From assembly GCA_018660685.1 (NCBI GenBank), contig JABJJW010000017.1, forward strand, positions 1 through 64,000: DNA of 64,000 nt. Direction: 5' to 3'. Positions 1 through 64,000 of the stretch are shown here, piece after piece. This stretch comes from Flavobacteriales bacterium (GTDB lineage: Bacteria; Bacteroidota; Bacteroidia; Flavobacteriales_G; Salibacteraceae). The position numbers and the translations under genes are program-made. Position 1 is the stretch's first letter. Each line of letters begins with the position of its first letter. The notes under the pieces are model-generated. The model was not told where the DNA came from, made no database searches, and saw only the letters and a program-made list of their open reading frames with translations.

Positions 1-153
1 ATAAAACAAAACATTGCCTAAGTCATCGGTAGAAGAGAATTCAATAATTGAGTTTTCAAAACTAAAATTTGAGTTACTTTCTTTCTTTTCATCAGTAGAT
101 ACACACGAGATTAAATTGGCAGATATCAATAGGATATAAAATAAATTTTTCAT
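1..153 (-). CDS. Lipoprotein, N-terminal part only
   Basis: The reading frame starts at an ATG whose complement is at 151-153 and runs off the left edge of the window after 51 codons, so only the N-terminus is present. It begins MKNLFYILLISANLISC, a short lysine-containing n-region, a hydrophobic stretch and a lipobox-like LISC, so it should be a lipid-anchored envelope protein. The mature part starts VSTDEKKESNSN, a low-complexity polar linker typical of Bacteroidota lipoproteins. No function can be read from this fragment. The upstream DNA is very A/T rich. Confidence 0.6.
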   Translation of the reverse strand, partial: MKNLFYILLISANLISCVSTDEKKESNSNFSFENSIIEFSSTDDLGNVLFY

Positions 154-232
154 TTTTTTTTAAATATAGTAAATATTCTAATCTACTTGAGGTAGCTGAG
201 TTGAAGGAGGGTATGCCTTTTATATTAGCGGA

Positions 233-544
233 ATGAAAAAATTAATTGGTCTCATTTGCGCCTACGAAGGACGCCATATTGATAGGAAGAATAACGCCAA
301 AGAAATTGCTAAAGAATACGGCTGGACTGAGGAAAACTCTGGACGAAAAATATGCCAGCTTTATGACTTTTATTGCAGCCCTACCAATCGAATTGCCATC
401 CCTGATGAGGAGACACGGACCACCTTAAAAAACAAAATCCAACTCTTCAATAGCGCTATTCCTCACCTATCTCCAGAGGCCAAACTAAGAGCGCTTGAAG
501 ATATTAAGTCATTAGAACGGCAGTACGAAACCATTTATTCCTGA
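233..544 (+). CDS. Small hypothetical protein of mobile-element type
   Basis: A 103-residue soluble protein without signal peptide or membrane segment. It starts MKKLIGLICAYEGRHI and ends with a predicted helix, KLRALEDIKSLERQYETIYS. From memory, similar small proteins (with a 'LF.S...HLS..AK.RAL.EI..L' C-terminal half) sit just upstream of helix-turn-helix excisionase genes in Bacteroidota integrative elements, and an excisionase-like gene does follow here at 619. That family link is recollection, not a search result. The frame stays open upstream for 11 codons to a stop at 197-199, so the gene may be the tail of a longer ancestral protein. I do not assign a function. Confidence 0.4.
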   Translation: MKKLIGLICAYEGRHIDRKNNAKEIAKEYGWTEENSGRKICQLYDFYCSPTNRIAIPDEETRTTLKNKIQLFNSAIPHLSPEAKLRALEDIKSLERQYETIYS

Positions 545-618
545 ATTAGTCACCGGATATAACCGGTTATTGCTCATAGCCCCCTTCATTTTCGCTTCAT
601 GATAATTAATGAAGCAAT

Positions 619-828
619 ATGAAGAATCCATTTGACTTAATAGAATCCAGGCTTATCAGTATTGAGGCTCTACTTCTAGACTTAAAGAGCATTCCATATA
701 ACAAGCAAGAGACAAACGGTGAACCAGAGCTGTTAACCGTATCCGAAACAGCAGAGTTTCTACGCCTCTCAACCTCTACTGTGTACACTCTTATCTCCAA
801 GGGAGAATTACCACACATGAAGCGCTAG
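619..828 (+). pseudogene. Truncated excisionase-like HTH gene
   Basis: The 69-residue product has a helical N-terminus (LIESRLISIEALLLDLK) followed by the start of a MerR/HTH_17 excisionase fold: LLTVSETAEFLRLSTSTVYT, then LISKGELPHMKR and a stop. In this family the sequence normally continues past 'P..KR' with a wing and a recognition tail (roughly 20-25 more residues, typically R.Y....L..W). Here the stop falls exactly where the wing should form, so the C-terminal third is missing. The next bases enter the 3' end of an unrelated minus-strand frame (791-1045), which suggests a deletion or rearrangement joint near 820-830. Such genes direct excision of integrative elements or act as small regulators. 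Confidence 0.55.
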
Positions 829-1045
829 GATATTCCAATCTATCGATCGCCTTGAGCCTGTTTTGCAGAAAGACCGAATATTCATTAAATACTCCTTTTG
901 CACTCTCCAATTGATTTAGTCTGAGATAGGTTATCCCAAGCTCTCTGTCTACTATGGAAATTGGGTTAACATCAAGTTTTTTAGCCTCTGTAAGTAGGGC
1001 TAGTACTTCCAAATGATGAAGCTGTCCATAAATAAGGCCAATGAG
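791..1045 (-). pseudogene. TPR-like gene fragment
   Basis: On the minus strand the frame between the stop at 1046-1048 and its own stop at 791 reads like real protein: ...ALLTEAKKLDVNPISIVDRE, then LGITYLRLNQLESAKGVFNE, with the A/G/Y and L/A/F spacing of a tetratricopeptide-type helix pair. There is no ATG at its beginning, only a TTG, and its last residues (SCVVILPWR) lie over the broken excisionase gene. I read it as a C-terminal fragment of a TPR or signalling protein that lost its 5' part. The overlap with a plus-strand frame at 1013 means only one of the two can be genuine over 1013-1045. No function assigned. Confidence 0.3.
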
Positions 1046-1249
1046 TCAGAATGGATAGTGGAGGTCTTTTCACCTGAGCATGGCCACTTTAAATTGAGCT
1101 GTTCAGGAGTTCATTTTGAGGATGTAATTGAGTCGTTACAAGAAACATCCGAAGGTGTAGAGGTGAATGAAATACACTGTGAGGATGAATTCAGGCTCCA
1201 ACAGAGGGATAAGCACATAATTATAAGGCTAGGATTTTTCATACTCTAA
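1013..1249 (+). CDS. Small hypothetical protein, doubtful
   Basis: A 78-residue frame with two possible ATG starts (1013 and 1016). Composition is protein-like in the middle (ESEWIVEVFSPEHGHFKLSC, then HFEDVIESLQE), with alternating hydrophobic/polar residues suggesting a small alpha/beta domain. The C-terminal 15 residues (RDKHIIIRLGFFIL) look less native and overlap a minus-strand remnant. No signal peptide, no recognisable family. It sits in a patch of decayed genes, so it may itself be a remnant. Confidence 0.25.
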   Translation: MMKLSINKANESEWIVEVFSPEHGHFKLSCSGVHFEDVIESLQETSEGVEVNEIHCEDEFRLQQRDKHIIIRLGFFIL

Positions 1250-1460
1250 AGGTTTGACTCAAAGCTATTTGCATGTTGTGAGCAAAACAATAGGGGGTAG
1301 CCCTCATTTTTGAGTGGATTTGGGCAACGGTCACTTCTTTGAATAAGTTGCTCTCATCTGTTGAGACTAGACCGGATATTGATCGCTCAATATTTGAAGC
1401 CCACTCAACCAATTGCAGGCTTCCCGTATTCTCATTTGAACCGCCAAATATTTGGTGCGC
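1239..1460 (-). pseudogene. Possible gene remnant without start codon
   Basis: The minus-strand frame between stops at 1461-1463 and 1239-1241 encodes about 73 residues of protein-like sequence, including LQLVEWASNIERSISGLVST and FKEVTVAQIHSKMRATPYCF. No ATG/GTG/TTG lies near its beginning, which is preceded directly by TGA. A second minus-strand frame over about 1375-1505 also looks partly coding, which could mean a frameshift. I cannot identify a family. The rest of 1250-1506 shows nothing else that I can support. Confidence 0.25.
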
Positions 1461-1563
1461 TCAGCTAAATCCCTAATTTTAGGAAAGTTAGATAACGGAT
1501 TGCGCCTTGACTCAGTTCAATTTAATTGTCTTTCTATCTCTGACTAATCAACATAAACCTACA

Positions 1564-3753
1564 ATGATGAAATCATACCTAACACTATTCTCAGCCATTC
1601 TAATCGCAGGGGCAGCACTTGCACAAACTCCAAGGGATAAGGCAATTGCCAAGCCCATCGAAGACCATGTCCTGACAAACGATCGACCGGATAATCTTAA
1701 GCCAATAAAAATGGAGGCAGACCTTCCGGAACAAGAAGGCCCAACATTATTTTCTGATGACTTCAGTAGCGGAATGGGAAATTGGGATAATGAAGCTCTG
1801 ACAGGATATACTACAACGGCACTTTGGGAATATCGAGGTCCAAACACGACGCCAGATACGGGTACAGGCTCACGCGGAGCTTATGCCGGCGGAGGCCTAA
1901 CCATTCTATCAGCCACGAGAGATAATGGATTCTTGATTTTTGATTCTGATTATCTGGATAACGGAGGGACAGTTGGTGGAAGTGGTCCGGGTATAACGCC
2001 ACACGCTGGTGCATTGACCTCTCCATACATTGACTGTAGCGGAGAACAAAATGTGCTTTTGTCATTCCATAGTTACTTCCGGCAGTATGACGCGCACGGA
2101 TTTGTGTTTGTTTCTACGGACAATTTTGCCACCCAGGATACGGTCTATAATGCTTCTTGGTTCCATGATTACAATGACGCAGGCCCTAGAGATGAAGTTG
2201 TTAAGGTTAATATATCACAGACGGCTGGTGGTAGTGCATCAGCTCAAGTACGCTTTGTCTTTCATGAGGCAGCGACTTGGAGTCTCTCAGGTTATTACTA
2301 CTGGCAGATCGATGATGTAAAAGTTCAAGGGGGCTCAGATTGGGACCTTTCTATTGAAGACGTTTTCTACAACGGCGGCGGCTCCGATGCGCTCAATTTT
2401 CAGTATTCATCCTTCTATAGAACTATTCCTGAAAAACAAGCAGCAGCAATGGATTTAAATTTCGGAGTTGCTCTTCGAAGTCTTTCTCAGTCCACTCAGA
2501 CTAATGCACACCTACAAACTGATGTGAGCGGAAGTAGCACATTCAGCGGGACAAGTCCAAATGTGGACTACTCCGTCTTCAATACTCCTGACACGGTTGA
2601 TTTGACAACTTCATTTACCCCTTTAGCGAAAGGAATGCACACGGTCCAGTTCGAAGTGTCAGGTGATAGTGCGGATGATTTCATTGGCGACAACACAATT
2701 ACCGAGACATTCGAAGTCACCGATCAAATTATGGGTTGGGATGACGGTTTCGTGGGCGGCGCCGTTTCTTGGGCAGATGGTTACGGCATACTAAAGCGAT
2801 TCGATGTTTTTGAGGCAGATACTCTTGCCGGCATTGAATTTGGAATCTTTTCTACTTCAAATTTCGCAACAGATCATGGCTCACTGGTGCTTGCCGGAAT
2901 TTGGAAGGTAACTGGCGGGAAAATTGGCAATGCTGGAGGCGTTGACTTGTCTATCCCAGAAGAAAGTGAATTCGTGTCACTCGACTCAAATATGTTTACC
3001 ACTTACGATGATTCAAATAAAGTCATCAGACTAAATTTTGAGGAACTCTTTCCCATTGACACTGGTGAGTATCTCATCGGATGGATAGGTCAATCAGGTG
3101 TCATCAGGACGCCGATGTCAAATCGTCCGGCAGGGTTAGTTAATTCATTTATTACGACCGATGGAAGTTCGATCGCAGGCTGGATAGATTATAACCCGAT
3201 CATTCGAATGGTCTTCTACAATGGCGACTATTGTGCGGACAACCCGGTGGCGCTCACAGGAACGATTAACTGCAATCCTTCTGAGTGGACAGCAGATGTA
3301 ATCGTTGAAGCTGAAAACGGTGATTCCAATGCCACCTTTACCTACAGTTGGAGTGATGGTTCTGTCTTTGACAGCATTACTGTTGGAGACGAGGGAACTT
3401 ACACGGTCGATGTAACCGACAACAATCAATGTAAGGGATCAATGGAGTTTCTGGTTTACAACAACGACATCAACTGCAACTTAGGGAAAGGAGAATTAGA
3501 CTTGGAATCGTTCCACATCTACCCTAATCCTAACAGTGGATTATTCCAAGTTCAACTCGGAAATATTTCCAGGGATGATTTGACAATTACAGTTCGTGAT
3601 ATCCGCGGTGCCATTGCGACAACGAAAGCATTGAATGGAGTTAAGTCGAATTTTGTGATTGATCTGAGAGCTCTAAACAGTGGAATCTACTCAGCTCAGC
3701 TGGTCTCAGATGGAAAGGTTCTTGGTCATCAAAAGTTGATCGTCATCGACTAA
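1564..3753 (+). CDS. Large secreted protein with T9SS type A sorting domain
   Basis: A 729-residue exported protein. The start at the MMKSYLTLFS methionines (1564) is chosen because it gives a clean signal peptide ending ALAQ; a TTG 57 bases upstream would put 19 polar residues in front. Residues about 60-260 form a jelly-roll-like domain (DDFSSGMGNWDN..., ...YYYWQIDDVKV) seen in adhesion and peptidase-accessory modules of this phylum. The last 80 residues are a T9SS type A C-terminal domain: FHIYPNPNSGLFQVQLGN ... LDLRALNSGIYSAQL-like pattern ... GHQKLIVID. It should cross the outer membrane by T9SS and be anchored or released. No catalytic motif seen; likely adhesin or matrix protein. A rho-independent terminator follows. 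Confidence 0.85.
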   Translation: MMKSYLTLFSAILIAGAALAQTPRDKAIAKPIEDHVLTNDRPDNLKPIKMEADLPEQEGPTLFSDDFSSGMGNWDNEALTGYTTTALWEYRGPNTTPDTGTGSRGAYAGGGLTILSATRDNGFLIFDSDYLDNGGTVGGSGPGITPHAGALTSPYIDCSGEQNVLLSFHSYFRQYDAHGFVFVSTDNFATQDTVYNASWFHDYNDAGPRDEVVKVNISQTAGGSASAQVRFVFHEAATWSLSGYYYWQIDDVKVQGGSDWDLSIEDVFYNGGGSDALNFQYSSFYRTIPEKQAAAMDLNFGVALRSLSQSTQTNAHLQTDVSGSSTFSGTSPNVDYSVFNTPDTVDLTTSFTPLAKGMHTVQFEVSGDSADDFIGDNTITETFEVTDQIMGWDDGFVGGAVSWADGYGILKRFDVFEADTLAGIEFGIFSTSNFATDHGSLVLAGIWKVTGGKIGNAGGVDLSIPEESEFVSLDSNMFTTYDDSNKVIRLNFEELFPIDTGEYLIGWIGQSGVIRTPMSNRPAGLVNSFITTDGSSIAGWIDYNPIIRMVFYNGDYCADNPVALTGTINCNPSEWTADVIVEAENGDSNATFTYSWSDGSVFDSITVGDEGTYTVDVTDNNQCKGSMEFLVYNNDINCNLGKGELDLESFHIYPNPNSGLFQVQLGNISRDDLTITVRDIRGAIATTKALNGVKSNFVIDLRALNSGIYSAQLVSDGKVLGHQKLIVID

Positions 3754-3779
3754 ATCTCAGAACGCATATAGTTAAGAAG

Positions 3780-3810
3780 AATCCCGAGCGAATGCTTGGG
3801 ATTTTTTATT
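3780..3810 (+). terminator. Rho-independent terminator
   Basis: Stem AATCCCgAGC (3780-3789) pairs with GCTTGGGATT (3794-3803) around a GAAT loop, with one G-U pair, followed by TTTTATT. It ends the T9SS-protein gene 27 bases after its stop codon. Confidence 0.85.
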
Positions 3811-3926
3811 TCCAAAACCGTTGACCAACTACCTAGCCCATTCTAACATGAATTCACCCACATCAACTTATTCCCTAGGTCGTTGTTGTAGCAACACATA
3901 CATTGCGGGCTAAAGCTTAATTAAAC

Positions 3927-4745
3927 ATGGACAATCGGAGACTCATCCCATTTGCGGTAATAGGAATCATTTCACTCATTGTGATTCTCGCTTTCTCATC
4001 AAGAATTTTTTACACAGTACAGGCCACCGAACGCGCAGTTGTGTTTTACACCTTTTATGGAGGGTTGGAAAAGGATGATGTGAAGACTCCTGGGGTGCAA
4101 TTTAAAGCACCATGGAACGATGTCTACATCTACGACGTGGCCGAAAGCAAAGAAGAAGAGGCGATGGATGTGCTTGATAAAAACGGACTTTCAATTTCCG
4201 TTGATGTGACCGTGAGATTCTACCCACTTTTTGATAAGATTGGCTACATCCATGAAAAGTTTAATCGATCTTATGTCGAAAAATTGGTCATCCCAGAAGT
4301 ACGGTCTTCCGTGAGACAGGTCATGGGTCGCTATTCGGCTGAAGAGATTTATTCCACTAAGAGAGCCGAAGTTGAAACGGCGATCAAAACGGAGACAGGG
4401 TTAGTTCTAAGTGCCAATAACATCGAGATGAAGGCACTCTTAATCAGATCAATTAATCTTCCAGCTCAAATTAAGAAGGCTATCGAAAATAAGTTAGAGC
4501 AAGAACAAGAAGCTTTGGCGTATCAGTTCCGCTTGGACAAGGAGAAGAGTGAGGCAGAGCGAAAGCGAATTGCAGCAGAAGGTGAGGCAGCAGCCAACAA
4601 AATTGTGAACAGCAGTTTGACTCCTGCACTTCTCAAAATGAGAGGAATCGAAGCCACCTTAGATCTTTCTAAGTCTCAAAATACGAAGGTGATTGTGATA
4701 GGCTCTGGTGAGGATGGTCTCCCATTGATCTTAGGAAACAACTAA
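3927..4745 (+). CDS. Prohibitin-family SPFH membrane protein
   Basis: A 272-residue protein with an N-terminal membrane anchor (PFAVIGIISLIVILAFSS, residues 8-25), then a Band 7/PHB domain (VQATERAVVFYTFYGGLEKD ... KTPGVQF) and a long charged coiled coil from about residue 185 (ENKLEQEQEALAYQFRLDKE ... AEGEAAANKIV). The order and the 'KR..AEGEA' repeat are those of bacterial prohibitin homologues, which form large ring assemblies in the inner membrane and often modulate FtsH-type proteases or membrane microdomains. It stands alone between two terminators. The exact role here is inference from the family. Confidence 0.85.
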   Translation: MDNRRLIPFAVIGIISLIVILAFSSRIFYTVQATERAVVFYTFYGGLEKDDVKTPGVQFKAPWNDVYIYDVAESKEEEAMDVLDKNGLSISVDVTVRFYPLFDKIGYIHEKFNRSYVEKLVIPEVRSSVRQVMGRYSAEEIYSTKRAEVETAIKTETGLVLSANNIEMKALLIRSINLPAQIKKAIENKLEQEQEALAYQFRLDKEKSEAERKRIAAEGEAAANKIVNSSLTPALLKMRGIEATLDLSKSQNTKVIVIGSGEDGLPLILGNN

Positions 4746-4750
4746 AACAA

Positions 4751-4780
4751 AAAAATCCCAAGCAATCACTTGGGATTTTT
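4751..4780. terminator. Bidirectional terminator between convergent genes
   Basis: A perfect 12-bp stem, AAAAATCCCAAG (4751-4762) with CTTGGGATTTTT (4769-4780), around CAATCA. The A-run on one side and T-run on the other let it end the prohibitin gene on the plus strand and the lipoprotein gene on the minus strand. Confidence 0.85.
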
Positions 4781-4799
4781 CTTTCCTCCAATAGGTGTC

Positions 4800-5357
4800 T
4801 TACTGAATCACCACAGGGAACTCAACTTCAACGTCGGTTTCTCCTGGATCACAAGTCCCGTCTTTGACATCAGGCTGGTGCTTGAGGGAAATTGTAATGT
4901 TCAGTGAACCTGCGGCCGTTGTGGTCCATTCAGATTCCAAACCAATTCCATGGGTGCCATCTGAATCTGTGCGAGAAACGCTTAATTCACCGGACGATGG
5001 ATCAAAGCATATGATATGCTCTGCTGCTTCATCCTCGATTTCGTGAGTCACGTCATGAACTTCATCTCCTGACTCATCCGAAAACTCGATGCTAACCTCG
5101 TATGTCGAATTTGTGTCAAGAGTAATTGCTTCAATTGTCGCGTCCTCTCCACCTGGGCCATCTGGGTCAGACCAAGTAGCCGTCAAGTGATCGCCAGTAG
5201 CTGTGTTATCCATATGTAGTTCTACAGTTGTGATCAATTCTTCTTCGTGATCGTGATCATGATCATCTGGGTCGTCATCATCCTTTTTACATGAACTAAG
5301 TGATAGCGAGCTCGCAATAAGAGCCAAGAGGAAAATATTTAAAGTTTGAATTTTCAT
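4800..5357 (-). CDS. His/Asp-rich surface lipoprotein, probable metal binding
   Basis: A 185-residue lipoprotein. The signal peptide MKIQTLNIFLLALIASSLSL ends in a lipobox (LSSC), and the acidic run directly after the cysteine (CKKDDDDPDDHDHDHEEE) resembles the surface-export signal of Bacteroidota lipoproteins and also offers a clustered His/Asp metal site. The rest is a beta-rich domain (TTVELHMDNTATGDHLTATW ...). It lies 11 bases downstream of a TonB receptor gene on the same strand, so it is probably its lipoprotein partner. With the His/Cys-rich protein upstream of the receptor, this suggests a transition metal, perhaps zinc. The substrate is inference; no database family was confirmed. 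Confidence 0.7.
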   Translation of the reverse strand: MKIQTLNIFLLALIASSLSLSSCKKDDDDPDDHDHDHEEELITTVELHMDNTATGDHLTATWSDPDGPGGEDATIEAITLDTNSTYEVSIEFSDESGDEVHDVTHEIEDEAAEHIICFDPSSGELSVSRTDSDGTHGIGLESEWTTTAAGSLNITISLKHQPDVKDGTCDPGETDVEVEFPVVIQ

Positions 5358-5368
5358 TTTATATGGTT

Positions 5369-7648
5369 TTAAAATCGATGACCGACTCTAACTTTTAGAT
5401 TAAAGCCTACTTCATCGGCGAAGTATCGATATCTATTCAGATAACTCCGATACCTCTCATTTAATAAGTTGTTTATTTCAATATTTAAGAATGTCACACC
5501 CGACTTCCCTTCGCGCTTTACGCCGCTCTGGAAGCCAACAAGGAAAAATCCATCTGGAGGTGCGACATAATCACTCGCTGGAGGAACGCGCCATTGCTTG
5601 TTCACCCATGCGAGTTGAGGAGATAGTTTGAGTGTGTACCTTCCCTTAATCTGTTCATAGCTTAGAGCCAATGAACTGCGATCGGTTGGCATTTGAACCA
5701 ACCAATCTTTCGCATCTAAATCTCTTGCTCGTAAAATAGAAGCAGACCATTTGAGTTTCAACCAATCGACAATTGACTTTTCTGCTTGGATATCTAGTCC
5801 GCACAGAAGGGCATCGATTTGCTGGAATTCGAACGTTGGAAAGGCACCACGAATAGTCAATGTTGCCGGAAAGCTTGGAATCAGATTAATGAAATCCCTC
5901 ATGTAGTTGACGTACGGTTCAACTTGTAGCTTCCATGATTCAGACTGATAGTAGAACCCAGAACTCAGTGAATAAGAAACTTCGGCTTGAAGATGCCTAT
6001 TACCGATTTCATAAGTCGCTGCCCCGTGATGCAGTCCATTTGAATACAGCTCATTGACATTTGGTGGACGCCAGCATGTTCCAGCATTGAGCTTCCATTT
6101 TCCATTTTCACCAATAAGCTTGGATAAGCCAAGCGAAAGTGAAGGTTGTAAATAGCGATGGTCATACTTGTTGAATCCGGACTGTTCGGAGAGATATACT
6201 TCTTGCAGCACATAATCCAATCTTCCACCGGCTTCAAATATCGATGATCCCGAAGTCCAACGGTCAATAGCAAATAGTCCTCCAGTCCATTTTCTGAACC
6301 CAGGAATAAAGAATCTGCCTTCGAACGTGTTGACCTGATACAAACCCGAAATCCCTGTTTTAAGTCGATGCTTACCAAGGTTGCGTTGTGTGTGGGTCGC
6401 ATCAAGACTGTGGGTCACAATTTCGAATTGCAATCCTGGTCTTTCTGGATTCGAAAGTCTATGCCGGTCAAATTCCTCTCGAAGATTGTATTGACGAGCA
6501 TATGTTAATTCAAGTTTTCCATTCTCACTAGTTTCAAGAGTGCCATTCACCTTAACCAGTTCGTGCTCAACGTGCTGATATGGTCTCCTCACTTCGTAGC
6601 TAAACTGCTGGATTTCTAACGGAACCGAAGAGTTAAAAGCCCTCTCGAGGTCCGTAAAGTTCCCAATGTGACTGGCTCCGAGAATACCGAGGTTGGTGTT
6701 GAATTGACTGTAAAATACATTCAGCGCGGCCTTCTCCTTGGTCAGCGACATGGCATACGAGAAATTAAGTTCCTCCGCACCTGTATTGCTTAAGACATAG
6801 TCCGGCGAATTCAAATCACCAATCTTTTTACCTGAACCCTGAACTCTCCATCTCAACGCTGACCACTTCTTACTCCTCCCTTCAAGTATCAACGATGAGG
6901 AACCACCAAGGCCATTTAGTTGTCCATTAATAATCATAGAACCTCCCAAACCGAATTTATCGGGTAATGAATTCGGCATGATGAGAATCACTCCTCCAAC
7001 AGCGTCAGGTCCGTATTGAACACCTGCGGGCCCTTTAATTACCTGAATTTCATCCGCAATTGCTGGATCCAATTCAGGCGCGTGTTCATTGCCCCATTGC
7101 TGTCCCTCTTGTCGAACACCATTGTTCCAAATTAACAGTCGATTACTGTGAAGACCATGAATCATTGGTTTTGTGATAGCACCACCGGTACTAAGCGAAT
7201 TCAATCCTGGGACATCTTCCAGCATTTCACCAAGGCTTTCCCCTGAATGCAATTCTGGATTTTCCAGTGTACTCATTGTTTGCATTCCAGATACCTTCGA
7301 GCCCTTTTCCACAACAGAAATCCCTTCCAGCATTTCCGTGTGGTGTTCAGGATTAAAGTCGTGTACCAAGTCTTCCGTAAGTACCAGCGTGTCGCGGATT
7401 GTTTCGCAACCAAGATGTGCACACACAAGTACAATGGTATCAGGACAAAGACCTTCCAAAGTGTAATTGCCTGAATCATCACTCATCGTGCCTTTGTTAC
7501 TTGACTCAATGCAGATGCTGGCAAAAGACAAAGCACTGCCATCATGCTCATCGACAATACGTCCAGTTATGGAAATATCGCATTGAGCATGCAACTCAAT
7601 GGTTGCAAAGCAGACCAAGAACATTATCGCAGCAGCTAGCTGTTTCAA
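5369..7648 (-). CDS. TonB-dependent receptor, probable metal uptake
   Basis: A 759-residue outer-membrane receptor. Order: signal peptide (MKQLAAAIMFLVCFATIELH-AQ), a carboxypeptidase-D-like regulatory domain (ITGRIVDEHDGSALSFASIC, residues ~27-110), the plug (ESLGEMLEDVPGLNSLSTGG ... IQVIKGPAGVQYGPDAVGGV) and a beta-barrel ending in an aromatic residue (VGHRF). The plug has NNGVRQEGQQWGNEHAPELD; a Q/G-W-G-x-E-H-x-P-E stretch is common in ZnuD-like receptors. The start must be TTG at 7648, or the ATG eight codons later: no in-frame ATG lies between the upstream stop and this TTG. It is sandwiched between a His/Cys-rich protein gene and a His-rich lipoprotein gene. Metal specificity is inferred from neighbours. 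Confidence 0.85.
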   Translation of the reverse strand: MKQLAAAIMFLVCFATIELHAQCDISITGRIVDEHDGSALSFASICIESSNKGTMSDDSGNYTLEGLCPDTIVLVCAHLGCETIRDTLVLTEDLVHDFNPEHHTEMLEGISVVEKGSKVSGMQTMSTLENPELHSGESLGEMLEDVPGLNSLSTGGAITKPMIHGLHSNRLLIWNNGVRQEGQQWGNEHAPELDPAIADEIQVIKGPAGVQYGPDAVGGVILIMPNSLPDKFGLGGSMIINGQLNGLGGSSSLILEGRSKKWSALRWRVQGSGKKIGDLNSPDYVLSNTGAEELNFSYAMSLTKEKAALNVFYSQFNTNLGILGASHIGNFTDLERAFNSSVPLEIQQFSYEVRRPYQHVEHELVKVNGTLETSENGKLELTYARQYNLREEFDRHRLSNPERPGLQFEIVTHSLDATHTQRNLGKHRLKTGISGLYQVNTFEGRFFIPGFRKWTGGLFAIDRWTSGSSIFEAGGRLDYVLQEVYLSEQSGFNKYDHRYLQPSLSLGLSKLIGENGKWKLNAGTCWRPPNVNELYSNGLHHGAATYEIGNRHLQAEVSYSLSSGFYYQSESWKLQVEPYVNYMRDFINLIPSFPATLTIRGAFPTFEFQQIDALLCGLDIQAEKSIVDWLKLKWSASILRARDLDAKDWLVQMPTDRSSLALSYEQIKGRYTLKLSPQLAWVNKQWRVPPASDYVAPPDGFFLVGFQSGVKREGKSGVTFLNIEINNLLNERYRSYLNRYRYFADEVGFNLKVRVGHRF

Positions 7649-7729
7649 TTGCTTGAAATAGGATATTAATGGATGCGATTTTCCTTAGGAATCAGATGAT
7701 TCGGTAATCGCGGAACCGATACATCCTAC

Positions 7730-8116
7730 CTAAGTTGAAGATGGTGGGCCACGGATTTCATCGAGCTTAACGCTACCGGATATGCAGCTACAGAAATAAT
7801 TCTGATCAAAAGAATCTTTGAAGAAAACACTGTCTTCAGTAAGATCTGATTGAGGCTTGAATAGCCAGATTTGAGCCACTAGCATGTCACACAAGGTGCA
7901 TTCTTGAGGATGCTCAATAAGGTGTGAGTGATCCTCACACGCTTCTACTTCACCATGATGGTGAATGGCTAAATGGCATTGGTCAACATTGCCAACATGC
8001 GTTTCTGAACACTCAATTTCAGAATCATGCTCATGGGCAAATTCCACAGCACCCGGCAATAGGATGCTCAATGTGAGAATGAGTGACCCTAGAATATTTA
8101 AAAGTGAAAAACGCAC
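7730..8116 (-). CDS. His/Cys-rich small exported protein ending in RGPP motif
   Basis: A 128-residue protein with a signal peptide (GSLILTLSILLPGAVEF). The mature part is packed with possible ligands: FAHEHDSEIECSETH, HLAIHHHGEVEACEDHSHLI, EHPQECTLCDML and FCSCI. It ends KLDEIRGPPSST; the terminal R-G-P-P is shared with the HYC_CC_PP protein at 18256, though the rest does not align. It is upstream of the TonB receptor on the same strand, the same relative place held by the HYC_CC_PP gene in the other module. A role as periplasmic metal chaperone or sensor is inference. The start is GTG at 8116. Confidence 0.7.
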   Translation of the reverse strand: MRFSLLNILGSLILTLSILLPGAVEFAHEHDSEIECSETHVGNVDQCHLAIHHHGEVEACEDHSHLIEHPQECTLCDMLVAQIWLFKPQSDLTEDSVFFKDSFDQNYFCSCISGSVKLDEIRGPPSST

Positions 8117-8173
8117 GGGTAAAACTACTTAGAAATGTTCAGCGGGTTTCAGCTTGGTCAGCAAATAAGGAAG

Positions 8174-8959
8174 TTAGTCGATTAGCTGCATTCGCTTGCT
8201 TTCCTTCATCATTCCATGTTCCCATAGAGAGTAGAAGTAGATGCCAGCATCAAATTTTCCGTTAAGCGTAACGCTTCCTACATTCTTCATCAAAGGAATT
8301 TCAGAAACCAATTTCCCTGTCAGATCATGAATTTTTAACGTTCCAACACTAGAACTCAATGAGTACGAAATAGTGGTTTGTCCATTGAATGGGTTTGGAG
8401 CATTTTGGCTCAAGTGAGATTCAACGGCGAAATCATCTGTCCCAAGAGGAACGAAGTTCCCATCCCATAACTCGAATGTGTCTCCGTCAACAACGTAAGC
8501 CAACATTCCGTTTACGCTGATTTCCAACGTGTCAGGCATAACGGCTCTTAATTCCATTGTCAAACACTGCACTGTACCGGCAGAATCTGCTGTATCGAAA
8601 TAGCAAATGATGCTGTATCCTGTACCTGTGTCAACTTGGGCGTTCACGTGATGATAGATAATGAAGTCTTCATTGGCCTCCAAGGTAAAGTCGTGAGTTC
8701 TAACTGATGATGGAAAGCAAAGTTGTACTCCTTCGCAGATATAGTCCTCCCAATTAGGAAGTCCAGTAAACTCGTCGGTGAAAAGTCTCCATCTTAAGTT
8801 AATATCGCTAGATGTGTTGTTTACCAAATCATAGTCAAAGGCCACATCTGACCCTATGTCAGCTTCTTGAATTGAGTCCGTGTGCCAGTTGAAACTGAAG
8901 TCTTGCGCAATAGCGAAGACCGGTAGAAATGCTATAAGTAAAGTGTATATTTTCTTCAT
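8174..8959 (-). CDS. T9SS type A sorting-domain protein
   Basis: A 261-residue secreted protein; the ATG at 8959 gives MKKIYTLLIAFLPVFAIAQD, a clean signal peptide. A beta-sandwich domain (residues ~20-165) carries conserved tryptophans and a cysteine pair in NWEDYICEGVQLCFPS. The C-terminal domain has QNAPNPFNGQTTISYSL ... KIHDLTGKLVSEIPL ... GIYFYSL, the T9SS type A pattern. The gene at 37937-38635 encodes a paralogue with the same layout and the same tryptophan/cysteine block (WFTSLCDWPNCF). Function unknown; likely a cell-surface or secreted structural protein. Confidence 0.8.
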   Translation of the reverse strand: MKKIYTLLIAFLPVFAIAQDFSFNWHTDSIQEADIGSDVAFDYDLVNNTSSDINLRWRLFTDEFTGLPNWEDYICEGVQLCFPSSVRTHDFTLEANEDFIIYHHVNAQVDTGTGYSIICYFDTADSAGTVQCLTMELRAVMPDTLEISVNGMLAYVVDGDTFELWDGNFVPLGTDDFAVESHLSQNAPNPFNGQTTISYSLSSSVGTLKIHDLTGKLVSEIPLMKNVGSVTLNGKFDAGIYFYSLWEHGMMKESKRMQLID

Positions 8960-9028
8960 ACTCGTCGGTTGACGCTTCAAAATTAATTGATTGAGATCAG
9001 ATTTGTAATTAAAACAGGCTGATTCTTG

Positions 9029-9062
9029 TTGGTTTAACTAATATTTACGAATCCTACTTTTG
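9029..9062 (+). promoter_or_regulatory. Bacteroidota-type promoter of the paa genes
   Basis: TTG at 9029-9031 and TACTTTTG at 9055-9062 (match to TAnnTTTG) are 23 bases apart. The TTG that could start paaC at 9060 lies inside this -7 element, which supports the ATG at 9087 as the real start. Confidence 0.55.
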
Positions 9063-9086
9063 GCAACTCAAGAGACTGGGAAGGAT

Positions 9087-9845
9087 ATGGAAAACAAAGA
9101 AGCACTTTACAACGCAGTACTCCACTTAGGCGACAATGGCTCGATTCTCGGCCATAGATTAGGCGAATTGTGTGGGCACGGACCTGTATTAGAACAGGAT
9201 ATTGCTATGACCAACATAGCCTTGGATCTGATTGGACAGGCGCGACTCTACCTACAGTATGCAGGAAAGCTAAGTGGAAAAGATTTGACGGAAGACGATC
9301 TCGCTTACAAGCGTGATGTGATGGATTATAAGAACTTTTTGATCACGGAACTGCAGAATGGAGACTTTGCAGACACGATTGCTCGACAGTTCACATACGA
9401 CACTTTCCATCTGCTCTTTTTAAGAGGGCTTTCAGATTCTAAAGATGAAACTCTGGCGGCCATTGCAAAGAAGTCGATCAAGGAGGTGACCTATCATCAA
9501 CGATGGAGCTGTGAATGGGTAATCCGATTAGGTGACGGAACAGATGAAAGTCATGAGAAAATGCAAAGGGCGTTGAATGACATTTGGATGTGGACAGATG
9601 AACTCTTCACCCAAAGCGAAGACGAAGGGTCATTGGTTGAGAGCGGAATGCTTCCGGATACTTCACTCCTGAAAGACCAGTGGTTGAATGAAATCAAGAG
9701 GATTGTTGAAGAAGCGGCCTTGGATATGCCTGAAGACCAGCCAATGCAAGAAGGAGGTAAAACTGGTTACCACACCGAGTATCTAGGATTTATTCTGGCC
9801 GAGATGCAGTATCTCCCGCGTGCCTACCCAGACGCAACATGGTAG
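9087..9845 (+). CDS. paaC: Phenylacetyl-CoA epoxidase subunit PaaC
   Basis: A 252-residue ferritin-like helical protein, the usual PaaC length. Typical stretches are ALYNAVLHLGDNGSILGHRL (residues 5-24), DIAMTNIALDLIGQARLYLQ, and EVTYHQRWSCEWVIRLGDGT. In the multicomponent epoxidase, PaaA is the catalytic di-iron subunit and PaaC its structural partner; together with PaaE they convert phenylacetyl-CoA to the ring 1,2-epoxide. The start was placed at 9087 because an upstream TTG lies in the promoter. It is the first gene of the plus-strand run; the normal upstream genes paaA and paaB are absent and the DNA before it encodes an unrelated minus-strand gene. It overlaps paaD by 7 bases. Confidence 0.92.
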   Translation: MENKEALYNAVLHLGDNGSILGHRLGELCGHGPVLEQDIAMTNIALDLIGQARLYLQYAGKLSGKDLTEDDLAYKRDVMDYKNFLITELQNGDFADTIARQFTYDTFHLLFLRGLSDSKDETLAAIAKKSIKEVTYHQRWSCEWVIRLGDGTDESHEKMQRALNDIWMWTDELFTQSEDEGSLVESGMLPDTSLLKDQWLNEIKRIVEEAALDMPEDQPMQEGGKTGYHTEYLGFILAEMQYLPRAYPDATW

Positions 9846-10333
9846 TCCATCAAGACATTCGAGATGTTTGGGACATCCTAAAAACTGTAGAAGATCCTGA
9901 AATACCGGTTATTTCAGTTTTTGATCTCGGAATCGTTCGAGACGTGCGAATGGACAGTGATCTATGCATTGTAGAAATCACTCCGACTTACAGCGGCTGC
10001 CCAGCTACAAAAGTTATTGAGGATTCGATTCGACAGGCGCTAATTAGTGCAGGAATTGAGGACTTTCGGATAGAAACTACTCTGAGCCCACCTTGGTCAA
10101 CAGCCATGCTGAGTAATGATGGTAGGGAAAAGCTCCGCGAGTATGGTATTGCCCCACCTGAAGATGAAGAGACGGATAAACTCGCTTTAATGGGAGAAGA
10201 TCGTCAAGTCTCATGCCCACAATGCGGATCTAAAGACACTAAAATGGTCAGCCAGTTTGGCTCAACACCGTGCAAGGCACATTTTCAATGCAAAGAATGC
10301 CTAGAGCCATTTGATTATTTCAAGTGCCTATAG
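9839..10333 (+). CDS. paaD: Phenylacetyl-CoA epoxidase assembly protein PaaD
   Basis: A 164-residue protein with an N-terminal MIP18/DUF59 domain (TVEDPEIPVISVFDLGIVRD ... PTYSGCPATKVIED) and a C-terminal zinc ribbon with four CxxC-type cysteines: CPQCGSKDT ... CKAHFQCKECLEPF. This is the PaaD arrangement (also called PaaJ in some naming schemes). PaaD is thought to help mature the iron-sulfur or di-iron centres of the epoxidase. Its ATG lies within the last codons of paaC (ATGGTAG), so the two are translationally coupled. Confidence 0.92.
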   Translation: MVVHQDIRDVWDILKTVEDPEIPVISVFDLGIVRDVRMDSDLCIVEITPTYSGCPATKVIEDSIRQALISAGIEDFRIETTLSPPWSTAMLSNDGREKLREYGIAPPEDEETDKLALMGEDRQVSCPQCGSKDTKMVSQFGSTPCKAHFQCKECLEPFDYFKCL

Positions 10334-10378
10334 CTTTGGAATTTCAATGGTTTAATTTGCAGCTCAAATCAGCTCAAT

Positions 10379-11161
10379 ATGTCATCAAGTACACTTCAGT
10401 TTGAGATAGTCGGTTCCGTAGGGAAAATCACTCTCAATCGTCCTGAGGTATTCAATAGCTTTAATCGAGAAATGGCTCTAGCGTGCATTGAAGCGTTGAA
10501 GGATTGCGAATCCAATCCAGCAATCAGATCAATTTACATCACTGGCTCAGGAAAAGCATTTTGTGCCGGTCAAGATCTTCAGGATGCCATGGACGAAAAA
10601 GGACCTGAAATTGTCCAAATCGTCGAAGAGCACTACAATCCTATAATCACGCTCATCAGACAAATTGAAAAACCGATCGTGGCAGGTGTAAACGGTGTTG
10701 CGGCGGGAGCTGGGGCAAACATTGCTTTAGCATGTGATATTGTGATAGCGACAAAATCCGCCAAGTTCATTCAAGCATTTAGTGCAATCGGTCTAATCCC
10801 AGATTCTGGAGGAACATTCTTCCTTCCACGCTTGGTAGGGTGGCAAAAAGCGAGTGCATTGGCTATGCTCGGGGATAGAGTTGGAGCAGAGGATGCCGAG
10901 AAGATGGGGATGATTTACAAATGGGAAGAGGATGAGGCTTTTGTCGAAGGCAGCTGGAAGATTGCTGACCGCTTGAGCAAAATGCCAACGAAAGGTTTAG
11001 GTTTAACTAAGCGGTTGCTTAATGATTCACTCACAAACAATTTGGAACAGCAGCTCAAGCGCGAGGGTGAGGAGCAGAAAGTAGCCGCCAAAACAGACGA
11101 CTACGACGAAGGAGTAAATGCTTTCCTCGAGAAGCGAAAACCAAATTTTAAAGGGGAATAG
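10379..11161 (+). CDS. paaG: Ring-opening isomerase PaaG (enoyl-CoA hydratase family)
   Basis: A 260-residue crotonase-fold protein. The oxyanion-hole segments KAFCAGQDLQD (residues 59-69) and VNGVAAGAGANIALACD (104-120) are present, and GLIPDSGGTFFLPRLVG holds Asp142, the position used by PaaG for double-bond isomerisation; classical hydratases have a glutamate earlier in the fold. PaaG converts the 1,2-epoxyphenylacetyl-CoA to the seven-membered oxepin-CoA. It follows paaD by 45 bases and is likely in the same transcript. A generic enoyl-CoA hydratase is the alternative, less likely given the neighbours. Confidence 0.88.
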   Translation: MSSSTLQFEIVGSVGKITLNRPEVFNSFNREMALACIEALKDCESNPAIRSIYITGSGKAFCAGQDLQDAMDEKGPEIVQIVEEHYNPIITLIRQIEKPIVAGVNGVAAGAGANIALACDIVIATKSAKFIQAFSAIGLIPDSGGTFFLPRLVGWQKASALAMLGDRVGAEDAEKMGMIYKWEEDEAFVEGSWKIADRLSKMPTKGLGLTKRLLNDSLTNNLEQQLKREGEEQKVAAKTDDYDEGVNAFLEKRKPNFKGE

Positions 11162-11165
11162 TTCC

Positions 11166-11630
11166 TAGTTGATTGCTGATTAGTTGGATTGATGTTCCAA
11201 TTTTCGGACATTGTTACGCTTAATTTGTTTGAAGATCTAGAAGTTTACAAAAAGGCTCGTGCGCTGCGCACAAAGATTTCTACACTCATCAAAACTTTTC
11301 CTAAAGAAGAAAAGTATCGGTTAACTGACCAGATGATTCGGGCATCAAGGTCTGTTACACATCAACTTGCGGAAGGGTTTGGAAGATACCACCATCAGGA
11401 AAACATCCAATACTGTAGAATCGCGAGAGGTTCATTGGATGAGCTTCACGATCAAATAAATACGGCATTTGATGAGGGATATATAGATTCGAAAACAAGA
11501 AGCACATTTGTAGATGAGAAAATGGAGGTCGCCAGAATGTTGAATGGATACATCAACTATCTGAAAAAGGCAAAATCCAGTCATTCTACAAAACTTGCTT
11601 GAGCAAGAACTATTAACTAATAACCAAGAA
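11166..11630. repeat. Imperfect inverted flanks of the four-helix-bundle gene
   Basis: Upstream TAGTTGATTGCTGATTAG... (from 11166) and downstream TTAACTAATAACCAAG (from about 11613) are related in inverse orientation: AACTAAT is exact, with partial identity over roughly 15 bases. The upstream copy also repeats itself (TAGTTGATTG / TAGTTGGATTG). This resembles flanks of IVS-type insertions. By-eye alignment only. Confidence 0.35.
11192..11602 (+). CDS. Four-helix-bundle protein (S23/IVS family)
   Basis: A 136-residue all-helical protein with the hallmark of the 'four helix bundle / 23S rRNA intervening sequence' family: FEDLEVYKKARALRTKIS near the N-terminus, RLTDQMIRASRSVTHQLAEG, and a middle aromatic segment FGRYHHQENIQYCRIARGSL. 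Genes of this family turn up as solitary insertions in Bacteroidota genomes; their molecular role is not settled. Here it splits the paaG and paaH genes. Both flanks carry related A/T-rich sequence (TAGTTGATTGCTGATTAG before, TTAACTAATAACCAA after) that can partly pair with each other, and paaH directly downstream lacks an ATG. I read the gene as an inserted passenger. Confidence 0.88.
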   Translation: MFQFSDIVTLNLFEDLEVYKKARALRTKISTLIKTFPKEEKYRLTDQMIRASRSVTHQLAEGFGRYHHQENIQYCRIARGSLDELHDQINTAFDEGYIDSKTRSTFVDEKMEVARMLNGYINYLKKAKSSHSTKLA

Positions 11631-11635
11631 TTGAT

Positions 11636-12790
11636 TTGGAAATAGGTGTTATCGGTGCTGGAACAATGGGAAGTGGAATTGCTCAAGTCGCTGCCCAAAA
11701 TGGACACAGAGTTTGGTTGTTTGATACCAATGAAGATGCGTTGACAAAGTCGCAGGCTTCACTCAAAAAAATTATGTCTCGCCTAGTTGAGAAAGAACGA
11801 ATTACAGAAGAGCAAGCATCACAAACGATAGAGAACGTGCAGACATGCTCTGAGTTCGATTCGTTCAGACACTGTGGATTTGTGATCGAGGCAGTCGTTG
11901 AGAATTTGGACGTCAAGAAGGAAGTGTTTCAGTCTTTGGAAGCGCAAGTGGATGAAAGCTGCATCCTTGCCACAAATACGAGCTCACTGTCTGTGGCGTC
12001 GATCGCGGCTACCTGTAAAGTCCCTTCACGAGTTGTGGGAGTCCATTTCTTCAACCCGGCTCCTCTGATGCCGTTGGTAGAAATTGTGCCTGCTGTACAA
12101 ACAGCGTCAGCGATACTCGAGCAGGCCAAGACGCTGGTTGATTCTTGGAAGAAGGTCACCGTTATCGCAAAGGATACTCCAGGATTTATTGTGAACCGAG
12201 TAGCTCGACCATTTTACGGCGAGGCAATCAGAATGTACGAAGAAGGTGTTGCTGAAATGTCGACCATCGACTATGCAATGAAGGAAGTTGGAAAATTCAG
12301 AATGGGTCCATTTGAGTTAATGGACTACATCGGCAACGATATCAACTATGCAGTAACCGAAAGTGTCTGGACTGCATTCTACTATGATCCAAGATATCGT
12401 CCCTCATTCACCCAGAAGCGAATGACTGAAGCCGGCTATCTTGGAAGAAAGTCCGGTCGAGGGTATTATGATTATTCAGATGGGGCAACAAAACCGCCTG
12501 CGGATACTAACCCAGCAGTTCTTGAAGCCATTCACTGGCGAATTTTGATCATGCTCATCAATGAAGCCGCAGATGCTCTCCATTTAGGAATTGCTTCGCG
12601 AGACGACATCGATTTAGCTATGACCAAGGGCGTAAATTATCCAAAAGGTCTTTTGAAATGGGCGGATGAAATTGGAATCCAAAAGATTCTTGATGGATTA
12701 GACAAGTTGTACCTAGCCTATCATGAAGAGCGTTACCGCGCCAGTGTTTTATTGAGGCAGTATGCGGCGTTCAATCGAACCTTTTATTGA
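11636..12790 (+). CDS. paaH: 3-hydroxyacyl-CoA dehydrogenase PaaH
   Basis: A 384-residue NAD-dependent dehydrogenase. The Rossmann motif GVIGAGTMGSGIAQ begins at residue 4, followed by the active-site region VVGVHFFNPAPLMPLVEIVP and a C-terminal domain with GRKSGRGYYDY. In the paa pathway it oxidises 3-hydroxyadipyl-CoA to 3-oxoadipyl-CoA. The start is TTG: an in-frame stop (TAA, 11621-11623) lies five codons upstream and no ATG or GTG occurs before the Rossmann motif. This odd start sits exactly at the border of the inserted four-helix-bundle gene. 3-hydroxybutyryl-CoA dehydrogenase is the alternative name; context favours PaaH. Confidence 0.88.
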   Translation: MEIGVIGAGTMGSGIAQVAAQNGHRVWLFDTNEDALTKSQASLKKIMSRLVEKERITEEQASQTIENVQTCSEFDSFRHCGFVIEAVVENLDVKKEVFQSLEAQVDESCILATNTSSLSVASIAATCKVPSRVVGVHFFNPAPLMPLVEIVPAVQTASAILEQAKTLVDSWKKVTVIAKDTPGFIVNRVARPFYGEAIRMYEEGVAEMSTIDYAMKEVGKFRMGPFELMDYIGNDINYAVTESVWTAFYYDPRYRPSFTQKRMTEAGYLGRKSGRGYYDYSDGATKPPADTNPAVLEAIHWRILIMLINEAADALHLGIASRDDIDLAMTKGVNYPKGLLKWADEIGIQKILDGLDKLYLAYHEERYRASVLLRQYAAFNRTFY

Positions 12791-12805
12791 AGATTCGCGA
12801 TTTGA

Positions 12806-14221
12806 TTAGTCCTCCACCAGCGCAATAAGTAACTTCTCGATTTTCGCCATAATCTCCGCTTTTCTTGATTCGTCGTAATCGTTGATCATGATGCAAAAAG
12901 CAACTGTCTCGTCATACTTGTTTGATACATAGCCGGCGTAGTTCCGAACCCCTTTCATTGTCCCACTTTTGGCTTTGACCTTTCCAGTCAACTTTGGGTT
13001 TTTGAAGGATGATCTCAACGTTCCGCTTGTGCCTGCTTCTGCAAGGCTTGACAAGAAAACGTCTTTGTTCTCCGAACGATACATATACCGAAGCACATCA
13101 ACAACCGATTGCGGTGTTAGGCGATTTAGTGGCGATAAACCACTTCCATCCATGATTCGAGTTCCTTTTGAGTACACACCCGCTTTCATCATGAATGCTT
13201 CCAAGTGATGAATTCCTTCCTCCAGTTTCTTGTGAGTCAATGAAGTAGCGAGCTCAATCACCAAGGCATCTGCATACAGATTGATGCTTTTTTGGTTGGT
13301 TAGTTTAACGATGGTAGACAGCGGTGGAGAGTAAAGGCTGACTTGAGTTTGCGCCTGCGAAGCAGATACAGGATCATACGCAATGCGGGAGTTAATGTCG
13401 CGTTGACCGAGAGCTTTTGAGACATCCGCAATGAACTGGTCCATGGGCTTAGGATGCGCCGCTTTGACCAAAAACTTGGCTTGATGGGCCGGAATAGTTC
13501 CTTGAGCATAAATCTTGTCATTATTGGGCGTTCCAAAAAACCAAGCATTATCTCCGCCACCATCAGCCGCAGTCACCTGTATATCGAAGTCGAATTCGCC
13601 AGTAGGCTTGGAAGCCAATTGCGCTCTTGAACCAACTTGTCCGGTTCTTAAGTAAACCTTGAGCATGTTGTCCTTCCATGTCAGTGAGGAAGAAGAAGCC
13701 CCAAAGTAATTGCCAATGTCTTCCCATATCCATCCACGAGATGTGTTGTATTTGCTGAAGTGAGAGGCATCAATGATCAACGAACCGTTGATGCGATCGA
13801 TTCCATTGAAGGACTCTGTGATATTATCGAGAACCTCACCGGAGGAGGAATAGTATTTCGATCCAAGCGTCGGGTCACCAGAAGACTTGACGATAACGTT
13901 TCCATTCAGGACGCCGTCGGTCGTTGAGCCAGTAACCAAAATGTCAGTTTTGAACTGAAAATCAGGACCAAGGCGATCCACAGCAGTGGCAGTGGTCAAG
14001 AGCTTTTGAACCGAAGCTGGAATAAATGATTTTGCCGAATTGTATTCAGCGAGACCGTGGCCGTTGTCTAAGTTGACCGCGATAAAACCGATCTCTCCTT
14101 GATACAGTCCCGCATCTTGAATGAGCCGCTGTAATTCGAGTTCTGTTGGTCCTAACTCAGGTGTTTGAGCATGGAGGCCGCAGGCGAAGAATAGGCTAAG
14201 AATGAGTGGAGATAGTTTCAT
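12806..14221 (-). CDS. dacB: D-Ala-D-Ala carboxypeptidase/endopeptidase (PBP4, DacB)
   Basis: A 471-residue penicillin-binding protein with signal peptide (LILSLFFACGLHAQ). The three active-site motifs are visible: S-V-Q-K at residues 70-73 (IPASVQKLL), S-I-N in NQKSINLYADAL, and K-S-G in KAKSGTMKGVRNYAGYV, with the expected PBP4 insert between the first two. It trims peptidoglycan stem peptides and can cut cross-links in the periplasm. It is encoded against the paa genes on both sides and appears to be a separate transcript interrupting that run. Confidence 0.92.
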   Translation of the reverse strand: MKLSPLILSLFFACGLHAQTPELGPTELELQRLIQDAGLYQGEIGFIAVNLDNGHGLAEYNSAKSFIPASVQKLLTTATAVDRLGPDFQFKTDILVTGSTTDGVLNGNVIVKSSGDPTLGSKYYSSSGEVLDNITESFNGIDRINGSLIIDASHFSKYNTSRGWIWEDIGNYFGASSSSLTWKDNMLKVYLRTGQVGSRAQLASKPTGEFDFDIQVTAADGGGDNAWFFGTPNNDKIYAQGTIPAHQAKFLVKAAHPKPMDQFIADVSKALGQRDINSRIAYDPVSASQAQTQVSLYSPPLSTIVKLTNQKSINLYADALVIELATSLTHKKLEEGIHHLEAFMMKAGVYSKGTRIMDGSGLSPLNRLTPQSVVDVLRYMYRSENKDVFLSSLAEAGTSGTLRSSFKNPKLTGKVKAKSGTMKGVRNYAGYVSNKYDETVAFCIMINDYDESRKAEIMAKIEKLLIALVED

Positions 14222-14282
14222 TATTCAAAAGACACCATTTCTTTCTTAGAAGCTACCTTAGTCATCTTAATATTTCCAACAA

Positions 14283-14705
14283 ATGAGTGACGAAAGCCTG
14301 CCGACAAAAGTTGTGAATCGCATGTACGATAAGGACTATTTCAGCCAGTGGCTGGGCATTGAACGCGTTGAGGAAGGTGCCGGAACATCGCGTCTTCGAA
14401 TGACCGTTCGAAAAGACATGCTCAATGGATTTGGAATTGCGCATGGGGGAATAACTTATTCCCTTGCCGATTCAGCATTGGCCTTCGCATGCAATAGCCA
14501 TGGGAAAAAAGCAGTCTCCGTAGAAACGTCAATTTCACATTTGGTTCAACTCAAAGAAGGCGATGAAATCTTTGCGAATGCAAAGGAATTAAGCCGTTCT
14601 AACAAGATCGGATTGTACGATGTATCCATTACCAACGCAAATGGGGAGTTGGTCGCAAGCTTTAAGGGAACAGTCTATCGAACGTCAAAGGATTGGGACG
14701 TATAG
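14283..14705 (+). CDS. paaI: Hotdog-fold thioesterase PaaI
   Basis: A 140-residue single-hotdog protein, the family length. Motifs: the catalytic loop GFGIAHGGITYSLADSALAF (with the H-G-G signature) and the strand AVSVETSISHLVQLKEGDEI. PaaI hydrolyses ring-hydroxylated phenylacetyl-CoA and is regarded as a rescue enzyme that frees CoA when the pathway stalls. It lies between dacB (opposite strand) and the thiolase, 66 bases before the latter's ATG. Confidence 0.88.
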   Translation: MSDESLPTKVVNRMYDKDYFSQWLGIERVEEGAGTSRLRMTVRKDMLNGFGIAHGGITYSLADSALAFACNSHGKKAVSVETSISHLVQLKEGDEIFANAKELSRSNKIGLYDVSITNANGELVASFKGTVYRTSKDWDV

Positions 14706-14771
14706 AGCTCGAACTTAGTCATCACATCAGATCAATCAGAATCTTCACCTTTGCCGAGCAAAATTTGTTCA

Positions 14772-15980
14772 ATGAGAGAAGCTTTTATTGTAGATGCCAT
14801 CCGCACCCCAATCGGGAAGTTTCAGGGCGCGCTTTCACCTGTCAGAACGGATGATCTCGCCGCGCTTGTTATTAAAGAGCTGATGGCGCGTAATTCTTCT
14901 GTTGACTGGGAGGCCGTCGACGATGTCATTCTCGGCTGTGCCAACCAGGCTGGAGAGGACAATAGGAACGTCGCTAGAATGGCTCTCTTACTTGCTGGCA
15001 TGCCTTGGAAAGTCCCCGGAGAGACGATCAATCGCTTATGTTCTAGCGGGATGAGTGCCGCAGTGCATGCGCGAAGAGCAATAGCAGCGAATGAAGGAGA
15101 TTTGTTTGTCACCGGTGGGGTAGAGAATATGACGCGTGGTCCTTGGGTCATGAGCAAAGCCTCGAAGCCCTATGGAAATGACAGCAAGCTTTATGATTCA
15201 AGTTTTGGCTGGAGGTTCGTCAACAAAAAAATGCACGAGCTATATGGCACCGACGCAATGGGCGAGACGGCTGAAAACCTCGTCGACAAATTCAACGTGA
15301 GTCGAGAGGATCAGGATGCATTCGCTTATTGGTCACAAATGAAGGCCACCAAGGCTCAGGAGTCCGGAAGATTATCAGAAGAGATTGTCGCAGTTGAAAT
15401 TCCAAGAAGAAAACAAGATGCACTTGTATTTGACAAGGACGAATTTGTGAAGCCTACAACAACGAAAGATATATTGGCTGGTCTAAGACCGGCATTTAGA
15501 AAAGAAGGAGGCAGCGTTACAGCTGGAAATGCATCCGGATTAAATGACGGAGCCGGAGCGATGCTTGTTGCAAGTGAGGATGGACTGAAAGCGCACAATC
15601 TCACTCCAATGGCTCGAATCGTATCAAGTGGAGTAAGTGGTGTAGAACCGCGCATCATGGGAATCGGACCCGTATTCGCCTCACAACTTGCTTTAAAACG
15701 CGCTGGACTCGCGATGGGCGATATGGATATTCTCGAATTTAACGAGGCATTCGCGGTTCAAACATTGGCATGTACTAGAGAACTTGGCGTGGCGGATGAT
15801 GATCCAAGAATCAATCCGAACGGTGGTGCCATTGCAATTGGCCACCCTTTGGGAATGACAGGATCGAGAATTCTACAGACCGCAGCAATCGAATTGCATA
15901 AACAAAACAAAAAGTACGCGCTTGTGGCAATGTGCATCGGTGTCGGTCAAGGTTATGCTACTATAATTGAACGAGTATAA
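14772..15980 (+). CDS. paaJ: 3-oxoadipyl-CoA thiolase (PaaJ/PcaF type)
   Basis: A 402-residue thiolase starting MREAFIVDAIRTPIGKFQGA; a TTG 21 bases earlier is rejected because it would add residues before the conserved N-terminus. The nucleophile is Cys90 in INRLCSSGMSAAVHARRAI; GGVENMTRGPWVM, AIGHPLGMTGSRI and MCIGVGQG are the other active-site motifs. The ENMTRGPWVM segment is typical of PcaF/PaaJ. It cleaves 3-oxoadipyl-CoA to succinyl-CoA and acetyl-CoA, the last paa step. Its stop overlaps the era ATG by one base (TAATG), so era is translated from the same message at least in part. Confidence 0.9.
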   Translation: MREAFIVDAIRTPIGKFQGALSPVRTDDLAALVIKELMARNSSVDWEAVDDVILGCANQAGEDNRNVARMALLLAGMPWKVPGETINRLCSSGMSAAVHARRAIAANEGDLFVTGGVENMTRGPWVMSKASKPYGNDSKLYDSSFGWRFVNKKMHELYGTDAMGETAENLVDKFNVSREDQDAFAYWSQMKATKAQESGRLSEEIVAVEIPRRKQDALVFDKDEFVKPTTTKDILAGLRPAFRKEGGSVTAGNASGLNDGAGAMLVASEDGLKAHNLTPMARIVSSGVSGVEPRIMGIGPVFASQLALKRAGLAMGDMDILEFNEAFAVQTLACTRELGVADDDPRINPNGGAIAIGHPLGMTGSRILQTAAIELHKQNKKYALVAMCIGVGQGYATIIERV

Positions 15981-16858
15981 TGGCGCATAAATCAGGTTTC
16001 GTAAACATTATCGGAAATCCAAACGTGGGAAAGTCTTCTTTGCTGAATGCATTGATCGGACAGAAGTTGGCTATTATTAATCATAAGGCACAGACTACAC
16101 GCCATCGAATTTTTGGCATCTACAACACAGACGATTACCAAATCGTATTCTCAGACACTCCTGGGGTGATTAAGCCGGCTTACAAGATGCAGGAGAACAT
16201 GATGACCTTCGTGCACGAAGCACTTAAGGACGCTGATGTCTTCTTGTTTATGGCTGAACTCGGCGATCGCAAATTCAAGGATCAAAACATCTTGGAAAAA
16301 TTGAGGAACACCGAGGTGCCAGTTATGGTCGCGATCAATAAAATTGATTTGGGTGATCAAGAAGATTTGGACGAGGACATGGAATTTTGGTCGGAATCCC
16401 TTCCGGGGGCTAAACGGATTTTTCCAATTTCCGTGAAAGAATCTTTCAACGTGGACAGCCTTTTCGGAGCTATAAAAGGAGAGATTCCTGAAGGGCCGGA
16501 GTGGTTTCCAAAAGATCAGTTGACGGATAAAGACGAGCGATTTGTTGTCTCTGAAATCATCCGAGAGAAAATTCTCACCCATTACCAACAGGAGATTCCA
16601 TATTCTGTTCAAGTCGAGGTGGAGTCATTCAAAGAAGAAGAGACGATCATCCGAATTCGAGCACTGATCTTTGTTGCTCGGGATACTCAAAAAAGCATCA
16701 TCATCGGAAAAGGTGGTGTCGCCATCAAACGAGTCGGAACGGAGGCCCGGAAGGACATGGAACGGTTCTTTGGAAAGAAGATATTCCTCGAAACATTCGT
16801 GAAAGTCGACAAAGACTGGCGGAACGACGGTCGGAAATTAAAGAAGTACGGATACTAG
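15980..16858 (+). CDS. era: GTPase Era
   Basis: A 292-residue GTPase with G1 GNPNVGKSSLLNAL, G3 DTPG, G4 NKID, and a C-terminal KH domain whose core is IIGKGGVAIKRVGTEARKDM. Era binds the 3' end of 16S rRNA and acts in 30S ribosome assembly. It is directly coupled to the thiolase and followed by der 33 bases on, so two ribosome-assembly GTPases are neighbours, a common Bacteroidota arrangement. Confidence 0.97.
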   Translation: MAHKSGFVNIIGNPNVGKSSLLNALIGQKLAIINHKAQTTRHRIFGIYNTDDYQIVFSDTPGVIKPAYKMQENMMTFVHEALKDADVFLFMAELGDRKFKDQNILEKLRNTEVPVMVAINKIDLGDQEDLDEDMEFWSESLPGAKRIFPISVKESFNVDSLFGAIKGEIPEGPEWFPKDQLTDKDERFVVSEIIREKILTHYQQEIPYSVQVEVESFKEEETIIRIRALIFVARDTQKSIIIGKGGVAIKRVGTEARKDMERFFGKKIFLETFVKVDKDWRNDGRKLKKYGY

Positions 16859-16890
16859 GCTCGGCTTAGAAACTACATTTGCAGCCCTTT

Positions 16891-18192
16891 ATGGCATTGG
16901 TAGCAATCATAGGACGTCCAAACGTTGGGAAATCTACGTTATTCAATCGACTGATCGGAAGAAGACAGGCGATTGTAGACGAATATTCTGGAGTAACGAG
17001 AGACCGCCACTACGGCAAAAGCGACTGGGGTGGAAGAGAATTCTCTGTCATCGATACAGGGGGGTACGTGAGCGACACCGAAGATCAATTTGAAAAGGAG
17101 ATTGCCAAGCAAGTCTTTATTGCCATGGAAGAGGCATCACTCATCATTTTTGTGTGCGATGCCCGTGCCGGTCTGAACGACCTAGACAAAGACGTAGCCA
17201 ATATACTTCGACAGAGTAAGAAGCCTGTCTTGCTGGCCGCCAACAAAGTTGACAATCCCAGCATGATGACGGGTTCATACGAGTTCTATGAACTGGGATT
17301 TGAAAAAGTATACCCAATATCCGCAGTTAATGGTACGGGCACTGGAGACATGCTCGATGACCTTATTCAATTATTACCAGAGGAAATTGATGAAGACGGA
17401 CTCGAACTGCCACGCATAAGCGTTGTGGGTCGACCGAATGCTGGAAAATCGTCCCTTGTAAACGCGCTACTTGGCATTGAGAGAAACATAGTCACGGAAA
17501 TTGCAGGAACGACCCGCGACACCATCGACACGAACTACAATGCGTTTGACATGGAGTTCACTTTGGTCGATACGGCTGGTATTCGAAAGAAAGCGAAGGT
17601 TCATGAGGATCTTGAATTCTATTCCGTGATGCGCGCCATCAGAGCAATTGAGAATAGTGATGTGTGCATTTTGATGATCGACGCGGAAGCTGGATTGGGC
17701 CAGCAAGACTTGAATATCTACGGACTGATCGAAAAGAACAGAAAAGGCGTTGTCGTTCTTGTCAATAAGTGGGATTTGATGGAAAAAGATTCAAACACGT
17801 CTAAAGAGTTTGAAGCGGAACTGAGGAAAAAACTAGCTCCTTTCAATGATGTTCCCATCATCTTTACTTCAGTTCTAACCAAGCAGCGAATTCATAAATC
17901 CCTTCAAGAGGCATTGGAAGTTTATAAGAACAGAACGCAACGGATTAAGACTGCGAAACTCAACGAGATTCTTCTTCCAATCATCGAGCATACACCACCA
18001 CCGGCCCTGAAGGGGAAATACATTAAGATCAAGTATATCCAGCAACTGCCTACGCACGCACCAACATTCGCCTTTTATTGCAACTTACCGCAGTATATTA
18101 AGGAAGCCTATCGCCGGTTCTTAGAGAATCAAATGCGAAGGCATTTCAATTTTACCGGAGTTCCAATCCAGATCTTTTTCAGGAAGAAGTAG
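16891..18192 (+). CDS. der: GTPase Der (EngA)
   Basis: A 433-residue protein with two tandem GTPase domains: the first starts [20 protein letters not shown], the second has [20 protein letters not shown], each with its own DTxG and NKxD boxes; a C-terminal KH-like domain ends ...[10 protein letters not shown]. Der acts in 50S subunit assembly. The start is the ATG at 16891: the TTG twelve bases earlier lies inside a TACATTTG element (16874-16881) that matches the Bacteroidota -7 box, so der probably has its own promoter and a very short leader. Confidence 0.97.
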
Positions 18193-18255
18193 GCATTAAG
18201 GAACCTTTGCACAAGGCCCTTCGTCTCTATTACCGCAGGTCGTAATTTTGCATCA

Positions 18256-18642
18256 ATGAAATTCAGAGCAGCATTCTTTACTCTTTTATACCTCGTCAGC
18301 GTTGTTGGCTATGGTCTAGAGTTTCATTACTGCCTGGGTGAGATCACAGATTGGAACTACGTCCTCCTAGAAACAAGCTGCCATTGTGATGATAGCCATC
18401 AAGGATTGGTCAAAGGCTGTTGTGAGGAAAAGGCATTTTTCATTCAAATTGAAGAGGCCCACCAATCACCTGCAACTACTGATATCGCAGAGGTGGAATT
18501 GCCACTTCAAAATGAAATTTGCTGGGACTGCGTCGAACACGATGTGGAAGCCCAGGAATCATCTAGACTTCAACTTGATCGGGGTCCACCTAAAACACTG
18601 GATCGAACGATCGCTTATCACTCTTTAATTTTCTATGGCTGA
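18256..18642 (+). CDS. HYC_CC_PP family protein
   Basis: A 128-residue exported protein. It carries the three marks that name the family: HYC (FHYCLGEIT, residues ~24-26), CC (GCCEEKAFF, ~55) and PP (DRGPPKTL, near the C-terminus), plus extra cysteines (SCHCDD, CWDCVEH). Such proteins occur in Bacteroidota next to HMA-domain proteins and TonB receptors, exactly as here, and are presumed to handle copper or another soft metal in the envelope; the mechanism is not established. A TAATTTTG box lies at 18243-18250, six bases before the ATG, suggesting a near-leaderless transcript for the module. Confidence 0.85.
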   Translation: MKFRAAFFTLLYLVSVVGYGLEFHYCLGEITDWNYVLLETSCHCDDSHQGLVKGCCEEKAFFIQIEEAHQSPATTDIAEVELPLQNEICWDCVEHDVEAQESSRLQLDRGPPKTLDRTIAYHSLIFYG

Positions 18643-18692
18643 TTGAAGTATTGATCTCCAGAAATCAATACTAATTCAATAATACATCAGTC

Positions 18693-19031
18693 ATGAAAAT
18701 CATTAATACACTTTTCATCCTGTCAATAATTACAGGATCATACAGTCTACAAGCACAAGTAGTAGAAGACACGCTTCTCGTAAAAGGCGTGTGCAAAATG
18801 TGCAAAGAGCGGATCGAAACAGCCGCCTACATCAAAGGAGTGAAATTTGCTTCTTGGAACAATGAAACCGACGAGTTGAGCATTGCCTATCGGGAGGATA
18901 AAACCAGTCGAGAAGAGATTCAAGAGAGTTTGCTCAAGGCCGGTCATAATGTGGGTGATACCAAGCCTACTGACGAAGCGTACAATTCACTTCCGGGTTG
19001 TTGTCGCTACGATGAAGTGGACAAACACTAA
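18693..19031 (+). CDS. Exported HMA-domain metal-binding protein
   Basis: A 112-residue protein with signal peptide (FILSIITGSYSLQAQ) and one heavy-metal-associated domain: the CxxC loop is GVCKMCKERIETAAYIKGV, followed by the expected beta-alpha-beta pattern (KFASWNNETDELSIAY ... LLKAGHNVGDTKPTDEAY). It ends with a further cysteine pair, LPGCCRYDEVDKH. Being exported rather than cytoplasmic, it probably passes the metal between the outer-membrane receptor and other envelope proteins. The TonB receptor begins three bases after its stop. Confidence 0.88.
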   Translation: MKIINTLFILSIITGSYSLQAQVVEDTLLVKGVCKMCKERIETAAYIKGVKFASWNNETDELSIAYREDKTSREEIQESLLKAGHNVGDTKPTDEAYNSLPGCCRYDEVDKH

Positions 19032-19034
19032 GTC

Positions 19035-21305
19035 ATGAGAATGTTCATACTTGCGTTGACCTTGTTATTTACAGGGCTCATGCTCAATGCTCAAGATAAG
19101 GTGAGCGGATTCGTAATTGAAGAGACCGCTGACGGTAGCTTCAAACCAATCCAGTTTGCTAATGTCTTTTGGAATGGAACACAGCGTGGAACTACGACGG
19201 ATACATCAGGATACTTCGAGTTGGATGTTATCCCTGCAAATCATGAAACGAGTGAAGACGACGAACACTGGGATTTAATATTCAGTTACGTCGGTTACAC
19301 CTCTGACACCGTTCATGTGCATGATCCTGAGAAGCTAACCATCATTCTGAAACCCTACAAGGAATTGGACGAAGTTCAAGTCGTTTACAGAAAAAAGGGA
19401 ACCGAAATTTCCTACATGAATCCGATTAAAGTCGAAACGCTCGGTGAGGCGGAATTATACAAGGCAGCGTGCTGTAATCTCTCTGAGAGTTTTGAGACCA
19501 ATCCATCTGTCGATGTATCCTTCACGGATGCTGTAACGGGTACACGTCAAATTCAGATGCTCGGGCTTGATGGCAAGTACAGCCAAATCACCAGAGAATC
19601 AATGCCCGCCGTTCGTGGATTGTACACAAACCAAGGGTTGACGTACATACCCGGAACATGGATTGAATCAATTCAACTCAACAAGGGTGCTGGATCTGTG
19701 GTCAACGGATACGAAAGTGTCACTGGTCAAATCAATGTAGAATTGAAAAAAGCAGACCACATGGATCCTTGGTTCATCAATGCTTATGCGAATCAAGGAG
19801 GTCGGACCGAGTTGAATGTTGACTTGGCGAAGAAGCTATCAGACAAAGTGTCAAGTGGTTTGCTCCTTCACGGGAATCTACGGCCATTCGAAATTGACGG
19901 CAATTCCGACGGATTCATGGACTTCCCAACCGGACACCAAGTCAATGCTGTTCACCGATGGCGATTCACGAACTTGACTGGATGGGAAGGTCAGCTGAAT
20001 GCACAGGTGTTGATCGAAGACAGAGAAGGAGGGCAAGTCGCCGGCGATTTAGGAGCTCCGAAATATGGACTCGGTTGGCAAACTGGTCACTATGAATTAT
20101 GGGGTAAGACTGGATATTCATTTAAGGAGAAAAAGTACAAGAGCATTGGATTTCAAGCGTCTGGTATGTTCCATGATCAGGTAGCGTACTTTGGAAACAC
20201 GACTTACGATTCGAGGCAACAATCAGGTTATTTCAATAGCATTTTCCAATCCATCATTGGAACGACAACCCACAAATACAGAACGGGGTTGAGCGTGCAG
20301 TACGATGACTTTGACGAAACCTTGGATACCGCAAATTTCTCACGAACTGAGGTTGTTCCCGGGGCATACTTTGAATACACATTTAGCTACTTTGAAGATT
20401 TCGCATTGGTTGCCGGGATGCGTGGGGATTATCATAATTACTACGGCTTCTTTGCAACACCTCGACTACACCTTCGCTATGAGATGAAGGAAGGGATGGT
20501 CTTGAGGGCGTCAGGCGGGAGAGGCCAACGCACTGCCAATGTCATTGCCGAAAACCTTTCGTACTTGGCAAGTTCAAGGCAATGGGACATTTGGGGGACG
20601 AATCAAATCCAAGGATTCGGATTACGCCCTGAAGTAGCGTGGAATTTCGGAGCGAACTGGACATATGATTTTCGGCTTGATTATAAGCCGTCAGTTCTGT
20701 CCGTCGATTTCTACCATACAGAGTTTGAGAACCAAATTGTGCTCGATTTAGAAGACCCAAGACAGGCTAGGGTTTACAATCTGTTTGGAAGAAGTTACTC
20801 AACAAGTGCCCAAGTTCAGTGGGACTATGAGCTATTCAGGAAAATGGACATCCGACTTGCATATCGTTGGTATGATGTCATGACGCAATATGTGGACGGG
20901 TTTAAAAAGAAACCATTCCTCTCTAATCATCGCGCTTTCGTGAATTGGAGTTACTCGCCTCGAGGAGGTTGGAATTTTGACGTGACTGCGCAATGGCAAG
21001 GCGCGAAACGAGTTCCATCGACCGCGAATAATCTAGAGGCCAATCGAAGAGCGACTCAGTCACCTGATTTGGTCATGATGAATACTCAAGTGACGAAGAA
21101 TTTTACTGAAGTGCTAGATATTTACGTTGGAATGGAGAACATTACCAACGTCCGGCAGAATGATCCGATCATCGCCGTGAACGATCCGTATGGTTCAAAC
21201 TTTGACGCCTCGATGATTTGGGGGCCGATTTTTGGGCGAATGATGTATATCGGAATTCGATTGAAGCCGGTTAAGCAAAAATCTTCAGAGCTTGAGGAAG
21301 AATAG
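19035..21305 (+). CDS. TonB-dependent receptor of the HYC/HMA metal module
   Basis: A 756-residue outer-membrane receptor: signal peptide (ALTLLFTGLMLNAQ), carboxypeptidase-D-like domain (~22-115), plug and 22-strand barrel. The segment LYKAACCNLSESFETNPSVD at the plug start has a double cysteine seen in receptors that travel with HMA and HYC_CC_PP proteins, and the plug core QLNKGAGSVVNGYESVTGQI replaces the usual KGP..YG. The first domain has many His/Glu/Asp (NHETSEDDEHWD, VHVHDPEK). A role in uptake of copper or a copper complex is inferred from the module. The 3' end overlaps the convergent lipid-kinase gene by 35 bases. Confidence 0.88.
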   Translation: MRMFILALTLLFTGLMLNAQDKVSGFVIEETADGSFKPIQFANVFWNGTQRGTTTDTSGYFELDVIPANHETSEDDEHWDLIFSYVGYTSDTVHVHDPEKLTIILKPYKELDEVQVVYRKKGTEISYMNPIKVETLGEAELYKAACCNLSESFETNPSVDVSFTDAVTGTRQIQMLGLDGKYSQITRESMPAVRGLYTNQGLTYIPGTWIESIQLNKGAGSVVNGYESVTGQINVELKKADHMDPWFINAYANQGGRTELNVDLAKKLSDKVSSGLLLHGNLRPFEIDGNSDGFMDFPTGHQVNAVHRWRFTNLTGWEGQLNAQVLIEDREGGQVAGDLGAPKYGLGWQTGHYELWGKTGYSFKEKKYKSIGFQASGMFHDQVAYFGNTTYDSRQQSGYFNSIFQSIIGTTTHKYRTGLSVQYDDFDETLDTANFSRTEVVPGAYFEYTFSYFEDFALVAGMRGDYHNYYGFFATPRLHLRYEMKEGMVLRASGGRGQRTANVIAENLSYLASSRQWDIWGTNQIQGFGLRPEVAWNFGANWTYDFRLDYKPSVLSVDFYHTEFENQIVLDLEDPRQARVYNLFGRSYSTSAQVQWDYELFRKMDIRLAYRWYDVMTQYVDGFKKKPFLSNHRAFVNWSYSPRGGWNFDVTAQWQGAKRVPSTANNLEANRRATQSPDLVMMNTQVTKNFTEVLDIYVGMENITNVRQNDPIIAVNDPYGSNFDASMIWGPIFGRMMYIGIRLKPVKQKSSELEEE

Positions 21306-22173
21306 TCAATTCAATCGATTGACCAGTGCTCAAAATGGCAATTGACTCACCATCCGCCTCCACGGCTAGTTCGCCTGATTGTACGGTGATTCGAACGGAA
21401 TTGTGGCTTTCATAATTAACTCGATGATCCTTGATCATTTTTCCTTTTTTCAAGGTAGATTGATAGCGTAGAAAGTCAAGGACGCTCACTGGTCCAATTG
21501 TCGTGAGTCCCATGGTATTATTGAATGGGGTCGACTGTGGCGAAAGGCCAAGACCGTTTCCTGCATAGCTGCCATTTGCGCAAGCTACCAGGAAGAACTC
21601 TCCCTCCTTCGATTTGCTTCCGATTTCGATTTTGAGTTCGGGTGATTGGTACTTGAATAGCCATTCAATGATGGCACTGTAGTAGCTTATTCCAGTTGGG
21701 AGGTATTTCTTTCTGAGATTGGCAGTCTGCGCAATACGACCACTGATTCCACTGGTGCACATGTTCAACGCATATTTCTTTGCGTCCTGAATGTCAATGG
21801 CAATCACATCACATGCTTTTTCTGAATGTGTTCTGATCTGGTCAAGTAAGTCGGGGATTGTCCGCTTCGTTAAACTACGGACAAAATCATTCCCAGAACC
21901 TGCTGGAATGAAGGCGAGTTTAGGTTGATCATCGACAGGTCTTCTCAAGATGCCATTTACGATTTCGTGATTTGTTCCGTCCCCACCGCAAGAGAGAATC
22001 ACATCAGCTTCGATGGAATGCGCAATCTCCTCAGCGTGAAAGCTGTAATCAGTGAGAGAATGGGATATGACTATCCCGTCATCAGTGAAATGCTCAAGTG
22101 ATCTAATAATCTGTCCTCTTTTTGAGGAGCGTCCGTGAATTATGGCGTGGATTTTCAATGGTTCAATATCCAA
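21271..22173 (-). CDS. Diacylglycerol/lipid kinase family protein (YegS-like)
   Basis: A 300-residue protein with the DAGK catalytic signature CGGDGTNHEIVNGIL (residues ~62-76) and PAGSGNDFVRSL, then the beta-rich C-terminal domain (VEADGESIAIL). It phosphorylates a lipid such as diacylglycerol, or a related substrate, at the membrane face. No in-frame ATG exists between the upstream stop and residue 1; the start is TTG at 22173 or a TTG five codons later. Its 3' end overlaps the convergent TonB receptor gene. Confidence 0.85.
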   Translation of the reverse strand: MDIEPLKIHAIIHGRSSKRGQIIRSLEHFTDDGIVISHSLTDYSFHAEEIAHSIEADVILSCGGDGTNHEIVNGILRRPVDDQPKLAFIPAGSGNDFVRSLTKRTIPDLLDQIRTHSEKACDVIAIDIQDAKKYALNMCTSGISGRIAQTANLRKKYLPTGISYYSAIIEWLFKYQSPELKIEIGSKSKEGEFFLVACANGSYAGNGLGLSPQSTPFNNTMGLTTIGPVSVLDFLRYQSTLKKGKMIKDHRVNYESHNSVRITVQSGELAVEADGESIAILSTGQSIELTILPQALKIFA

Positions 22174-22330
22174 TGAAGATAGGACTACGCAGGAATACGT
22201 TTGTTCACGACGCGAAACGAGAATGTGCGAAATTGCATTTCATCAAAATCTAAAGTATCAACATCTCAAGATTGATCATGCGGGTCTAGTCACGAACAGA
22301 TGATATATTCCTCCGACCAAGATCTGACCA

Positions 22331-23203
22331 ATGAAAATCATCCTCCCTTTATTATTCATAGCAACAATTGTTTTTTCCTGTTCTTCAAGCAACACCGATT
22401 GCGGTGAGGTTGAGCACAAGTACGAAGAGACATCAAAAGCCTTGATCCAGCGCGACTCAGTACTAACATTCATCAACACGACCTTTAGGCAACTTGATTC
22501 CAATATGCTCACAATCCGGACTCTCGAGTCTGAAATCATGAAGGAGATTCAAATGGGCCGAGGTGAAGCAAAAGTTGTGAAAGAAAAAGTGAACGAGCTA
22601 AAGCTCCGATTGGAGGCGAACGACGCATTTCTGGCGGATCTAAAGTCCAAGATGAGTCTGGATGAAGGAATGGCCGGCTTCTTTATTGACATCGTAAATT
22701 CTATGGAGAGCAAGGTGGCTATGAGCAATCAGAATCTTTCAGCATTGAACACAGAGCTTGGTGCATTGAGCGCAGAATTCAAAAACATCTTCAATGAATA
22801 TGTTACGGCAGAAGTGAAGCGGATGGAGATGGAGGAAAACATTGCGGGAATGGAATCATCTATGAGTGACATGCAACAAGAAATTTCTGATTTGAAGAGT
22901 AAAATGAACAAGGTTTATGTGGCCTTTGGGACGAAACAGGATCTACAGGATCGAGGAATTATTGAGAAAGGAATTCTCAAACCCAAAGAGATTAATGAGG
23001 ACACAGATTACTCTGAATTTAAGGCTTATGACGTTAGAGAGTTTGAGTCGATGGAATTACCATCCTATAAAATAAAATTCGTCTCTGAGCACCCTAGCGA
23101 AACCTACAAGGTTGCGAATAGAGTAGAATCGTCTACCCTGACAATTACTAATCAAGACGAGTTTTGGCGAATCTCTAAAGTGCTTATTGTTCAGATTGAG
23201 TAA
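22331..23203 (+). CDS. Coiled-coil lipoprotein, Cbp1-like
   Basis: A 290-residue lipoprotein: MKIILPLLFIATIVFSC has a lipobox (VFSC), followed by a long heptad-rich helix (residues ~25-195) and a C-terminal beta domain: KVYVAFGTKQDLQDRGIIEK ... TITNQDEFWRISKVLIVQIE. This N-to-C layout, with Y-x-x-F-G-T-x-x-x-L-x-x-x-G-I-I and a terminal F-W-x-I-S-K, is the one annotated as 'Cbp1 family collagen-binding glycoprotein adhesin' in Bacteroidota; that name is recalled, not searched, and collagen binding need not apply here. Likely faces the periplasm or cell surface. Confidence 0.6.
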   Translation: MKIILPLLFIATIVFSCSSSNTDCGEVEHKYEETSKALIQRDSVLTFINTTFRQLDSNMLTIRTLESEIMKEIQMGRGEAKVVKEKVNELKLRLEANDAFLADLKSKMSLDEGMAGFFIDIVNSMESKVAMSNQNLSALNTELGALSAEFKNIFNEYVTAEVKRMEMEENIAGMESSMSDMQQEISDLKSKMNKVYVAFGTKQDLQDRGIIEKGILKPKEINEDTDYSEFKAYDVREFESMELPSYKIKFVSEHPSETYKVANRVESSTLTITNQDEFWRISKVLIVQIE

Positions 23204-24290
23204 TTCGCTCATAGAAGGCAGCGTACTCTCCGATCGTTTTGTCTAATCCTAAAAAGGATTGGATGTGCTGCTGAGCTCGATATCCCATTTCTTGTCTTTC
23301 TGGAATACTCAAGTGAATAAACTTGAGTAGTGATTCCGCAATGGCTGATGAATTACCCGAGGGTACAATGTATCCACCAATCCCATCTTCTACCATTCCT
23401 CGATTTCCGCTGATATCACTAATGATGACTGGGTTTCCTAAGTACATCGCCTCAATCATTGCTTTTTGCGTTGCTTCACCAAATAGGGAAACCGATATAG
23501 AAAGATTGGAGGCTCGCACCAGCTCAGCGGCATCTTGACGATAGCCGGTGAATAGAAATCGATCCTTGTACGCTGACTGTTCCAGTGCTTTCTCTACATC
23601 TGGAGTTTTCAATCCATTTCCAATCATAAGAATGAATATGTCCAGGCCCACAGGAATCTTGTTCATCGCTTCAATTAAATGAATAACGCCTTTCATTCTT
23701 GTCCTCTTGTTAGCAACAAAGGACATTGTGAGCGAAGTAGGAGGAATAGCGAGCTCGGATAAATCAGCTCGGGGGATTATGTCATACCATGTTCGGTTGT
23801 GACCTTTATTTATCGTGACTGCACGTTTTGAATCAACGCCGTTTCGTAGGTATTCTTCTCGAACACTCTCAGCCAAGCAGACCATGTAGTCAATCCGAGG
23901 ACTCAAAAATGTGAGGTACAATGCCGGATCGTACCAGCGAATATTACCAGTATATCCTCGATAGGTTACGAGTTTAGTTTTCGTTCCAAGTAATGCCCAT
24001 ACTGAACAGGCAATTGCCTTGCTATTGAAGGCATGAACTATTTGAATACTGTTCTTCTTGACTATCTGACGAATCATCCGAACCGCTTTCAAGTCGAATT
24101 TCCCTTCAGGCTTATAATTGTAAATATGAGCACCTGTTTCCTTGAGGTAACTAGCGTAAGTGGAATGCTCAGGAGTGATGACATGGATTTCAAATCCCAT
24201 GCGGAGTAGGCCTAGAAATATCTCTGCTTCCGGCCGAATTGGGAAGATCGGATCACTGTAATTACTGATAACAAGAACTCGGGTGGGCAC
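23184..24290 (-). CDS. Glycosyltransferase family 4
   Basis: A 368-residue GT-B glycosyltransferase. N-terminal domain: RVLVISNYSDPIFPIRPEAE, ending with the VHAFNSKAIACSVWALLG helix; C-terminal donor-binding domain: FLFTGYRQDAAELVRASNLS, then GEATQKAMIEAMYLGNPVII, with the E-x7-E pattern of retaining GT4 enzymes. The start is GTG at 24290, 20 bases after the VOC gene, because no ATG precedes the first beta-strand and longer readings would run through that gene. Acceptor and product unknown; envelope polysaccharide or glycolipid is likely. Convergent overlap with the Cbp1-like gene. Confidence 0.85.
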   Translation of the reverse strand: MPTRVLVISNYSDPIFPIRPEAEIFLGLLRMGFEIHVITPEHSTYASYLKETGAHIYNYKPEGKFDLKAVRMIRQIVKKNSIQIVHAFNSKAIACSVWALLGTKTKLVTYRGYTGNIRWYDPALYLTFLSPRIDYMVCLAESVREEYLRNGVDSKRAVTINKGHNRTWYDIIPRADLSELAIPPTSLTMSFVANKRTRMKGVIHLIEAMNKIPVGLDIFILMIGNGLKTPDVEKALEQSAYKDRFLFTGYRQDAAELVRASNLSISVSLFGEATQKAMIEAMYLGNPVIISDISGNRGMVEDGIGGYIVPSGNSSAIAESLLKFIHLSIPERQEMGYRAQQHIQSFLGLDKTIGEYAAFYERITQSEQ

Positions 24291-24310
24291 GGCGCGAAGA
24301 TGGTGAATGC

Positions 24311-24700
24311 TTACAGAAGTGGAGCGTCTATTGGCTCCCAGAGTTCGACTTTTCGGCCATCCGGGTCGATGATCCAAGCGAACTTCCCATATTCATATTC
24401 CTCCATTTTACCTACTTGTTCTACGCCCTCACTTTTCAACACTTCAAGAAGTGCTTTCAAGTCTTCAACTCGATAGTTGATCATGAATTCACTTTTGCTC
24501 GGGCTGTAGTAGTCGGTTGATTGGGGCATCGGACTCCAGGCGGTCATGCACTCTTTTTCCTTATCGTCTTTGTCCCGCCAAACAAATTTACCCCCGTACT
24601 GATCGGATTCAATTCTAAGATGGTCTTGATACCAACTCTTGGTTTTTTCTGGATCCTCAGATTTGAAGAAAACACCACCAATTCCCGTAACGCGCTTCAT
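24311..24700 (-). CDS. VOC (glyoxalase/bleomycin resistance) family protein
   Basis: A 129-residue protein of one vicinal-oxygen-chelate unit pair: MKRVTGIGGVFFKSEDPEKT ... SWYQDHL for the first beta-alpha-beta module, FMINYRVEDLKALLEVLKSE for the second, closing with AWIIDPDGRKVELWEPID. The terminal glutamate in VELWE is the usual metal ligand. The reaction is not predictable at this level. The ATG at 24700 overlaps the stop of the preceding gene (TGATG), indicating coupling. Confidence 0.85.
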   Translation of the reverse strand: MKRVTGIGGVFFKSEDPEKTKSWYQDHLRIESDQYGGKFVWRDKDDKEKECMTAWSPMPQSTDYYSPSKSEFMINYRVEDLKALLEVLKSEGVEQVGKMEEYEYGKFAWIIDPDGRKVELWEPIDAPLL

Positions 24701-25545
24701 CAAACGCTAATTGAGTTTCTGAATTCTTCTACCAATGCTTCAAGTTCTCGAAGCTTATCCTGATCGATTTCGGAGACGTTTCTTTGGCCGGTTCTCAACT
24801 GATAAATAGTTGGGATTGACATGGAGTTAAACGTGTCATTAATTTTCACGATGATGGCGTATTCATCCTCCAGTTCTTCTGGAATTTCGAACTGATTTAA
24901 TCCATAAACCAAGTTCTCGGCGTACTGTCGTTGCTGTTGGATTAGATGAAGGAAAAGTAGGAGGTCATTTCCTCTGGCCTTTTTGAATACTAGGTTCATT
25001 CCTTCACCATACCATCCCATAACGAGCAGCAATCCTAGGCCATCTTTTCCTTGTTCAATAAAGTAGGCGTGGCCCATGTCATACATTTCCAGGATTATTA
25101 TTCCCAGTGAATCAGGACGCTCTATGTTTTCGTCAAATCGCTCTACCAGCCGTTCATTTAGTTTGATTCCAAGGCCCATATCGCTTCCTAATCGACGACA
25201 TTCATCAAAGTAGATTCGTGCGGTCTGATGGTCGTTATTGACGCTGGCATAGGCCAAGTCCATCAAGTACATACCCATGAGTACCGAGGAAGTGAAATAC
25301 GATTTCTCCTCCTTGATAATTGGAAACATGACCGACTTGCTATAATTCGTGCGAGTGTTTCGTAAAAGAGCGGGAATCTGCATTGGAGTGGGAAGGGTGA
25401 TCATGCGATACTCTTCCGTCCCATCACTCGACGGGTTTTCTAAGGTGTCCTTATTCGAGTCGGTATGCTCACTCTTCGTAGAAGATTCCGAGCAGCTCAG
25501 GGTCAGTGATGAAAGTAAAACGAGAAGGAGTAGGTTTTTGATCAC
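24700..25545 (-). CDS. Hypothetical helical lipoprotein
   Basis: A 281-residue lipoprotein (MIKNLLLLVLLSSLTLSC, lipobox TLSC) with a Ser/Thr/Asp-rich linker and an all-helical mature domain, including YFTSSVLMGMYLMDLAYASV and GLGLLLVMGWYGEGMNLVFK. The segment ALLRNTRTNYSKSVMFPI recalls a helical 'DUF' family of Bacteroidota surface proteins, but I do not recognise it securely. The start is GTG, overlapping the TAG of the T9SS-protein gene upstream (TAGTG). Its downstream neighbour is the VOC gene, also overlapping, so the three are one operon. Confidence 0.65.
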   Translation of the reverse strand: MIKNLLLLVLLSSLTLSCSESSTKSEHTDSNKDTLENPSSDGTEEYRMITLPTPMQIPALLRNTRTNYSKSVMFPIIKEEKSYFTSSVLMGMYLMDLAYASVNNDHQTARIYFDECRRLGSDMGLGIKLNERLVERFDENIERPDSLGIIILEMYDMGHAYFIEQGKDGLGLLLVMGWYGEGMNLVFKKARGNDLLLFLHLIQQQRQYAENLVYGLNQFEIPEELEDEYAIIVKINDTFNSMSIPTIYQLRTGQRNVSEIDQDKLRELEALVEEFRNSISV

Positions 25546-26624
25546 TATTTTACAATAACCTTTTTCGATTTCGAAGTACTCGTTCCTTCAGCCCGAATCA
25601 CGTAGACACCGGGCATCAATAGATTTTCTTTATTGATGTGATACTGAATTCGAGATTTACTTTTTGCCAAGGGCATCAGTTGAGAAACCATTTGTCCAGA
25701 TGCATCCATTATGGAAGTATTGTAAACTCCTGATGGGCAGTCAATGAGGGTCGCTATGCACGATGGCACACAGGGGTTTGGATCCACCACTAAGTCACAC
25801 AATCCCAGATCAGACGCTTCCACCGACACAGAGGCAAATTCGATGTTTTCTTCCGATCCCGACCGATTGAAAATGCTGAGCCGGTAATAGTGATTTCCTT
25901 CACCAACTTCGAGGTCGGTGAATTCCAGTTTACTAAGTGTGGGATCCGTGAATCGAGCAATCTCGGTAAATGTCATTCCATTGTCCGATCTCTCAATGAC
26001 GTAATCGATTTGATTGGTCCTGCCTTTCGCATCCCAAGTCAATCGCACATTTTGATTTTCTGCAAGTTCAGCTTTGAATCCAAGTATCATCACGGGTTGG
26101 ATACTGAGTTCCAAACACCATCCATCACCAGCCACCGAACCTGACACGTTCGCTTTTCCTGTGCCGCAAGTGGTTGCTTCACCAATCACATTCACATTGC
26201 CAGTCACTGTGAGATTGCCTTCGAGCAGAAACTCGGATTCTCCAGAGATAGTTAGATCGCCATCGACGAATAAGGAACTTTGATCATCGACGAGGAGTTG
26301 TGCTGCCCCATAGATATCCATGTTGCCATCTATACTCAGATGTCCGCCATTTTTGATGTGAAATTTGGTTTCGCCGTAAACCCCTACTGGAGAACATGTG
26401 GTTTCTAATTCATGTTCAATAACCAGAAAATCCGCGTCGTTGATCGTGCAACCAGGAGAAGTTTTGTCGGTTGAACCAGATTTCCCATCCTTACTCCATT
26501 GGCTAGAAGTATCAAAACTTCCATCCTTTAAAGACTGAAAGTTGTGCTTGTCTTGACCTTGCACCGCAAAACAGAGAAGAATGGCTACAATGGTGGAGGC
26601 GGGTATTTGGAGCTTAGAATTCAC
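25545..26624 (-). CDS. T9SS type A sorting-domain protein with beta-helix region
   Basis: A 359-residue exported protein with signal peptide (ASTIVAILLCFAVQGQ). Residues ~85-165 are a parallel-repeat region of alternating short beta-strands: GGHLSIDGNMDIYGAAQLLV, then SSLFVDGDLTISGESEFLLE and similar units, as in polymer-like 'G8/right-handed' folds. A fibronectin-like domain follows (VRLTWDAKGRTNQIDYVIER). The C-terminus (residues ~285-359) is a sorting domain with YNTSIMDASGQMVSQLM and MPGVYVIRAEG. GTG start at 26624. Probably a surface or secreted adhesive protein; no enzyme motif. Confidence 0.75.
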   Translation of the reverse strand: MNSKLQIPASTIVAILLCFAVQGQDKHNFQSLKDGSFDTSSQWSKDGKSGSTDKTSPGCTINDADFLVIEHELETTCSPVGVYGETKFHIKNGGHLSIDGNMDIYGAAQLLVDDQSSLFVDGDLTISGESEFLLEGNLTVTGNVNVIGEATTCGTGKANVSGSVAGDGWCLELSIQPVMILGFKAELAENQNVRLTWDAKGRTNQIDYVIERSDNGMTFTEIARFTDPTLSKLEFTDLEVGEGNHYYRLSIFNRSGSEENIEFASVSVEASDLGLCDLVVDPNPCVPSCIATLIDCPSGVYNTSIMDASGQMVSQLMPLAKSKSRIQYHINKENLLMPGVYVIRAEGTSTSKSKKVIVK

Positions 26625-26657
26625 GGATTTTAATCGTACGTAATATAAAGAAGAAAG

Positions 26658-28112
26658 TTATTCATTCATTTTACTGACTTTCAGCATATTCGACATGCCT
26701 TTATTTGCAATCGGCATGCTGGCGATATTGATCAAATAATCGGACTCGCCTAGGTCACCTGATTTATTTAATTCTTGCTTAATGTCCGTTATGGTTTGAT
26801 CCGTACTCACGAATTTATCATAGTAGAATCCCTTAACGCCCCAAACAAGACTGAGCATGTTCAGAATCTTAAAGTTTGATGTAAAGACAAACACCCATGC
26901 ATTCGGACGATAGGAGCTAATTCGGAATGCCGTATAGCCTGAAAAGGTCATCGTCGCAATGCCTTTCGCAGCAATCTTTTCACTTAGTCGTACTGCCGAG
27001 TGACAAATTGCGTCTGTGATGAGCCGCTCCTCAGTACTGTCGTGCTCCATGGACGGGTAGTAAATCCCATCATATTCTTCAACTCTCGTGAGAATTTTCC
27101 CCATGGTCTGAACGACCTCGACTGGATATCTCCCGACGCTGGTCTCACCACTCAACATCACGGCGTCGCTTCCGTCTAACACCGCGTTGGCCACATCATT
27201 TACTTCAGCTCTGCTTGGAGATAAATTGTCAATCATGCTTTCCATCATTTGAGTAGCAATGATGACTGGTTTACCCGCTTTTTGGCATTTTCTGACGATT
27301 TCCTTCTGGACCATTGGAACGTTCTGAAGTGGAATCTCCACTCCTAAATCTCCTCTTGCGACCATGATGCCATCTGAAATAGCGATAATCTCGTCGATGT
27401 TGTCAAGGGCTTCCGGCTTTTCAATTTTGGCAATTACTCGAGCTCCGCTCTTGCTTTTAGAAATTAATTCTTTGAGTTCGATAATGTCGTCAGCGCTCCT
27501 GACAAAGGAGAGGGCAACCCAACTGACATTATGCTTCAGCGCAAAATTCAAATCCCTCCTGTCTTTATCAGTAAGGGATGGCAAGCTCAACTCAGTGTCG
27601 GGTAGATTCACTCCCTTTCTTGGCTTCAACTGTCCTCCTTGAGTTACGATTGTCACGACTTCATCACCCTTGATTTCGGATACATCTAGGCGTAATTTGC
27701 CATCATCCAGAAGAATTGTTTCTCCAACCTTCACATCCTCGGCAAGGCTGGGGTAGCTAATGCTGACTTTCTGCGAAGTGCCGATCATCTTGTCAGCGGT
27801 TAAAATGAGTTTGTTGCCCTCGGTTAGGGTAATTTCTTCGGTCTCAAGCTCTCCAACTCTGATTTTTGGTCCGCTGAGGTCAGCGAGTATTGCTGAATAA
27901 GATTTGAGCTCGCTGTCCAAAGCTCGCATTGAATTAATCACTTCTTCGTGATCAGCGTGCGTTCCGTGAGAAAAGTTTAGGCGTGCCACGGACATCCCAG
28001 CATCGATCAATTGGCGCAACACCTCCTTAGAGGAACAGGATGGGCCAATAGTGGCAACAATTTTAGTCTTGGTTCGAGGCATAGTATCCGACGAAGGTAT
28101 TGGAATCGCCAT
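26658..28112 (-). CDS. pyk: Pyruvate kinase
   Basis: A 484-residue enzyme of normal length. TKTKIVATIGPSCSSKEVLR at the N-terminus, ADLSGPKIRVGELETEE, the active-site helix IAKIEKPEALDNIDEI with the catalytic lysine, GIMVARGDLGVEIPLQNVP and ATQMMESMI are all present. It makes ATP and pyruvate from phosphoenolpyruvate. A second ATG ten codons into the frame (28082) is the start most like other pyruvate kinases; the first is kept because it is an ATG with an open frame. It closes the acpP-fabF-rnc-IPExxxVDY-pyk block. Confidence 0.95.
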   Translation of the reverse strand: MAIPIPSSDTMPRTKTKIVATIGPSCSSKEVLRQLIDAGMSVARLNFSHGTHADHEEVINSMRALDSELKSYSAILADLSGPKIRVGELETEEITLTEGNKLILTADKMIGTSQKVSISYPSLAEDVKVGETILLDDGKLRLDVSEIKGDEVVTIVTQGGQLKPRKGVNLPDTELSLPSLTDKDRRDLNFALKHNVSWVALSFVRSADDIIELKELISKSKSGARVIAKIEKPEALDNIDEIIAISDGIMVARGDLGVEIPLQNVPMVQKEIVRKCQKAGKPVIIATQMMESMIDNLSPSRAEVNDVANAVLDGSDAVMLSGETSVGRYPVEVVQTMGKILTRVEEYDGIYYPSMEHDSTEERLITDAICHSAVRLSEKIAAKGIATMTFSGYTAFRISSYRPNAWVFVFTSNFKILNMLSLVWGVKGFYYDKFVSTDQTITDIKQELNKSGDLGESDYLINIASMPIANKGMSNMLKVSKMNE

Positions 28113-28150
28113 CAGTTGAATTAACTAAGCGTTGTGGTTTCGTTAACAAA

Positions 28151-28567
28151 CTAATCTTCAAATAATAGATACTGAGAATCATGCAGGTCTCGAGGGTCAA
28201 TATCAACAACGAGCTGCACGCCTTCTAGCCCCCTCAAAACCGTTTTAAATCCGTTCGAATCGAATAAATCTAGATAGCCTTCCACAAATATCAAGTAGTC
28301 GTATGCCTTATGCTTCTTTAAGAAGTGATTCTGTTCATTATGATTCGAAACCATGACATATTTTAAATGATTATCATCATCGCGAGTCTTGTACATGGAA
28401 TACTCTTCAAGTTGGCCTGATTTAGAGACTGTCAGTGGAAATCGCATGAATTCGAGACTCAATTTTTTATTGAGATTCCATGCAAAGCGATAGTCCTTTA
28501 AATGGCAGCTTATTCCGCAGGCGATGAATTCATACTCATCATCGAAATCCAGACGGTGCTTAGACAT
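28151..28567 (-). CDS. IPExxxVDY family protein, motif altered
   Basis: A 138-residue protein whose position between rnc and pyk and whose N-terminus (LDFDDEYEFIACGISCHLKD-YRFAWNLN) match the Bacteroidota 'IPExxxVDY' family: a 'L..D.F.LI.I.....DYRLAY.LN' opening, and a closing pattern near VVDIDPRDLHDSQYLLFED. The naming motif is not intact: where IPE-x3-VDY is expected, the sequence reads KKHKAYDYLIF, so only D-Y is kept. It is also shorter than the roughly 155-165 residues I recall for the family. Function of the family is unknown; its constant place beside rnc suggests RNA processing or translation. Confidence 0.7.
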   Translation of the reverse strand: MSKHRLDFDDEYEFIACGISCHLKDYRFAWNLNKKLSLEFMRFPLTVSKSGQLEEYSMYKTRDDDNHLKYVMVSNHNEQNHFLKKHKAYDYLIFVEGYLDLFDSNGFKTVLRGLEGVQLVVDIDPRDLHDSQYLLFED

Positions 28568-28569
28568 AG

Positions 28570-29283
28570 CTACAGAGCAAGTTTATTACAGGCCATTTTA
28601 GCGGCGTCCTGCTCAGCGCGCTTTTTGGATTTACCATTACCAGATGCGATAGCCTTATTATTCACTTTGATATCACAGATAAAACTATTGTCTGTTTGGT
28701 CAGCCGAATAAGTATCAAAGCGCATTGGCTTCTTGTTTTGTTGTGACCATTCGATCAGTTTGCTCTTAAAGTCAAAAGCATTCTGGATAATGTCATCAAT
28801 ATCGAGATACCGAGGAAGAAGGTACTGGTCGATTGATTTCTTAGCAGATTTAAAGCCTCGATCAATGTAAATGGCTCCAAGCCAAGCTTCAAGTGCATTT
28901 CCTATGATTTTATCCATCGAATCGTCGCTTCCGACCCGGGCCTCGATGATATCTCCAAGACCGGCATTCTTTCCGACTTCTCCAAGTGTCGTTCTGTTCA
29001 CTATGCGAGCGCGAATTTTTGTGAGATAGCCTTCATCAGCCTCTGGGAAACGATTAAACAAGTATTCGGTGACGACGGTATCCAAAACAGCGTCTCCTAG
29101 AAGTTCAAGGCGTTCATTGCAATCTTGATGGCAGAACTTTCCTGATCCGACGAGTGACTTGTGCCGAAGCGCTTTTTCGTACCAGCTTATGTCGGATGGT
29201 CGAATGCCCCAAGACTTAAACAAATAGGTGCTCAGTTGGCGATGACGAAGGTTTTGAAATCTGAAGAAGATGCGTGTCTTCAA
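28570..29283 (-). CDS. rnc: Ribonuclease III
   Basis: A 237-residue RNase III. The nuclease signature NERLELLGDAVLDTVVTEYL and the second catalytic patch IIGNALEAWLGAIYIDRGFK are present; the C-terminal dsRNA-binding domain ends ASGNGKSKKRAEQDAAKMAC. It processes rRNA precursors and double-stranded RNA. The start is TTG at 29283, ten bases after the fabF stop: the only in-frame codons between that stop and the TTG are three sense codons without ATG or GTG. Confidence 0.95.
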   Translation of the reverse strand: MKTRIFFRFQNLRHRQLSTYLFKSWGIRPSDISWYEKALRHKSLVGSGKFCHQDCNERLELLGDAVLDTVVTEYLFNRFPEADEGYLTKIRARIVNRTTLGEVGKNAGLGDIIEARVGSDDSMDKIIGNALEAWLGAIYIDRGFKSAKKSIDQYLLPRYLDIDDIIQNAFDFKSKLIEWSQQNKKPMRFDTYSADQTDNSFICDIKVNNKAIASGNGKSKKRAEQDAAKMACNKLAL

Positions 29284-29292
29284 AAATTTGGG

Positions 29293-30549
29293 TTAACCCA
29301 TAAATTTCTTGAAAATAACGGATGCGTTGTGCCCTCCGAAACCAAACGTGTTACTCAATGCGGCATTTACCGTGCGTTCTTGAGGTTTGTGGAAGGTCAG
29401 ATTGTAGGCAGGATCAATTGCCTCATCATCCGTAAAGTGATTAATGGTAGGAGGAACGACATCGTTTTTTACTGCAAGTAATGCAGCAATACCCTCAACT
29501 GCCCCAGCGGCGCCAAGCAAGTGACCGGTCATGGATTTAGTAGAGCTGACATTGAGCTTCTCTGAGTGATCGCCAAATACACCCCGAATAGCCTTCAATT
29601 CAGCCACGTCTCCAAGCGGTGTGCTCGTGCCATGGACATTTACATAGTCGATGTCTTCAGGAGATAAGCTTGAATCATCTTCCAAGGCAGATCTCATGAC
29701 ATTGAGTGCCCCAAACCCATCTGGGTGTGGCGCCGTGATGTGATGTGCGTCAGCAGATAGTCCGCCTCCCGCTACTTCACCATAAATTTTTGCTCCTCGA
29801 GCCAATGCGTGCTCTAGGTTTTCCAAGATCATTGCTCCACCGCCTTCACCCATCACAAAACCATCACGGTCTTTGTCGAAAGGTCTCGAAGCTGTTTCTG
29901 GAGAATCATTTCGTGTTGAAAGGGCATGCATGGCATTAAATCCGCCAATACCACTTTGATTTATCGCTGCCTCTGATCCACCGCAGACGAATACATCTGC
30001 TTTTCCAAGTCGGATGTAGTTGAACGCATCAATCATCGAGTTTGTACTTGTAGCACAAGCACTGACCAAACTGAAGTTTGGGCCTCTAAATCCATACTTG
30101 ATGGATATATGACCCGATGCGATATCAGAAATCATTTTTGGAATGAAGAAGGGGTTGAAGCGAGGAGTTCCGTCTCCGCTAAAGAAACCTTCTACTTCAT
30201 CTTGGAATGTGGTAATGCCGCCAATTCCAGAACCCCAAATAACACCAACTCTATCTACATTCAAGGAATCAGCCATGAGTCCTGAATCAGAGACGGCTTC
30301 GTCAGCAACGATCATCGCATACTTGCTGAAAAGGTCGAGTTTACGCCCCTCTTTTCGGTCAAAATGCTCGTTGAGATCGAGGTTCTTCACCTCACAGGCA
30401 AAACGGGTCTTGAACTTGGTTGCATCAAAACGGGTAATTGGTGCCGCTCCGCTCTTACCTTGGAGAAGGTTATCCCAGTACTCCTGAGCGGTATTTCCAA
30501 TAGGTGTCAACGCACCTATTCCGGTAACAACTACCCGATTCAATGCCAT
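29293..30549 (-). CDS. fabF: Beta-ketoacyl-ACP synthase II (FabF)
   Basis: A 418-residue condensing enzyme: Cys165 in FSLVSACATSTNSMIDAF is the nucleophile, with the two histidines in VNVHGTSTPLGD and KSMTGHLLGAAGAVEGI. It elongates acyl-ACP in fatty-acid synthesis. acpP lies 21 bases upstream, the conserved pairing. The N-terminus MALNRVVVTGIGALTPIGN is standard. Confidence 0.97.
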   Translation of the reverse strand: MALNRVVVTGIGALTPIGNTAQEYWDNLLQGKSGAAPITRFDATKFKTRFACEVKNLDLNEHFDRKEGRKLDLFSKYAMIVADEAVSDSGLMADSLNVDRVGVIWGSGIGGITTFQDEVEGFFSGDGTPRFNPFFIPKMISDIASGHISIKYGFRGPNFSLVSACATSTNSMIDAFNYIRLGKADVFVCGGSEAAINQSGIGGFNAMHALSTRNDSPETASRPFDKDRDGFVMGEGGGAMILENLEHALARGAKIYGEVAGGGLSADAHHITAPHPDGFGALNVMRSALEDDSSLSPEDIDYVNVHGTSTPLGDVAELKAIRGVFGDHSEKLNVSSTKSMTGHLLGAAGAVEGIAALLAVKNDVVPPTINHFTDDEAIDPAYNLTFHKPQERTVNAALSNTFGFGGHNASVIFKKFMG

Positions 30550-30570
30550 AATGATGTAATTAAGTGCTTG

Positions 30571-30807
30571 TTAGGAAACGTGCTCTTCAATATACTTGAT
30601 AGCCTCACCTACAGTGGCGATGTTTTCAGCTTGATCGTCTGGTATAGCGATATTGAATTCCTTTTCGAATTCCATGATAAGTTCAACTGTATCAAGGGAA
30701 TCAGCTCCAAGATCATTTGTGAAGCTTGCTTCTGGATTAACCTCACCTTCATCTACTCCTAGCTTATCAACGATGATAGCTGTTACGCGTTCTTTAATAT
30801 CAGACAT
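30571..30807 (-). CDS. acpP: Acyl carrier protein
   Basis: A 78-residue, very acidic four-helix protein. The phosphopantetheine attachment site is Ser37 in [17 protein letters not shown]. It carries growing acyl chains for FabF and partners. A promoter-like pair lies just upstream (30840-30870), so acpP leads the operon. Confidence 0.98.
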
Positions 30808-30839
30808 GTTGCTTGTTTTATGATTAGCATTTCAGGGTG

Positions 30840-30870
30840 CAAAGAAAACCTTTTCACTTAATTATTGCAA
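30840..30870 (-). promoter_or_regulatory. Promoter upstream of acpP
   Basis: On the minus strand TTG (complement of 30868-30870) is followed after 20 bases by TTTCTTTG (complement of 30840-30847), one mismatch from TAnnTTTG. It lies about 33 bases before the acpP start. Confidence 0.45.
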
Positions 30871-30877
30871 TTTCTTG

Positions 30878-31546
30878 TCAATCGTAGCGCACACAGATTT
30901 CTTCGAAGCTTTTGCGATTAAGATTTGGGACTTTGACTTCGTCGGCTGGATACCCGACAGGCAGCAATAAATAGGGCCTTTCATTGTCTGGCCGTTCGAG
31001 AATGTCGGTGAGAAATTTCATGGGACTCGGAGTGTGAGTTAGCGTCGCCAACCCTGCATGATGAATCGCATTTATCAATATTCCGCACGCGATTCCGACA
31101 GATTCATTGACATAGTAATTCTGCCACTTCTTATCATCCACGTACTCAAATGCACGTTTGAATACCACAATAATCCATGGCACAGTTTCAATAAAGGGCT
31201 TCGTCCAATCAGTACCAAGAGGCAATAAGTCTTGCAACCATTCCTCACTCATTCGACCGTTGTAACTATCGAATTCTTCCTTTTCTGCTGCTCCTCGAAT
31301 CCGCTTTTTAAGCTCGGCGCTACTAATCAAACAGAATGTCCATGGCTGCTTATGTGCTCCCGATGGTGCTGTGCTTGCAGTCATAATTATATTAGAGATC
31401 ACCTCAAATGGTATTGGTTTGTCGGAAAACTCTCTGATACTTCGGCGCTTGTTAGTGAATTCAAGTAACTCTTTTGAACGCCTCATCATTTCATCTTCTG
31501 GAAATGTAACCGGCGTGTGATTTATAAAATCTGGAGTTTGGCTCAT
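30878..31546 (-). CDS. Nitroreductase-fold flavoprotein, iodotyrosine-deiodinase-like
   Basis: A 222-residue FMN protein. KRRSIREFSDKPIPFEVI and TASTAPSGAHKQPWTFCLIS are the FMN-binding elements. The active-site lid matches iodotyrosine deiodinase (IYD): E-F-D-S-Y in KEEFDSYNGRMSEEW holds the Glu-x3-Tyr pair, and TDWTKPFIETVPWIIVVFKR the substrate lysine; in human IYD these are E157, Y161 and K182. The C-terminus (HAGLATLTHTPSPMKFLTDI ... LLLPVGYPADEVKVPNLNRK) is also IYD-like. IYD removes halogen from halotyrosines reductively; bacterial homologues exist. Substrate here is inferred from the triad. Divergent from purN, 42 bases apart. Confidence 0.75.
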   Translation of the reverse strand: MSQTPDFINHTPVTFPEDEMMRRSKELLEFTNKRRSIREFSDKPIPFEVISNIIMTASTAPSGAHKQPWTFCLISSAELKKRIRGAAEKEEFDSYNGRMSEEWLQDLLPLGTDWTKPFIETVPWIIVVFKRAFEYVDDKKWQNYYVNESVGIACGILINAIHHAGLATLTHTPSPMKFLTDILERPDNERPYLLLPVGYPADEVKVPNLNRKSFEEICVRYD

Positions 31547-31588
31547 GGTGTTACTATTTTCGCTGGTAAAGAAAACACAAGAGTATTA

Positions 31589-32161
31589 ATGCCATCTAAG
31601 AAGCTTGCAATTTTTGCCTCTGGTGCCGGAACCAACGCTGATGCCATTGCCAAATATTTTGCTGAAAACGAGAAAGTTGAGATTTCGCTTATTATTACCA
31701 ATCGCTCGGAGGCCGGAGTGCTGAAGGTGGCTGAACGGCACGATATTCCATCGCTTTACTTACCAAAAAGTGATTGGCAAGATGAGGAACTCGTACTCAA
31801 CTTATTGGATGAGTTTGGGGTAGACCTCATAATTCTCGCTGGCTGGCTTTTGTTGATTCCAAGATTCCTGGTAAAGCACTTTGAAGGACGAATTCTTAAT
31901 ATTCATCCCGCACTTTTACCGAAATATGGAGGGAAAGGAATGTACGGCTCTAAAGTGCATCGAGCGGTCAAAGAAGCGGGCGACAAGGAGAGCGGAATCA
32001 CAATTCATCAGGTCAACGAAAATTACGATGAAGGCGGTATCGTTCAACAGTTTTCAGTTAAAATAGAAACCGAGGACTCGGTGGAGGACATCGAATCAAA
32101 AGTTAGAAAGTTGGAACTATCTCATTATCCCGAGGTGATCGAAAAATTCATTTTCTCCTGA
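31589..32161 (+). CDS. purN: Phosphoribosylglycinamide formyltransferase
   Basis: A 190-residue GART starting MPSKKLAIFASGAGTNADAI; longer readings would cross the nitroreductase start. The active-site loop is RILNIHPALLPKYGGKGMYG with the N-x-H pair, and the later D of NENYDEGGIVQQ completes the catalytic set. It formylates GAR in purine synthesis using 10-formyl-THF. Confidence 0.95.
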   Translation: MPSKKLAIFASGAGTNADAIAKYFAENEKVEISLIITNRSEAGVLKVAERHDIPSLYLPKSDWQDEELVLNLLDEFGVDLIILAGWLLLIPRFLVKHFEGRILNIHPALLPKYGGKGMYGSKVHRAVKEAGDKESGITIHQVNENYDEGGIVQQFSVKIETEDSVEDIESKVRKLELSHYPEVIEKFIFS

Positions 32162-32227
32162 AATATTTCCTCAAATGAGGAGGTAAAGTGATAATTTGTG
32201 CACAACTAGACCCAAAATCTATCCTTC

Positions 32228-35200
32228 ATGTCAAAACGTAACTGGAAAATTGTCGGCACTCTTTGTGTGCTTGCGGCACTGGTGATTGGAATTTCAACAT
32301 TTGAAGCTTCCGCACTTTACAATCCATTCGAAACCGGCGACAATGTTGCATTTGAGCTCTCCGAGCCTCAACATTCAGGGCACGAGTCTGCTACCTCAGA
32401 GGAGCCCGAACACGCTCAAACTCATGAGGGCGAGCACGGCGAGAAACACGGTGGTGAACATGCCGAAGAGCACGGTGGGGGTCACCACGGACCCGACATC
32501 TCGGGACTGTTTTTCATAATCATGGCGGTATTCATCGGTGCTTTCACTAGGCACTTTTTGAAGATTATTCCTATTCCATTCACGGCGGTATTACTGATAA
32601 TTGGGATTATTCTGGGTGTGCTTAATCGGATGGGTCTGTTTATGCACTGGGGGCCTGTAGACGTAAGTTTCGTTAATGACTCTTTTATATGGGCGGCGAA
32701 CATCGATCCGCATATGCTGTTCTTCGTTTTCCTACCCATACTGATTTTTGAGGCGGCCTTCGCTATGGACCTCCATACATTTAAAAAGAGTGCGGTCAAT
32801 TCCGTTATTCTCGCAGTACCAGGTATTCTCGTTGCCCTACTCCTTACCGGAGTAATGGTGTATGCTATCGATATGTTGGACATAGGTCTGGAAGGATGGG
32901 CAAATTGGAGCTTAGCGTTTATGTTTGGTTCCGTCATCTCGGCGACAGACCCAGTAGCAGTGGTCGCGCTTTTAAAAGACTTAGGAGCAAGTAAAAAACT
33001 AGGCACCTTGATCGAAGGAGAATCACTGCTAAATGATGGTACAGCCATCGTTCTGTTCATGGTGTTTCTAGCCGCTGTTTCAGGAGAAGTCACCGATACA
33101 AATGGCTTTGTGGAATTTCTTCGTGTTGCTCTTGGCGGGGTTGGAGTCGGAGTCTTCATAGGTTGGATAACATTGAGATGGATCAAGGGTGTATTCAATG
33201 ACGCCATGGTTGAGATATCCGTTGTTGTTGCGGCGGCTTATGCCACATTCTTCATTGCAGAACACTTTTTACACGTATCAGGTGTGCTCGCATTGGTGGC
33301 TCTTGGATTGCTTATTGGAGGGTTTGGCCGTTCAAGTATTTCGCCTCAAGTTGAGCATTTCATGCATGAGTTTTGGGAGCTGGCTGGCTTCATTGCTAAC
33401 TGCTTAATATTCCTCATTGTAGGATTTGTTATTGCAGAGCGAACCGAATTCACAGCAAATGATTTCATGGTTCTTGGAATTATTTACATCGGAGTTCATG
33501 TGATAAGAGCGATCGTCATGGTCATGCACTACCCCTTCATGAAAAACACGGGCTATGGTTTGCCGAAAAAAGACGCCATTGTCGTTTGGTTTGGGGCGCT
33601 TCGTGGCGCGATTGGATTGGCCTTGGCGTTGATTGTAGCTGGACTTGACTCCAATGCAATGGCAGACGCGATGGGAATTACGTCAGCGGAAGCAACAACA
33701 ATAAAGGATCAATTCTTGTTTCTGATTGCGGGCACAGTTACTTTGACATTGCTTGTAAATGCGACCACGATTAAAGCGTTGGTCAATCGTCTCGGACTAC
33801 TTGATATTCCGCCGGCGAAGGCATTGATGATCAAGTCTTCAAGTGAATACATGAGGAGTAGTGCTGAAGCGCATGTTCAAAAACTAAGAGCAGACCGAAA
33901 CCTTAAAAAGGCAAATTGGACAACAGTTAGCGAATACCTTCCTAAGGAGATTGCATTGGTTCAAGACATTGATGAGGCTGAGTTAAACATTGCAAAGATG
34001 GCTGAGCACAGGACCCGAGTTCTTGAGAAAGAAAAGAGCAGTTATTGGAAACAGTTTAAAGAGGGAATGCTCGGCCCTGATGCAGTGAGGACATTAACCG
34101 ATACGGTGAACGAGATTCTAGATAGTAAGGGAGAAATTTCTCTTTCACAGAGAAAAGATCTTGAATTACTCTGGAGACCTCCAAAGTGGTTGAGCACGCT
34201 CCAGACTTGGCCTCTTATTGGAAAGGCTACAGCCAACACATTCTTTGATCGCCTTGCGGTTAGTTACGACTGCGCGGTGGGATTTGTGAAAGCCCAAGAG
34301 GATTGTCTCAAACTCATGGAAAGTATGTACCGGGCAGAAGGAACAGGTGAGCGAACTAAATTGGAAATCATAGAGCAGGAGATCAATGAGAACATCATCT
34401 CAGGTCAGACCTTCATGAGAAACCTCAGGAATACGTATCCTGAGATATATCGAGCGATTTCTACGAGACAAGCAATTAGATCAGTTCTGAACTATGAATT
34501 ACATACGGTTGATCGCCTGAAGAGTAAGGGTCGACTTAGTGGGGCTGAAGTCTCGCGGATTACGAATGACATCGAAGCTCGAATGAAGCAACTCATGGAG
34601 AAACCTCCTAGCATCGAGTTGCCAGAGACGAAGGAGATGATTGAGTCTATAACATGGCTGAAGGATCTTCCAAAAGAATGCTTGAAATTGTTGGAGCGAC
34701 TTGCTCAAAATAAAATCTATTCGACCGGACAGACAATCATTAAGAACATGAGCTCCAATGACGGTTTGTTTGTGATCGCTCGTGGAAATGCTAATGTTAG
34801 GGATGGATCTACCACACTTGAAGTCCTCGGTAAAAGTGATGGCATTGGAGAAATGGTCTTGCTGACAAAAGGGAAAACGAAGAACGTCGTGGTTGCGGAA
34901 ACCCCAGTCACAACCATATTTCTTTCTAGTAGCCATGTAGAACGGCTTATGAACGAATTCCCAGAGTTCGAACGAGAACTATGGAAGCATGGCGCAGCTC
35001 GATTGGCAGTCAGATCCATCGTCGGAAGCGATTTTGATGATGGGCTAGATGCCAAGCAATGGAAGCGTCGAGCGAAGAGCGGTGAGATGACGACTGTTTC
35101 GGGGGGTTCTGGTTATACAATTTCATCCGACAAGATTGCTGTAATCGTTACTGGAAAAGGGACTGATGGGTCAGGATCTCAAGTAGGAATGACTGGAGTT

Positions 35201-35257
35201 CTCAAACCCGGGACATCGTACAAAGCGTCGTCTGAGACCCGATTATTCGAGCTTTAA
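32228..35257 (+). CDS. SOS1-like cation:proton antiporter with CNB-like domain
   Basis: A 1009-residue membrane protein. After an N-terminal hydrophobic segment (TLCVLAALVIGISTF) comes a His/Glu-rich loop, residues ~50-92 (HEGEHGEKHGGEHAEEHGGG). About twelve membrane segments follow, with CPA1/NhaP motifs: FVFLPILIFEAAFAMDLHTF, FMFGSVISATDPVAVVALLK with the N/T-D-P core, and GESLLNDGTAIVLF. Residues ~560-830 are cytosolic helices; ~835-960 resemble a cyclic-nucleotide-binding domain (IYSTGQTIIKNMSSNDGLFV ... DGIGEMVLLTKGKTKN). This order, antiporter then CNB domain, is that of plant SOS1-type Na+/H+ antiporters. Ion and ligand are unproven; the nucleotide-binding arginine box is not obvious. 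Confidence 0.85.
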   Translation: MSKRNWKIVGTLCVLAALVIGISTFEASALYNPFETGDNVAFELSEPQHSGHESATSEEPEHAQTHEGEHGEKHGGEHAEEHGGGHHGPDISGLFFIIMAVFIGAFTRHFLKIIPIPFTAVLLIIGIILGVLNRMGLFMHWGPVDVSFVNDSFIWAANIDPHMLFFVFLPILIFEAAFAMDLHTFKKSAVNSVILAVPGILVALLLTGVMVYAIDMLDIGLEGWANWSLAFMFGSVISATDPVAVVALLKDLGASKKLGTLIEGESLLNDGTAIVLFMVFLAAVSGEVTDTNGFVEFLRVALGGVGVGVFIGWITLRWIKGVFNDAMVEISVVVAAAYATFFIAEHFLHVSGVLALVALGLLIGGFGRSSISPQVEHFMHEFWELAGFIANCLIFLIVGFVIAERTEFTANDFMVLGIIYIGVHVIRAIVMVMHYPFMKNTGYGLPKKDAIVVWFGALRGAIGLALALIVAGLDSNAMADAMGITSAEATTIKDQFLFLIAGTVTLTLLVNATTIKALVNRLGLLDIPPAKALMIKSSSEYMRSSAEAHVQKLRADRNLKKANWTTVSEYLPKEIALVQDIDEAELNIAKMAEHRTRVLEKEKSSYWKQFKEGMLGPDAVRTLTDTVNEILDSKGEISLSQRKDLELLWRPPKWLSTLQTWPLIGKATANTFFDRLAVSYDCAVGFVKAQEDCLKLMESMYRAEGTGERTKLEIIEQEINENIISGQTFMRNLRNTYPEIYRAISTRQAIRSVLNYELHTVDRLKSKGRLSGAEVSRITNDIEARMKQLMEKPPSIELPETKEMIESITWLKDLPKECLKLLERLAQNKIYSTGQTIIKNMSSNDGLFVIARGNANVRDGSTTLEVLGKSDGIGEMVLLTKGKTKNVVVAETPVTTIFLSSSHVERLMNEFPEFERELWKHGAARLAVRSIVGSDFDDGLDAKQWKRRAKSGEMTTVSGGSGYTISSDKIAVIVTGKGTDGSGSQVGMTGVLKPGTSYKASSETRLFEL

Positions 35258-35264
35258 ACATTTA

Positions 35265-35294
35265 TTGTGTCAAATAAAGATTGACATATATTTG
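35265..35294 (+). promoter_or_regulatory. Promoter of tRNA-Val(UAC)
   Basis: TTG at 35265-35267 and TATATTTG at 35287-35294 are 19 bases apart, a full match to the Bacteroidota consensus. The tRNA begins 18 bases after the -7 box. Confidence 0.75.
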
Positions 35295-35311
35295 CAGCCC
35301 TTAATTAAAAA

Positions 35312-35386
35312 GGGAGTTTAGCTCAGTTGGTTCAGAGCACCTCGTTTACACCGAGGGGGTCGGGGGTTCGAATCCCTCAACTCCCA
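35312..35386 (+). tRNA. tRNA-Val (anticodon UAC)
   Basis: The acceptor arms GGGAGTT and AACTCCC pair fully; D-arm GCTC...GAGC, anticodon arm CCTCG-TTTACAC-CGAGG with anticodon TAC, T-arm GGGGG-TTCGAAT-CCCTC (one G-T pair). The CCA end is not encoded (discriminator A, then CTA). A promoter precedes it and a terminator follows. Confidence 0.95.
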
Positions 35387-35394
35387 CTATAAAG

Positions 35395-35424
35395 AAACCC
35401 GCTCATTTGAGTGGGTTTTATTAT
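35395..35424 (+). terminator. Terminator of tRNA-Val(UAC)
   Basis: An 11-bp stem, AAACCCGCTCA (35395-35405) with TGAGTGGGTTT (35408-35418), with a T-rich tail. Confidence 0.8.
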
Positions 35425-35433
35425 TTTAGCCCT

Positions 35434-35598
35434 ATGTATAAAAGTAATTTTTTATTAATTATTTTAATTGTTCTATTTGGATGCACCAAAGATGAACTTC
35501 AAGATTTAGGAAAACTTTGGATAAGTACAGGTATAATTAACGAAGATGGATTAGAAAAAGAAGCTTATTCAACATGGAAGATTGTTTTAGATAAATAG
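35434..35598 (+). CDS. Tiny AT-rich lipoprotein next to a tRNA
   Basis: A 54-residue product from the ATG at 35434. MYKSNFLLIILIVLFGC is a lysine-bearing lipoprotein signal with lipobox LFGC; the mature part is only about 38 residues (TKDELQDLGKLWISTGIINE ...). Codon use is strikingly A/T rich compared with the antiporter upstream (runs of TTTTTA, ATTATT), suggesting a foreign or decaying origin. It lies between the tRNA terminator and a T-loop/CCACCA-like sequence at about 35608-35636. It may be the start of a longer lost gene or a free small lipoprotein. No family recognised. Confidence 0.5.
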   Translation: MYKSNFLLIILIVLFGCTKDELQDLGKLWISTGIINEDGLEKEAYSTWKIVLDK

Positions 35599-35640
35599 TT
35601 TAAAAAAGTTCGAAACTGGGACCGAGAGGTCCACCAAAAG

Positions 35641-35750
35641 ATCAAAGCCTCTCGCATAGCGAGGGGCTTTTTTATTGTTCAGAGTCAAGCTTGCTTGAAC
35701 GATGAACAAAAGAAAAGCCCTGCATCGCGCCAGCGATGTGAGGCTTTGAT
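35641..35750. repeat. Palindromic double-terminator element, copy 1
   Basis: About 110 bp. Its ends, ATCAAAGCCTC (35641-35651) and GAGGCTTTGAT (35740-35750), are exact inverse copies. The left half is a terminator hairpin for the plus strand (AAAGCCTCTCGC / GCGAGGGGCTTT, then six T). The right half is an equivalent terminator for the minus strand (CATCGC / GCGATG core, T-run read on the minus strand). GTTC/GAAC pairs lie inside both T-runs, and the centre has TCAAGC-TT-GCTTGA. Folded whole, it would be a long cruciform. A second copy of the same design lies at 38861-38973. Confidence 0.75.
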
Positions 35751-35859
35751 TCCATCTTCGGCGGGCGAGGGATCACGATCGAACGAAGTGAGGGACTAAT
35801 CCCGTCCAATTAGAGGACTAGATAATTGAGCGATCAGAAATTCCGGTGACTCCAGCCCC
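35751..35859. other. Noncoding tail of palindromic element 1
   Basis: This stretch holds short imperfect repeats such as GATCACGATCGAACGAAG and GGGACTAATCCCGTCC. Its counterpart after copy 2 (38974-39030) is laid out the same way (TTCTCGGGACGCC, hairpin, AGTAATCCAG). No gene seen. Confidence 0.4.
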
Positions 35860-37077
35860 TTATTTTTTAACCCATTTCAATGTCCACTTCTCTTCTCCTC
35901 GTGGAAAATAGAAGAAAAATGTTCCAGATGGAAGATAGCTGACGTCATATCGAGTCCTCTTCTGGGTGATTTGGAAAACATCCAAAACACGACTGTTTGG
36001 ATCTATGAGCTTCACCAACACTTCGTCATTCTCTTGGTCCAAAACATCAATGGTTACAAAGTCGTCTGCTGGGTTTGGGGAGATTCTAACCTCAGGTTGA
36101 TGTTCCGAATCGTCGATTCCAAGAAATCCCGAAATGTCAACCTCCACCACTTCAGTTGCAACCGATACACCTGTGTTGAGATTTGAGTACACCACGCTAA
36201 TTTCAGATTCAAACTCCTCCGATGCTTGGCATAGTACTCCGAAGCGCTCGCCTGGATAAACTACGACTGAGTCAGTTTCGATCTCGGTCGAGAGAGGCCT
36301 TCCATCTGAAGAAACAATTCGGGCGTTCAACCCAGAAGGAAGGACTACTATGTTCTTATAGTATCCGATGTTGGCAAGTCTAACGTAGATGTTTTCATCA
36401 ACTTGACCAGTTACAATCACTGAATCAATAAGTTGAGATTGTCCTAGTCCATTGACTAAAAAATGCTGTGGATCGTAGATCGGAATCTTAACATGATGCA
36501 TTGATGAAGTGGTGTCATACTCATGCAGAAGCACGGTGTCATTATGCCAAACCGTGTCGATTTCAGACATGAACAATCGATGATCTCGATGGATTTCGTA
36601 TCCACCTTCCCAACTGTAATTTTCGCCTGATGGGGGATGAATAACAATCAATCCATACATGCCCGCCTGAACATGGATAGAAGAAACTACATGACAATGA
36701 TAGAGGTAGGTTCCGGCAGCAGGAGCTCTAAATCGGTAGAACCCGTGCTCCATATGATGAACTTCAAACGAGAGATGGGGAACCCCATCATTTTCTTGAT
36801 TTACATCCAAACCGTGAAGGTGTATGGTGTGTGGCGCGCCTTGGGATATATTCCAGAAATCGATGATGACAGAATCGCCTTCGGTGAATTCCAACGTCGG
36901 TCCAGGCACATCGGGATACTGCGATAAATTATCAGCAAAACCAAAAACGCGAACGTTGTTTCCATCTGACAAGGTCTTCCACCCAACATTTCTACCTATT
37001 ATCTGTCTTACTTGCTGTGAGTATACATCAAGGCTGAGAATAAGAAAGCAAGCGATATGAATGGTGAGCAGCTTCAT
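35860..37077 (-). CDS. Cupredoxin/multicopper-oxidase-like protein with T9SS domain
   Basis: A 405-residue exported protein (HIACFLILSLDVYSQ signal peptide). Residues ~60-145 are a Cu-oxidase type 3 domain: HTIHLHGLD (H83, H86, H88), GVPHLS, and YLYHCHVVSSIHVQAGMYG, which supplies H127-C128-H129, H135 and M140, the ligand order of a type 1 copper site next to a type 2/3 site. Residues ~205-315 look like a second cupredoxin lacking such ligands. The last ~75 residues are a T9SS type A sorting domain (VRISPNPADDFVTIDVLDQ ... LPSGTFFFYFP). Its ATG overlaps the stop of the upstream gene by four bases. Confidence 0.8.
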   Translation of the reverse strand: MKLLTIHIACFLILSLDVYSQQVRQIIGRNVGWKTLSDGNNVRVFGFADNLSQYPDVPGPTLEFTEGDSVIIDFWNISQGAPHTIHLHGLDVNQENDGVPHLSFEVHHMEHGFYRFRAPAAGTYLYHCHVVSSIHVQAGMYGLIVIHPPSGENYSWEGGYEIHRDHRLFMSEIDTVWHNDTVLLHEYDTTSSMHHVKIPIYDPQHFLVNGLGQSQLIDSVIVTGQVDENIYVRLANIGYYKNIVVLPSGLNARIVSSDGRPLSTEIETDSVVVYPGERFGVLCQASEEFESEISVVYSNLNTGVSVATEVVEVDISGFLGIDDSEHQPEVRISPNPADDFVTIDVLDQENDEVLVKLIDPNSRVLDVFQITQKRTRYDVSYLPSGTFFFYFPRGEEKWTLKWVKK

Positions 37078-37925
37078 TGAATCAGGAGCGTCAGGAACAT
37101 TCCATTTGGGTAGATTCCTCCTGCTGAGACAGCGACAAGGTTGTGATCATGCACCGGGTATTCACCGACTTGATGCGGCACTAATTGGAGCAAGAGCGTC
37201 TCAAGTGGCTGAATTGGAAAGGTGTCTTTCATCCGGCCAACCCATTTCGTGTCAAAACTAGATTTCAAGATCTCACAGTGATAGCCATGGAAGTGGATTG
37301 AATGATCCGAATTGCCCGTATTGCTTATGGCAATATGGATGGTATCCCCGACCGATCCTTCAACTCTCGCGGTTGCATCTTGAGTAATGTCAGGATGACT
37401 CCTTCCGTTTATTAAAAAATAATCTGGGTAGTAAGTCGTCCAATCAACAGGAAGACCTTGAGCTAAGTCCTCAATCCAGTCGCTTTGTAGCTCCTTGATA
37501 TTCCAATAAAACGCTGTCCGATTGGCTTTGGCCACGTGAATCATTCCTCCAAGTCCAAGTCCGCGAGAATTAGAGCTACTCAATGGGTCGTGGTAGACAA
37601 AAACATTTTCATCTGAAAAGGAATACGAAGTATACGCGGTGTCTCCTGGCGCTATACTTGAAACGCCACCCTTTCCTTTTACCTCAAAACCATGCGCGAC
37701 CGAATCGTTGTTTACAACTGTCAATTGTAAGCTATCCGATTCTAAAAGCTTGATGACGGTGTTTTGTGAGCTAAAAGCCGGGCTCGAATTAAATGCCAAA
37801 AATGTCCACTGATTCGAGTCAATCGTGGTATAGGTGCCTCGATTAATGAAAATGGTGTCGAGCTCGACGGCTAAACCGCTTGAAGCGAAAAGAATGAATA
37901 TCGAAAATGGAATGACGAACTTCAT
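37074..37925 (-). CDS. Cupredoxin/multicopper-oxidase-like partner protein
   Basis: A 283-residue exported protein (MKFVIPFSIFILFASSGLAV). It has two cupredoxin-like halves. The first (to ~130) has GGMIH and YHDPL but no cysteine ligand. The second carries HSIHFHGYHCEI (H208, H211, H213) and PVHDHNLVAVSAGGIYPNGM (H259, H261, M276), the framework of a multicopper-oxidase C-terminal domain with the central Cys of HCH replaced by Asp. It has no sorting domain. It overlaps the 405-residue cupredoxin gene by ATGA, so the two are made together and may jointly form one copper enzyme or a binding pair. Activity alone is doubtful. Confidence 0.75.
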   Translation of the reverse strand: MKFVIPFSIFILFASSGLAVELDTIFINRGTYTTIDSNQWTFLAFNSSPAFSSQNTVIKLLESDSLQLTVVNNDSVAHGFEVKGKGGVSSIAPGDTAYTSYSFSDENVFVYHDPLSSSNSRGLGLGGMIHVAKANRTAFYWNIKELQSDWIEDLAQGLPVDWTTYYPDYFLINGRSHPDITQDATARVEGSVGDTIHIAISNTGNSDHSIHFHGYHCEILKSSFDTKWVGRMKDTFPIQPLETLLLQLVPHQVGEYPVHDHNLVAVSAGGIYPNGMFLTLLIQ

Positions 37926-37936
37926 GTTCGCCCTTT

Positions 37937-38635
37937 CTACAATTTGATAAATGACCGTTGGATGGTTCCAGCTTCAGACTCGGTTCGAATAAAATACAAG
38001 CCCGAGTTTAGATTTGAAACATTCATATCGACCTTGTCAACTTTGCGGTATACGTCATTTCTGATAAGAGTTCCGGCCATATCATATATGCTTATACGAT
38101 TTATTCCCGAAGCTCCTACGGTCACAATGTTGTCGGACGGATTTGGGAAAATCGCCAGATGGTTAGACTCCTTTGAAGCAATGCCAGTGGATGAGGATGT
38201 GTCTTCGAATGAGATATAGCTGAATGAAATAGTGTCACCACGATTCAAATCTGTGATGTCGTAGACATACAATTGGACGGTTGCAGTGTCTGGTGCGCTA
38301 CCAGCGCTGAGGGTCAATTTAAAGAAGCCTTGAATCCCAGAATCTGCATCGGCAACCGTAATAGTATTCATGACGCCCGAGTCAGGTATCCCAGCAAAGC
38401 AGTTAGGCCAATCGCATAATGAAGTGAACCAACTCTCAGGAATGGAATTACTTACAAGCAACCATCCGTAAGTTATATCAGTTGTGTCTTCGTTTCCAAT
38501 GTAAATATCCAAGGAGCTTCCAGCTCCTTCCATGATCGTATCAGCAACATCTGCTGATGGAGAGTATGTGAAGCTTTGAGCAATGCTCAAAGTTGAGATA
38601 CTGAGGCCGAGAACTAGTAAGTAGAGAGATTTCAT
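37937..38635 (-). CDS. T9SS type A sorting-domain protein, paralogue of 8174-8959
   Basis: A 232-residue secreted protein, start ATG at 38635 (MKSLYLLVLGLSISTLSIAQ). The N-terminal beta domain has SWFTSLCDWPNCFAG, corresponding to NWEDYICEGVQLCFPS in the other protein, and a similar strand order around it. The sorting domain is HLAIFPNPSDNIVTVGAS ... RISIYDMAGTLIRNDVY ... LNSGLYFIRTES. It is 11 bases upstream of the cupredoxin pair on the same strand and probably in one operon, so it may bind or display those proteins at the surface. Confidence 0.8.
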   Translation of the reverse strand: MKSLYLLVLGLSISTLSIAQSFTYSPSADVADTIMEGAGSSLDIYIGNEDTTDITYGWLLVSNSIPESWFTSLCDWPNCFAGIPDSGVMNTITVADADSGIQGFFKLTLSAGSAPDTATVQLYVYDITDLNRGDTISFSYISFEDTSSSTGIASKESNHLAIFPNPSDNIVTVGASGINRISIYDMAGTLIRNDVYRKVDKVDMNVSNLNSGLYFIRTESEAGTIQRSFIKL

Positions 38636-38779
38636 GGGATTGAATTTGATGCAAAGGTAAATCAGTAAGTAAGACGAGTGTGCACATAAAATGGATTGGT
38701 GTATGGGCAATTTGTTTAACTCCTTCCTTCAGTGCACGATAAATGAGACAGCTTTTTATCATATTCGCAGTTCAATTAA

Positions 38780-38854
38780 GGGCTATTAACTCAGTTGGTT
38801 TAGAGTGTTACCTTGACAGGGTAGAAGTCACTGGTTCGAATCCAGTATAGCCCA
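38780..38854 (+). tRNA. tRNA-Val (anticodon GAC)
   Basis: Acceptor arms GGGCTAT / ATAGCCC pair fully; anticodon arm TTACC-TTGACAG-GGTAG (one T-G pair) with anticodon GAC; T-arm ACTGG-TTCGAAT-CCAGT perfect. CCA is not encoded. The D-arm is ACTC...GAGT. The palindromic element starts seven bases after its end. Confidence 0.95.
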
Positions 38855-38860
38855 CTAGAT

Positions 38861-38973
38861 GATCAAAGCCTTTCGCAATGCGAGAGGCTTTTTTCGTTAC
38901 CGGGCTTGAGCTTGCTCGAAGGCCGAGGAACGAAAAAAAGGCTGAGAAAGCGAAGCTTTCCAAAGGCTTTGAT
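38861..38973. repeat. Palindromic double-terminator element, copy 2
   Basis: About 112 bp. Ends ATCAAAGCCTTT (38862-38873) and AAAGGCTTTGAT (38962-38973) are perfect 12-bp inverse copies. The left half is a plus-strand terminator (GCCTTTCGC / GCGAGAGGC then six T) that should end tRNA-Val(GAC); the right half is the mirror for the minus strand (AACGAAAAAAAGGC... ). CGTT/AACG pairs flank the T-runs and the centre has TTGAGC-TT-GCTCGAA. The ends, length and inner order equal those of copy 1 although the stems differ in sequence, so the structure is conserved more than the bases. Confidence 0.75.
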
Positions 38974-39090
38974 TCCCTTCTCGGGACGCCACTTGCTCAC
39001 GAGCGAACTTCGTGAGCGAGTAATCCAGAACCAGATTGATTGCTGAATATATCACGGCGAAGCTTTCCAAATGCTTTGATTCCTTGTCTC
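38950..39090 (+). repeat. Direct repeat of the element's right end
   Basis: GCGAAGCTTTCCAAAGGCTT... (38950-38982) recurs at 39057-39090 as GCGAAGCTTTCCAAATGCTT..., about 33 bases with few changes. Between them is a hairpin, GCTCACGA (38995-39002) with TCGTGAGC (39010-39017). This indicates a partial duplication of the palindromic element. Confidence 0.65.
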
Positions 39091-39105
39091 CGTCTCCTAG
39101 ATCCG

Positions 39106-39378
39106 TTAGTCCCGATTTCTTTTTGGACGCAGAAACCCAATAACCAACGACAGAATTAACCCAATTCCTCCAGCCTTCGAAATTGAAATTGCTCTGGAAG
39201 GCACTTCCTCCACACTTCCTTTCAGCAATCCGTGAAGAACTTCGATGTTTTTATTGAAATACAGACTCGAGTTAGCTTTTTCAATGCGAAGGTCATTTGC
39301 AACAATTTCTTGGATTAAGTCAGCGTGGTCATTTTGATGAAGCAGTAGCCAAATTGGAAGGATGTTCCGCCGTGCTGT
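39106..39378 (-). pseudogene. Membrane-protein fragment, perhaps Wzz-like
   Basis: The minus-strand frame open from the stop at 39379-39381 to TAA at 39106-39108 ends convincingly: DLIQEIVANDLRIEKANSSL, then YFNKNIEVLHGLLKG, a membrane segment AGGIGLILSLVIGFL and a basic tail RPKRNRD. No ATG is found. A coiled helix followed by one C-terminal membrane segment fits the end of a chain-length-determinant (Wzz-type) protein, but that is a guess from layout. The first ~15 residues lie over the plus-strand sulfotransferase fragment, so the true junction is near 39310-39330. Confidence 0.35.
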
Positions 39379-39653
39379 TCACTGATGAGTTCGACGCCTC
39401 AGTACTTCATCTTAAGAAATTATTGAATTGGAAGCGACCGGTGGTCTATCGATTTGAGAATAGAAATCGAAAATCAGACAAGTCAACTAGACTTGATGAC
39501 TCGGTCCGGGAGCGCATTTGCACTTTAGAGGAATGGGACATGAAGCTTTACGCTCTGGCCCTTCAATCATTTCGTCTTGACGTGAATGAAATGGAATTGC
39601 AGCGATTCGGTTTTTGGAATAAGGCATTCCAATTCTTTACTGCGATTCGCTAA
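39276..39653 (+). pseudogene. C-terminal fragment of a sulfotransferase-like gene
   Basis: An open frame from the stop at 39273-39275 with no ATG before the conserved part. It includes VAKLEGCSAVLFTDEFDASV, then LHLKKLLNWKRPVVYRFENR; the pattern 'F.DEFD.SL..LK..L.W......' followed by a charged linker and 'EWD..LY..A' is that of the C-terminal half of carbohydrate sulfotransferases. The 5'-PSB and 3'-PB cofactor motifs should lie upstream and are missing. With the neighbouring membrane-protein fragment it suggests that a surface-polysaccharide locus once stood by this tRNA. Confidence 0.45.
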
Positions 39654-39662
39654 TGCCTTTAC

Positions 39663-42244
<2,582 letters not shown>

Positions 42245-42258
42245 TATTACCGCTCATC

Positions 42259-42290
42259 ACTCCGGCTCTTTGTCGGAGTTTATTTATTCT
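42259..42290 (+). terminator. Rho-independent terminator
   Basis: Stem ACTCCG (42259-42264) with CGGAGT (42274-42279), followed by a T-rich tail (TTATTTATT), just after the choice-of-anchor V gene. Confidence 0.7.
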
Positions 42291-42300
42291 TAAGTTTTGC

Positions 42301-42351
42301 TTGACTGATTGGTCATTTAAAAAGATTATTTATATTTGACCAATCGTTCAA
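42301..42351 (+). promoter_or_regulatory. tetR promoter with two inverted operator sites
   Basis: TTG at 42309-42311 and TATATTTG at 42331-42338 are 19 bases apart: a full consensus promoter eight codons' length before the ATG at 42359. Two 15-base boxes in opposite orientation cover both elements: TTGACTGATTGGTCA (42301-42315) and the inverse of TGACCAATCGTTCAA (42337-42351), 13 of 15 identical when flipped. This is what an autorepressing TetR operator should look like. Confidence 0.8.
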
Positions 42352-42358
42352 TCAAAAG

Positions 42359-42937
42359 ATGGCACCTAGGACCAGCGAGCAGTACGAAGAATTACGGCAG
42401 GAGCGCAAAAGCGAGATTCTGGATGCCGCACTTCACCTCTTTGCAGAAGAGGGCTATCACTCTGCCTCTGTGAGTAAAATTGCCACGAAAGCCAATATTT
42501 CCAAGGGGTTGATGTATAACTACTTCCATAGCAAAGAGGAAGTTCTGAAGTCGTTGACTATCGACCTCTTCGAATACGCTATGGACATCATGAAAATAAC
42601 GCCTGGTGAGGTAATAACCGATGAGCGGTTCAAAGAGATCATCGCATTAAGCGTTGATATTCCTCTTGAGGAGCCACAGCGGTGGAAGCTGTACATGTCG
42701 CTGGTTTTTCAAAAAGATATTGCCGAATTGATTATGAAGGAAATGAAGATCAGAATGGGCCCGTATATGATGTCCATGATGACCTATTTCAATTCAAAAG
42801 ATTACGATGATCCGATGGCAATGATGCGATACTTCAGTGCTGTTCTTGATGGAGTTCAACTGCACTGTCTTTTAGATCCTGAACATTTCCCTGCCGAAAA
42901 GGCAAAACAATATTTAATCGAACAATTTGTAAAATGA
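42359..42937 (+). CDS. TetR/AcrR family regulator
   Basis: A 192-residue regulator. The N-terminal HTH is typical: SEILDAALHLFAEEGYHSAS, then VSKIATKANISKGLMYNYFH, with the recognition helix in the second part. The ligand domain (residues ~60-190) is helical and rich in methionine (ELIMKEMKIRMGPYMMSMMT). It overlaps the following LolA-like gene by four bases. In many Bacteroidota, such a TetR gene precedes a LolA-like protein and an FtsX-type ABC transporter; only the first two remain here. It likely represses its own promoter through the double operator. Confidence 0.88.
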   Translation: MAPRTSEQYEELRQERKSEILDAALHLFAEEGYHSASVSKIATKANISKGLMYNYFHSKEEVLKSLTIDLFEYAMDIMKITPGEVITDERFKEIIALSVDIPLEEPQRWKLYMSLVFQKDIAELIMKEMKIRMGPYMMSMMTYFNSKDYDDPMAMMRYFSAVLDGVQLHCLLDPEHFPAEKAKQYLIEQFVK

Positions 42938-43323
42938 GAATCATATTAAGCATAGCACTGGTTGCACTTTTCACGCTTCCGTCAATGGCTCAAGACGCCA
43001 AAGAAATTATTCGCAGGGCCGAGGAAAAGATGCGCGGAAAGGAATCAGCATACATGGAAATGACGATTGAAATCGTCAGACCAAAGTGGAATCGATCCAT
43101 GGGCATGAAAAGCTGGAGTAAGGGTCAGGAATTAAGTCTCACAATTTTGACACTTCCAGCCAAGGATGCAGGAACTGGCTTCCTTAAAAGAGGGAAGGAA
43201 GTTTGGAATTGGGTGCCGAGCATTGAACGATCCATCAAAATGCCACCCAGTATGATGATGCAAAGTTGGATGGGAACCGACTTCAGCAATGATGACATCT
43301 GCTTTGTGGGAATCAAGGTTTAA
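42934..43323 (+). pseudogene. Truncated outer-membrane lipoprotein-sorting (LolA-like) gene
   Basis: Only 129 residues, against about 240-260 for the family. The signal peptide (MRIILSIALVALFTLPSMAQ) and first half are good: IIRRAEEKMRGKESAYMEMT, then GTGFLKRGKEVWNWVPSIER and MPPSMMMQSWMGTDFSNDD, the conserved 'F..GDEMWNYLP...R..K.PPSMM..SWMGSDF.NDDL' stretch. After SNDD the sequence becomes ICFVGIKV and stops, unlike the family, and meets the 3' end of the convergent TPR gene. The half barrel is lost, so a working product is unlikely. Confidence 0.75.
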
Positions 43324-44235
43324 CTACTTACAGTAGTTCTTAATCAGATCGTAGGCCTCAAACTTTCCCATTTCACCTGCCTGACTTAATGCACGACAAG
43401 CTTCTGGTTTCTGGCCCAGTTTAAAGTGACTTTGACCTTTAAAATAGAATGCTTCAGCATCCTCTGGACTTCGCTCAATTACCTTATTCAAGTCGGAGAT
43501 ACACTCCTCGAATTCGTTAAGATTAAAGCTGGACATCGCCCTATTGAAATAGGCGTCTGTAAATGAATCATCTCGATCAATGGCTTTTGTGAAATCCCGA
43601 TTGGATCCATAGTAGTCGCCGAGTATTGCCTTGAGCTTCCCGCGCTCTTTATAAGCCAATGCATGCTCTGAATCAAGTTCAATGACTTTGTTATAAGCTC
43701 GCATCGCACCCTGATGGTCACTCAAGAAAAAGAGGGATTTACCATGCTGTAATTGGGCTTCAATGTCCGCTGGATTCAGACTGGCTACGAACCCAAAATC
43801 TTGAGCCGCAGCACGATAATTCTTCATTCCAAGATGAGTTTGTCCCCGGTTGAAATGAGCGTCGATGTAATTGGGTTGTAGGGCAATAGCCGCATCAAAA
43901 TCGCTCAGCGCTGCCGTCAAATTGCCTGCAATAGCCATGAGTTTTCCTCGCTCTTTATAGGCTTGATGATAGTCGGTGCGAAGGTTCAAAGCTTTGGTAA
44001 AACTGGTCAATGCTTCATTCCGTTGGTTCATTCGACTCAGCGCAACGCCGAACATGAAGAAAGCTTCAGGATTTCCATCGTCCTTCTGAATATACTTTCC
44101 GAGGTGCTCCGATGTTTTGGTGAAATCTTGTTGAGTATAGGCTTCCGACCCTAGGCGAAGCAGTTCTTTCTTCGATTGACCGTTCGAGATCAAACTCGTT
44201 AAAACCACAAAGAATATGATGCTTAGCCGTCTCAT
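43324..44235 (-). CDS. Exported TPR protein
   Basis: A 303-residue protein with signal peptide (IIFFVVLTSLISNGQ) and about eight tetratricopeptide repeats of 34 residues: LRLGSEAYTQQDFTKTSEHL, then AFFMFGVALSRMNQRNEALT, YKERGKLMAIAGNLTAALSD and so on to AFYFKGQSHFKLGQKPEACR. It is a scaffold for protein contacts in the periplasm. The start ATG at 44235 overlaps the stop of the anti-sigma/TonB gene (ATGA). Co-transcribed with that gene and the sigma gene. Confidence 0.88.
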   Translation of the reverse strand: MRRLSIIFFVVLTSLISNGQSKKELLRLGSEAYTQQDFTKTSEHLGKYIQKDDGNPEAFFMFGVALSRMNQRNEALTSFTKALNLRTDYHQAYKERGKLMAIAGNLTAALSDFDAAIALQPNYIDAHFNRGQTHLGMKNYRAAAQDFGFVASLNPADIEAQLQHGKSLFFLSDHQGAMRAYNKVIELDSEHALAYKERGKLKAILGDYYGSNRDFTKAIDRDDSFTDAYFNRAMSSFNLNEFEECISDLNKVIERSPEDAEAFYFKGQSHFKLGQKPEACRALSQAGEMGKFEAYDLIKNYCK

Positions 44236-45224
44236 GGAAATTGTACTTGAATGGTCATTCTTTCTTTGCGATTTGGAGCGTTCCATTTAGGACCCACTTT
44301 CACTAACCTAATTGCCTCCGCGTCACAAGCGGTACAAAGAGATTTGTTGATTGTGATTTTTTTAGGGCTTCCATCGCGCTCAAACTCAAATGACAAAGTC
44401 ACGAACCCATTCGGCATTCCATCTGATGTTTTAATGTTGCTTTTGAGATAGCTCATATAGGCGGTCATCCCTCCAATAGGCGCGGCTTGAAGAACATCTT
44501 GGCTTTCAGAAACTCTGCGTTCCATGCTTTTTGCTGCTGATGGCTGCACTTCTGACTTTTCTAAAACTTCCCGACTATAGCCTGGCGCTTCATCTGAAGC
44601 CAAGGATTCAAGATCTTCGGTTAACACAGCGATTTCTTCCTCCACAGGTTCAGCTTGGGACCCTAAGTTATCGCTTCTTGCTGCTTCATCCGAATACCCA
44701 GCTGTTACAATTTCATCAGAAAGAGTGACTACGGCTTCTTCGGCGGGACTCGATATCAAATTTGCTTCCGCCTCATAATCCATGCTTTGCGGAGCGTTTC
44801 CATAGTCACTTTCGTCCATGACGGCCACGGCATTCAACGTGTCTTCAACCGTCACTACTTCATCAGGAACAAGGATTTCCTCAACTTGCTCCTCTTCTTC
44901 AGCAACGCTTGGTGATATGCCCGGTGATTCATTGCCTCCAGTGAGGAGCATAATTGAAGCTCCGATGATAACGACTCCTCCAACTGCAGCAGCTTGCCAC
45001 CAATGGAAGGCAAATCGTTTACCGACTTTATCATCCAACATATCGTCAAGCTCGTCTAAGGACTGTTGAATGTCCGAGGCCATCATTTCCTCAAAACCCT
45101 CCATCGCTTCATACAGGAATGCATCCTTCTCTATTTCACGTTCGAATTGGTGCGCTTCTTTCGCACTCTTCCTTCGCATGAAGTAGTTCTTTATTCTCTT
45201 TAGTATGTCACTATCGTGTTTCAC
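44232..45224 (-). CDS. Anti-sigma/TonB-like transmembrane protein
   Basis: A 330-residue protein: cytosolic N-terminal helix (~1-70) containing REIEKDAFLYEAMEGFEEMM, one membrane segment (AAAVGGVVIIGASIMLLTGG, ~75-94), an acidic periplasmic linker, and a C-terminal TonB-type domain (GMPNGFVTLSFEFERDGSPK ... DAEAIRLVKVGPKWNAPN). The 'F...AMEGFE' segment is typical of the anti-sigma part in Bacteroidota TonB fusions. The linker has VTAGYSDEAARS and PGYSREVLEK, a motif also found in the divergently encoded VWA protein. The start is GTG at 45224, overlapping the sigma gene's TGA. Confidence 0.8.
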   Translation of the reverse strand: MKHDSDILKRIKNYFMRRKSAKEAHQFEREIEKDAFLYEAMEGFEEMMASDIQQSLDELDDMLDDKVGKRFAFHWWQAAAVGGVVIIGASIMLLTGGNESPGISPSVAEEEEQVEEILVPDEVVTVEDTLNAVAVMDESDYGNAPQSMDYEAEANLISSPAEEAVVTLSDEIVTAGYSDEAARSDNLGSQAEPVEEEIAVLTEDLESLASDEAPGYSREVLEKSEVQPSAAKSMERRVSESQDVLQAAPIGGMTAYMSYLKSNIKTSDGMPNGFVTLSFEFERDGSPKKITINKSLCTACDAEAIRLVKVGPKWNAPNRKERMTIQVQFP

Positions 45225-45787
45225 GCGGCTTCAAGACAAATTTTTAGATTTCTTTTTCCGTTTTGAATGTGACTCTTCACAGCATTGAGCGTCACGTGAA
45301 GCTCAGAACTGATTTCGGAGTAGCTCTTCTTTTTCATATAAAACTCATCGATACACTCCTTTTGAAGGTCCTTCAGTTGTTTGAGGCAATCATCAAGTCG
45401 ATCTTCTTTCTTATTCACTTCATCTATAGGATGCACATAAGTGGCAGATTCCATATCTGCATCTGAGAAATTTATTGAAATTACTTTCTCTCCTCGTTGT
45501 TTCATGAGGCAGTGATTCTTGGCAATCACGAAGAGATATGCTCGAAAATTGGAGACAGAAGATCTTGGTTGATACCCGAGCATTTTTTCGAAGACTTCCA
45601 TGGTAGCATCTTGGGCCAAATGCTTCTCACCAAGATATTTCACGCACACACCAAAAACTAAGGCCATGTACTTCCTAAAAAGAATTCCAAAAACCTCTCG
45701 GTCTCTCGATTCCAGGAACTCTTGGTACAAATCCTCATCCTTTCTTTCAGAAGCGTTTACAAGATCTATGATTTGATTATCGGACAA
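45221..45787 (-). CDS. RNA polymerase sigma factor, ECF type
   Basis: A 188-residue sigma-70 family protein: region 2 around EVFGILFRKYMALVFGVCVK ... AQDATMEVFEKML, and region 4 at QKECIDEFYMKKKSYSEISS ... LHVTLNAVKSHIQNGKRNLK with the HTH. The start must be TTG at 45787: the codon before is CAT preceded by an in-frame TGA, and no ATG occurs before region 2. It heads an operon with the anti-sigma/TonB and TPR genes and may also drive the divergent VWA gene across the 68-base gap. Confidence 0.9.
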   Translation of the reverse strand: MSDNQIIDLVNASERKDEDLYQEFLESRDREVFGILFRKYMALVFGVCVKYLGEKHLAQDATMEVFEKMLGYQPRSSVSNFRAYLFVIAKNHCLMKQRGEKVISINFSDADMESATYVHPIDEVNKKEDRLDDCLKQLKDLQKECIDEFYMKKKSYSEISSELHVTLNAVKSHIQNGKRNLKICLEAA

Positions 45788-45855
45788 ATGTCAGGTCAGT
45801 TTATGGAATTTCAATCCTAATTGCATCCTATAGGTAAATATCAAAATTACATACC

Positions 45856-47733
45856 ATGAAAACGCTCAATTTACTGCTAATCCTCGGAACCAATCTTTTA
45901 GCGACTATCAGCATCGCGCAAGAGTATATTCTTAAAGGTTCTGTCCAGGATGTGCATAGTCAACCGATTCATCAAGCTGAAGTAGTCAATCTTGGAAATC
46001 CCACGGAGCGGACCTTAACCGATTCAAATGGTCTTTTTGTACTAACAGCACAATCCGCTATTGCACGAATTCAAATTTCAAAAGGCGCTTATGCTACAGA
46101 GACATTAAAGGTCGGTGCCAAGACCTTTGTTGCCACCAAGCTTAAGCATGCCCCAATTATGGAAGGGGAAGTTCAGGAACTCGTTACTGAGGACTTGATG
46201 TACGAGAGCGCCCCACTGGCTATGGATGTAGTATCTGCAGGATACTCGCGACGGGCCAATAAAAGTATGGGCGGAGGATTTATTGCACCACAAGAGAACT
46301 GGAACACAGAGTCGTACAGTGCCATAAATGAGAATGGGTTTAAGGTGGTTGTCGACGATCCATTGAGTACGTTTTCCATTGACGTCGATCGTGCCAGTTA
46401 TTCTAACGTGAGACGTTTCATTAACAACGGGCAGATGCCACCGATTGACGCCGTGAGAGTTGAAGAAATGATCAATTACTTCAACTACGAGTACGCCTCT
46501 CCGGACGGTGATGATCCAGTAAAGATTTTCACTGAAGTAGCAGATGCTCCTTGGAACAAGGACCACAAACTTTTGCATGTCGGAGTTAAGGCGCGTGAAC
46601 TTGACAAGAAGAATTTACCTCCAAGCAACATGGTTTTTCTCATCGACGTATCTGGTTCAATGAGCAATGCGAACAAGCTTCCTCTTCTAAAATCGGCAAT
46701 GAAAATGCTCGTTCAAGAATTGAGACCACAAGATCGAGTTGCCATCGTGGTCTATGCAGGCGCTGCAGGTCTTGTCTTAGAATCTACTCCAGGTAACAAA
46801 AAGGAAGAAATTAATGCGGCGATCGACAGACTCCAATCAGGAGGTTCAACGGCTGGTGGAGCAGGAATCAAGTTGGCCTACAATGTTGCTGCCAAGAACT
46901 TTAATAGTGAAGGAAACAATCGCGTCATCCTCGCCACAGATGGAGATTTCAACATCGGGGCCTCGAGCGATGGAGAGATGCAACGCTTAATTGAAAATAA
47001 GCGTGAGACTGGCGTTTTCCTAACCGTTTTGGGCTTTGGAATGGGGAATTATAAGGACTCCAAAATGGAAGTTCTAGCCGATAAGGGAAATGGAAACTAC
47101 GCGTACATTGACAATATTACTGAGGCGAAGAAAACCCTGGTAAATGAGTTTGGATCAACACTCTTTGCTGTTGCAAAAGATGTCAAGATTCAGATCGAAT
47201 TCAATCCTGCAAATGTTGCCGAGTATCGTTTGATCGGATACGAAAACAGATTGCTCAATAAGGAGGATTTCAATGATGACATGAAGGATGCCGGTGAGAT
47301 GGGAGTTGGGCATGTTGTTACGGCATTGTATGAAGTCATCCCAGTTGGAAAAGGTTCCAAATCAAAAGTGGATCCACTGAGATATTCTCCATCTGTCATG
47401 CCAACCCCATTCAAAGAGATGGGTCACGAGATTGCAACGTTAAAACTCCGGTACAAGGAACCTGAAGGAGAGAAGAGTAAGTTGATGACTCAAGTGATTC
47501 CAAACAAAATTGTCCCATTGAATGAAGCTAATATCAATCTGCAATGGTCTGCATCGGTAGCAGGATTTGGAATGCTGTTGAGAAAGTCGAAATACGCCGG
47601 AGACCTGACTTACTCGAGTGTGGTAGAGCAAGCGAAAGGCGCTTTAGGAAATGATAAGGAAGGATATAGGAGGGAAGCATTGCAGCTCATGAAGAGCGCG
47701 GAACTAATGTCTAAGTCAACTGCTTCCAGATAA
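45856..47733 (+). CDS. VWA-domain surface protein (YfbK-like)
   Basis: A 625-residue exported protein (LLLILGTNLLATISIAQ). Residues ~23-100 are a carboxypeptidase-D-like domain; MDVVSAGYSRRANKS (~123-137) is a linker like that in SusC/TonB systems; ~160-230 is the 'vWF-A N-terminal' domain (DPLSTFSIDVDRASYSNVRR); the VWA domain starts at ~255 with the MIDAS D264-V-S-G-S-M-S and T-D-G-D at ATDGDFNIGA; the end is a DUF3520-like beta region. Such proteins bind partners through Mg2+ at the MIDAS. It is divergent from the sigma operon and overlaps folC convergently by 18 bases. Confidence 0.88.
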   Translation: MKTLNLLLILGTNLLATISIAQEYILKGSVQDVHSQPIHQAEVVNLGNPTERTLTDSNGLFVLTAQSAIARIQISKGAYATETLKVGAKTFVATKLKHAPIMEGEVQELVTEDLMYESAPLAMDVVSAGYSRRANKSMGGGFIAPQENWNTESYSAINENGFKVVVDDPLSTFSIDVDRASYSNVRRFINNGQMPPIDAVRVEEMINYFNYEYASPDGDDPVKIFTEVADAPWNKDHKLLHVGVKARELDKKNLPPSNMVFLIDVSGSMSNANKLPLLKSAMKMLVQELRPQDRVAIVVYAGAAGLVLESTPGNKKEEINAAIDRLQSGGSTAGGAGIKLAYNVAAKNFNSEGNNRVILATDGDFNIGASSDGEMQRLIENKRETGVFLTVLGFGMGNYKDSKMEVLADKGNGNYAYIDNITEAKKTLVNEFGSTLFAVAKDVKIQIEFNPANVAEYRLIGYENRLLNKEDFNDDMKDAGEMGVGHVVTALYEVIPVGKGSKSKVDPLRYSPSVMPTPFKEMGHEIATLKLRYKEPEGEKSKLMTQVIPNKIVPLNEANINLQWSASVAGFGMLLRKSKYAGDLTYSSVVEQAKGALGNDKEGYRREALQLMKSAELMSKSTASR

Positions 47734-48954
47734 ATATGTCAGAAGATCTGCTACGACGAAGGTGCTTCCACCAACGAAGATCAGATCAGTTGATTCGCTA
47801 GCTGCAAGGGCCGCCTCATAGGCGGCTTTTGTGATTTTAAAAGATGTGAAACTTAGACTTAGATCATTAGCAATGGAACTTAGATCATCAATATCCATTG
47901 CTCGCGGAATCGAAGCCTGACATAGATAGAATTCCGCATCCTTAGGGAAGAGCGACAGCACCTTGTTGACGTTTTTATCATCAACGAAACCAAGCACAAT
48001 CCTTTGACGACTTGATTTTTCCTTGACCAATTCTTCAACCACGTAACCCACTCCTTCTTCGTTGTGGGCAACGTCGCAGATCACTTTTGGCGAGTGATTT
48101 AGAACTTCCCACCGGCCTCTGAGACCTGTGTTCTCAACCACGTTTTTAAGGCCATTGTCAATATTGGATGAACTAATCTGCCAACCCTTCATTTGAAGTT
48201 CTCCAATCGCGGCAACGGCAGTTTGCGCATTCTTGATTTGATGGTTTCCCTTAAGACCAATTTCTTCGATGTCAATTCGATCTTGATCTGCGTATCGGAG
48301 AGGGCATCCCAATTCCAATGCCGTCTCATCAAAGCATGGTTTCGTATCTGAATCTGTTTCTCCAACCACAACCGGCACACCTTCTTTAAATATTCCGGCC
48401 TTTTCTTTTGCGATAACCGCCTTGGAAGTTCCGAGGTATTGAGTGTGATCAAGCCCGATGTTCGTGACAACGCTAACTTCAGGAACGATTACGTTCGTCG
48501 AATCGAGGCGCCCTCCCATTCCTACTTCGATGATGGCGATGTCGACATCTTCCGTTTTGAAATATTGGAAGGCCAATCCAACTGACCACTCAAAGAAGGA
48601 TAGACCGATTTCCTCGAATTGGATTTTATAGTGTTCAACGAATTCCGTTACCGAAGATTCTGGGATCATCTCGCCATTGATGCGAATCCGCTCCCGAAAA
48701 TCAATCAGATGAGGAGAAGTGTACAGCCCTGTTTTTAAGCCAGCGTCCTGGCATATTGATGCGATGAGATGGGAAGTGGAGCCCTTTCCATTCGTGCCAG
48801 CCACATGAACCGATTTGAAACCCAATTCAGGATGACCCAACACATCCATAAGTTGGATTGTGCCTTCCAAATCAGCCTTATACGCGGCCTTCCCAATGCG
48901 TTGATACATCGGGAGTTGGGCAAATAGATATTCTGTGGTATCCGCGTAGGTCAA
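47716..48954 (-). CDS. folC: Folylpolyglutamate/dihydrofolate synthase
   Basis: A 412-residue Mur-ligase-like enzyme: P-loop HVAGTNGKGSTSHLIASICQ, TSPHLIDFRERI, IIEVGMGGRLDSTNV and VTNIGLDHTQYLG are all present. It adds glutamate to folates (and dihydropteroate in the bifunctional form). The start is TTG (MTYADTTEYLFAQLPMYQR, matching the family N-terminus); it overlaps the TGA of the peptidase gene (TTGA), which supports coupling and the non-ATG start. Confidence 0.93.
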   Translation of the reverse strand: MTYADTTEYLFAQLPMYQRIGKAAYKADLEGTIQLMDVLGHPELGFKSVHVAGTNGKGSTSHLIASICQDAGLKTGLYTSPHLIDFRERIRINGEMIPESSVTEFVEHYKIQFEEIGLSFFEWSVGLAFQYFKTEDVDIAIIEVGMGGRLDSTNVIVPEVSVVTNIGLDHTQYLGTSKAVIAKEKAGIFKEGVPVVVGETDSDTKPCFDETALELGCPLRYADQDRIDIEEIGLKGNHQIKNAQTAVAAIGELQMKGWQISSSNIDNGLKNVVENTGLRGRWEVLNHSPKVICDVAHNEEGVGYVVEELVKEKSSRQRIVLGFVDDKNVNKVLSLFPKDAEFYLCQASIPRAMDIDDLSSIANDLSLSFTSFKITKAAYEAALAASESTDLIFVGGSTFVVADLLTYLSGSS

Positions 48955-49877
48955 AAGGTTCTTAGCGTATTGAATACCAAGTCAACCACCTGAGCCATCT
49001 TCTTAAAATCAAGCGTCTCCTTGGTGTCGGTTGGTTCGTGGTAATTCTTGTTTCTGTAGAATGCCGAATTAGTTATCATCAAGGCTGAGTAACCAAATGC
49101 CCAGTAGTTGAGATGATCTGAGAAATCTATACCCGGAAGTCTTTTTGGACCAGTGAAGGTTCTCACTCGGAGCGGTTTTTTCGTCCGTATTCGACGATTG
49201 ATTCTACGGGCGAATTTTCCAGCTCCAAATTTTTTAACTACGGTGATGAAGTCACCCCTATTCCCATACACAAGAGCTAGTGGGCCGAAGGGGAATTCTT
49301 GAGACTTTTTCTCATCACTGAAGTAGCCGATCATCTCGAGAACAATCATGCCTTCAACCTGCGTGTCCCCATCATAAAGGCTCTTAGCATGAACGTAGCT
49401 CCCCATTTTCTCCGACCTAAAGAAAGGAGGTTCTTCCAAAGTATATGCAACAAGATCTATTCTGCTTTGAGGAGGATTTTGATGGAGCAGTCGCGCAAGT
49501 TCGAGTAAACCGGCTATTCCAGATGCGTTGTCATCAGCGCCATCTTGCGGACCGCAGACATCGTAATGTGCACCTACTATAATTCGAGGTCCATCTTCAG
49601 GTCCGTAAGACGCAATGACGTTACGATACTGCTTGAGGTTGACTTCGTAGGATTGGAAATTAGGTTTCCCTCCTTCATTTTCGAAGTGATCAAAAATGTA
49701 TTGAGACACTTGGTTTAGTGCATCAATGTTTTGATGCGTTCTCCACCCTTGCGTGGCGAGAATGCTGTCCATATGTCTCGAAAGAACGGCGGAGTCGGAT
49801 TGCCCAAATGAATTCAGGAGGCAAGTGAGCAGCAGCAGGAAGCAAACAAAAAAGCGATACAGCATAACCTTATGCAT
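48951..49877 (-). CDS. M28 family metallopeptidase
   Basis: A 308-residue exported zinc aminopeptidase-like protein (RFFVCFLLLLTCLLNSFGQ). Zinc-site motifs: GAHYDVCGPQDGADDNASGI (His and bridging Asp), YTLEEPPFFRSEKMGSY (catalytic Glu pair) and GIDFSDHLNYWAFGY (last His). It lies upstream of folC and overlaps it by four bases. Peptide or amyloid-like substrates are unknown. Confidence 0.9.
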   Translation of the reverse strand: MHKVMLYRFFVCFLLLLTCLLNSFGQSDSAVLSRHMDSILATQGWRTHQNIDALNQVSQYIFDHFENEGGKPNFQSYEVNLKQYRNVIASYGPEDGPRIIVGAHYDVCGPQDGADDNASGIAGLLELARLLHQNPPQSRIDLVAYTLEEPPFFRSEKMGSYVHAKSLYDGDTQVEGMIVLEMIGYFSDEKKSQEFPFGPLALVYGNRGDFITVVKKFGAGKFARRINRRIRTKKPLRVRTFTGPKRLPGIDFSDHLNYWAFGYSALMITNSAFYRNKNYHEPTDTKETLDFKKMAQVVDLVFNTLRTF

Positions 49878-49907
49878 ATATCGCTAAATAATTTAATTGG
49901 TGGTACA

Positions 49908-50249
49908 CTACATTCCTGGAGGTGGCATGCTTTCGTGAACCTCAATCTGGCAATCTCCTCGCCATCCTAAATGCGGGTGGCCATCCATCAGCGCTATTGC
50001 CGCTTCCATAGATTCAGCTTCGAGAATGGAATAAACACAAACACCATGCGTGCTTGGTTGAGCACCGCCGCCAGGAGATAGTGATTGTCCACCCATGAGC
50101 GGTGTGCCAAAGTCGACTAGTTGGGAACCAACTCGTTCTGACCAGGCCATCCATTTCTTCATTCCTTCTTGAGCATCTTCCGGAGAGGACTTGGCGGATT
50201 CGGCCCATGCCTCTTCCGTCATGTGGTAAGTGACAACAAATTTCTTCAT
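49908..50249 (-). CDS. YCII-related protein
   Basis: A 113-residue protein with start ATG at 50249 (MKKFVVTYHMTEEAWAESA). It has the ferredoxin-like fold pattern of YciI relatives: a first strand, a helix (AQEGMKKWMAWSERVG), a glycine-rich loop (TPLMGGQSLSPGGGAQP) and AAIALMDGHPHLGWRGDCQI with the H-P-H pair. The family is of unknown function; some members act with ECF sigma factors. Confidence 0.8.
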   Translation of the reverse strand: MKKFVVTYHMTEEAWAESAKSSPEDAQEGMKKWMAWSERVGSQLVDFGTPLMGGQSLSPGGGAQPSTHGVCVYSILEAESMEAAIALMDGHPHLGWRGDCQIEVHESMPPPGM

Positions 50250-50338
50250 GCTTTCATTTTTTAATGATTCCGAAAAATATAAAAACATAACAAAGTGCGG
50301 ATAAGCGCAATTGTCTTTAGATGAAATAAAGAGGGTGG

Positions 50339-51112
50339 TTACTCTAGAACGAAAACAAACTTGATCGACCCTTTTTTCTCTGCTGGCCCATCGGGGTCAG
50401 GATCGATTGTTGCTTTCCTTGCGGCTTCGGTAGCGGCTTTGATCATGGCAGCGTTCGCTATGGTAGTTCCTCGGCTTCCTTGGGTTGCGCGTACACAATT
50501 CCCCATTCTATCAAAGATTACGTCAACGACAATGACTCCGCTTTCTTGCCAATCTCCAAGCACACGAGGCTTTTTACGGAAATTTCGATTTCCAAAACCA
50601 TTTAGCTGCGGACCGTCCCCGCTTCCACCTGAAAGAGATTTCCCAGTTGGAGAACCATCTGGCTTTCCATGGTCGCCAGGCTGTTCTGAATCACCTTGAC
50701 CTTTGCTATCGTTATCCTTGTTTGTCTTGAAGGGATTGCTATCGAGAACCTTTTTGAGCTGTTCGTCGAGTTCGGGTTCTTTCTCCACTGGTTTCTCGGG
50801 TTTCACTTCTTCAGGAACCGAATAGTCCGATATATCATCCTGCGTCGCAACGTCCTCTGGGGATTCAACCGGCGAGCTCTCAACGGGTTCGGTGATTGGT
50901 TCTGTATCCACTGGATCTGCTGTGCTCTCAGGCTGCTCATCCCCCGATCCGAAGTCTACATTTCCGAGGTCTAGTTCAACACCTCCTACTTCTTCAGGGA
51001 TTGGTACTGGAATCGTCAAACCATAAAATAAGAACACGATGAGCAACACCAAATGGAAAATGATGGTACCAATCAGACCGCGTCTTTTATCCTTATTCTG
51101 GAACAACTCCAT
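50339..51112 (-). CDS. tonB: TonB energy transducer
   Basis: A 257-residue protein: short cytosolic end, one membrane segment (GLIGTIIFHLVLLIVFLFYG), a long Pro/Glu-rich linker (EPITEPVESSPVESPEDVAT) and a C-terminal TonB domain (SGVIVVDVIFDRMGNCVRAT). It lies two bases after exbD and forms the exbB-exbD-tonB operon that couples the proton-motive force to outer-membrane receptors such as the two in this window. Confidence 0.9.
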   Translation of the reverse strand: MELFQNKDKRRGLIGTIIFHLVLLIVFLFYGLTIPVPIPEEVGGVELDLGNVDFGSGDEQPESTADPVDTEPITEPVESSPVESPEDVATQDDISDYSVPEEVKPEKPVEKEPELDEQLKKVLDSNPFKTNKDNDSKGQGDSEQPGDHGKPDGSPTGKSLSGGSGDGPQLNGFGNRNFRKKPRVLGDWQESGVIVVDVIFDRMGNCVRATQGSRGTTIANAAMIKAATEAARKATIDPDPDGPAEKKGSIKFVFVLE

Positions 51113-51114
51113 GC

Positions 51115-51504
51115 TTAGGGCTTCGTAGCTATAACGACTGTAAAGCCATTTTCTTTTGCAAGGCTTAAAAATCCAATGGTTTCTCCAGTTGGAACGGTTT
51201 GGTCGACGTTGAGCACAATACTTGGTTTTTTGACCTCTGCCTTTCGCTTCAAGAGAAGTGCTTTAATTTGACTTTTGCTGACGTCTTGACCATCTAGGTT
51301 GTAGCTAAGATCTGTACGTATGCTTACGGAAATCTTGGGATGTTCCTTAGTTCTGTTTTTCCCAGTCGGTAAATCAACCTTGGCACCATATGGGGAGACA
51401 AGGGTGCTGAGAATGATGAAGAAGATGAGGAGTAGAAAGACAATGTCTGTCATGCTCGACATACTAAAGCTCACACTTACTTTATTTCTGGAGTTGATTC
51501 CCAT
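51115..51504 (-). CDS. exbD: Biopolymer transport protein ExbD
   Basis: A 129-residue protein with one membrane segment containing the conserved Asp (SMTDIVFLLLIFFIILSTLV) and a periplasmic alpha/beta domain (SIVLNVDQTVPTGETIGFLS). Its ATG overlaps the exbB stop codon by one base. Confidence 0.93.
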   Translation of the reverse strand: MGINSRNKVSVSFSMSSMTDIVFLLLIFFIILSTLVSPYGAKVDLPTGKNRTKEHPKISVSIRTDLSYNLDGQDVSKSQIKALLLKRKAEVKKPSIVLNVDQTVPTGETIGFLSLAKENGFTVVIATKP

Positions 51505-52214
51505 TATTCAGCAGGCTCTTGTAAGAGATCCATAAACTCGATGGTCGTTGCTTCCATTTTATAAATGACCTTTTCGACCCGCGCCACAAGAACGTTGTAT
51601 GCGATGTATGCGATGATTCCGATCACAAGTCCTGCCACAGTAGTCACCATGGCTTGCATGATACCACCGCTTAATTGTTCGATCTCTATTCCGCTGTCGC
51701 TGATACGCATTTCATGAAAAACTACAATCATTCCTATTACAGTTCCCAAGAACCCAATCATCGGAGCTGCTCCGGCTATCGTTGCGAGTGTTGAAAGACT
51801 GGCTTCTAACTTGTAAACTTCCAGCTTGCCCACATTTTCAATGGCGGCGCTAATATCTCCTAATGGCTTGCCAACTCTTTTGACGCCTTTTTGGATCATT
51901 CGAGCGAAAGTGGTGTCGGTCGATTTACACAGATGGTTTGCCGCGTCAATCTTTCCTTCATGAATAAAATCTCGAATTTGATTCATGAATTGAGGATCTT
52001 CTTTCGAGGCCTTTTGAATGGCTAAGAATCGTTCGATGAAGATATAGATGGCGATAACGGACAAAATCGCCAAGGGGATCATGATATACCATCCGCCACT
52101 GGAGAGAAGTTCGATTATGGAGAGTGTCTCTTCAGTAGGGACAACTTCTTCGGTTCCCTCCTCATTTACACCAGCCTCGCCGGTTGTAATTTGGAGTAAT
52201 AGGTTCAATAGCAT
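51504..52214 (-). CDS. exbB: MotA/TolQ/ExbB proton channel protein
   Basis: A 236-residue protein with three membrane segments: GGWYIMIPLAILSVIAIYIF, LSTLATIAGAAPMIGFLGTV and MVTTVAGLVIGIIAYIAYNV. It is the ExbB stator of the TonB system and the first gene of the operon. The acidic N-terminal extension (NEEGTEEVVPTEETLSI) is common in Bacteroidota ExbB. Confidence 0.93.
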   Translation of the reverse strand: MLLNLLLQITTGEAGVNEEGTEEVVPTEETLSIIELLSSGGWYIMIPLAILSVIAIYIFIERFLAIQKASKEDPQFMNQIRDFIHEGKIDAANHLCKSTDTTFARMIQKGVKRVGKPLGDISAAIENVGKLEVYKLEASLSTLATIAGAAPMIGFLGTVIGMIVVFHEMRISDSGIEIEQLSGGIMQAMVTTVAGLVIGIIAYIAYNVLVARVEKVIYKMEATTIEFMDLLQEPAE

Positions 52215-52303
52215 ATCTGTGGCAGTTTGTGTCTGACTAAAGTATAGTCCACTAACGCCGACAAAGCCTCAGAATTGTTGAATTGTGAAAAGCTGGCTGT
52301 TAA

Positions 52304-53695
52304 TTAGAAAAGGGCGTAATCCATAAGGATATAAGTGAACGCACCAGCGATATAGCCGACAAATGCCAACCAGCTGATGTTCTTCATGTACCAAATGAAA
52401 TCGACTTGGAGGATTCCCATGACTGCAACTCCAGCTGCAGAACCGATGATTAGACAACTTCCTCCAGTTCCTGCACAGTATGCCAAAAACTCCCAGAATG
52501 CGTGATCGACCGGGTAGGCCTGGCCTGCTATTGCTTCAGCGCCAACAGGGAGAAGGTCGTACATTCCCATGGCACCGGCAACGAGAGGAACATTGTCAAC
52601 GATTGAACTCAAGAGTCCAATTACCATGTTGATAGCATACATGTCTCCAATTGATGATTCCAAGAAGCTTGCGAGAAATCTCAAATGTCCTGCTGTCTGC
52701 AATGATGCAACTGCGGCGAGAATACCTAAGAAGAAGAGCACGCTCGGCGTATCGACCTTTTGGAGAACTCCAATTACACTAAGCTTAGACCGATCTGTGT
52801 GATTTTTGGATCGGTGCAGGATTTCCGTAACGGTCCAAAGCACACCCAGGCCAAATAGAATTCCCATAAACGGCGGCAAATGGGTCACAGTCTTGAATAT
52901 TGGGACGAATAAAAGACTTCCTACTCCTAAAAAGAAGACCAAATTTTGCTCAAACGGTGTGGTTCGATCGATTAAGTGTGCCTTGTCCACCATTCCCAAT
53001 TTTCGCTCAACCTCTCCTTTCATAGTGAAAGTTAGAATGATCAACGGAACGATTAGACATATTAATGAAGGCAGAATCAGCTTGAGAACGATGTTTGCAG
53101 CTGTGACTTGTCCGCCGATCCAAAGCATGATAGTGGTGACATCTCCAATAGGCGACCAAGCTCCACCGGCATTCGCTGCCAGAATAATCATACCTGCAAA
53201 AAGCCACAAATCTTCTTTTCCCTTGACCAGTTTTTTAAGCAGAGCAGCCATCACAATTGACGTGGTAAGGTTGTCTAGCGCCGCAGAAAGGAAGAAAGTC
53301 AAAACGCTCAGAATCCACATCAATTTGACCTTATTGGCCGTGTTGATTCGGTCTGTGATAATGGCAAAGCCTTCGTGGGCGTCAATAAGTTCGACAATTG
53401 TCATCGCGCCTAAGAGGAAAAATAGGATACTGGCAATCTCACTCAAATGGTGTAACAAACTCTCTGTGATAAAGTGATTCGCCACCATGTCATTGTGGCC
53501 TTCAGCTGGATTAGCAGCGAGGAATTCCATGTATTCCACACTGTTTTCAAGAACGGATTCACCAGCGAGAGCTAGGATGGACCAGGTTATCGCTCCAATT
53601 AAAAGTGCACTGGCAGCCTTGTCAATTTTTAGAGGATGCTCAAGCGCGATTGCTAGGTACCCGAGAATAAATACGACGACCATTAAAATGTACAT
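52304..53695 (-). CDS. nhaD: Sodium:proton antiporter NhaD
   Basis: A 463-residue protein with ~12-13 membrane segments of the ArsB/NhaD superfamily. VVVFILGYLAIALEHPLKID opens it; KLMWILSVLTFFLSAALDNL and IVMAALLKKL, then ANAGGAWSPIGDVTTIMLW, are hallmark NhaD stretches. It exports Na+ against H+. It is followed upstream on the strand by the MscS gene, 10 bases away, suggesting a shared response to salt or osmotic stress. Confidence 0.93.
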   Translation of the reverse strand: MYILMVVVFILGYLAIALEHPLKIDKAASALLIGAITWSILALAGESVLENSVEYMEFLAANPAEGHNDMVANHFITESLLHHLSEIASILFFLLGAMTIVELIDAHEGFAIITDRINTANKVKLMWILSVLTFFLSAALDNLTTSIVMAALLKKLVKGKEDLWLFAGMIILAANAGGAWSPIGDVTTIMLWIGGQVTAANIVLKLILPSLICLIVPLIILTFTMKGEVERKLGMVDKAHLIDRTTPFEQNLVFFLGVGSLLFVPIFKTVTHLPPFMGILFGLGVLWTVTEILHRSKNHTDRSKLSVIGVLQKVDTPSVLFFLGILAAVASLQTAGHLRFLASFLESSIGDMYAINMVIGLLSSIVDNVPLVAGAMGMYDLLPVGAEAIAGQAYPVDHAFWEFLAYCAGTGGSCLIIGSAAGVAVMGILQVDFIWYMKNISWLAFVGYIAGAFTYILMDYALF

Positions 53696-53705
53696 GACTC
53701 TAACT

Positions 53706-54797
53706 TTAGTTGTTTTCTACGATGAGTGTTTGTGTAGGGAATGCGAAGTCAGCACCATTGTCATTGACAATTCGCATTATTTCGTAATTGATCTCTTCCT
53801 TGATCCTGAGGAATACGCTCCAGTCCATTGTATCGATATAGTACAACACCATGATGTCTAAGGAGCTTGCCCCAAATTCTGTAAAGTGAACCTCACCATC
53901 TTGATTGGTATTAGGATGTTCATCCACAAGGTCTTGTATACCCTTTACGATGCTCTTGATTTGCTCCTCCGTGGAATCATAAGTTACTCCAACTGTAAAT
54001 GAAACACGGCGGAACGTTCTCATGCTGAGATTGTCCAAAGTGTTGTCAATCATCTGCCGATTAGGAAGCGTCAAATAACTCTTTTCCAAGGTCCGAAGTC
54101 TCGTGCTCCTAAATCCAATTTTTTCCACCGAACCAACAACTCCATTGACTTCTACAAGATCACCGATGAGGAATGGTTTGTCAAAGAAGATGAAAAAGGA
54201 AGCAAGGAGGTTTTCCAGGCTTTCCTTAGCTGCTAGAGCCAATGCTAATCCACCAATTCCCAGTCCAGCGATGAGCGCTGCAACATCTACTTTGAACACA
54301 ACTCCGAGAATCATGAAGATTCCAATCGTGACGATGATAACCCTCAATATCTCGATGAGGAATACGATGGCTTGATCATCCGCTTTACTCTCAGTCTTCT
54401 CTGCTTTAGCAATAAGCACAACTCCCATAAATGAAGCCACGCGGAGTACAATCCATGTAACGACAGAAAGTAGAAATGTGAGATAGACTCGATTCAAGAT
54501 TAGGTGCAGGCCAAACTCGCTTTGAGGCGCTATATCCCATTCTTCAGGAAACTCAATGTGCGAGGTGCAGACATACAGGATAATCAGCATGATCAGCCAT
54601 TCTAATGGCACAACAAGCAAGTCGTAGACTTTCTTTTTATCGAGCTCCGGTGTTTTTTTAGCGAGGAGCTTGAATAGAATATCGCTGATTCTTCGCGAGA
54701 AAAAGCGCATAAAGATGAATCCAAAAAGTAGGGATCCTACTACCCACAGATAGTCTTGAACCGAGTTGCCGAGATATACTTCTTGGAGAATTTCCAT
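53706..54797 (-). CDS. Mechanosensitive channel of the MscS family
   Basis: A 363-residue protein: five hydrophobic segments, the pore helix ALIAGLGIGGLALALAAKES with its Gly/Ala packing pattern, and the MscS beta domain (PFLIGDLVEVNGVVGSVEKI). It opens on membrane tension to release solutes after hypoosmotic shock. It lies between the dehydrogenase gene and nhaD, all on one strand with gaps of 3 and 10 bases. Confidence 0.92.
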   Translation of the reverse strand: MEILQEVYLGNSVQDYLWVVGSLLFGFIFMRFFSRRISDILFKLLAKKTPELDKKKVYDLLVVPLEWLIMLIILYVCTSHIEFPEEWDIAPQSEFGLHLILNRVYLTFLLSVVTWIVLRVASFMGVVLIAKAEKTESKADDQAIVFLIEILRVIIVTIGIFMILGVVFKVDVAALIAGLGIGGLALALAAKESLENLLASFFIFFDKPFLIGDLVEVNGVVGSVEKIGFRSTRLRTLEKSYLTLPNRQMIDNTLDNLSMRTFRRVSFTVGVTYDSTEEQIKSIVKGIQDLVDEHPNTNQDGEVHFTEFGASSLDIMVLYYIDTMDWSVFLRIKEEINYEIMRIVNDNGADFAFPTQTLIVENN

Positions 54798-54800
54798 CCG

Positions 54801-56030
54801 TTAAACCAGTTGGCCGAGTGCAATTTCGAAAGCACTTTGAGCTATTTGCTTTCCGCTTGGGTTTTTAGCATGGACAGCTGCCATTGCATCCTTAATGGTA
54901 TTGGAGGCATCCTCAAAAATGGCTGAATCTTCATGTTGATACTCATCGCTCATGCAATAAGCAAACACTCTTGCCATGCCGCAATTCGCGATGAAGTCGG
55001 GAATTAGACTAACCTTCTTGTCAACCGCATCACCGATAGGTCCAAAGAATATCTCGGGATCGGCAAACGGGACATTGGCGCCAGAAGAAATCACCTCGAG
55101 CCCATTGTCAATCATCGCTTCACATTGATCTTGGGTCATCAGCCTTGATCCTGCACAGGGAAGAAATATTTCTGCACCCATGCTCCAGATAGCGGCATTG
55201 ACTTCGTCAAAAGGCAGCATATCGTTGGCGCCAAGGGCATTTCCCTTTTTTGCCAAGAAAAGGTCTCGTATTTCGTCGAAGGAAAAGCCTTCAGGGTTCA
55301 TCAGTCCACCGACTCGGTCAATAATGCCAACGACCTTGGCTCCAGCTTGTGCCATGTAAAATGCGGCGGCTGATCCAACATTACCCCATCCCTGGATGAT
55401 AACACGTTTCCCTTCGACGTTCCCGCCATGCCACATTTTATAGTAGTGAAGTACGGCCTCGGACACGCCATATCCAGTGATCATATCAGCGACCACATAA
55501 TGTCTTGAGATCTCAGGGGTATAGGATTCATTTGTAAGAACCTTCGAGACACCTTGTCTAAGATTTGAAACCTTCTTGAGATGTTGAGCAGGATTAGGTT
55601 TGAAATGTCCATTGACAATCCCCTCTTGAGGATGCAACAACCCATATTCTTCGGTGATCGGAATAACTTCATGAATTTCATCGACATTCATGTCGCCTCC
55701 AGTACCATAATAGTTCTTCAGGATAGGATAGACAGCTTTGTACCATCTGCGCAGTACACCTTCTTTCCGTGGATCACGGGGATCAAAATTAATTCCTGAC
55801 TTCGCGCCGCCAATTGGAGGTCCAGCTACGGTGAACTTTACTTCCATGGTTTTGGCAAGAGACTCTACTTCCCTTTTGTCAAGACCTTGTCTCATTCGAG
55901 TACCACCACCGGCGGCACCTCCTCGTAAGCTATTAATTACGACCCAACCTTGAGCTTCAGTTTCTGGATCATTCCATTCAAAAACGACTTCAGGTGGTTT
56001 ATTCTCAAACTTATTCAGGAGATCTCTCAT
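54801..56030 (-). CDS. Glu/Leu/Phe/Val dehydrogenase
   Basis: A 409-residue amino-acid dehydrogenase. The substrate domain has GGGTRMRQGL and KFTVAGPPIGGAKSGINF with the catalytic lysine; the NAD(P) domain starts RVIIQGWGNVGSAAAFYMAQ. It deaminates an amino acid (glutamate, leucine or similar) to the 2-oxo acid. The substrate cannot be told by eye. Head of the dehydrogenase-mscS-nhaD run. Confidence 0.9.
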   Translation of the reverse strand: MRDLLNKFENKPPEVVFEWNDPETEAQGWVVINSLRGGAAGGGTRMRQGLDKREVESLAKTMEVKFTVAGPPIGGAKSGINFDPRDPRKEGVLRRWYKAVYPILKNYYGTGGDMNVDEIHEVIPITEEYGLLHPQEGIVNGHFKPNPAQHLKKVSNLRQGVSKVLTNESYTPEISRHYVVADMITGYGVSEAVLHYYKMWHGGNVEGKRVIIQGWGNVGSAAAFYMAQAGAKVVGIIDRVGGLMNPEGFSFDEIRDLFLAKKGNALGANDMLPFDEVNAAIWSMGAEIFLPCAGSRLMTQDQCEAMIDNGLEVISSGANVPFADPEIFFGPIGDAVDKKVSLIPDFIANCGMARVFAYCMSDEYQHEDSAIFEDASNTIKDAMAAVHAKNPSGKQIAQSAFEIALGQLV

Positions 56031-56126
56031 AGAGTAGGTGGTTTACCCTGTTTTTAAGGCGGGGCAAATGTATAAAATCCATGGCCCACAGCGCCTAGAT
56101 CAAGAGCTAAAGGGATGATGATGACG

Positions 56127-57185
56127 CTAGCCAAGATATACAGCACCAGCACAGTGTGATTTCGTTGACCCGGTGACCGAACTAGAGACGTTTTTTTGTT
56201 CGAGCAATCTTAGTAGCCCTAAGAATGCGAAGTTGATCGCTTCTTTGTATTCAATGATTTCAACGGATGGGATGTGGAGTTTGGTGTCTGCATGATGCTG
56301 AATGCGTTCAACTAAAAACGTATTGTGAGTCCCACCTCCAGATACCAAGCAAGTTTTATTCGAACGAAGTTGAAATGCAGATTGAATCGCTATATGCTCA
56401 GTACAAGTAGCCAATCTATCATAGATGTCCACGTGTTTGAACTCTTCAAGGATTGGAAGTAGATGTGTTTCGAACCATTCTTTTCCAAGGCTTTTTGGTG
56501 GAGATTCATCGTAAAAAGAGATTTCATTTAATCTATTGAGTAAAGAGTACTCAACCTTGCCTTTCATCGCAAGAGATCCACGGGCGTCATATTTCTGGCC
56601 AATTTCATTGCTCAAATGGTTCAAGAGCATATTGCATGGAGCAATGTCGTAACCCGCTAAAGACTCTCCTAGGACACTCAGATTCGCAAAACCACCAAGA
56701 TTTAAAGTGCAATCAAAATTTGAAAAAAGATACGAATCTGCAAGAGGAACAAGTGGTGCTCCCTGACCGTCCAGGGCAACATCCTGAGATCTGAAGTCAC
56801 AAATTACCGTACTCCCAACCAGCGAGGAAAGTACGGCTCCTGATCCGATTTGATGCGTCATTCCTAATTCAGGCTGGTGGAAAATGGTATGGCCGTGGGA
56901 GGAAATGAAAGTAGCCTTTGAGTCGAATGTTGTCTTGAACTCATTTACGGCTTTGGCGCTAAATCGAGAAAATTCCAAATCGCATTGTACCAAGCCAGAA
57001 GCCGTGTGTTTATCGGCATTGAATAAATTTTCTGAGAGAGATTTCGGAAAGTCGAAGTGTTGGGCTTTCACCAACCTGAAAGTCCATTCCTTTTCAGTCT
57101 GTTGGAATTGAACTTCTGCGACATCTAAGCCATCGAGAGATGTCCCGCTCATTAAACCAATACCGTTGTAGCTCTCTGATTCCAA
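56127..57185 (-). CDS. anmK: Anhydro-N-acetylmuramic acid kinase
   Basis: A 352-residue kinase of the hexokinase-like ASKHA fold: GIGLMSGTSLDGLDVAEVQF, FISSHGHTIFHQPELGMTHQ, IGSGAVLSSLVGSTVICDFR, LNLGGFANLSVLG and the late TCLVSGGGTHNTFLVERI. It recycles anhydroMurNAc from cell-wall turnover. I place the start at a TTG (57185) just before ESESYNGIGLMSGTSL; an ATG within the conserved motif (57152) is an alternative, and the longest frame would overlap the divergent acyl-CoA dehydrogenase. Confidence 0.88.
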   Translation of the reverse strand: MESESYNGIGLMSGTSLDGLDVAEVQFQQTEKEWTFRLVKAQHFDFPKSLSENLFNADKHTASGLVQCDLEFSRFSAKAVNEFKTTFDSKATFISSHGHTIFHQPELGMTHQIGSGAVLSSLVGSTVICDFRSQDVALDGQGAPLVPLADSYLFSNFDCTLNLGGFANLSVLGESLAGYDIAPCNMLLNHLSNEIGQKYDARGSLAMKGKVEYSLLNRLNEISFYDESPPKSLGKEWFETHLLPILEEFKHVDIYDRLATCTEHIAIQSAFQLRSNKTCLVSGGGTHNTFLVERIQHHADTKLHIPSVEIIEYKEAINFAFLGLLRLLEQKNVSSSVTGSTKSHCAGAVYLG

Positions 57186-57239
57186 GGCAAAAGTTACTTT
57201 TGTCGCCGCTTTGATTAACGGAAGATAATTAGCATAGAT

Positions 57240-58382
57240 ATGATTTTTGAACTTACAGAAGAACAGAAGGCAGTTCGCGATGCGGCTAGAGATTTTGCGC
57301 AAAATGTATTAAAGCCGGGCGTGATCGAGAGAGATGAAACACAAACGTTTCCAGCGGAAGAGGTCAAGCAACTCGGCGAACTCGGATTTATGGGAATGAT
57401 GGTGAGCCCCGATTATGGCGGCGGTGGAATGGACACGGTCTCATACGTCTTGGCCATGGAAGAGATGTCAAAAGTTGACGCGAGCACATCAGTATGCATG
57501 TCTGTCAACAACAGCTTGGTCTGTTGGGGACTTGAGAAATTTGGATCAGAAGAGCAAAAACAGAAATTCCTCGTGCCCTTGGCGACCGGTGAAAAAATTG
57601 GAGCATTTTGCTTAAGTGAGCCAGAGGCTGGTTCCGACGCAACATCTCAGCGAACAACCGCCATCGACATGGGGGATCATTACTTGCTAAATGGGACGAA
57701 GAATTGGATTACCAACGGAAGTTCAGCTTCCACCTATTTAGTCATGGCTCAGACAGATGCTGATAAAGGTCATCGAGGCATAAACTGCTTGATCGTTGAG
57801 CGAGGAATGGAAGGTTTTGTGATCGGCGCTAAAGAGAATAAGCTTGGTATCAGAGGATCTGATACCCATACATTGCTATTTAATGATGTTAAAGTGCCGA
57901 AGGAGAACAGAATTGGCGAGGACGGATTTGGATTCAAGTTCGCAATGCAAACATTGGAAGGTGGACGAATCGGGATTGCATCTCAAGCGCTCGGAATAGC
58001 TTCCGGGGCTATGGAACTTGCTGTAGCTTATTCAAAGGAGAGAAAGGCATTTGGAAAAGAAATACACAAGCATCAAGCGGTCAGTTTTAAGCTTGCGGAC
58101 ATGGCGACGGAGATCGAAGGTGCTAGATTGTTATGTCTGAAAGCTGCGTGGATGAAAGATCAGAAGAAACCATTTGGAAAATACAGCGCAATGGCAAAGC
58201 TCTTTTCCTCAGAAGTTGCGATGAAAACAACCGTTGAAGCAATTCAAGTTCACGGTGGATATGGTTATGTGAAGGAATACCATGTTGAGCGGTTGATGCG
58301 AGATGCGAAGATCACTCAGATCTATGAAGGAACCAGTGAAGTGCAGCGCATTGTCATTGGTCGTGCCGTCATCGAAGAATAG
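57240..58382 (+). CDS. Acyl-CoA dehydrogenase (short-chain/butyryl type)
   Basis: A 380-residue FAD enzyme: MIFELTEEQKAVRDAARDFA at the start; FCLSEPEAGSDATSQRTTAI is the first acyl-CoA DH signature; QVHGGYGYVKEYHVERLMRD near the end holds the catalytic-base region with the glutamate in IYEGTSEVQRIVIGR. It oxidises acyl-CoA to enoyl-CoA. It is divergent from anmK and alone on the plus strand. Confidence 0.93.
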   Translation: MIFELTEEQKAVRDAARDFAQNVLKPGVIERDETQTFPAEEVKQLGELGFMGMMVSPDYGGGGMDTVSYVLAMEEMSKVDASTSVCMSVNNSLVCWGLEKFGSEEQKQKFLVPLATGEKIGAFCLSEPEAGSDATSQRTTAIDMGDHYLLNGTKNWITNGSSASTYLVMAQTDADKGHRGINCLIVERGMEGFVIGAKENKLGIRGSDTHTLLFNDVKVPKENRIGEDGFGFKFAMQTLEGGRIGIASQALGIASGAMELAVAYSKERKAFGKEIHKHQAVSFKLADMATEIEGARLLCLKAAWMKDQKKPFGKYSAMAKLFSSEVAMKTTVEAIQVHGGYGYVKEYHVERLMRDAKITQIYEGTSEVQRIVIGRAVIEE

Positions 58383-58402
58383 ACGCCGACATCATACAAG
58401 TT

Positions 58403-59713
58403 TTAGAGGAGCTCGAACAATTGTTCCAGCTTCATTTTTCTAGAGGCTTTTAAAAGGATGATAGAGTTTTCAATTCCTTTTTCGGCCAAGACCGACGCGA
58501 GTTCTGAAGTGGATTCGAAGCATTCTACGTTTCCTGGATTAGATTTCGTCTTCCTGAATTCTGGACCAACAAGATAGATTTGTGCAAGGTCGATTGACGA
58601 GAGCTGATCCAGAACTATCTCGTGTTCTCGGGCGGACCGATCACCAAGTTCAAGCATATCTCCAAGGATGGCCACTTTCGGCTTCTCAGAAGAGAAATGG
58701 TCCAAATTAGTGAGTGCTGCGCTCATGCTACTTGGATTGGCGTTGTAGCAGTCCAATATGACTTCGTTGTCTTTGTCAGTTCGCTCGATCTGCGATCTGT
58801 TATTGTCAGGCCGATAGTTTCCGATTCCTTCTTTGATATGCTCTGGACTCACGCCAAAGTAAGATGCGATACAAACGGCGGCCAAAACGTTGGTGAAATT
58901 GTATTCTCCTGTGAGCTGTGTTCCTAAATTATGCTTGTATTCATCCCCTGACTTTTTCCAGTTAACCCGAAGAGTAACGGAATTTGGCTCAATACCTCCT
59001 ACAAGATGATTTGAGTCAGATGTTCCGTACCGGATCTGCTCCAAACCTTCCGAGGCCTCTAGGACTTTGAAATCGTCTGCATTTATAAATGCCTTGCCTT
59101 CTATTTCCTTGATGAAGTCAAAGAGTTCCTTTTTTCCTCGGTAGATTCCTGCTTCGCTTCCAAACCCTTCAAGATGTGCGAGACCTAAATTGGTGATCAA
59201 TCCAAAGTTGGGGCGGGCTATTTTACACAGGTCTGCAATTTCTCCGATATGATTCGCGCCCATCTCAATGATGGCGATTTCATGTTTGTTTCTGTCAATT
59301 TCAAGAAGTGAAAGTGGAACGCCGATATGGTTATTAAGATTTCCTTTGGTGGCGTAGGTTCGATATTCTGAGGATAGGGCTGCATGAATCAGCTCTTTCG
59401 TAGTTGTCTTGCCATTACTCCCTGTGAGTCCAATAACCGGTATTCTCAGTTTGCTGCGGTGAAAAAGCGCGAGCTCTTGCAACGCCTTTAGGCCATCATC
59501 CACCTTATAGATACCCTCCACACCTTCGAACTCTTCTCGATTTTCATCTACGACACAGGCCAAGGCTCCATTGCTTAGAGCAGTTAACACAAAATCATTT
59601 GCATTGAAGCTCGGTCCTTTCAATGCAATGAATAGATTGCCCTCAGCAAGACTTCGGGTATCAGTGCAGATGCCCGTTGAACTTAAATAAGTCGAATAGA
59701 GTTGTTCGATCAT
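58403..59713 (-). CDS. murF: UDP-MurNAc-tripeptide:D-Ala-D-Ala ligase (MurF)
   Basis: A 436-residue Mur ligase: P-loop GLTGSNGKTTTKELIHAALS, NHIGVPLSLLEI, IIEMGANHIGEIADLCKIAR and the C-terminal EVILDCYNANPSSM. It adds D-Ala-D-Ala to the peptidoglycan precursor. It follows gldJ on the same strand, a pairing kept in gliding Flavobacteriia, but a strong terminator separates them here. Confidence 0.95.
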   Translation of the reverse strand: MIEQLYSTYLSSTGICTDTRSLAEGNLFIALKGPSFNANDFVLTALSNGALACVVDENREEFEGVEGIYKVDDGLKALQELALFHRSKLRIPVIGLTGSNGKTTTKELIHAALSSEYRTYATKGNLNNHIGVPLSLLEIDRNKHEIAIIEMGANHIGEIADLCKIARPNFGLITNLGLAHLEGFGSEAGIYRGKKELFDFIKEIEGKAFINADDFKVLEASEGLEQIRYGTSDSNHLVGGIEPNSVTLRVNWKKSGDEYKHNLGTQLTGEYNFTNVLAAVCIASYFGVSPEHIKEGIGNYRPDNNRSQIERTDKDNEVILDCYNANPSSMSAALTNLDHFSSEKPKVAILGDMLELGDRSAREHEIVLDQLSSIDLAQIYLVGPEFRKTKSNPGNVECFESTSELASVLAEKGIENSIILLKASRKMKLEQLFELL

Positions 59714-59720
59714 GCTGGAC

Positions 59721-59752
59721 CGAAAATAAAAAAGGCCTCTTAGCGAGGCCTT
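59721..59752 (-). terminator. Terminator after gldJ
   Basis: Stem AAGGCCTC (59732-59739) with GAGGCCTT (59745-59752); the T-run is read on the minus strand (complement of 59721-59731). It stands between gldJ and murF. Confidence 0.8.
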
Positions 59753-59773
59753 CTACGTGAATAACTTTTTAAC

Positions 59774-61552
59774 TTATCTCGGAGCTCCAAGCCCAACTGG
59801 ACTTCCAACTCTGTCCATGGCGCATCTGAATCCTAACGTAGGCTTCGATTGACGCTCATCGAGGAATCGTCTTGTTCCAGGAACCATCCAGTAAGCTCGA
59901 TCGTTCCAAGAAGCTCCTTTATACACACGTGCGTGATCATTGATCAATGAAGCATAATCTGTTGCTGCCTCACCTTGACCAGGATAGATGTACATGTGCG
60001 AAGTTTCTACTCTTTCTTCTTCCTCTTCGTAAGCATCCCAATGAATTTCATCCAAGTGAGATTCATAGTCACCGTCTAAGAAGTTGATGTTGTCTGAGCG
60101 CTTGTAGTTACGTCGATCAATATTCTCTTCAACCTTCGATTCGCGGTAACGCAACTCTCCGGGTCTAGCATTGATATATGAGCTGTAGTCCTTGAGTAAC
60201 ACAGGTGCGATTTTCACCATCTCGTCGGCAGCCTTAATCGCTTCGATAGACTCTTCAACGATAATAATGTTGGCTTCATACTTTTGATCATCTATCAGCA
60301 ATTCCAGCGCTCTTTGTGCTTGATCGTTCAGCGTACTGAGAAGCTCATTCTCTTGATCGTTAGCTGAACTCTCGACCGTGTTTCCGAAATCTTCCAAGTA
60401 CTTAATCAAACCAGGAATATCATAGATTGGAATGTCGTACTTGTCAAGAAGTAATCCTTCGTTGTCTCTCTCCTTAGTTGAGAAAACATTTCCACGGAAT
60501 GGACGAAAATCATCCATGTCTTCGTAGCTCAATGGACGGTAAACATCCATTACCCACTCGCTAACGTTTCCAGCCATGTTGTAAAGGCCATAATCGTTGG
60601 GCCAGTATGAGAAAACAGGTGCTGTAATATCCGCATTGTCATTCAATTTCCCTGCTACACCCATGTTGTCACCACGTCCACGCTTAAAGTTGGCAAGCAT
60701 CATTCCGATATAAACTTCGTCTGGGTTTCTAACCGCATGACCATTCCAAGGGTAAAGTCTTCGTTCTACAACTCTTTCTCCAATACTGTTTCCAATTAGA
60801 CCAAGAGCAGCAAATTCCCATTCAGCTTCCGTTGGAAGACGATATTTTGGAAGGAGTATTCCATCTTCCATCTTCACGTTTCTGTAGCCACTGCTTGCTT
60901 GATTTAGATTTGGAAGACCTTCAATTCTTTTTCCGGAGTTGTACTGGTTCGTGAGGTACGCATCGGTATTGAAATTATCCTCACCAATCTGGTCTGGATA
61001 GTGTTCGAGGATTCCTTCACGAATTAGAATGAATTCGTTCACACGATCCGTTCTCCAACTACAAAAATCTGTCGCTTGAAGCCAGTTAACTCCAACCACT
61101 GGATAGTCCCTAAAAGCTGGATGTCGTAGATAGTAATCTACATATGGTTCATTATATGCGAGCTTACTTCTCCAAACCAAGGTGTCTGGAAGTGCTTTTT
61201 TGTAGAGTTCGGGGTAATCTGCTCCGTAAACTCTTTTAACCCAAAATAGGTATTCTAGCCAGTGAAAGTTGCTGATTTCTGTTTGGTCCATGTAAAAGCT
61301 GGAAACCGTGGCGCGTCTTGGGATATTGTTCCAATCGTGCATGAAATCCTGCTCGACTCGACCCATCGTAAACGTTCCTCCTTCAATGAGGACGAGGTTC
61401 GGTCCAGTTTCCTGTTCTTCAAAAGGATATTTCTGGAATCCACCATTGTCGGGATCGTTATAATTCCAACCTGTAATAGACGATTTTTCGTATCCACATG
61501 ACACGAAAAATAAGGGAGCCAGTAACAGTGCAAAAATGCTTTTTGCCTTCAT
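59774..61552 (-). CDS. gldJ: Gliding motility/T9SS lipoprotein GldJ
   Basis: A 592-residue lipoprotein (MKAKSIFALLLAPLFFVSC, lipobox FVSC) of the formylglycine-generating-enzyme fold: LVLIEGGTFTMGRVEQDFMH, YRLPTEAEWEFAALGLIGNS, YNMAGNVSEWVMDVYRPLSY and the closing RVYKGASWNDRAYWMVPGTR ... STLGFR-type end (TLGFRCAMDRVG). A long helical insert (~365-520) separates the halves, as in GldJ and not in GldK. GldJ stabilises the gliding/T9SS complex at the outer membrane. The neighbours murF and, across the porP-like gene, porU support the call. Promoter-like boxes lie at 61596-61626. Confidence 0.9.
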   Translation of the reverse strand: MKAKSIFALLLAPLFFVSCGYEKSSITGWNYNDPDNGGFQKYPFEEQETGPNLVLIEGGTFTMGRVEQDFMHDWNNIPRRATVSSFYMDQTEISNFHWLEYLFWVKRVYGADYPELYKKALPDTLVWRSKLAYNEPYVDYYLRHPAFRDYPVVGVNWLQATDFCSWRTDRVNEFILIREGILEHYPDQIGEDNFNTDAYLTNQYNSGKRIEGLPNLNQASSGYRNVKMEDGILLPKYRLPTEAEWEFAALGLIGNSIGERVVERRLYPWNGHAVRNPDEVYIGMMLANFKRGRGDNMGVAGKLNDNADITAPVFSYWPNDYGLYNMAGNVSEWVMDVYRPLSYEDMDDFRPFRGNVFSTKERDNEGLLLDKYDIPIYDIPGLIKYLEDFGNTVESSANDQENELLSTLNDQAQRALELLIDDQKYEANIIIVEESIEAIKAADEMVKIAPVLLKDYSSYINARPGELRYRESKVEENIDRRNYKRSDNINFLDGDYESHLDEIHWDAYEEEEERVETSHMYIYPGQGEAATDYASLINDHARVYKGASWNDRAYWMVPGTRRFLDERQSKPTLGFRCAMDRVGSPVGLGAPR

Positions 61553-61595
61553 AGCCGTTGAGTTTTATGGCGTTATGCCAAATTTTAATGAGGAA

Positions 61596-61626
61596 CGAAG
61601 ATACGGGGGTTTTTATTATCGCGCAA
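61596..61626 (-). promoter_or_regulatory. Promoter of gldJ
   Basis: On the minus strand TTG (complement of 61624-61626) and TATCTTCG (complement of 61596-61603, one mismatch to TAnnTTTG) are 20 bases apart, directly downstream of the porP-like stop codon. gldJ can thus be expressed independently of it. Confidence 0.5.
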
Positions 61627-62586
61627 TTAAAACTGCGGGCACTTCATCATCCTAAACTTGCGACGCTTTTGGCGGCAAGGGAACATCATGGTCACTGAAA
61701 TCTCATGTGATCCAAGAGTTTGAGTGCTTAGGGGCGATGTAGTGACATCATAACTATATCCGAATCTGAATGCTTCGGTGTACAGCCCTACCAAGAAAAT
61801 CAAGGCGTCGTTCCAACGATACCAAACTCCTCCCGTAATCGGACCTTTATTTACATAAAGTCCTAAGTTGAGCTGGTCAAATTCACCTTGTCTTTGATAG
61901 ATGATATTCGGAGAAATGCTTCCATCCTCCGGGTTTTCCTTGTTGAGCGGGATAAGAGCCCCGCCATGAGCTGTGTATTTTCTCGGAAGCTTGCTCTCTG
62001 TATTCTTAAAGAATGATTCGTCAGGCTCAGTTAAGTGATGAGCAGCAAACCCGAAGTACAGCGTTTGAGTAAATGCTAGAAATCCAGCTGAAAAATCCAG
62101 TTTGTTCACTGGAGCTTCAATTGGCGTCTCCATTGTATTGTAAATGAAGCCATATCGGGCATCGATCATGTCACCAAATGTCAATTGAGACCAATCAATA
62201 GCTTTTTGATAATAAGTTGCTTGAAATCCAGCCTTGATGGAGATGTTTCGATCAATCGCCAATTGGTAGGCGTACATTCCACTGATGTGATTGGTTTGAA
62301 TAACCGCAGAACCTGCTCTGTCATGATAGGCTTGCAATCCAATTCCACCACTAATTGCATCTACGTATTGATCGTAAGAAGCAGAATAGGTGACATAGTT
62401 GGAAGTTAATCCTGGCCACTGATTTCTGTAATTCAAAATGACTCGAGGACATCTTGCAGAACCCGCAAGCGCAGGGTTCAAGTAAAGCTGGTTCGCATAG
62501 AACTGACTGAATGCCGGATCCTGAGCTTGTAAATCCATACTCAGAACACCAGTTAAAATAGCAAGAAGGAGTAATATTCTCTTCAT
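61627..62586 (-). CDS. PorP/SprF family outer-membrane protein
   Basis: A 319-residue beta-barrel protein. The start ATG at 62586 gives signal peptide MKRILLLLAILTGVLSMDLQ-AQ; the frame upstream of it (to 62817) is noncoding. DPAFSQFYANQLYLNPALAG at the mature N-terminus is the family hallmark, followed by RNQWPGLTSNYVTYSASYD. PorP/SprF-type proteins anchor or gate secreted T9SS cargo, often one paralogue per cargo adhesin. It sits between gldJ and the divergent porU. Confidence 0.92.
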   Translation of the reverse strand: MKRILLLLAILTGVLSMDLQAQDPAFSQFYANQLYLNPALAGSARCPRVILNYRNQWPGLTSNYVTYSASYDQYVDAISGGIGLQAYHDRAGSAVIQTNHISGMYAYQLAIDRNISIKAGFQATYYQKAIDWSQLTFGDMIDARYGFIYNTMETPIEAPVNKLDFSAGFLAFTQTLYFGFAAHHLTEPDESFFKNTESKLPRKYTAHGGALIPLNKENPEDGSISPNIIYQRQGEFDQLNLGLYVNKGPITGGVWYRWNDALIFLVGLYTEAFRFGYSYDVTTSPLSTQTLGSHEISVTMMFPCRQKRRKFRMMKCPQF

Positions 62587-62590
62587 CGTC

Positions 62591-62608
62591 GTCACCGTCA
62601 CCGTCACC
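62591..62608. repeat. Triple hexamer repeat before the porP/sprF-like start
   Basis: GTCACC occurs three times in a row at 62591-62608, ending four bases from the ATG region of the porP-like gene (on its strand GGTGAC x3). Only its short length and place are notable; no function shown. Confidence 0.6.
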
Positions 62609-62773
62609 GAATCGGCAATATTACGAATATATTCACCCCACAAACCTTTCAACACTTTCATTCGTTTTGTCTCTAGCAATATCTTTTCTAGTGAGCCGTT
62701 CTTTACGACGTAAAAAGGATGACAAATATAACTACAAAAACCATTGATTTGTCGAACAATTGGAACGGTTGAT

Positions 62774-64000
62774 ATGAGATTCACCCTCTTGATATTCATT
62801 TTTTGCACCTTGAGCATGGCCTCGGCTTTGGCTCAATCGAAGTCCTCTGAAGCAGCTAGGGTTGCTGAAAACAAGGATGTTAGATCTGACGCTGTGGCGG
62901 CCGATTTCACTCTAGAATGGACAAATCCTAAAACGCACAATGGACTCGATGGGACAGTCATCAATCAAGTATATTTTGAAGGTGCTGGCCTCAAAGGCCC
63001 AAAGATGATCCCATATTTCGTGGATCGTATCCGTTGTGCACAACCTACTTCTGCTCTTGTTGTTCAGATTTCAAATTCAATAATAGAAAAGGTATCACAG
63101 GAAGAAGCAGTCTTGATAGATGGTGTAAGTATTTCAAATGATTTTCAAGTTAGCTCAATAGTTAGGTCAGCTGGTGAGGAGCGGATAGGAGTCATTACAG
63201 TTGTTCCTCTAAGAAAAACTTCTACCGGCGTGGAACGGTTGGTATCGTTCGATTTAGATGTTACAGAAGTGGAAGGAAGTTCAAGAGGAGGACGAAGCAA
63301 TTCCTGGAAGGACAACAGTGTGCTCAACTCAGGATCATGGTACAAGATCGGAACGGCAGAGGATGGCATTTACAAAGTGACTCAGTCTTATATAAAATCC
63401 TTGGGCATCGATGTCAACGGACTCACGAGTAATCGGATTCGATTGTTCGGGACGAAAGGAGGAACGCTTCCAAAAGAGAACATTGAAGTGCGACCTGATG
63501 ATCTGGATGAAATGTCAATATCAGTTGTTGATGGGAATGATGGTTCGTTTGACAAGGGTGATTATTTCTTGTTTTTTGGCGAGGATCAAGTTACATGGAC
63601 TTATTTCAATGAACAGTACAAACATGATTTGAACCCCTATGCTGATACGGTCTATTACTTTTTAACGGTTGACGATGTTGGGGGCGCTCCAAATCGTATT
63701 TCTAACAACTCAGTGAGTGGTTCGTCCACTACCATCAGCCATTATGATTACTATGCATTTCATGAAGAAGAGTCAGCCAACCTAATTAAGTCAGGCAGAA
63801 AGTGGTACGGTGAGCAGCTTGGAATAGTGCCGTCCCTCGACTTTGGGTTTACTGTCCCTGAAATTGATGTTAATTCAAATGCCAAGGTTATTTCAAAATT
63901 CGTTGGCCGCTCGGTTAATAAGAATGGCACAAGCATGAGAATGGCCTTGCCCAATCAGGGAAGTGAATCGAAGTCATTCGAATTTAATTCTGTTGGTAAT
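62774..64000 (+). CDS. porU: T9SS C-terminal signal peptidase PorU, 5' part
   Basis: From the ATG at 62774 the frame stays open for 409 codons to the window edge. Signal peptide MRFTLLIFIFCTLSMASALA-Q; then a beta-rich N-terminal domain of the gingipain-related sortase: NSVLNSGSWYKIGTAEDGIY, then KVTQSYIKSLGIDVNGLTSN and FGTKGGTLPKEN, and DKGDYFLFFGEDQVTWTYF. The W-Y-K-I-x3-x-D-G-I-Y-K segment is the N-terminal mark of PorU. The caspase-like C25 catalytic domain would follow outside the window. PorU removes sorting domains from T9SS cargo and attaches A-LPS. In F. johnsoniae-like genomes porU lies next to gldJ, as here. Confidence 0.88.
   Translation, partial: MRFTLLIFIFCTLSMASALAQSKSSEAARVAENKDVRSDAVAADFTLEWTNPKTHNGLDGTVINQVYFEGAGLKGPKMIPYFVDRIRCAQPTSALVVQISNSIIEKVSQEEAVLIDGVSISNDFQVSSIVRSAGEERIGVITVVPLRKTSTGVERLVSFDLDVTEVEGSSRGGRSNSWKDNSVLNSGSWYKIGTAEDGIYKVTQSYIKSLGIDVNGLTSNRIRLFGTKGGTLPKENIEVRPDDLDEMSISVVDGNDGSFDKGDYFLFFGEDQVTWTYFNEQYKHDLNPYADTVYYFLTVDDVGGAPNRISNNSVSGSSTTISHYDYYAFHEEESANLIKSGRKWYGEQLGIVPSLDFGFTVPEIDVNSNAKVISKFVGRSVNKNGTSMRMALPNQGSESKSFEFNSVGN

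Follow-up and report, generated by a model that had tools for sequence, protein, structure and literature searches.

Two palindromes behind the tRNA-Val genes of this Flavobacteriales bacterium belong to a family of structured units that sit at the 3′ ends of tRNA and tmRNA genes in Bacteroidota. We describe the anatomy of the units, their complementarity to the local trailer and the origin of their right end from the tRNA T-arm. That the family is real and structured is practically certain. The reading that we favor, with moderate confidence, is that the units are repeats linked to tRNA 3′ ends, which propagate by copying and provide terminators.

Two palindromes behind tRNA-Val genes

The window (the whole stretch of 64,000 nucleotides that was analysed) contains two tRNA-Val genes, and both were confirmed upstream of the palindromes with ARAGORN and Rfam. 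All features are listed in Table 1. The copy 1 palindrome is 110 bp long and lies exactly where the first-pass annotation had placed it. Copy 2 exists and has the expected 112 bp, but its start had been put at 38861, one base too early. As claimed, the outer arms are exact inverse copies, over 11 bp (ATCAAAGCCTC/GAGGCTTTGAT) and 12 bp (ATCAAAGCCTTT/AAAGGCTTTGAT). Against dinucleotide shuffles, the RNA-fold z-scores of copy 1 are −8.8 (plus strand) and −7.7 (minus strand) and those of copy 2 are −3.9 and −3.8, with 0 shuffles folding equally well for either copy. The predicted RNA fold of copy 1 is a four-way junction. Between tRNA-Val(tac) and copy 1, the 255-base gap is occupied by a terminator belonging to this tRNA and by a small ORF.

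The palindromes had been taken as the whole unit. They are real, but the repeat runs about 50–60 bp further, to a T-arm-like hairpin; the full unit measures about 160 bases, and the palindromes of the window are its left part. The right arm of copy 2 is complementary to its own tRNA trailer over 12 nt, and its right-end hairpin resembles the cognate T-stem CACTGG/ATCCAG.

Table 1. Features of the two units and their surroundings in the window.
Feature	Position	Strand	Basis
tRNA-Val(tac), upstream of copy 1	35312..35387	+	ARAGORN, Rfam RF00005
Simple terminator of tRNA-Val(tac) itself	35394..35419	+	Terminator scan
tRNA-3′-end-like remnant preceding copy 1, GTTCGAAACTGGGACCGAGAGGTCCACCA (tentative)	35608..35636	+	Direct reading
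Copy 1 palindrome: outer arms, hairpin 1, inner stem with central hairpin, hairpin 2	35641..35750	.	Exact inverted ends; fold
Copy 1 hairpin 1, intrinsic terminator, then T-run	35644..35670	+	Terminator scan, 12 pairs
Copy 1 central hairpin, TCAAGCTTGCTTGA	35685..35698	.	Fold
Copy 1 hairpin 2, inverted, imperfect, terminator-like	35714..35747	-	Fold; missed by bulge-free terminator scan
Copy 1 right end, T-arm-like hairpin GAGGG-ATCACGA..ACTA-ATCCCGTC	35767..35807	+	Direct reading; homologous to right ends of other units
tRNA-Val(gac), gene of copy 2	38780..38855	+	ARAGORN, Rfam
Copy 2 palindrome, 6 bases 3′ of tRNA-Val(gac)	38862..38973	.	Exact inverted ends; fold
Copy 2 hairpin 1, intrinsic terminator	38865..38891	+	Terminator scan, 12 pairs
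Copy 2 hairpin 2, terminator-like	38945..38961	-	Terminator scan, 7 pairs
Copy 2 right end, T-arm-like hairpin CACTTG-CTCACGA..CGAGTA-ATCCAG	38990..39028	+	Direct reading; cognate-match test
Remnant of another right arm, GCGAAGCTTTCCAAATGCTTTGATTCC	39057..39083	+	Direct repeat D5, 96% identical to 38950-38976

Both copies have the plus-strand terminator that had been proposed, and it is strong, with a 12-bp stem and a T-run. Of the proposed minus-strand terminators, a simple scan found that of copy 2 but not that of copy 1, whose stem has internal mismatches. Bidirectional termination is thus only partly supported, as the minus-strand hairpins are imperfect. Judged from its sequence, the unit likely terminates transcription on the plus strand. 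Like intrinsic terminators, the units place a GC-rich hairpin and a T-run right after the tRNA; ordinary terminators, however, lack an inverted partner, a right arm that pairs with the trailer, and a T-arm copy.

Units are matched to the local tRNA gene

A unit is built in the order tRNA or tmRNA 3′ end, trailer as left arm, hairpin 1, AT-rich inner stem with a central hairpin, hairpin 2, right arm and T-arm-like hairpin. Hairpin 1 is a rho-independent terminator and hairpin 2 is inverted and terminator-like. The right arm complements the trailer of the same gene. The terminal hairpin derives from the tRNA T-arm, with the T-loop replaced by ATCAYGAARTA and a stem resembling that of the cognate tRNA. 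At some loci the rest of the tRNA 3′ end follows.

The match between a trailer and its own right arm was 9.4 nt, compared with 5.3 nt when arms were swapped, and 0 of 20,000 permutations were equally good. The right-end stem matched its own tRNA at 10.4/17, compared with 7.4/17 for other isotypes (0/20,000 permutations as good). Unit geometry is fixed, and arm sequences differ between units. These permutation tests of arms and right-end stems bear out the earlier proposal that the architecture is kept while stem sequences change, with compensatory change. The outer ends had also been described as conserved. Their exact inverse arms hold up; fixed element ends do not, and the arms follow the local tRNA trailer. 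Arms are shared only in part within the genus and elsewhere match the local trailer, so the fixed terminal inverted repeats of a MITE were not found.

The tRNA 3′ end is repeated on both sides of the insert at several loci, with varying length and decay. Direct repeats occur behind Ser(tga) and Leu(gag) in this genome (G000), and genome G005 has a 17-nt exact copy. The stretch between the repeats is about 150 bp and has no coding capacity. At the attachment sites of integrative elements in tRNA genes, too, a direct repeat of the tRNA 3′ end borders the insert on both sides while the tRNA stays intact. The units share both properties, with the repeat beginning at the T-loop as in classical tRNA att sites, and could be read as att remnants, left by integrative elements at the tRNA 3′ end. 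Unlike such sites, they are tiny, non-coding and structured, and the T-loop of the second copy is altered recurrently. Inserts behind many isotypes and a tmRNA are all about 150 bp long and share one architecture, and their arms pair with each other. No integrase was present in or beside the units read, and the integrase or replication-arrest role suggested in the first-pass annotation found no support. We regard att remnants as highly improbable.

Distribution and signs of spread

In G000, units occur after Val(gac), Leu(gag), Arg(tcg) and Ser(tga), and behind Val(tac). Similar units were found in at least 14 further Bacteroidota genomes, where they follow tRNAs for Val, Leu, Arg, Ser and Pro and, in one case, a tmRNA. 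Association with tRNA 3′ ends is supported, but the units are not specific to Val. An assembly artefact is unlikely, since units are found in many genomes, including the single-contig G008.

A DNA search without the tRNA in the query landed on tRNA 3′ ends. The right-end motif gave 13 distinct matches; 12 belong to units or arrays that follow an intact tRNA on that tRNA's strand, and the remaining one lies beside tRNA fragments. A related right-end motif was matched after a tmRNA. The looser pattern GGATCA-N-TAATCC was too unspecific for use. A viral origin of the right-end motif was rejected, as 0 of 15 viral-contig matches lay at a tRNA 3′ end. The pattern search that had been proposed, ATCAAAGCC-N-GGCTTTGAT, gave three matches in the 2.58-Mb genome and 0 in the reversed control, but among 42 genomes it matched the own genome only; one exact-sequence element across the order was therefore rejected. 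A longer exact pattern, run on the genome contigs of about 85,000 species, gave four matches, in other phyla by their titles.

Copies in the genomes read were confined to positions behind tRNA or tmRNA genes or fragments, with no dispersed intergenic placement. This placement bears on REPIN/BIME repeats, in which two inverted hairpins form one larger palindrome and which move with RAYT transposases. The units share the inverted hairpin pair and are of the right size, but they are tied to tRNA ends and their arms depend on the locus. No PF01797 (Y1_Tnp) match was found in the unit-bearing genomes G000, G003, G018, G019, G022, G024 and G028, which argues against REPINs, and the chance that RAYT transposases mobilise the units is close to nil. 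A few percent of G000 is unsequenced; a RAYT gene there would not rescue the REPIN reading for the other genomes.

Tandem arrays were found at Arg(tcg) in G000, Arg(acg) in G028, Pro in G086 and Arg(tct) in G008. The tandem repeats of E. coli tyrT (rtT RNA) likewise lie directly 3′ of a tRNA gene, each with a piece of the tRNA 3′ end. Position, tRNA piece and tandem arrays are common to both. In contrast to tyrT, the units fold onto the local trailer, have two terminator-like hairpins and a broken T-loop, and occur at many isotypes and a tmRNA. The Rfam scan of the window found only the two tRNAs and no homology to rtT RNA.

Unit presence at orthologous tRNA-Val(gac) genes is patchy. A trailer motif was found at 15 of 111 tRNAs (Leu, Val and Arg) within the genus, and all 15 carried units when read. 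This motif and the right spacer are common to different isotypes within the genus and are not found at unit-free tRNAs. Patchy presence and a trailer motif that crosses isotypes suggest that units spread between tRNA genes, which we think likely. Of the mobile unit first proposed, the signs of copying between loci thus stand, but no pair of near-identical units at two tRNAs in one genome, as a recent jump would leave, was seen. The similarity of units within a genome could reflect old gene conversion. We also considered whether the multicopper-oxidase cassette that separates the two tRNA-Val genes is cargo travelling with the units, and rejected this idea. Orthologous cassettes in G017, G026 and G034 had no tRNA within the several kb covered, and only that of G028 was near a unit.

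The same observations weigh on a reading without spread, in which strong, partly bidirectional terminators were selected at tRNA operon ends and the tRNA-like right ends and locus similarity are by-products of tandem duplication. Consistent with it, both copies have good plus-strand terminators, copy 1 lies between the plus-strand tRNA region and a minus-strand gene, and pairing is kept while sequence changes. However, it does not fit the patchy presence, the trailer motif and spacer shared by isotypes, the imperfect minus-strand hairpins or the co-directional ORF that follows the tRNA-Leu unit. We consider it unlikely.

GIY-YIG nucleases

Free-standing GIY-YIG ORFs in relatives occupy the niche of the units, with neighboring tRNAs on the same strand in 28 of 28 cases. 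They also occur in tandem arrays with tRNA 3′ fragments, and at one locus (L089 in G005) a unit and a GIY-YIG ORF are joined. Most palindromic units have no adjoining GIY-YIG ORF, the units of the window have none, and the unit-bearing genomes G003 and G025 contain no free-standing one. SegB, a GIY-YIG enzyme of phage T6, drives tandem segmental amplification of a tRNA locus, and GIY-YIG homing endonuclease genes are associated with tRNA genes of many isotypes (PMC13096335). The likeness lies in GIY-YIG genes at tRNA loci; SegB is a phage enzyme, whereas the ORFs here are chromosomal and their link to palindromic units is circumstantial. In the open-licence literature we found no earlier description of tRNA-3′-end units, and the SegB study was nearest (PMC13096335).

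A GIY-YIG nuclease as the engine of the units is a hypothesis that we hold to be doubtful. Somewhat less probable still is a miniature element class that would target the T-loop common to tRNA and tmRNA genes, leave the gene 3′ end intact, fold its arm onto the local trailer and be propagated in trans by tRNA-linked GIY-YIG nucleases, as a chromosomal, tRNA-gene-specific selfish system in Bacteroidota. A MITE-like element that inserts at the tRNA T-loop, duplicates a long target and depends for its movement on a trans-acting enzyme, for instance a GIY-YIG nuclease, would explain the direct repeat around the insert, the right-end motif conserved across families and the GIY-YIG ORFs in the unit niche, and GIY-YIG action at tRNA loci has a precedent in SegB (PMC13096335). 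Yet the arms complement each local trailer, no recent insertion was seen, GIY-YIG nucleases are not transposases and units occur without free-standing GIY-YIG ORFs. The units read contain no transposase. We judge such an element quite unlikely.

Possible origin and significance

For the favored reading, spread by copying, we propose that the tRNA 3′ end and its terminator would be duplicated locally, with inversion, to give a unit. Further tRNA genes may then be reached by copying, through gene conversion or insertion at the T-loop or 3′ end. Units would be tolerated, and perhaps kept, because they leave the tRNA intact and provide termination. Breaks made by tRNA-targeting GIY-YIG nucleases might, hypothetically, start the duplication or copying events.

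Genes for tRNA and tmRNA are favored landing sites for mobile DNA. To our knowledge, little has been reported on small non-coding elements that occur only at the 3′ ends of these genes. The units show a single architecture at several isotypes and in several families; in each, the arms fit the trailer of the gene and the distal end is a broken copy of the T-arm. The findings are also relevant for annotation, which has to deal with partial tRNA copies, with assemblies that break at arrays (contigs C12 and C9 of the own genome) and with small GIY-YIG ORFs running into tRNA remnants. With the units, two questions can be tested: how tRNA genes come to carry inverted and tandem duplications, and whether chromosomal tRNA loci are shaped by free-standing GIY-YIG nucleases as phage loci are by SegB.

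Palindromic units behind tRNA genes

The two palindromes that the first-pass annotation had noticed at the tRNA-Val genes lie where it placed them, except that one coordinate was off by one. Copy 1 has RNA folding z-scores of -8.8 and -7.7 on its two strands and copy 2 has -3.9 and -3.8, with 0 shuffles as good, and both palindromes are far above chance level. The annotation had drawn the unit too small, since a spacer and a T-arm-like hairpin continue downstream. The genome-wide search it proposed, with the pattern ATCAAAGCC-N-GGCTTTGAT, found 3 copies in the 2.58-Mb genome and 0 with the reversed control. The third copy lies on contig C5 after tRNA-Leu(gag).

The tRNA promoters and the proteins, among them one with a T9SS sorting domain, indicate that the organism belongs to the Bacteroidota. 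In this genome 34 tRNA genes were found and the downstream flanks of most were read. Units follow Val(gac), Leu(gag), Arg(tcg), where they are in tandem, and Ser(tga); copy 1 lies behind Val(tac). Looser tRNA 3' fragments stand behind Tyr, His and one Met tRNA, and ordinary terminators behind most of the remaining tRNAs read.

The two tRNA-Val genes are 3.4 kb apart in the window, compared with 30-160 bp in most relatives read. The multicopper-oxidase/T9SS cassette between them is near a unit in G028 and not near tRNAs in three other relatives (G017, G026, G034). The tRNA-Val(gac) gene is identical over 76 bases to that of G005-G007, which belong to another family, and of G016 and G017, whereas the gene reaches only 86-92% identity with those of other members of its own genus. 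The pattern may reflect horizontal transfer or uneven divergence.

Coordinates of the features (G000, own genome; other G numbers, relatives; C, contigs; L, loci fetched from genomes)
Feature	Position	Remark
Copy 1	window 35641-35750	
Copy 2	window 38862-38973	
Interval between tRNA-Val genes	window 35388-38779	63-aa lipoprotein-like ORF, copy 1, multicopper-oxidase/T9SS cassette
tRNA-Val(gac)	window 38780-38855	
Assembly break in tandem unit array	G000:C12 end (L170), G000:C9 start (L169)	behind tRNA-Arg(tcg); contig ends have sequence in common
GIY-YIG copy, own genome	G000:C4:18319-18510	at tRNA-Pro(tgg); internal stop
GIY-YIG tandem arrays	L094 1330-2700, L099 1450-2950	G008, tRNA-Asp
GIY-YIG tandem array	L103	G013, tRNA-Pro
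tRNA-adjoining GIY-YIG ORFs, relatives	L014, L058, L063-L065, L068, L085, L089, L091, L093-L100, L103, L104, L109, L112-L118	
Five tandem GIY-YIG ORFs	L119 (G032:C35)	~400 bp apart; tRNA not detected in fetched stretch
Loop-palindrome pseudo-tRNA	L017 ~940-1010	
Loop-palindrome pseudo-tRNAs	L190, L200	upstream of tRNA-Val(gac)
Loop-palindrome pseudo-tRNAs	L097, L118, L103	

Geometry and pairing of the unit

The geometry of the unit is fixed: the trailer arm lies 0-9 nt past the tRNA, the right arm at ~95-120 and the right-end hairpin at ~127-151. The arm sequences vary by locus (e.g. AGCAAAAACTAAAAA, AGATTTTGAAAGCC, CAAATCATCCTC, GAATAAAAAGCT). Each right arm is complementary to its own trailer, with a mean longest perfect match of 9.4 nt versus 5.3 for the arms of other units (18 units). 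In this automatic test the match sum of 169 exceeded 138, the maximum of 20,000 permutations. Tabulated by hand, 24 outer stems had 216 of 240 cells paired, against at most 177 with re-dealt arms; because these arms were picked by eye, the automatic test is the cleaner one. Most copies have as their lowest-energy RNA fold a four-way junction of outer stem, hairpin 1, inner stem and hairpin 2, which competes with the hairpin-1 terminator.

The right end is an altered T-arm

On the 3' side of the palindrome comes a spacer, typically with TTCTCGG or TTCACGG at its end. It leads into the right-end hairpin, whose stem is like the cognate T-stem and which has ATCAYGAARTA, or an expanded version, in place of the T-loop. 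In copy 2, the tRNA T-arm CACTGG-TTCGA-ATCCAG recurs in the form CACTTG-CTCACGA..CGAGTA-ATCCAG. Several loci carry the remaining tRNA 3' end, even a second terminator copy, beyond the hairpin: at tRNA-Ser(tga), GGGATCATGGAATAATCCCTCACTCTCCGC is followed by a near-copy of the gene's own terminator, and at tRNA-Leu(gag), ATCCAGTCCTGGGC by a related one. Right-end hairpins agree with their own tRNA at 10.4 of 17 positions and with other isotypes at 7.4 of 17 (0 of 20,000 permutations).

Pseudo-tRNAs with the D-, anticodon- or T-loop swapped for a short palindrome (e.g. TCCCGATAGCTATTGGGA) adjoin an intact gene.

Distribution and spread

When 42 genomes of the order were searched with the C5 unit alone, without its tRNA, the best matches outside its own genome were units sitting immediately behind Leu(gag), Arg(acg), Val(tac) and Arg(tct) genes. 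The right-end motif GGATCAYGRARTAATCC, also searched without tRNA, had 13 distinct matches among those listed for G000-G008, part of G009 and 394 others of the phylum, a count that omits one further match in the C12/C9 contig overlap. Twelve belong to units or arrays that follow an intact same-strand tRNA and one adjoins tRNA-Arg 3' fragments. As only 3 of 395 genomes of the phylum sample contain it, the exact motif is rare outside the order. A related right end stands behind tmRNA in G008. Nearly the same motif had 15 matches in viral contigs, 0 of them at a tRNA end, which shows its background level.

Genomes of the order differ at the orthologous tRNA-Val(gac): some have the unit and others, including G020 and G027 of the same genus, lack it; G025 has a reduced single-hairpin form. 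The trailer motif TWRATGAY occurs at 15 of 111 tRNAs read, of Leu, Val and Arg isotypes, in a sample partly picked by earlier searches, so that its frequencies are not whole-genome estimates. All 15 carry a unit by eye, and 9 by the automatic criterion alone (Fisher p 9e-5). From this patchy presence and the sharing of TWRATGAY across isotypes, it seems that units pass from one tRNA gene to another and that their arms are renewed or kept complementary locally. The proposed route that best fits the anatomy would begin with template switching or break repair that duplicates the tRNA 3' end and terminator in inverted orientation; gene conversion would then carry units to other tRNA genes.

GIY-YIG nucleases as a candidate engine

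Free-standing GIY-YIG ORFs of the order lie ≤350 nt from a tRNA or T-loop fragment in 34 of 71 cases, and wherever the neighbour is a tRNA it shares the strand of the ORF (28 of 28). One clade of 25 of these proteins has no tRNA linkage, and on the tree the linkage label changes 8 times, versus 23.8 in shuffles, which is a strong clustering. Tandem arrays of ORF, tRNA 3' fragment and terminator, several copies each, stand at tRNA-Asp and tRNA-Pro. One locus of G005 runs from a tRNA-Val(gac) through a palindromic unit, an exact 17-nt tRNA 3'-end copy, a GIY-YIG ORF (PF01541, E 1.9e-16) and a pseudo-tRNA to a second tRNA-Val(gac) and a second unit.

The tRNA-adjoining ORFs encode ~80-100 aa and are placed between intact and partial tRNAs of many isotypes.

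In phage, the tRNA-associated GIY-YIG enzyme SegB causes a tRNA locus to undergo segmental amplification (PMC13096335). The nucleases may be the engine of the units, for which SegB is a precedent, not proof, because G003 and G025 carry units and have no free-standing GIY-YIG ORFs.

Classification and role in termination

The units share tRNA 3' ends with tyrT-type tRNA-linked repeats and paired hairpins with REPINs. REPIN identity was rejected after tests that included a search for RAYT (PF01797), the transposase that mobilises REPINs, which was not found in at least seven unit-bearing genomes. We found no prior description of the family in the open literature; its novelty is provisional, since most subscription journals lie outside this coverage. 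The repeat family is real, structured and linked to tRNA/tmRNA 3' ends, and it probably spreads between tRNA genes.

Bidirectional termination had been suggested as a role. It has support on the plus strand, where hairpin 1 is a good predicted terminator in both copies; the minus-strand hairpins are weaker. Copy 1 is flanked by the plus-strand tRNA region and the minus-strand multicopper oxidase gene, and two-way termination would make sense in this setting. Because of the weaker minus hairpins, and because a co-directional ORF is next downstream of the tRNA-Leu unit, termination is better read as an inherent trait that renders the unit harmless or useful than as the whole explanation.
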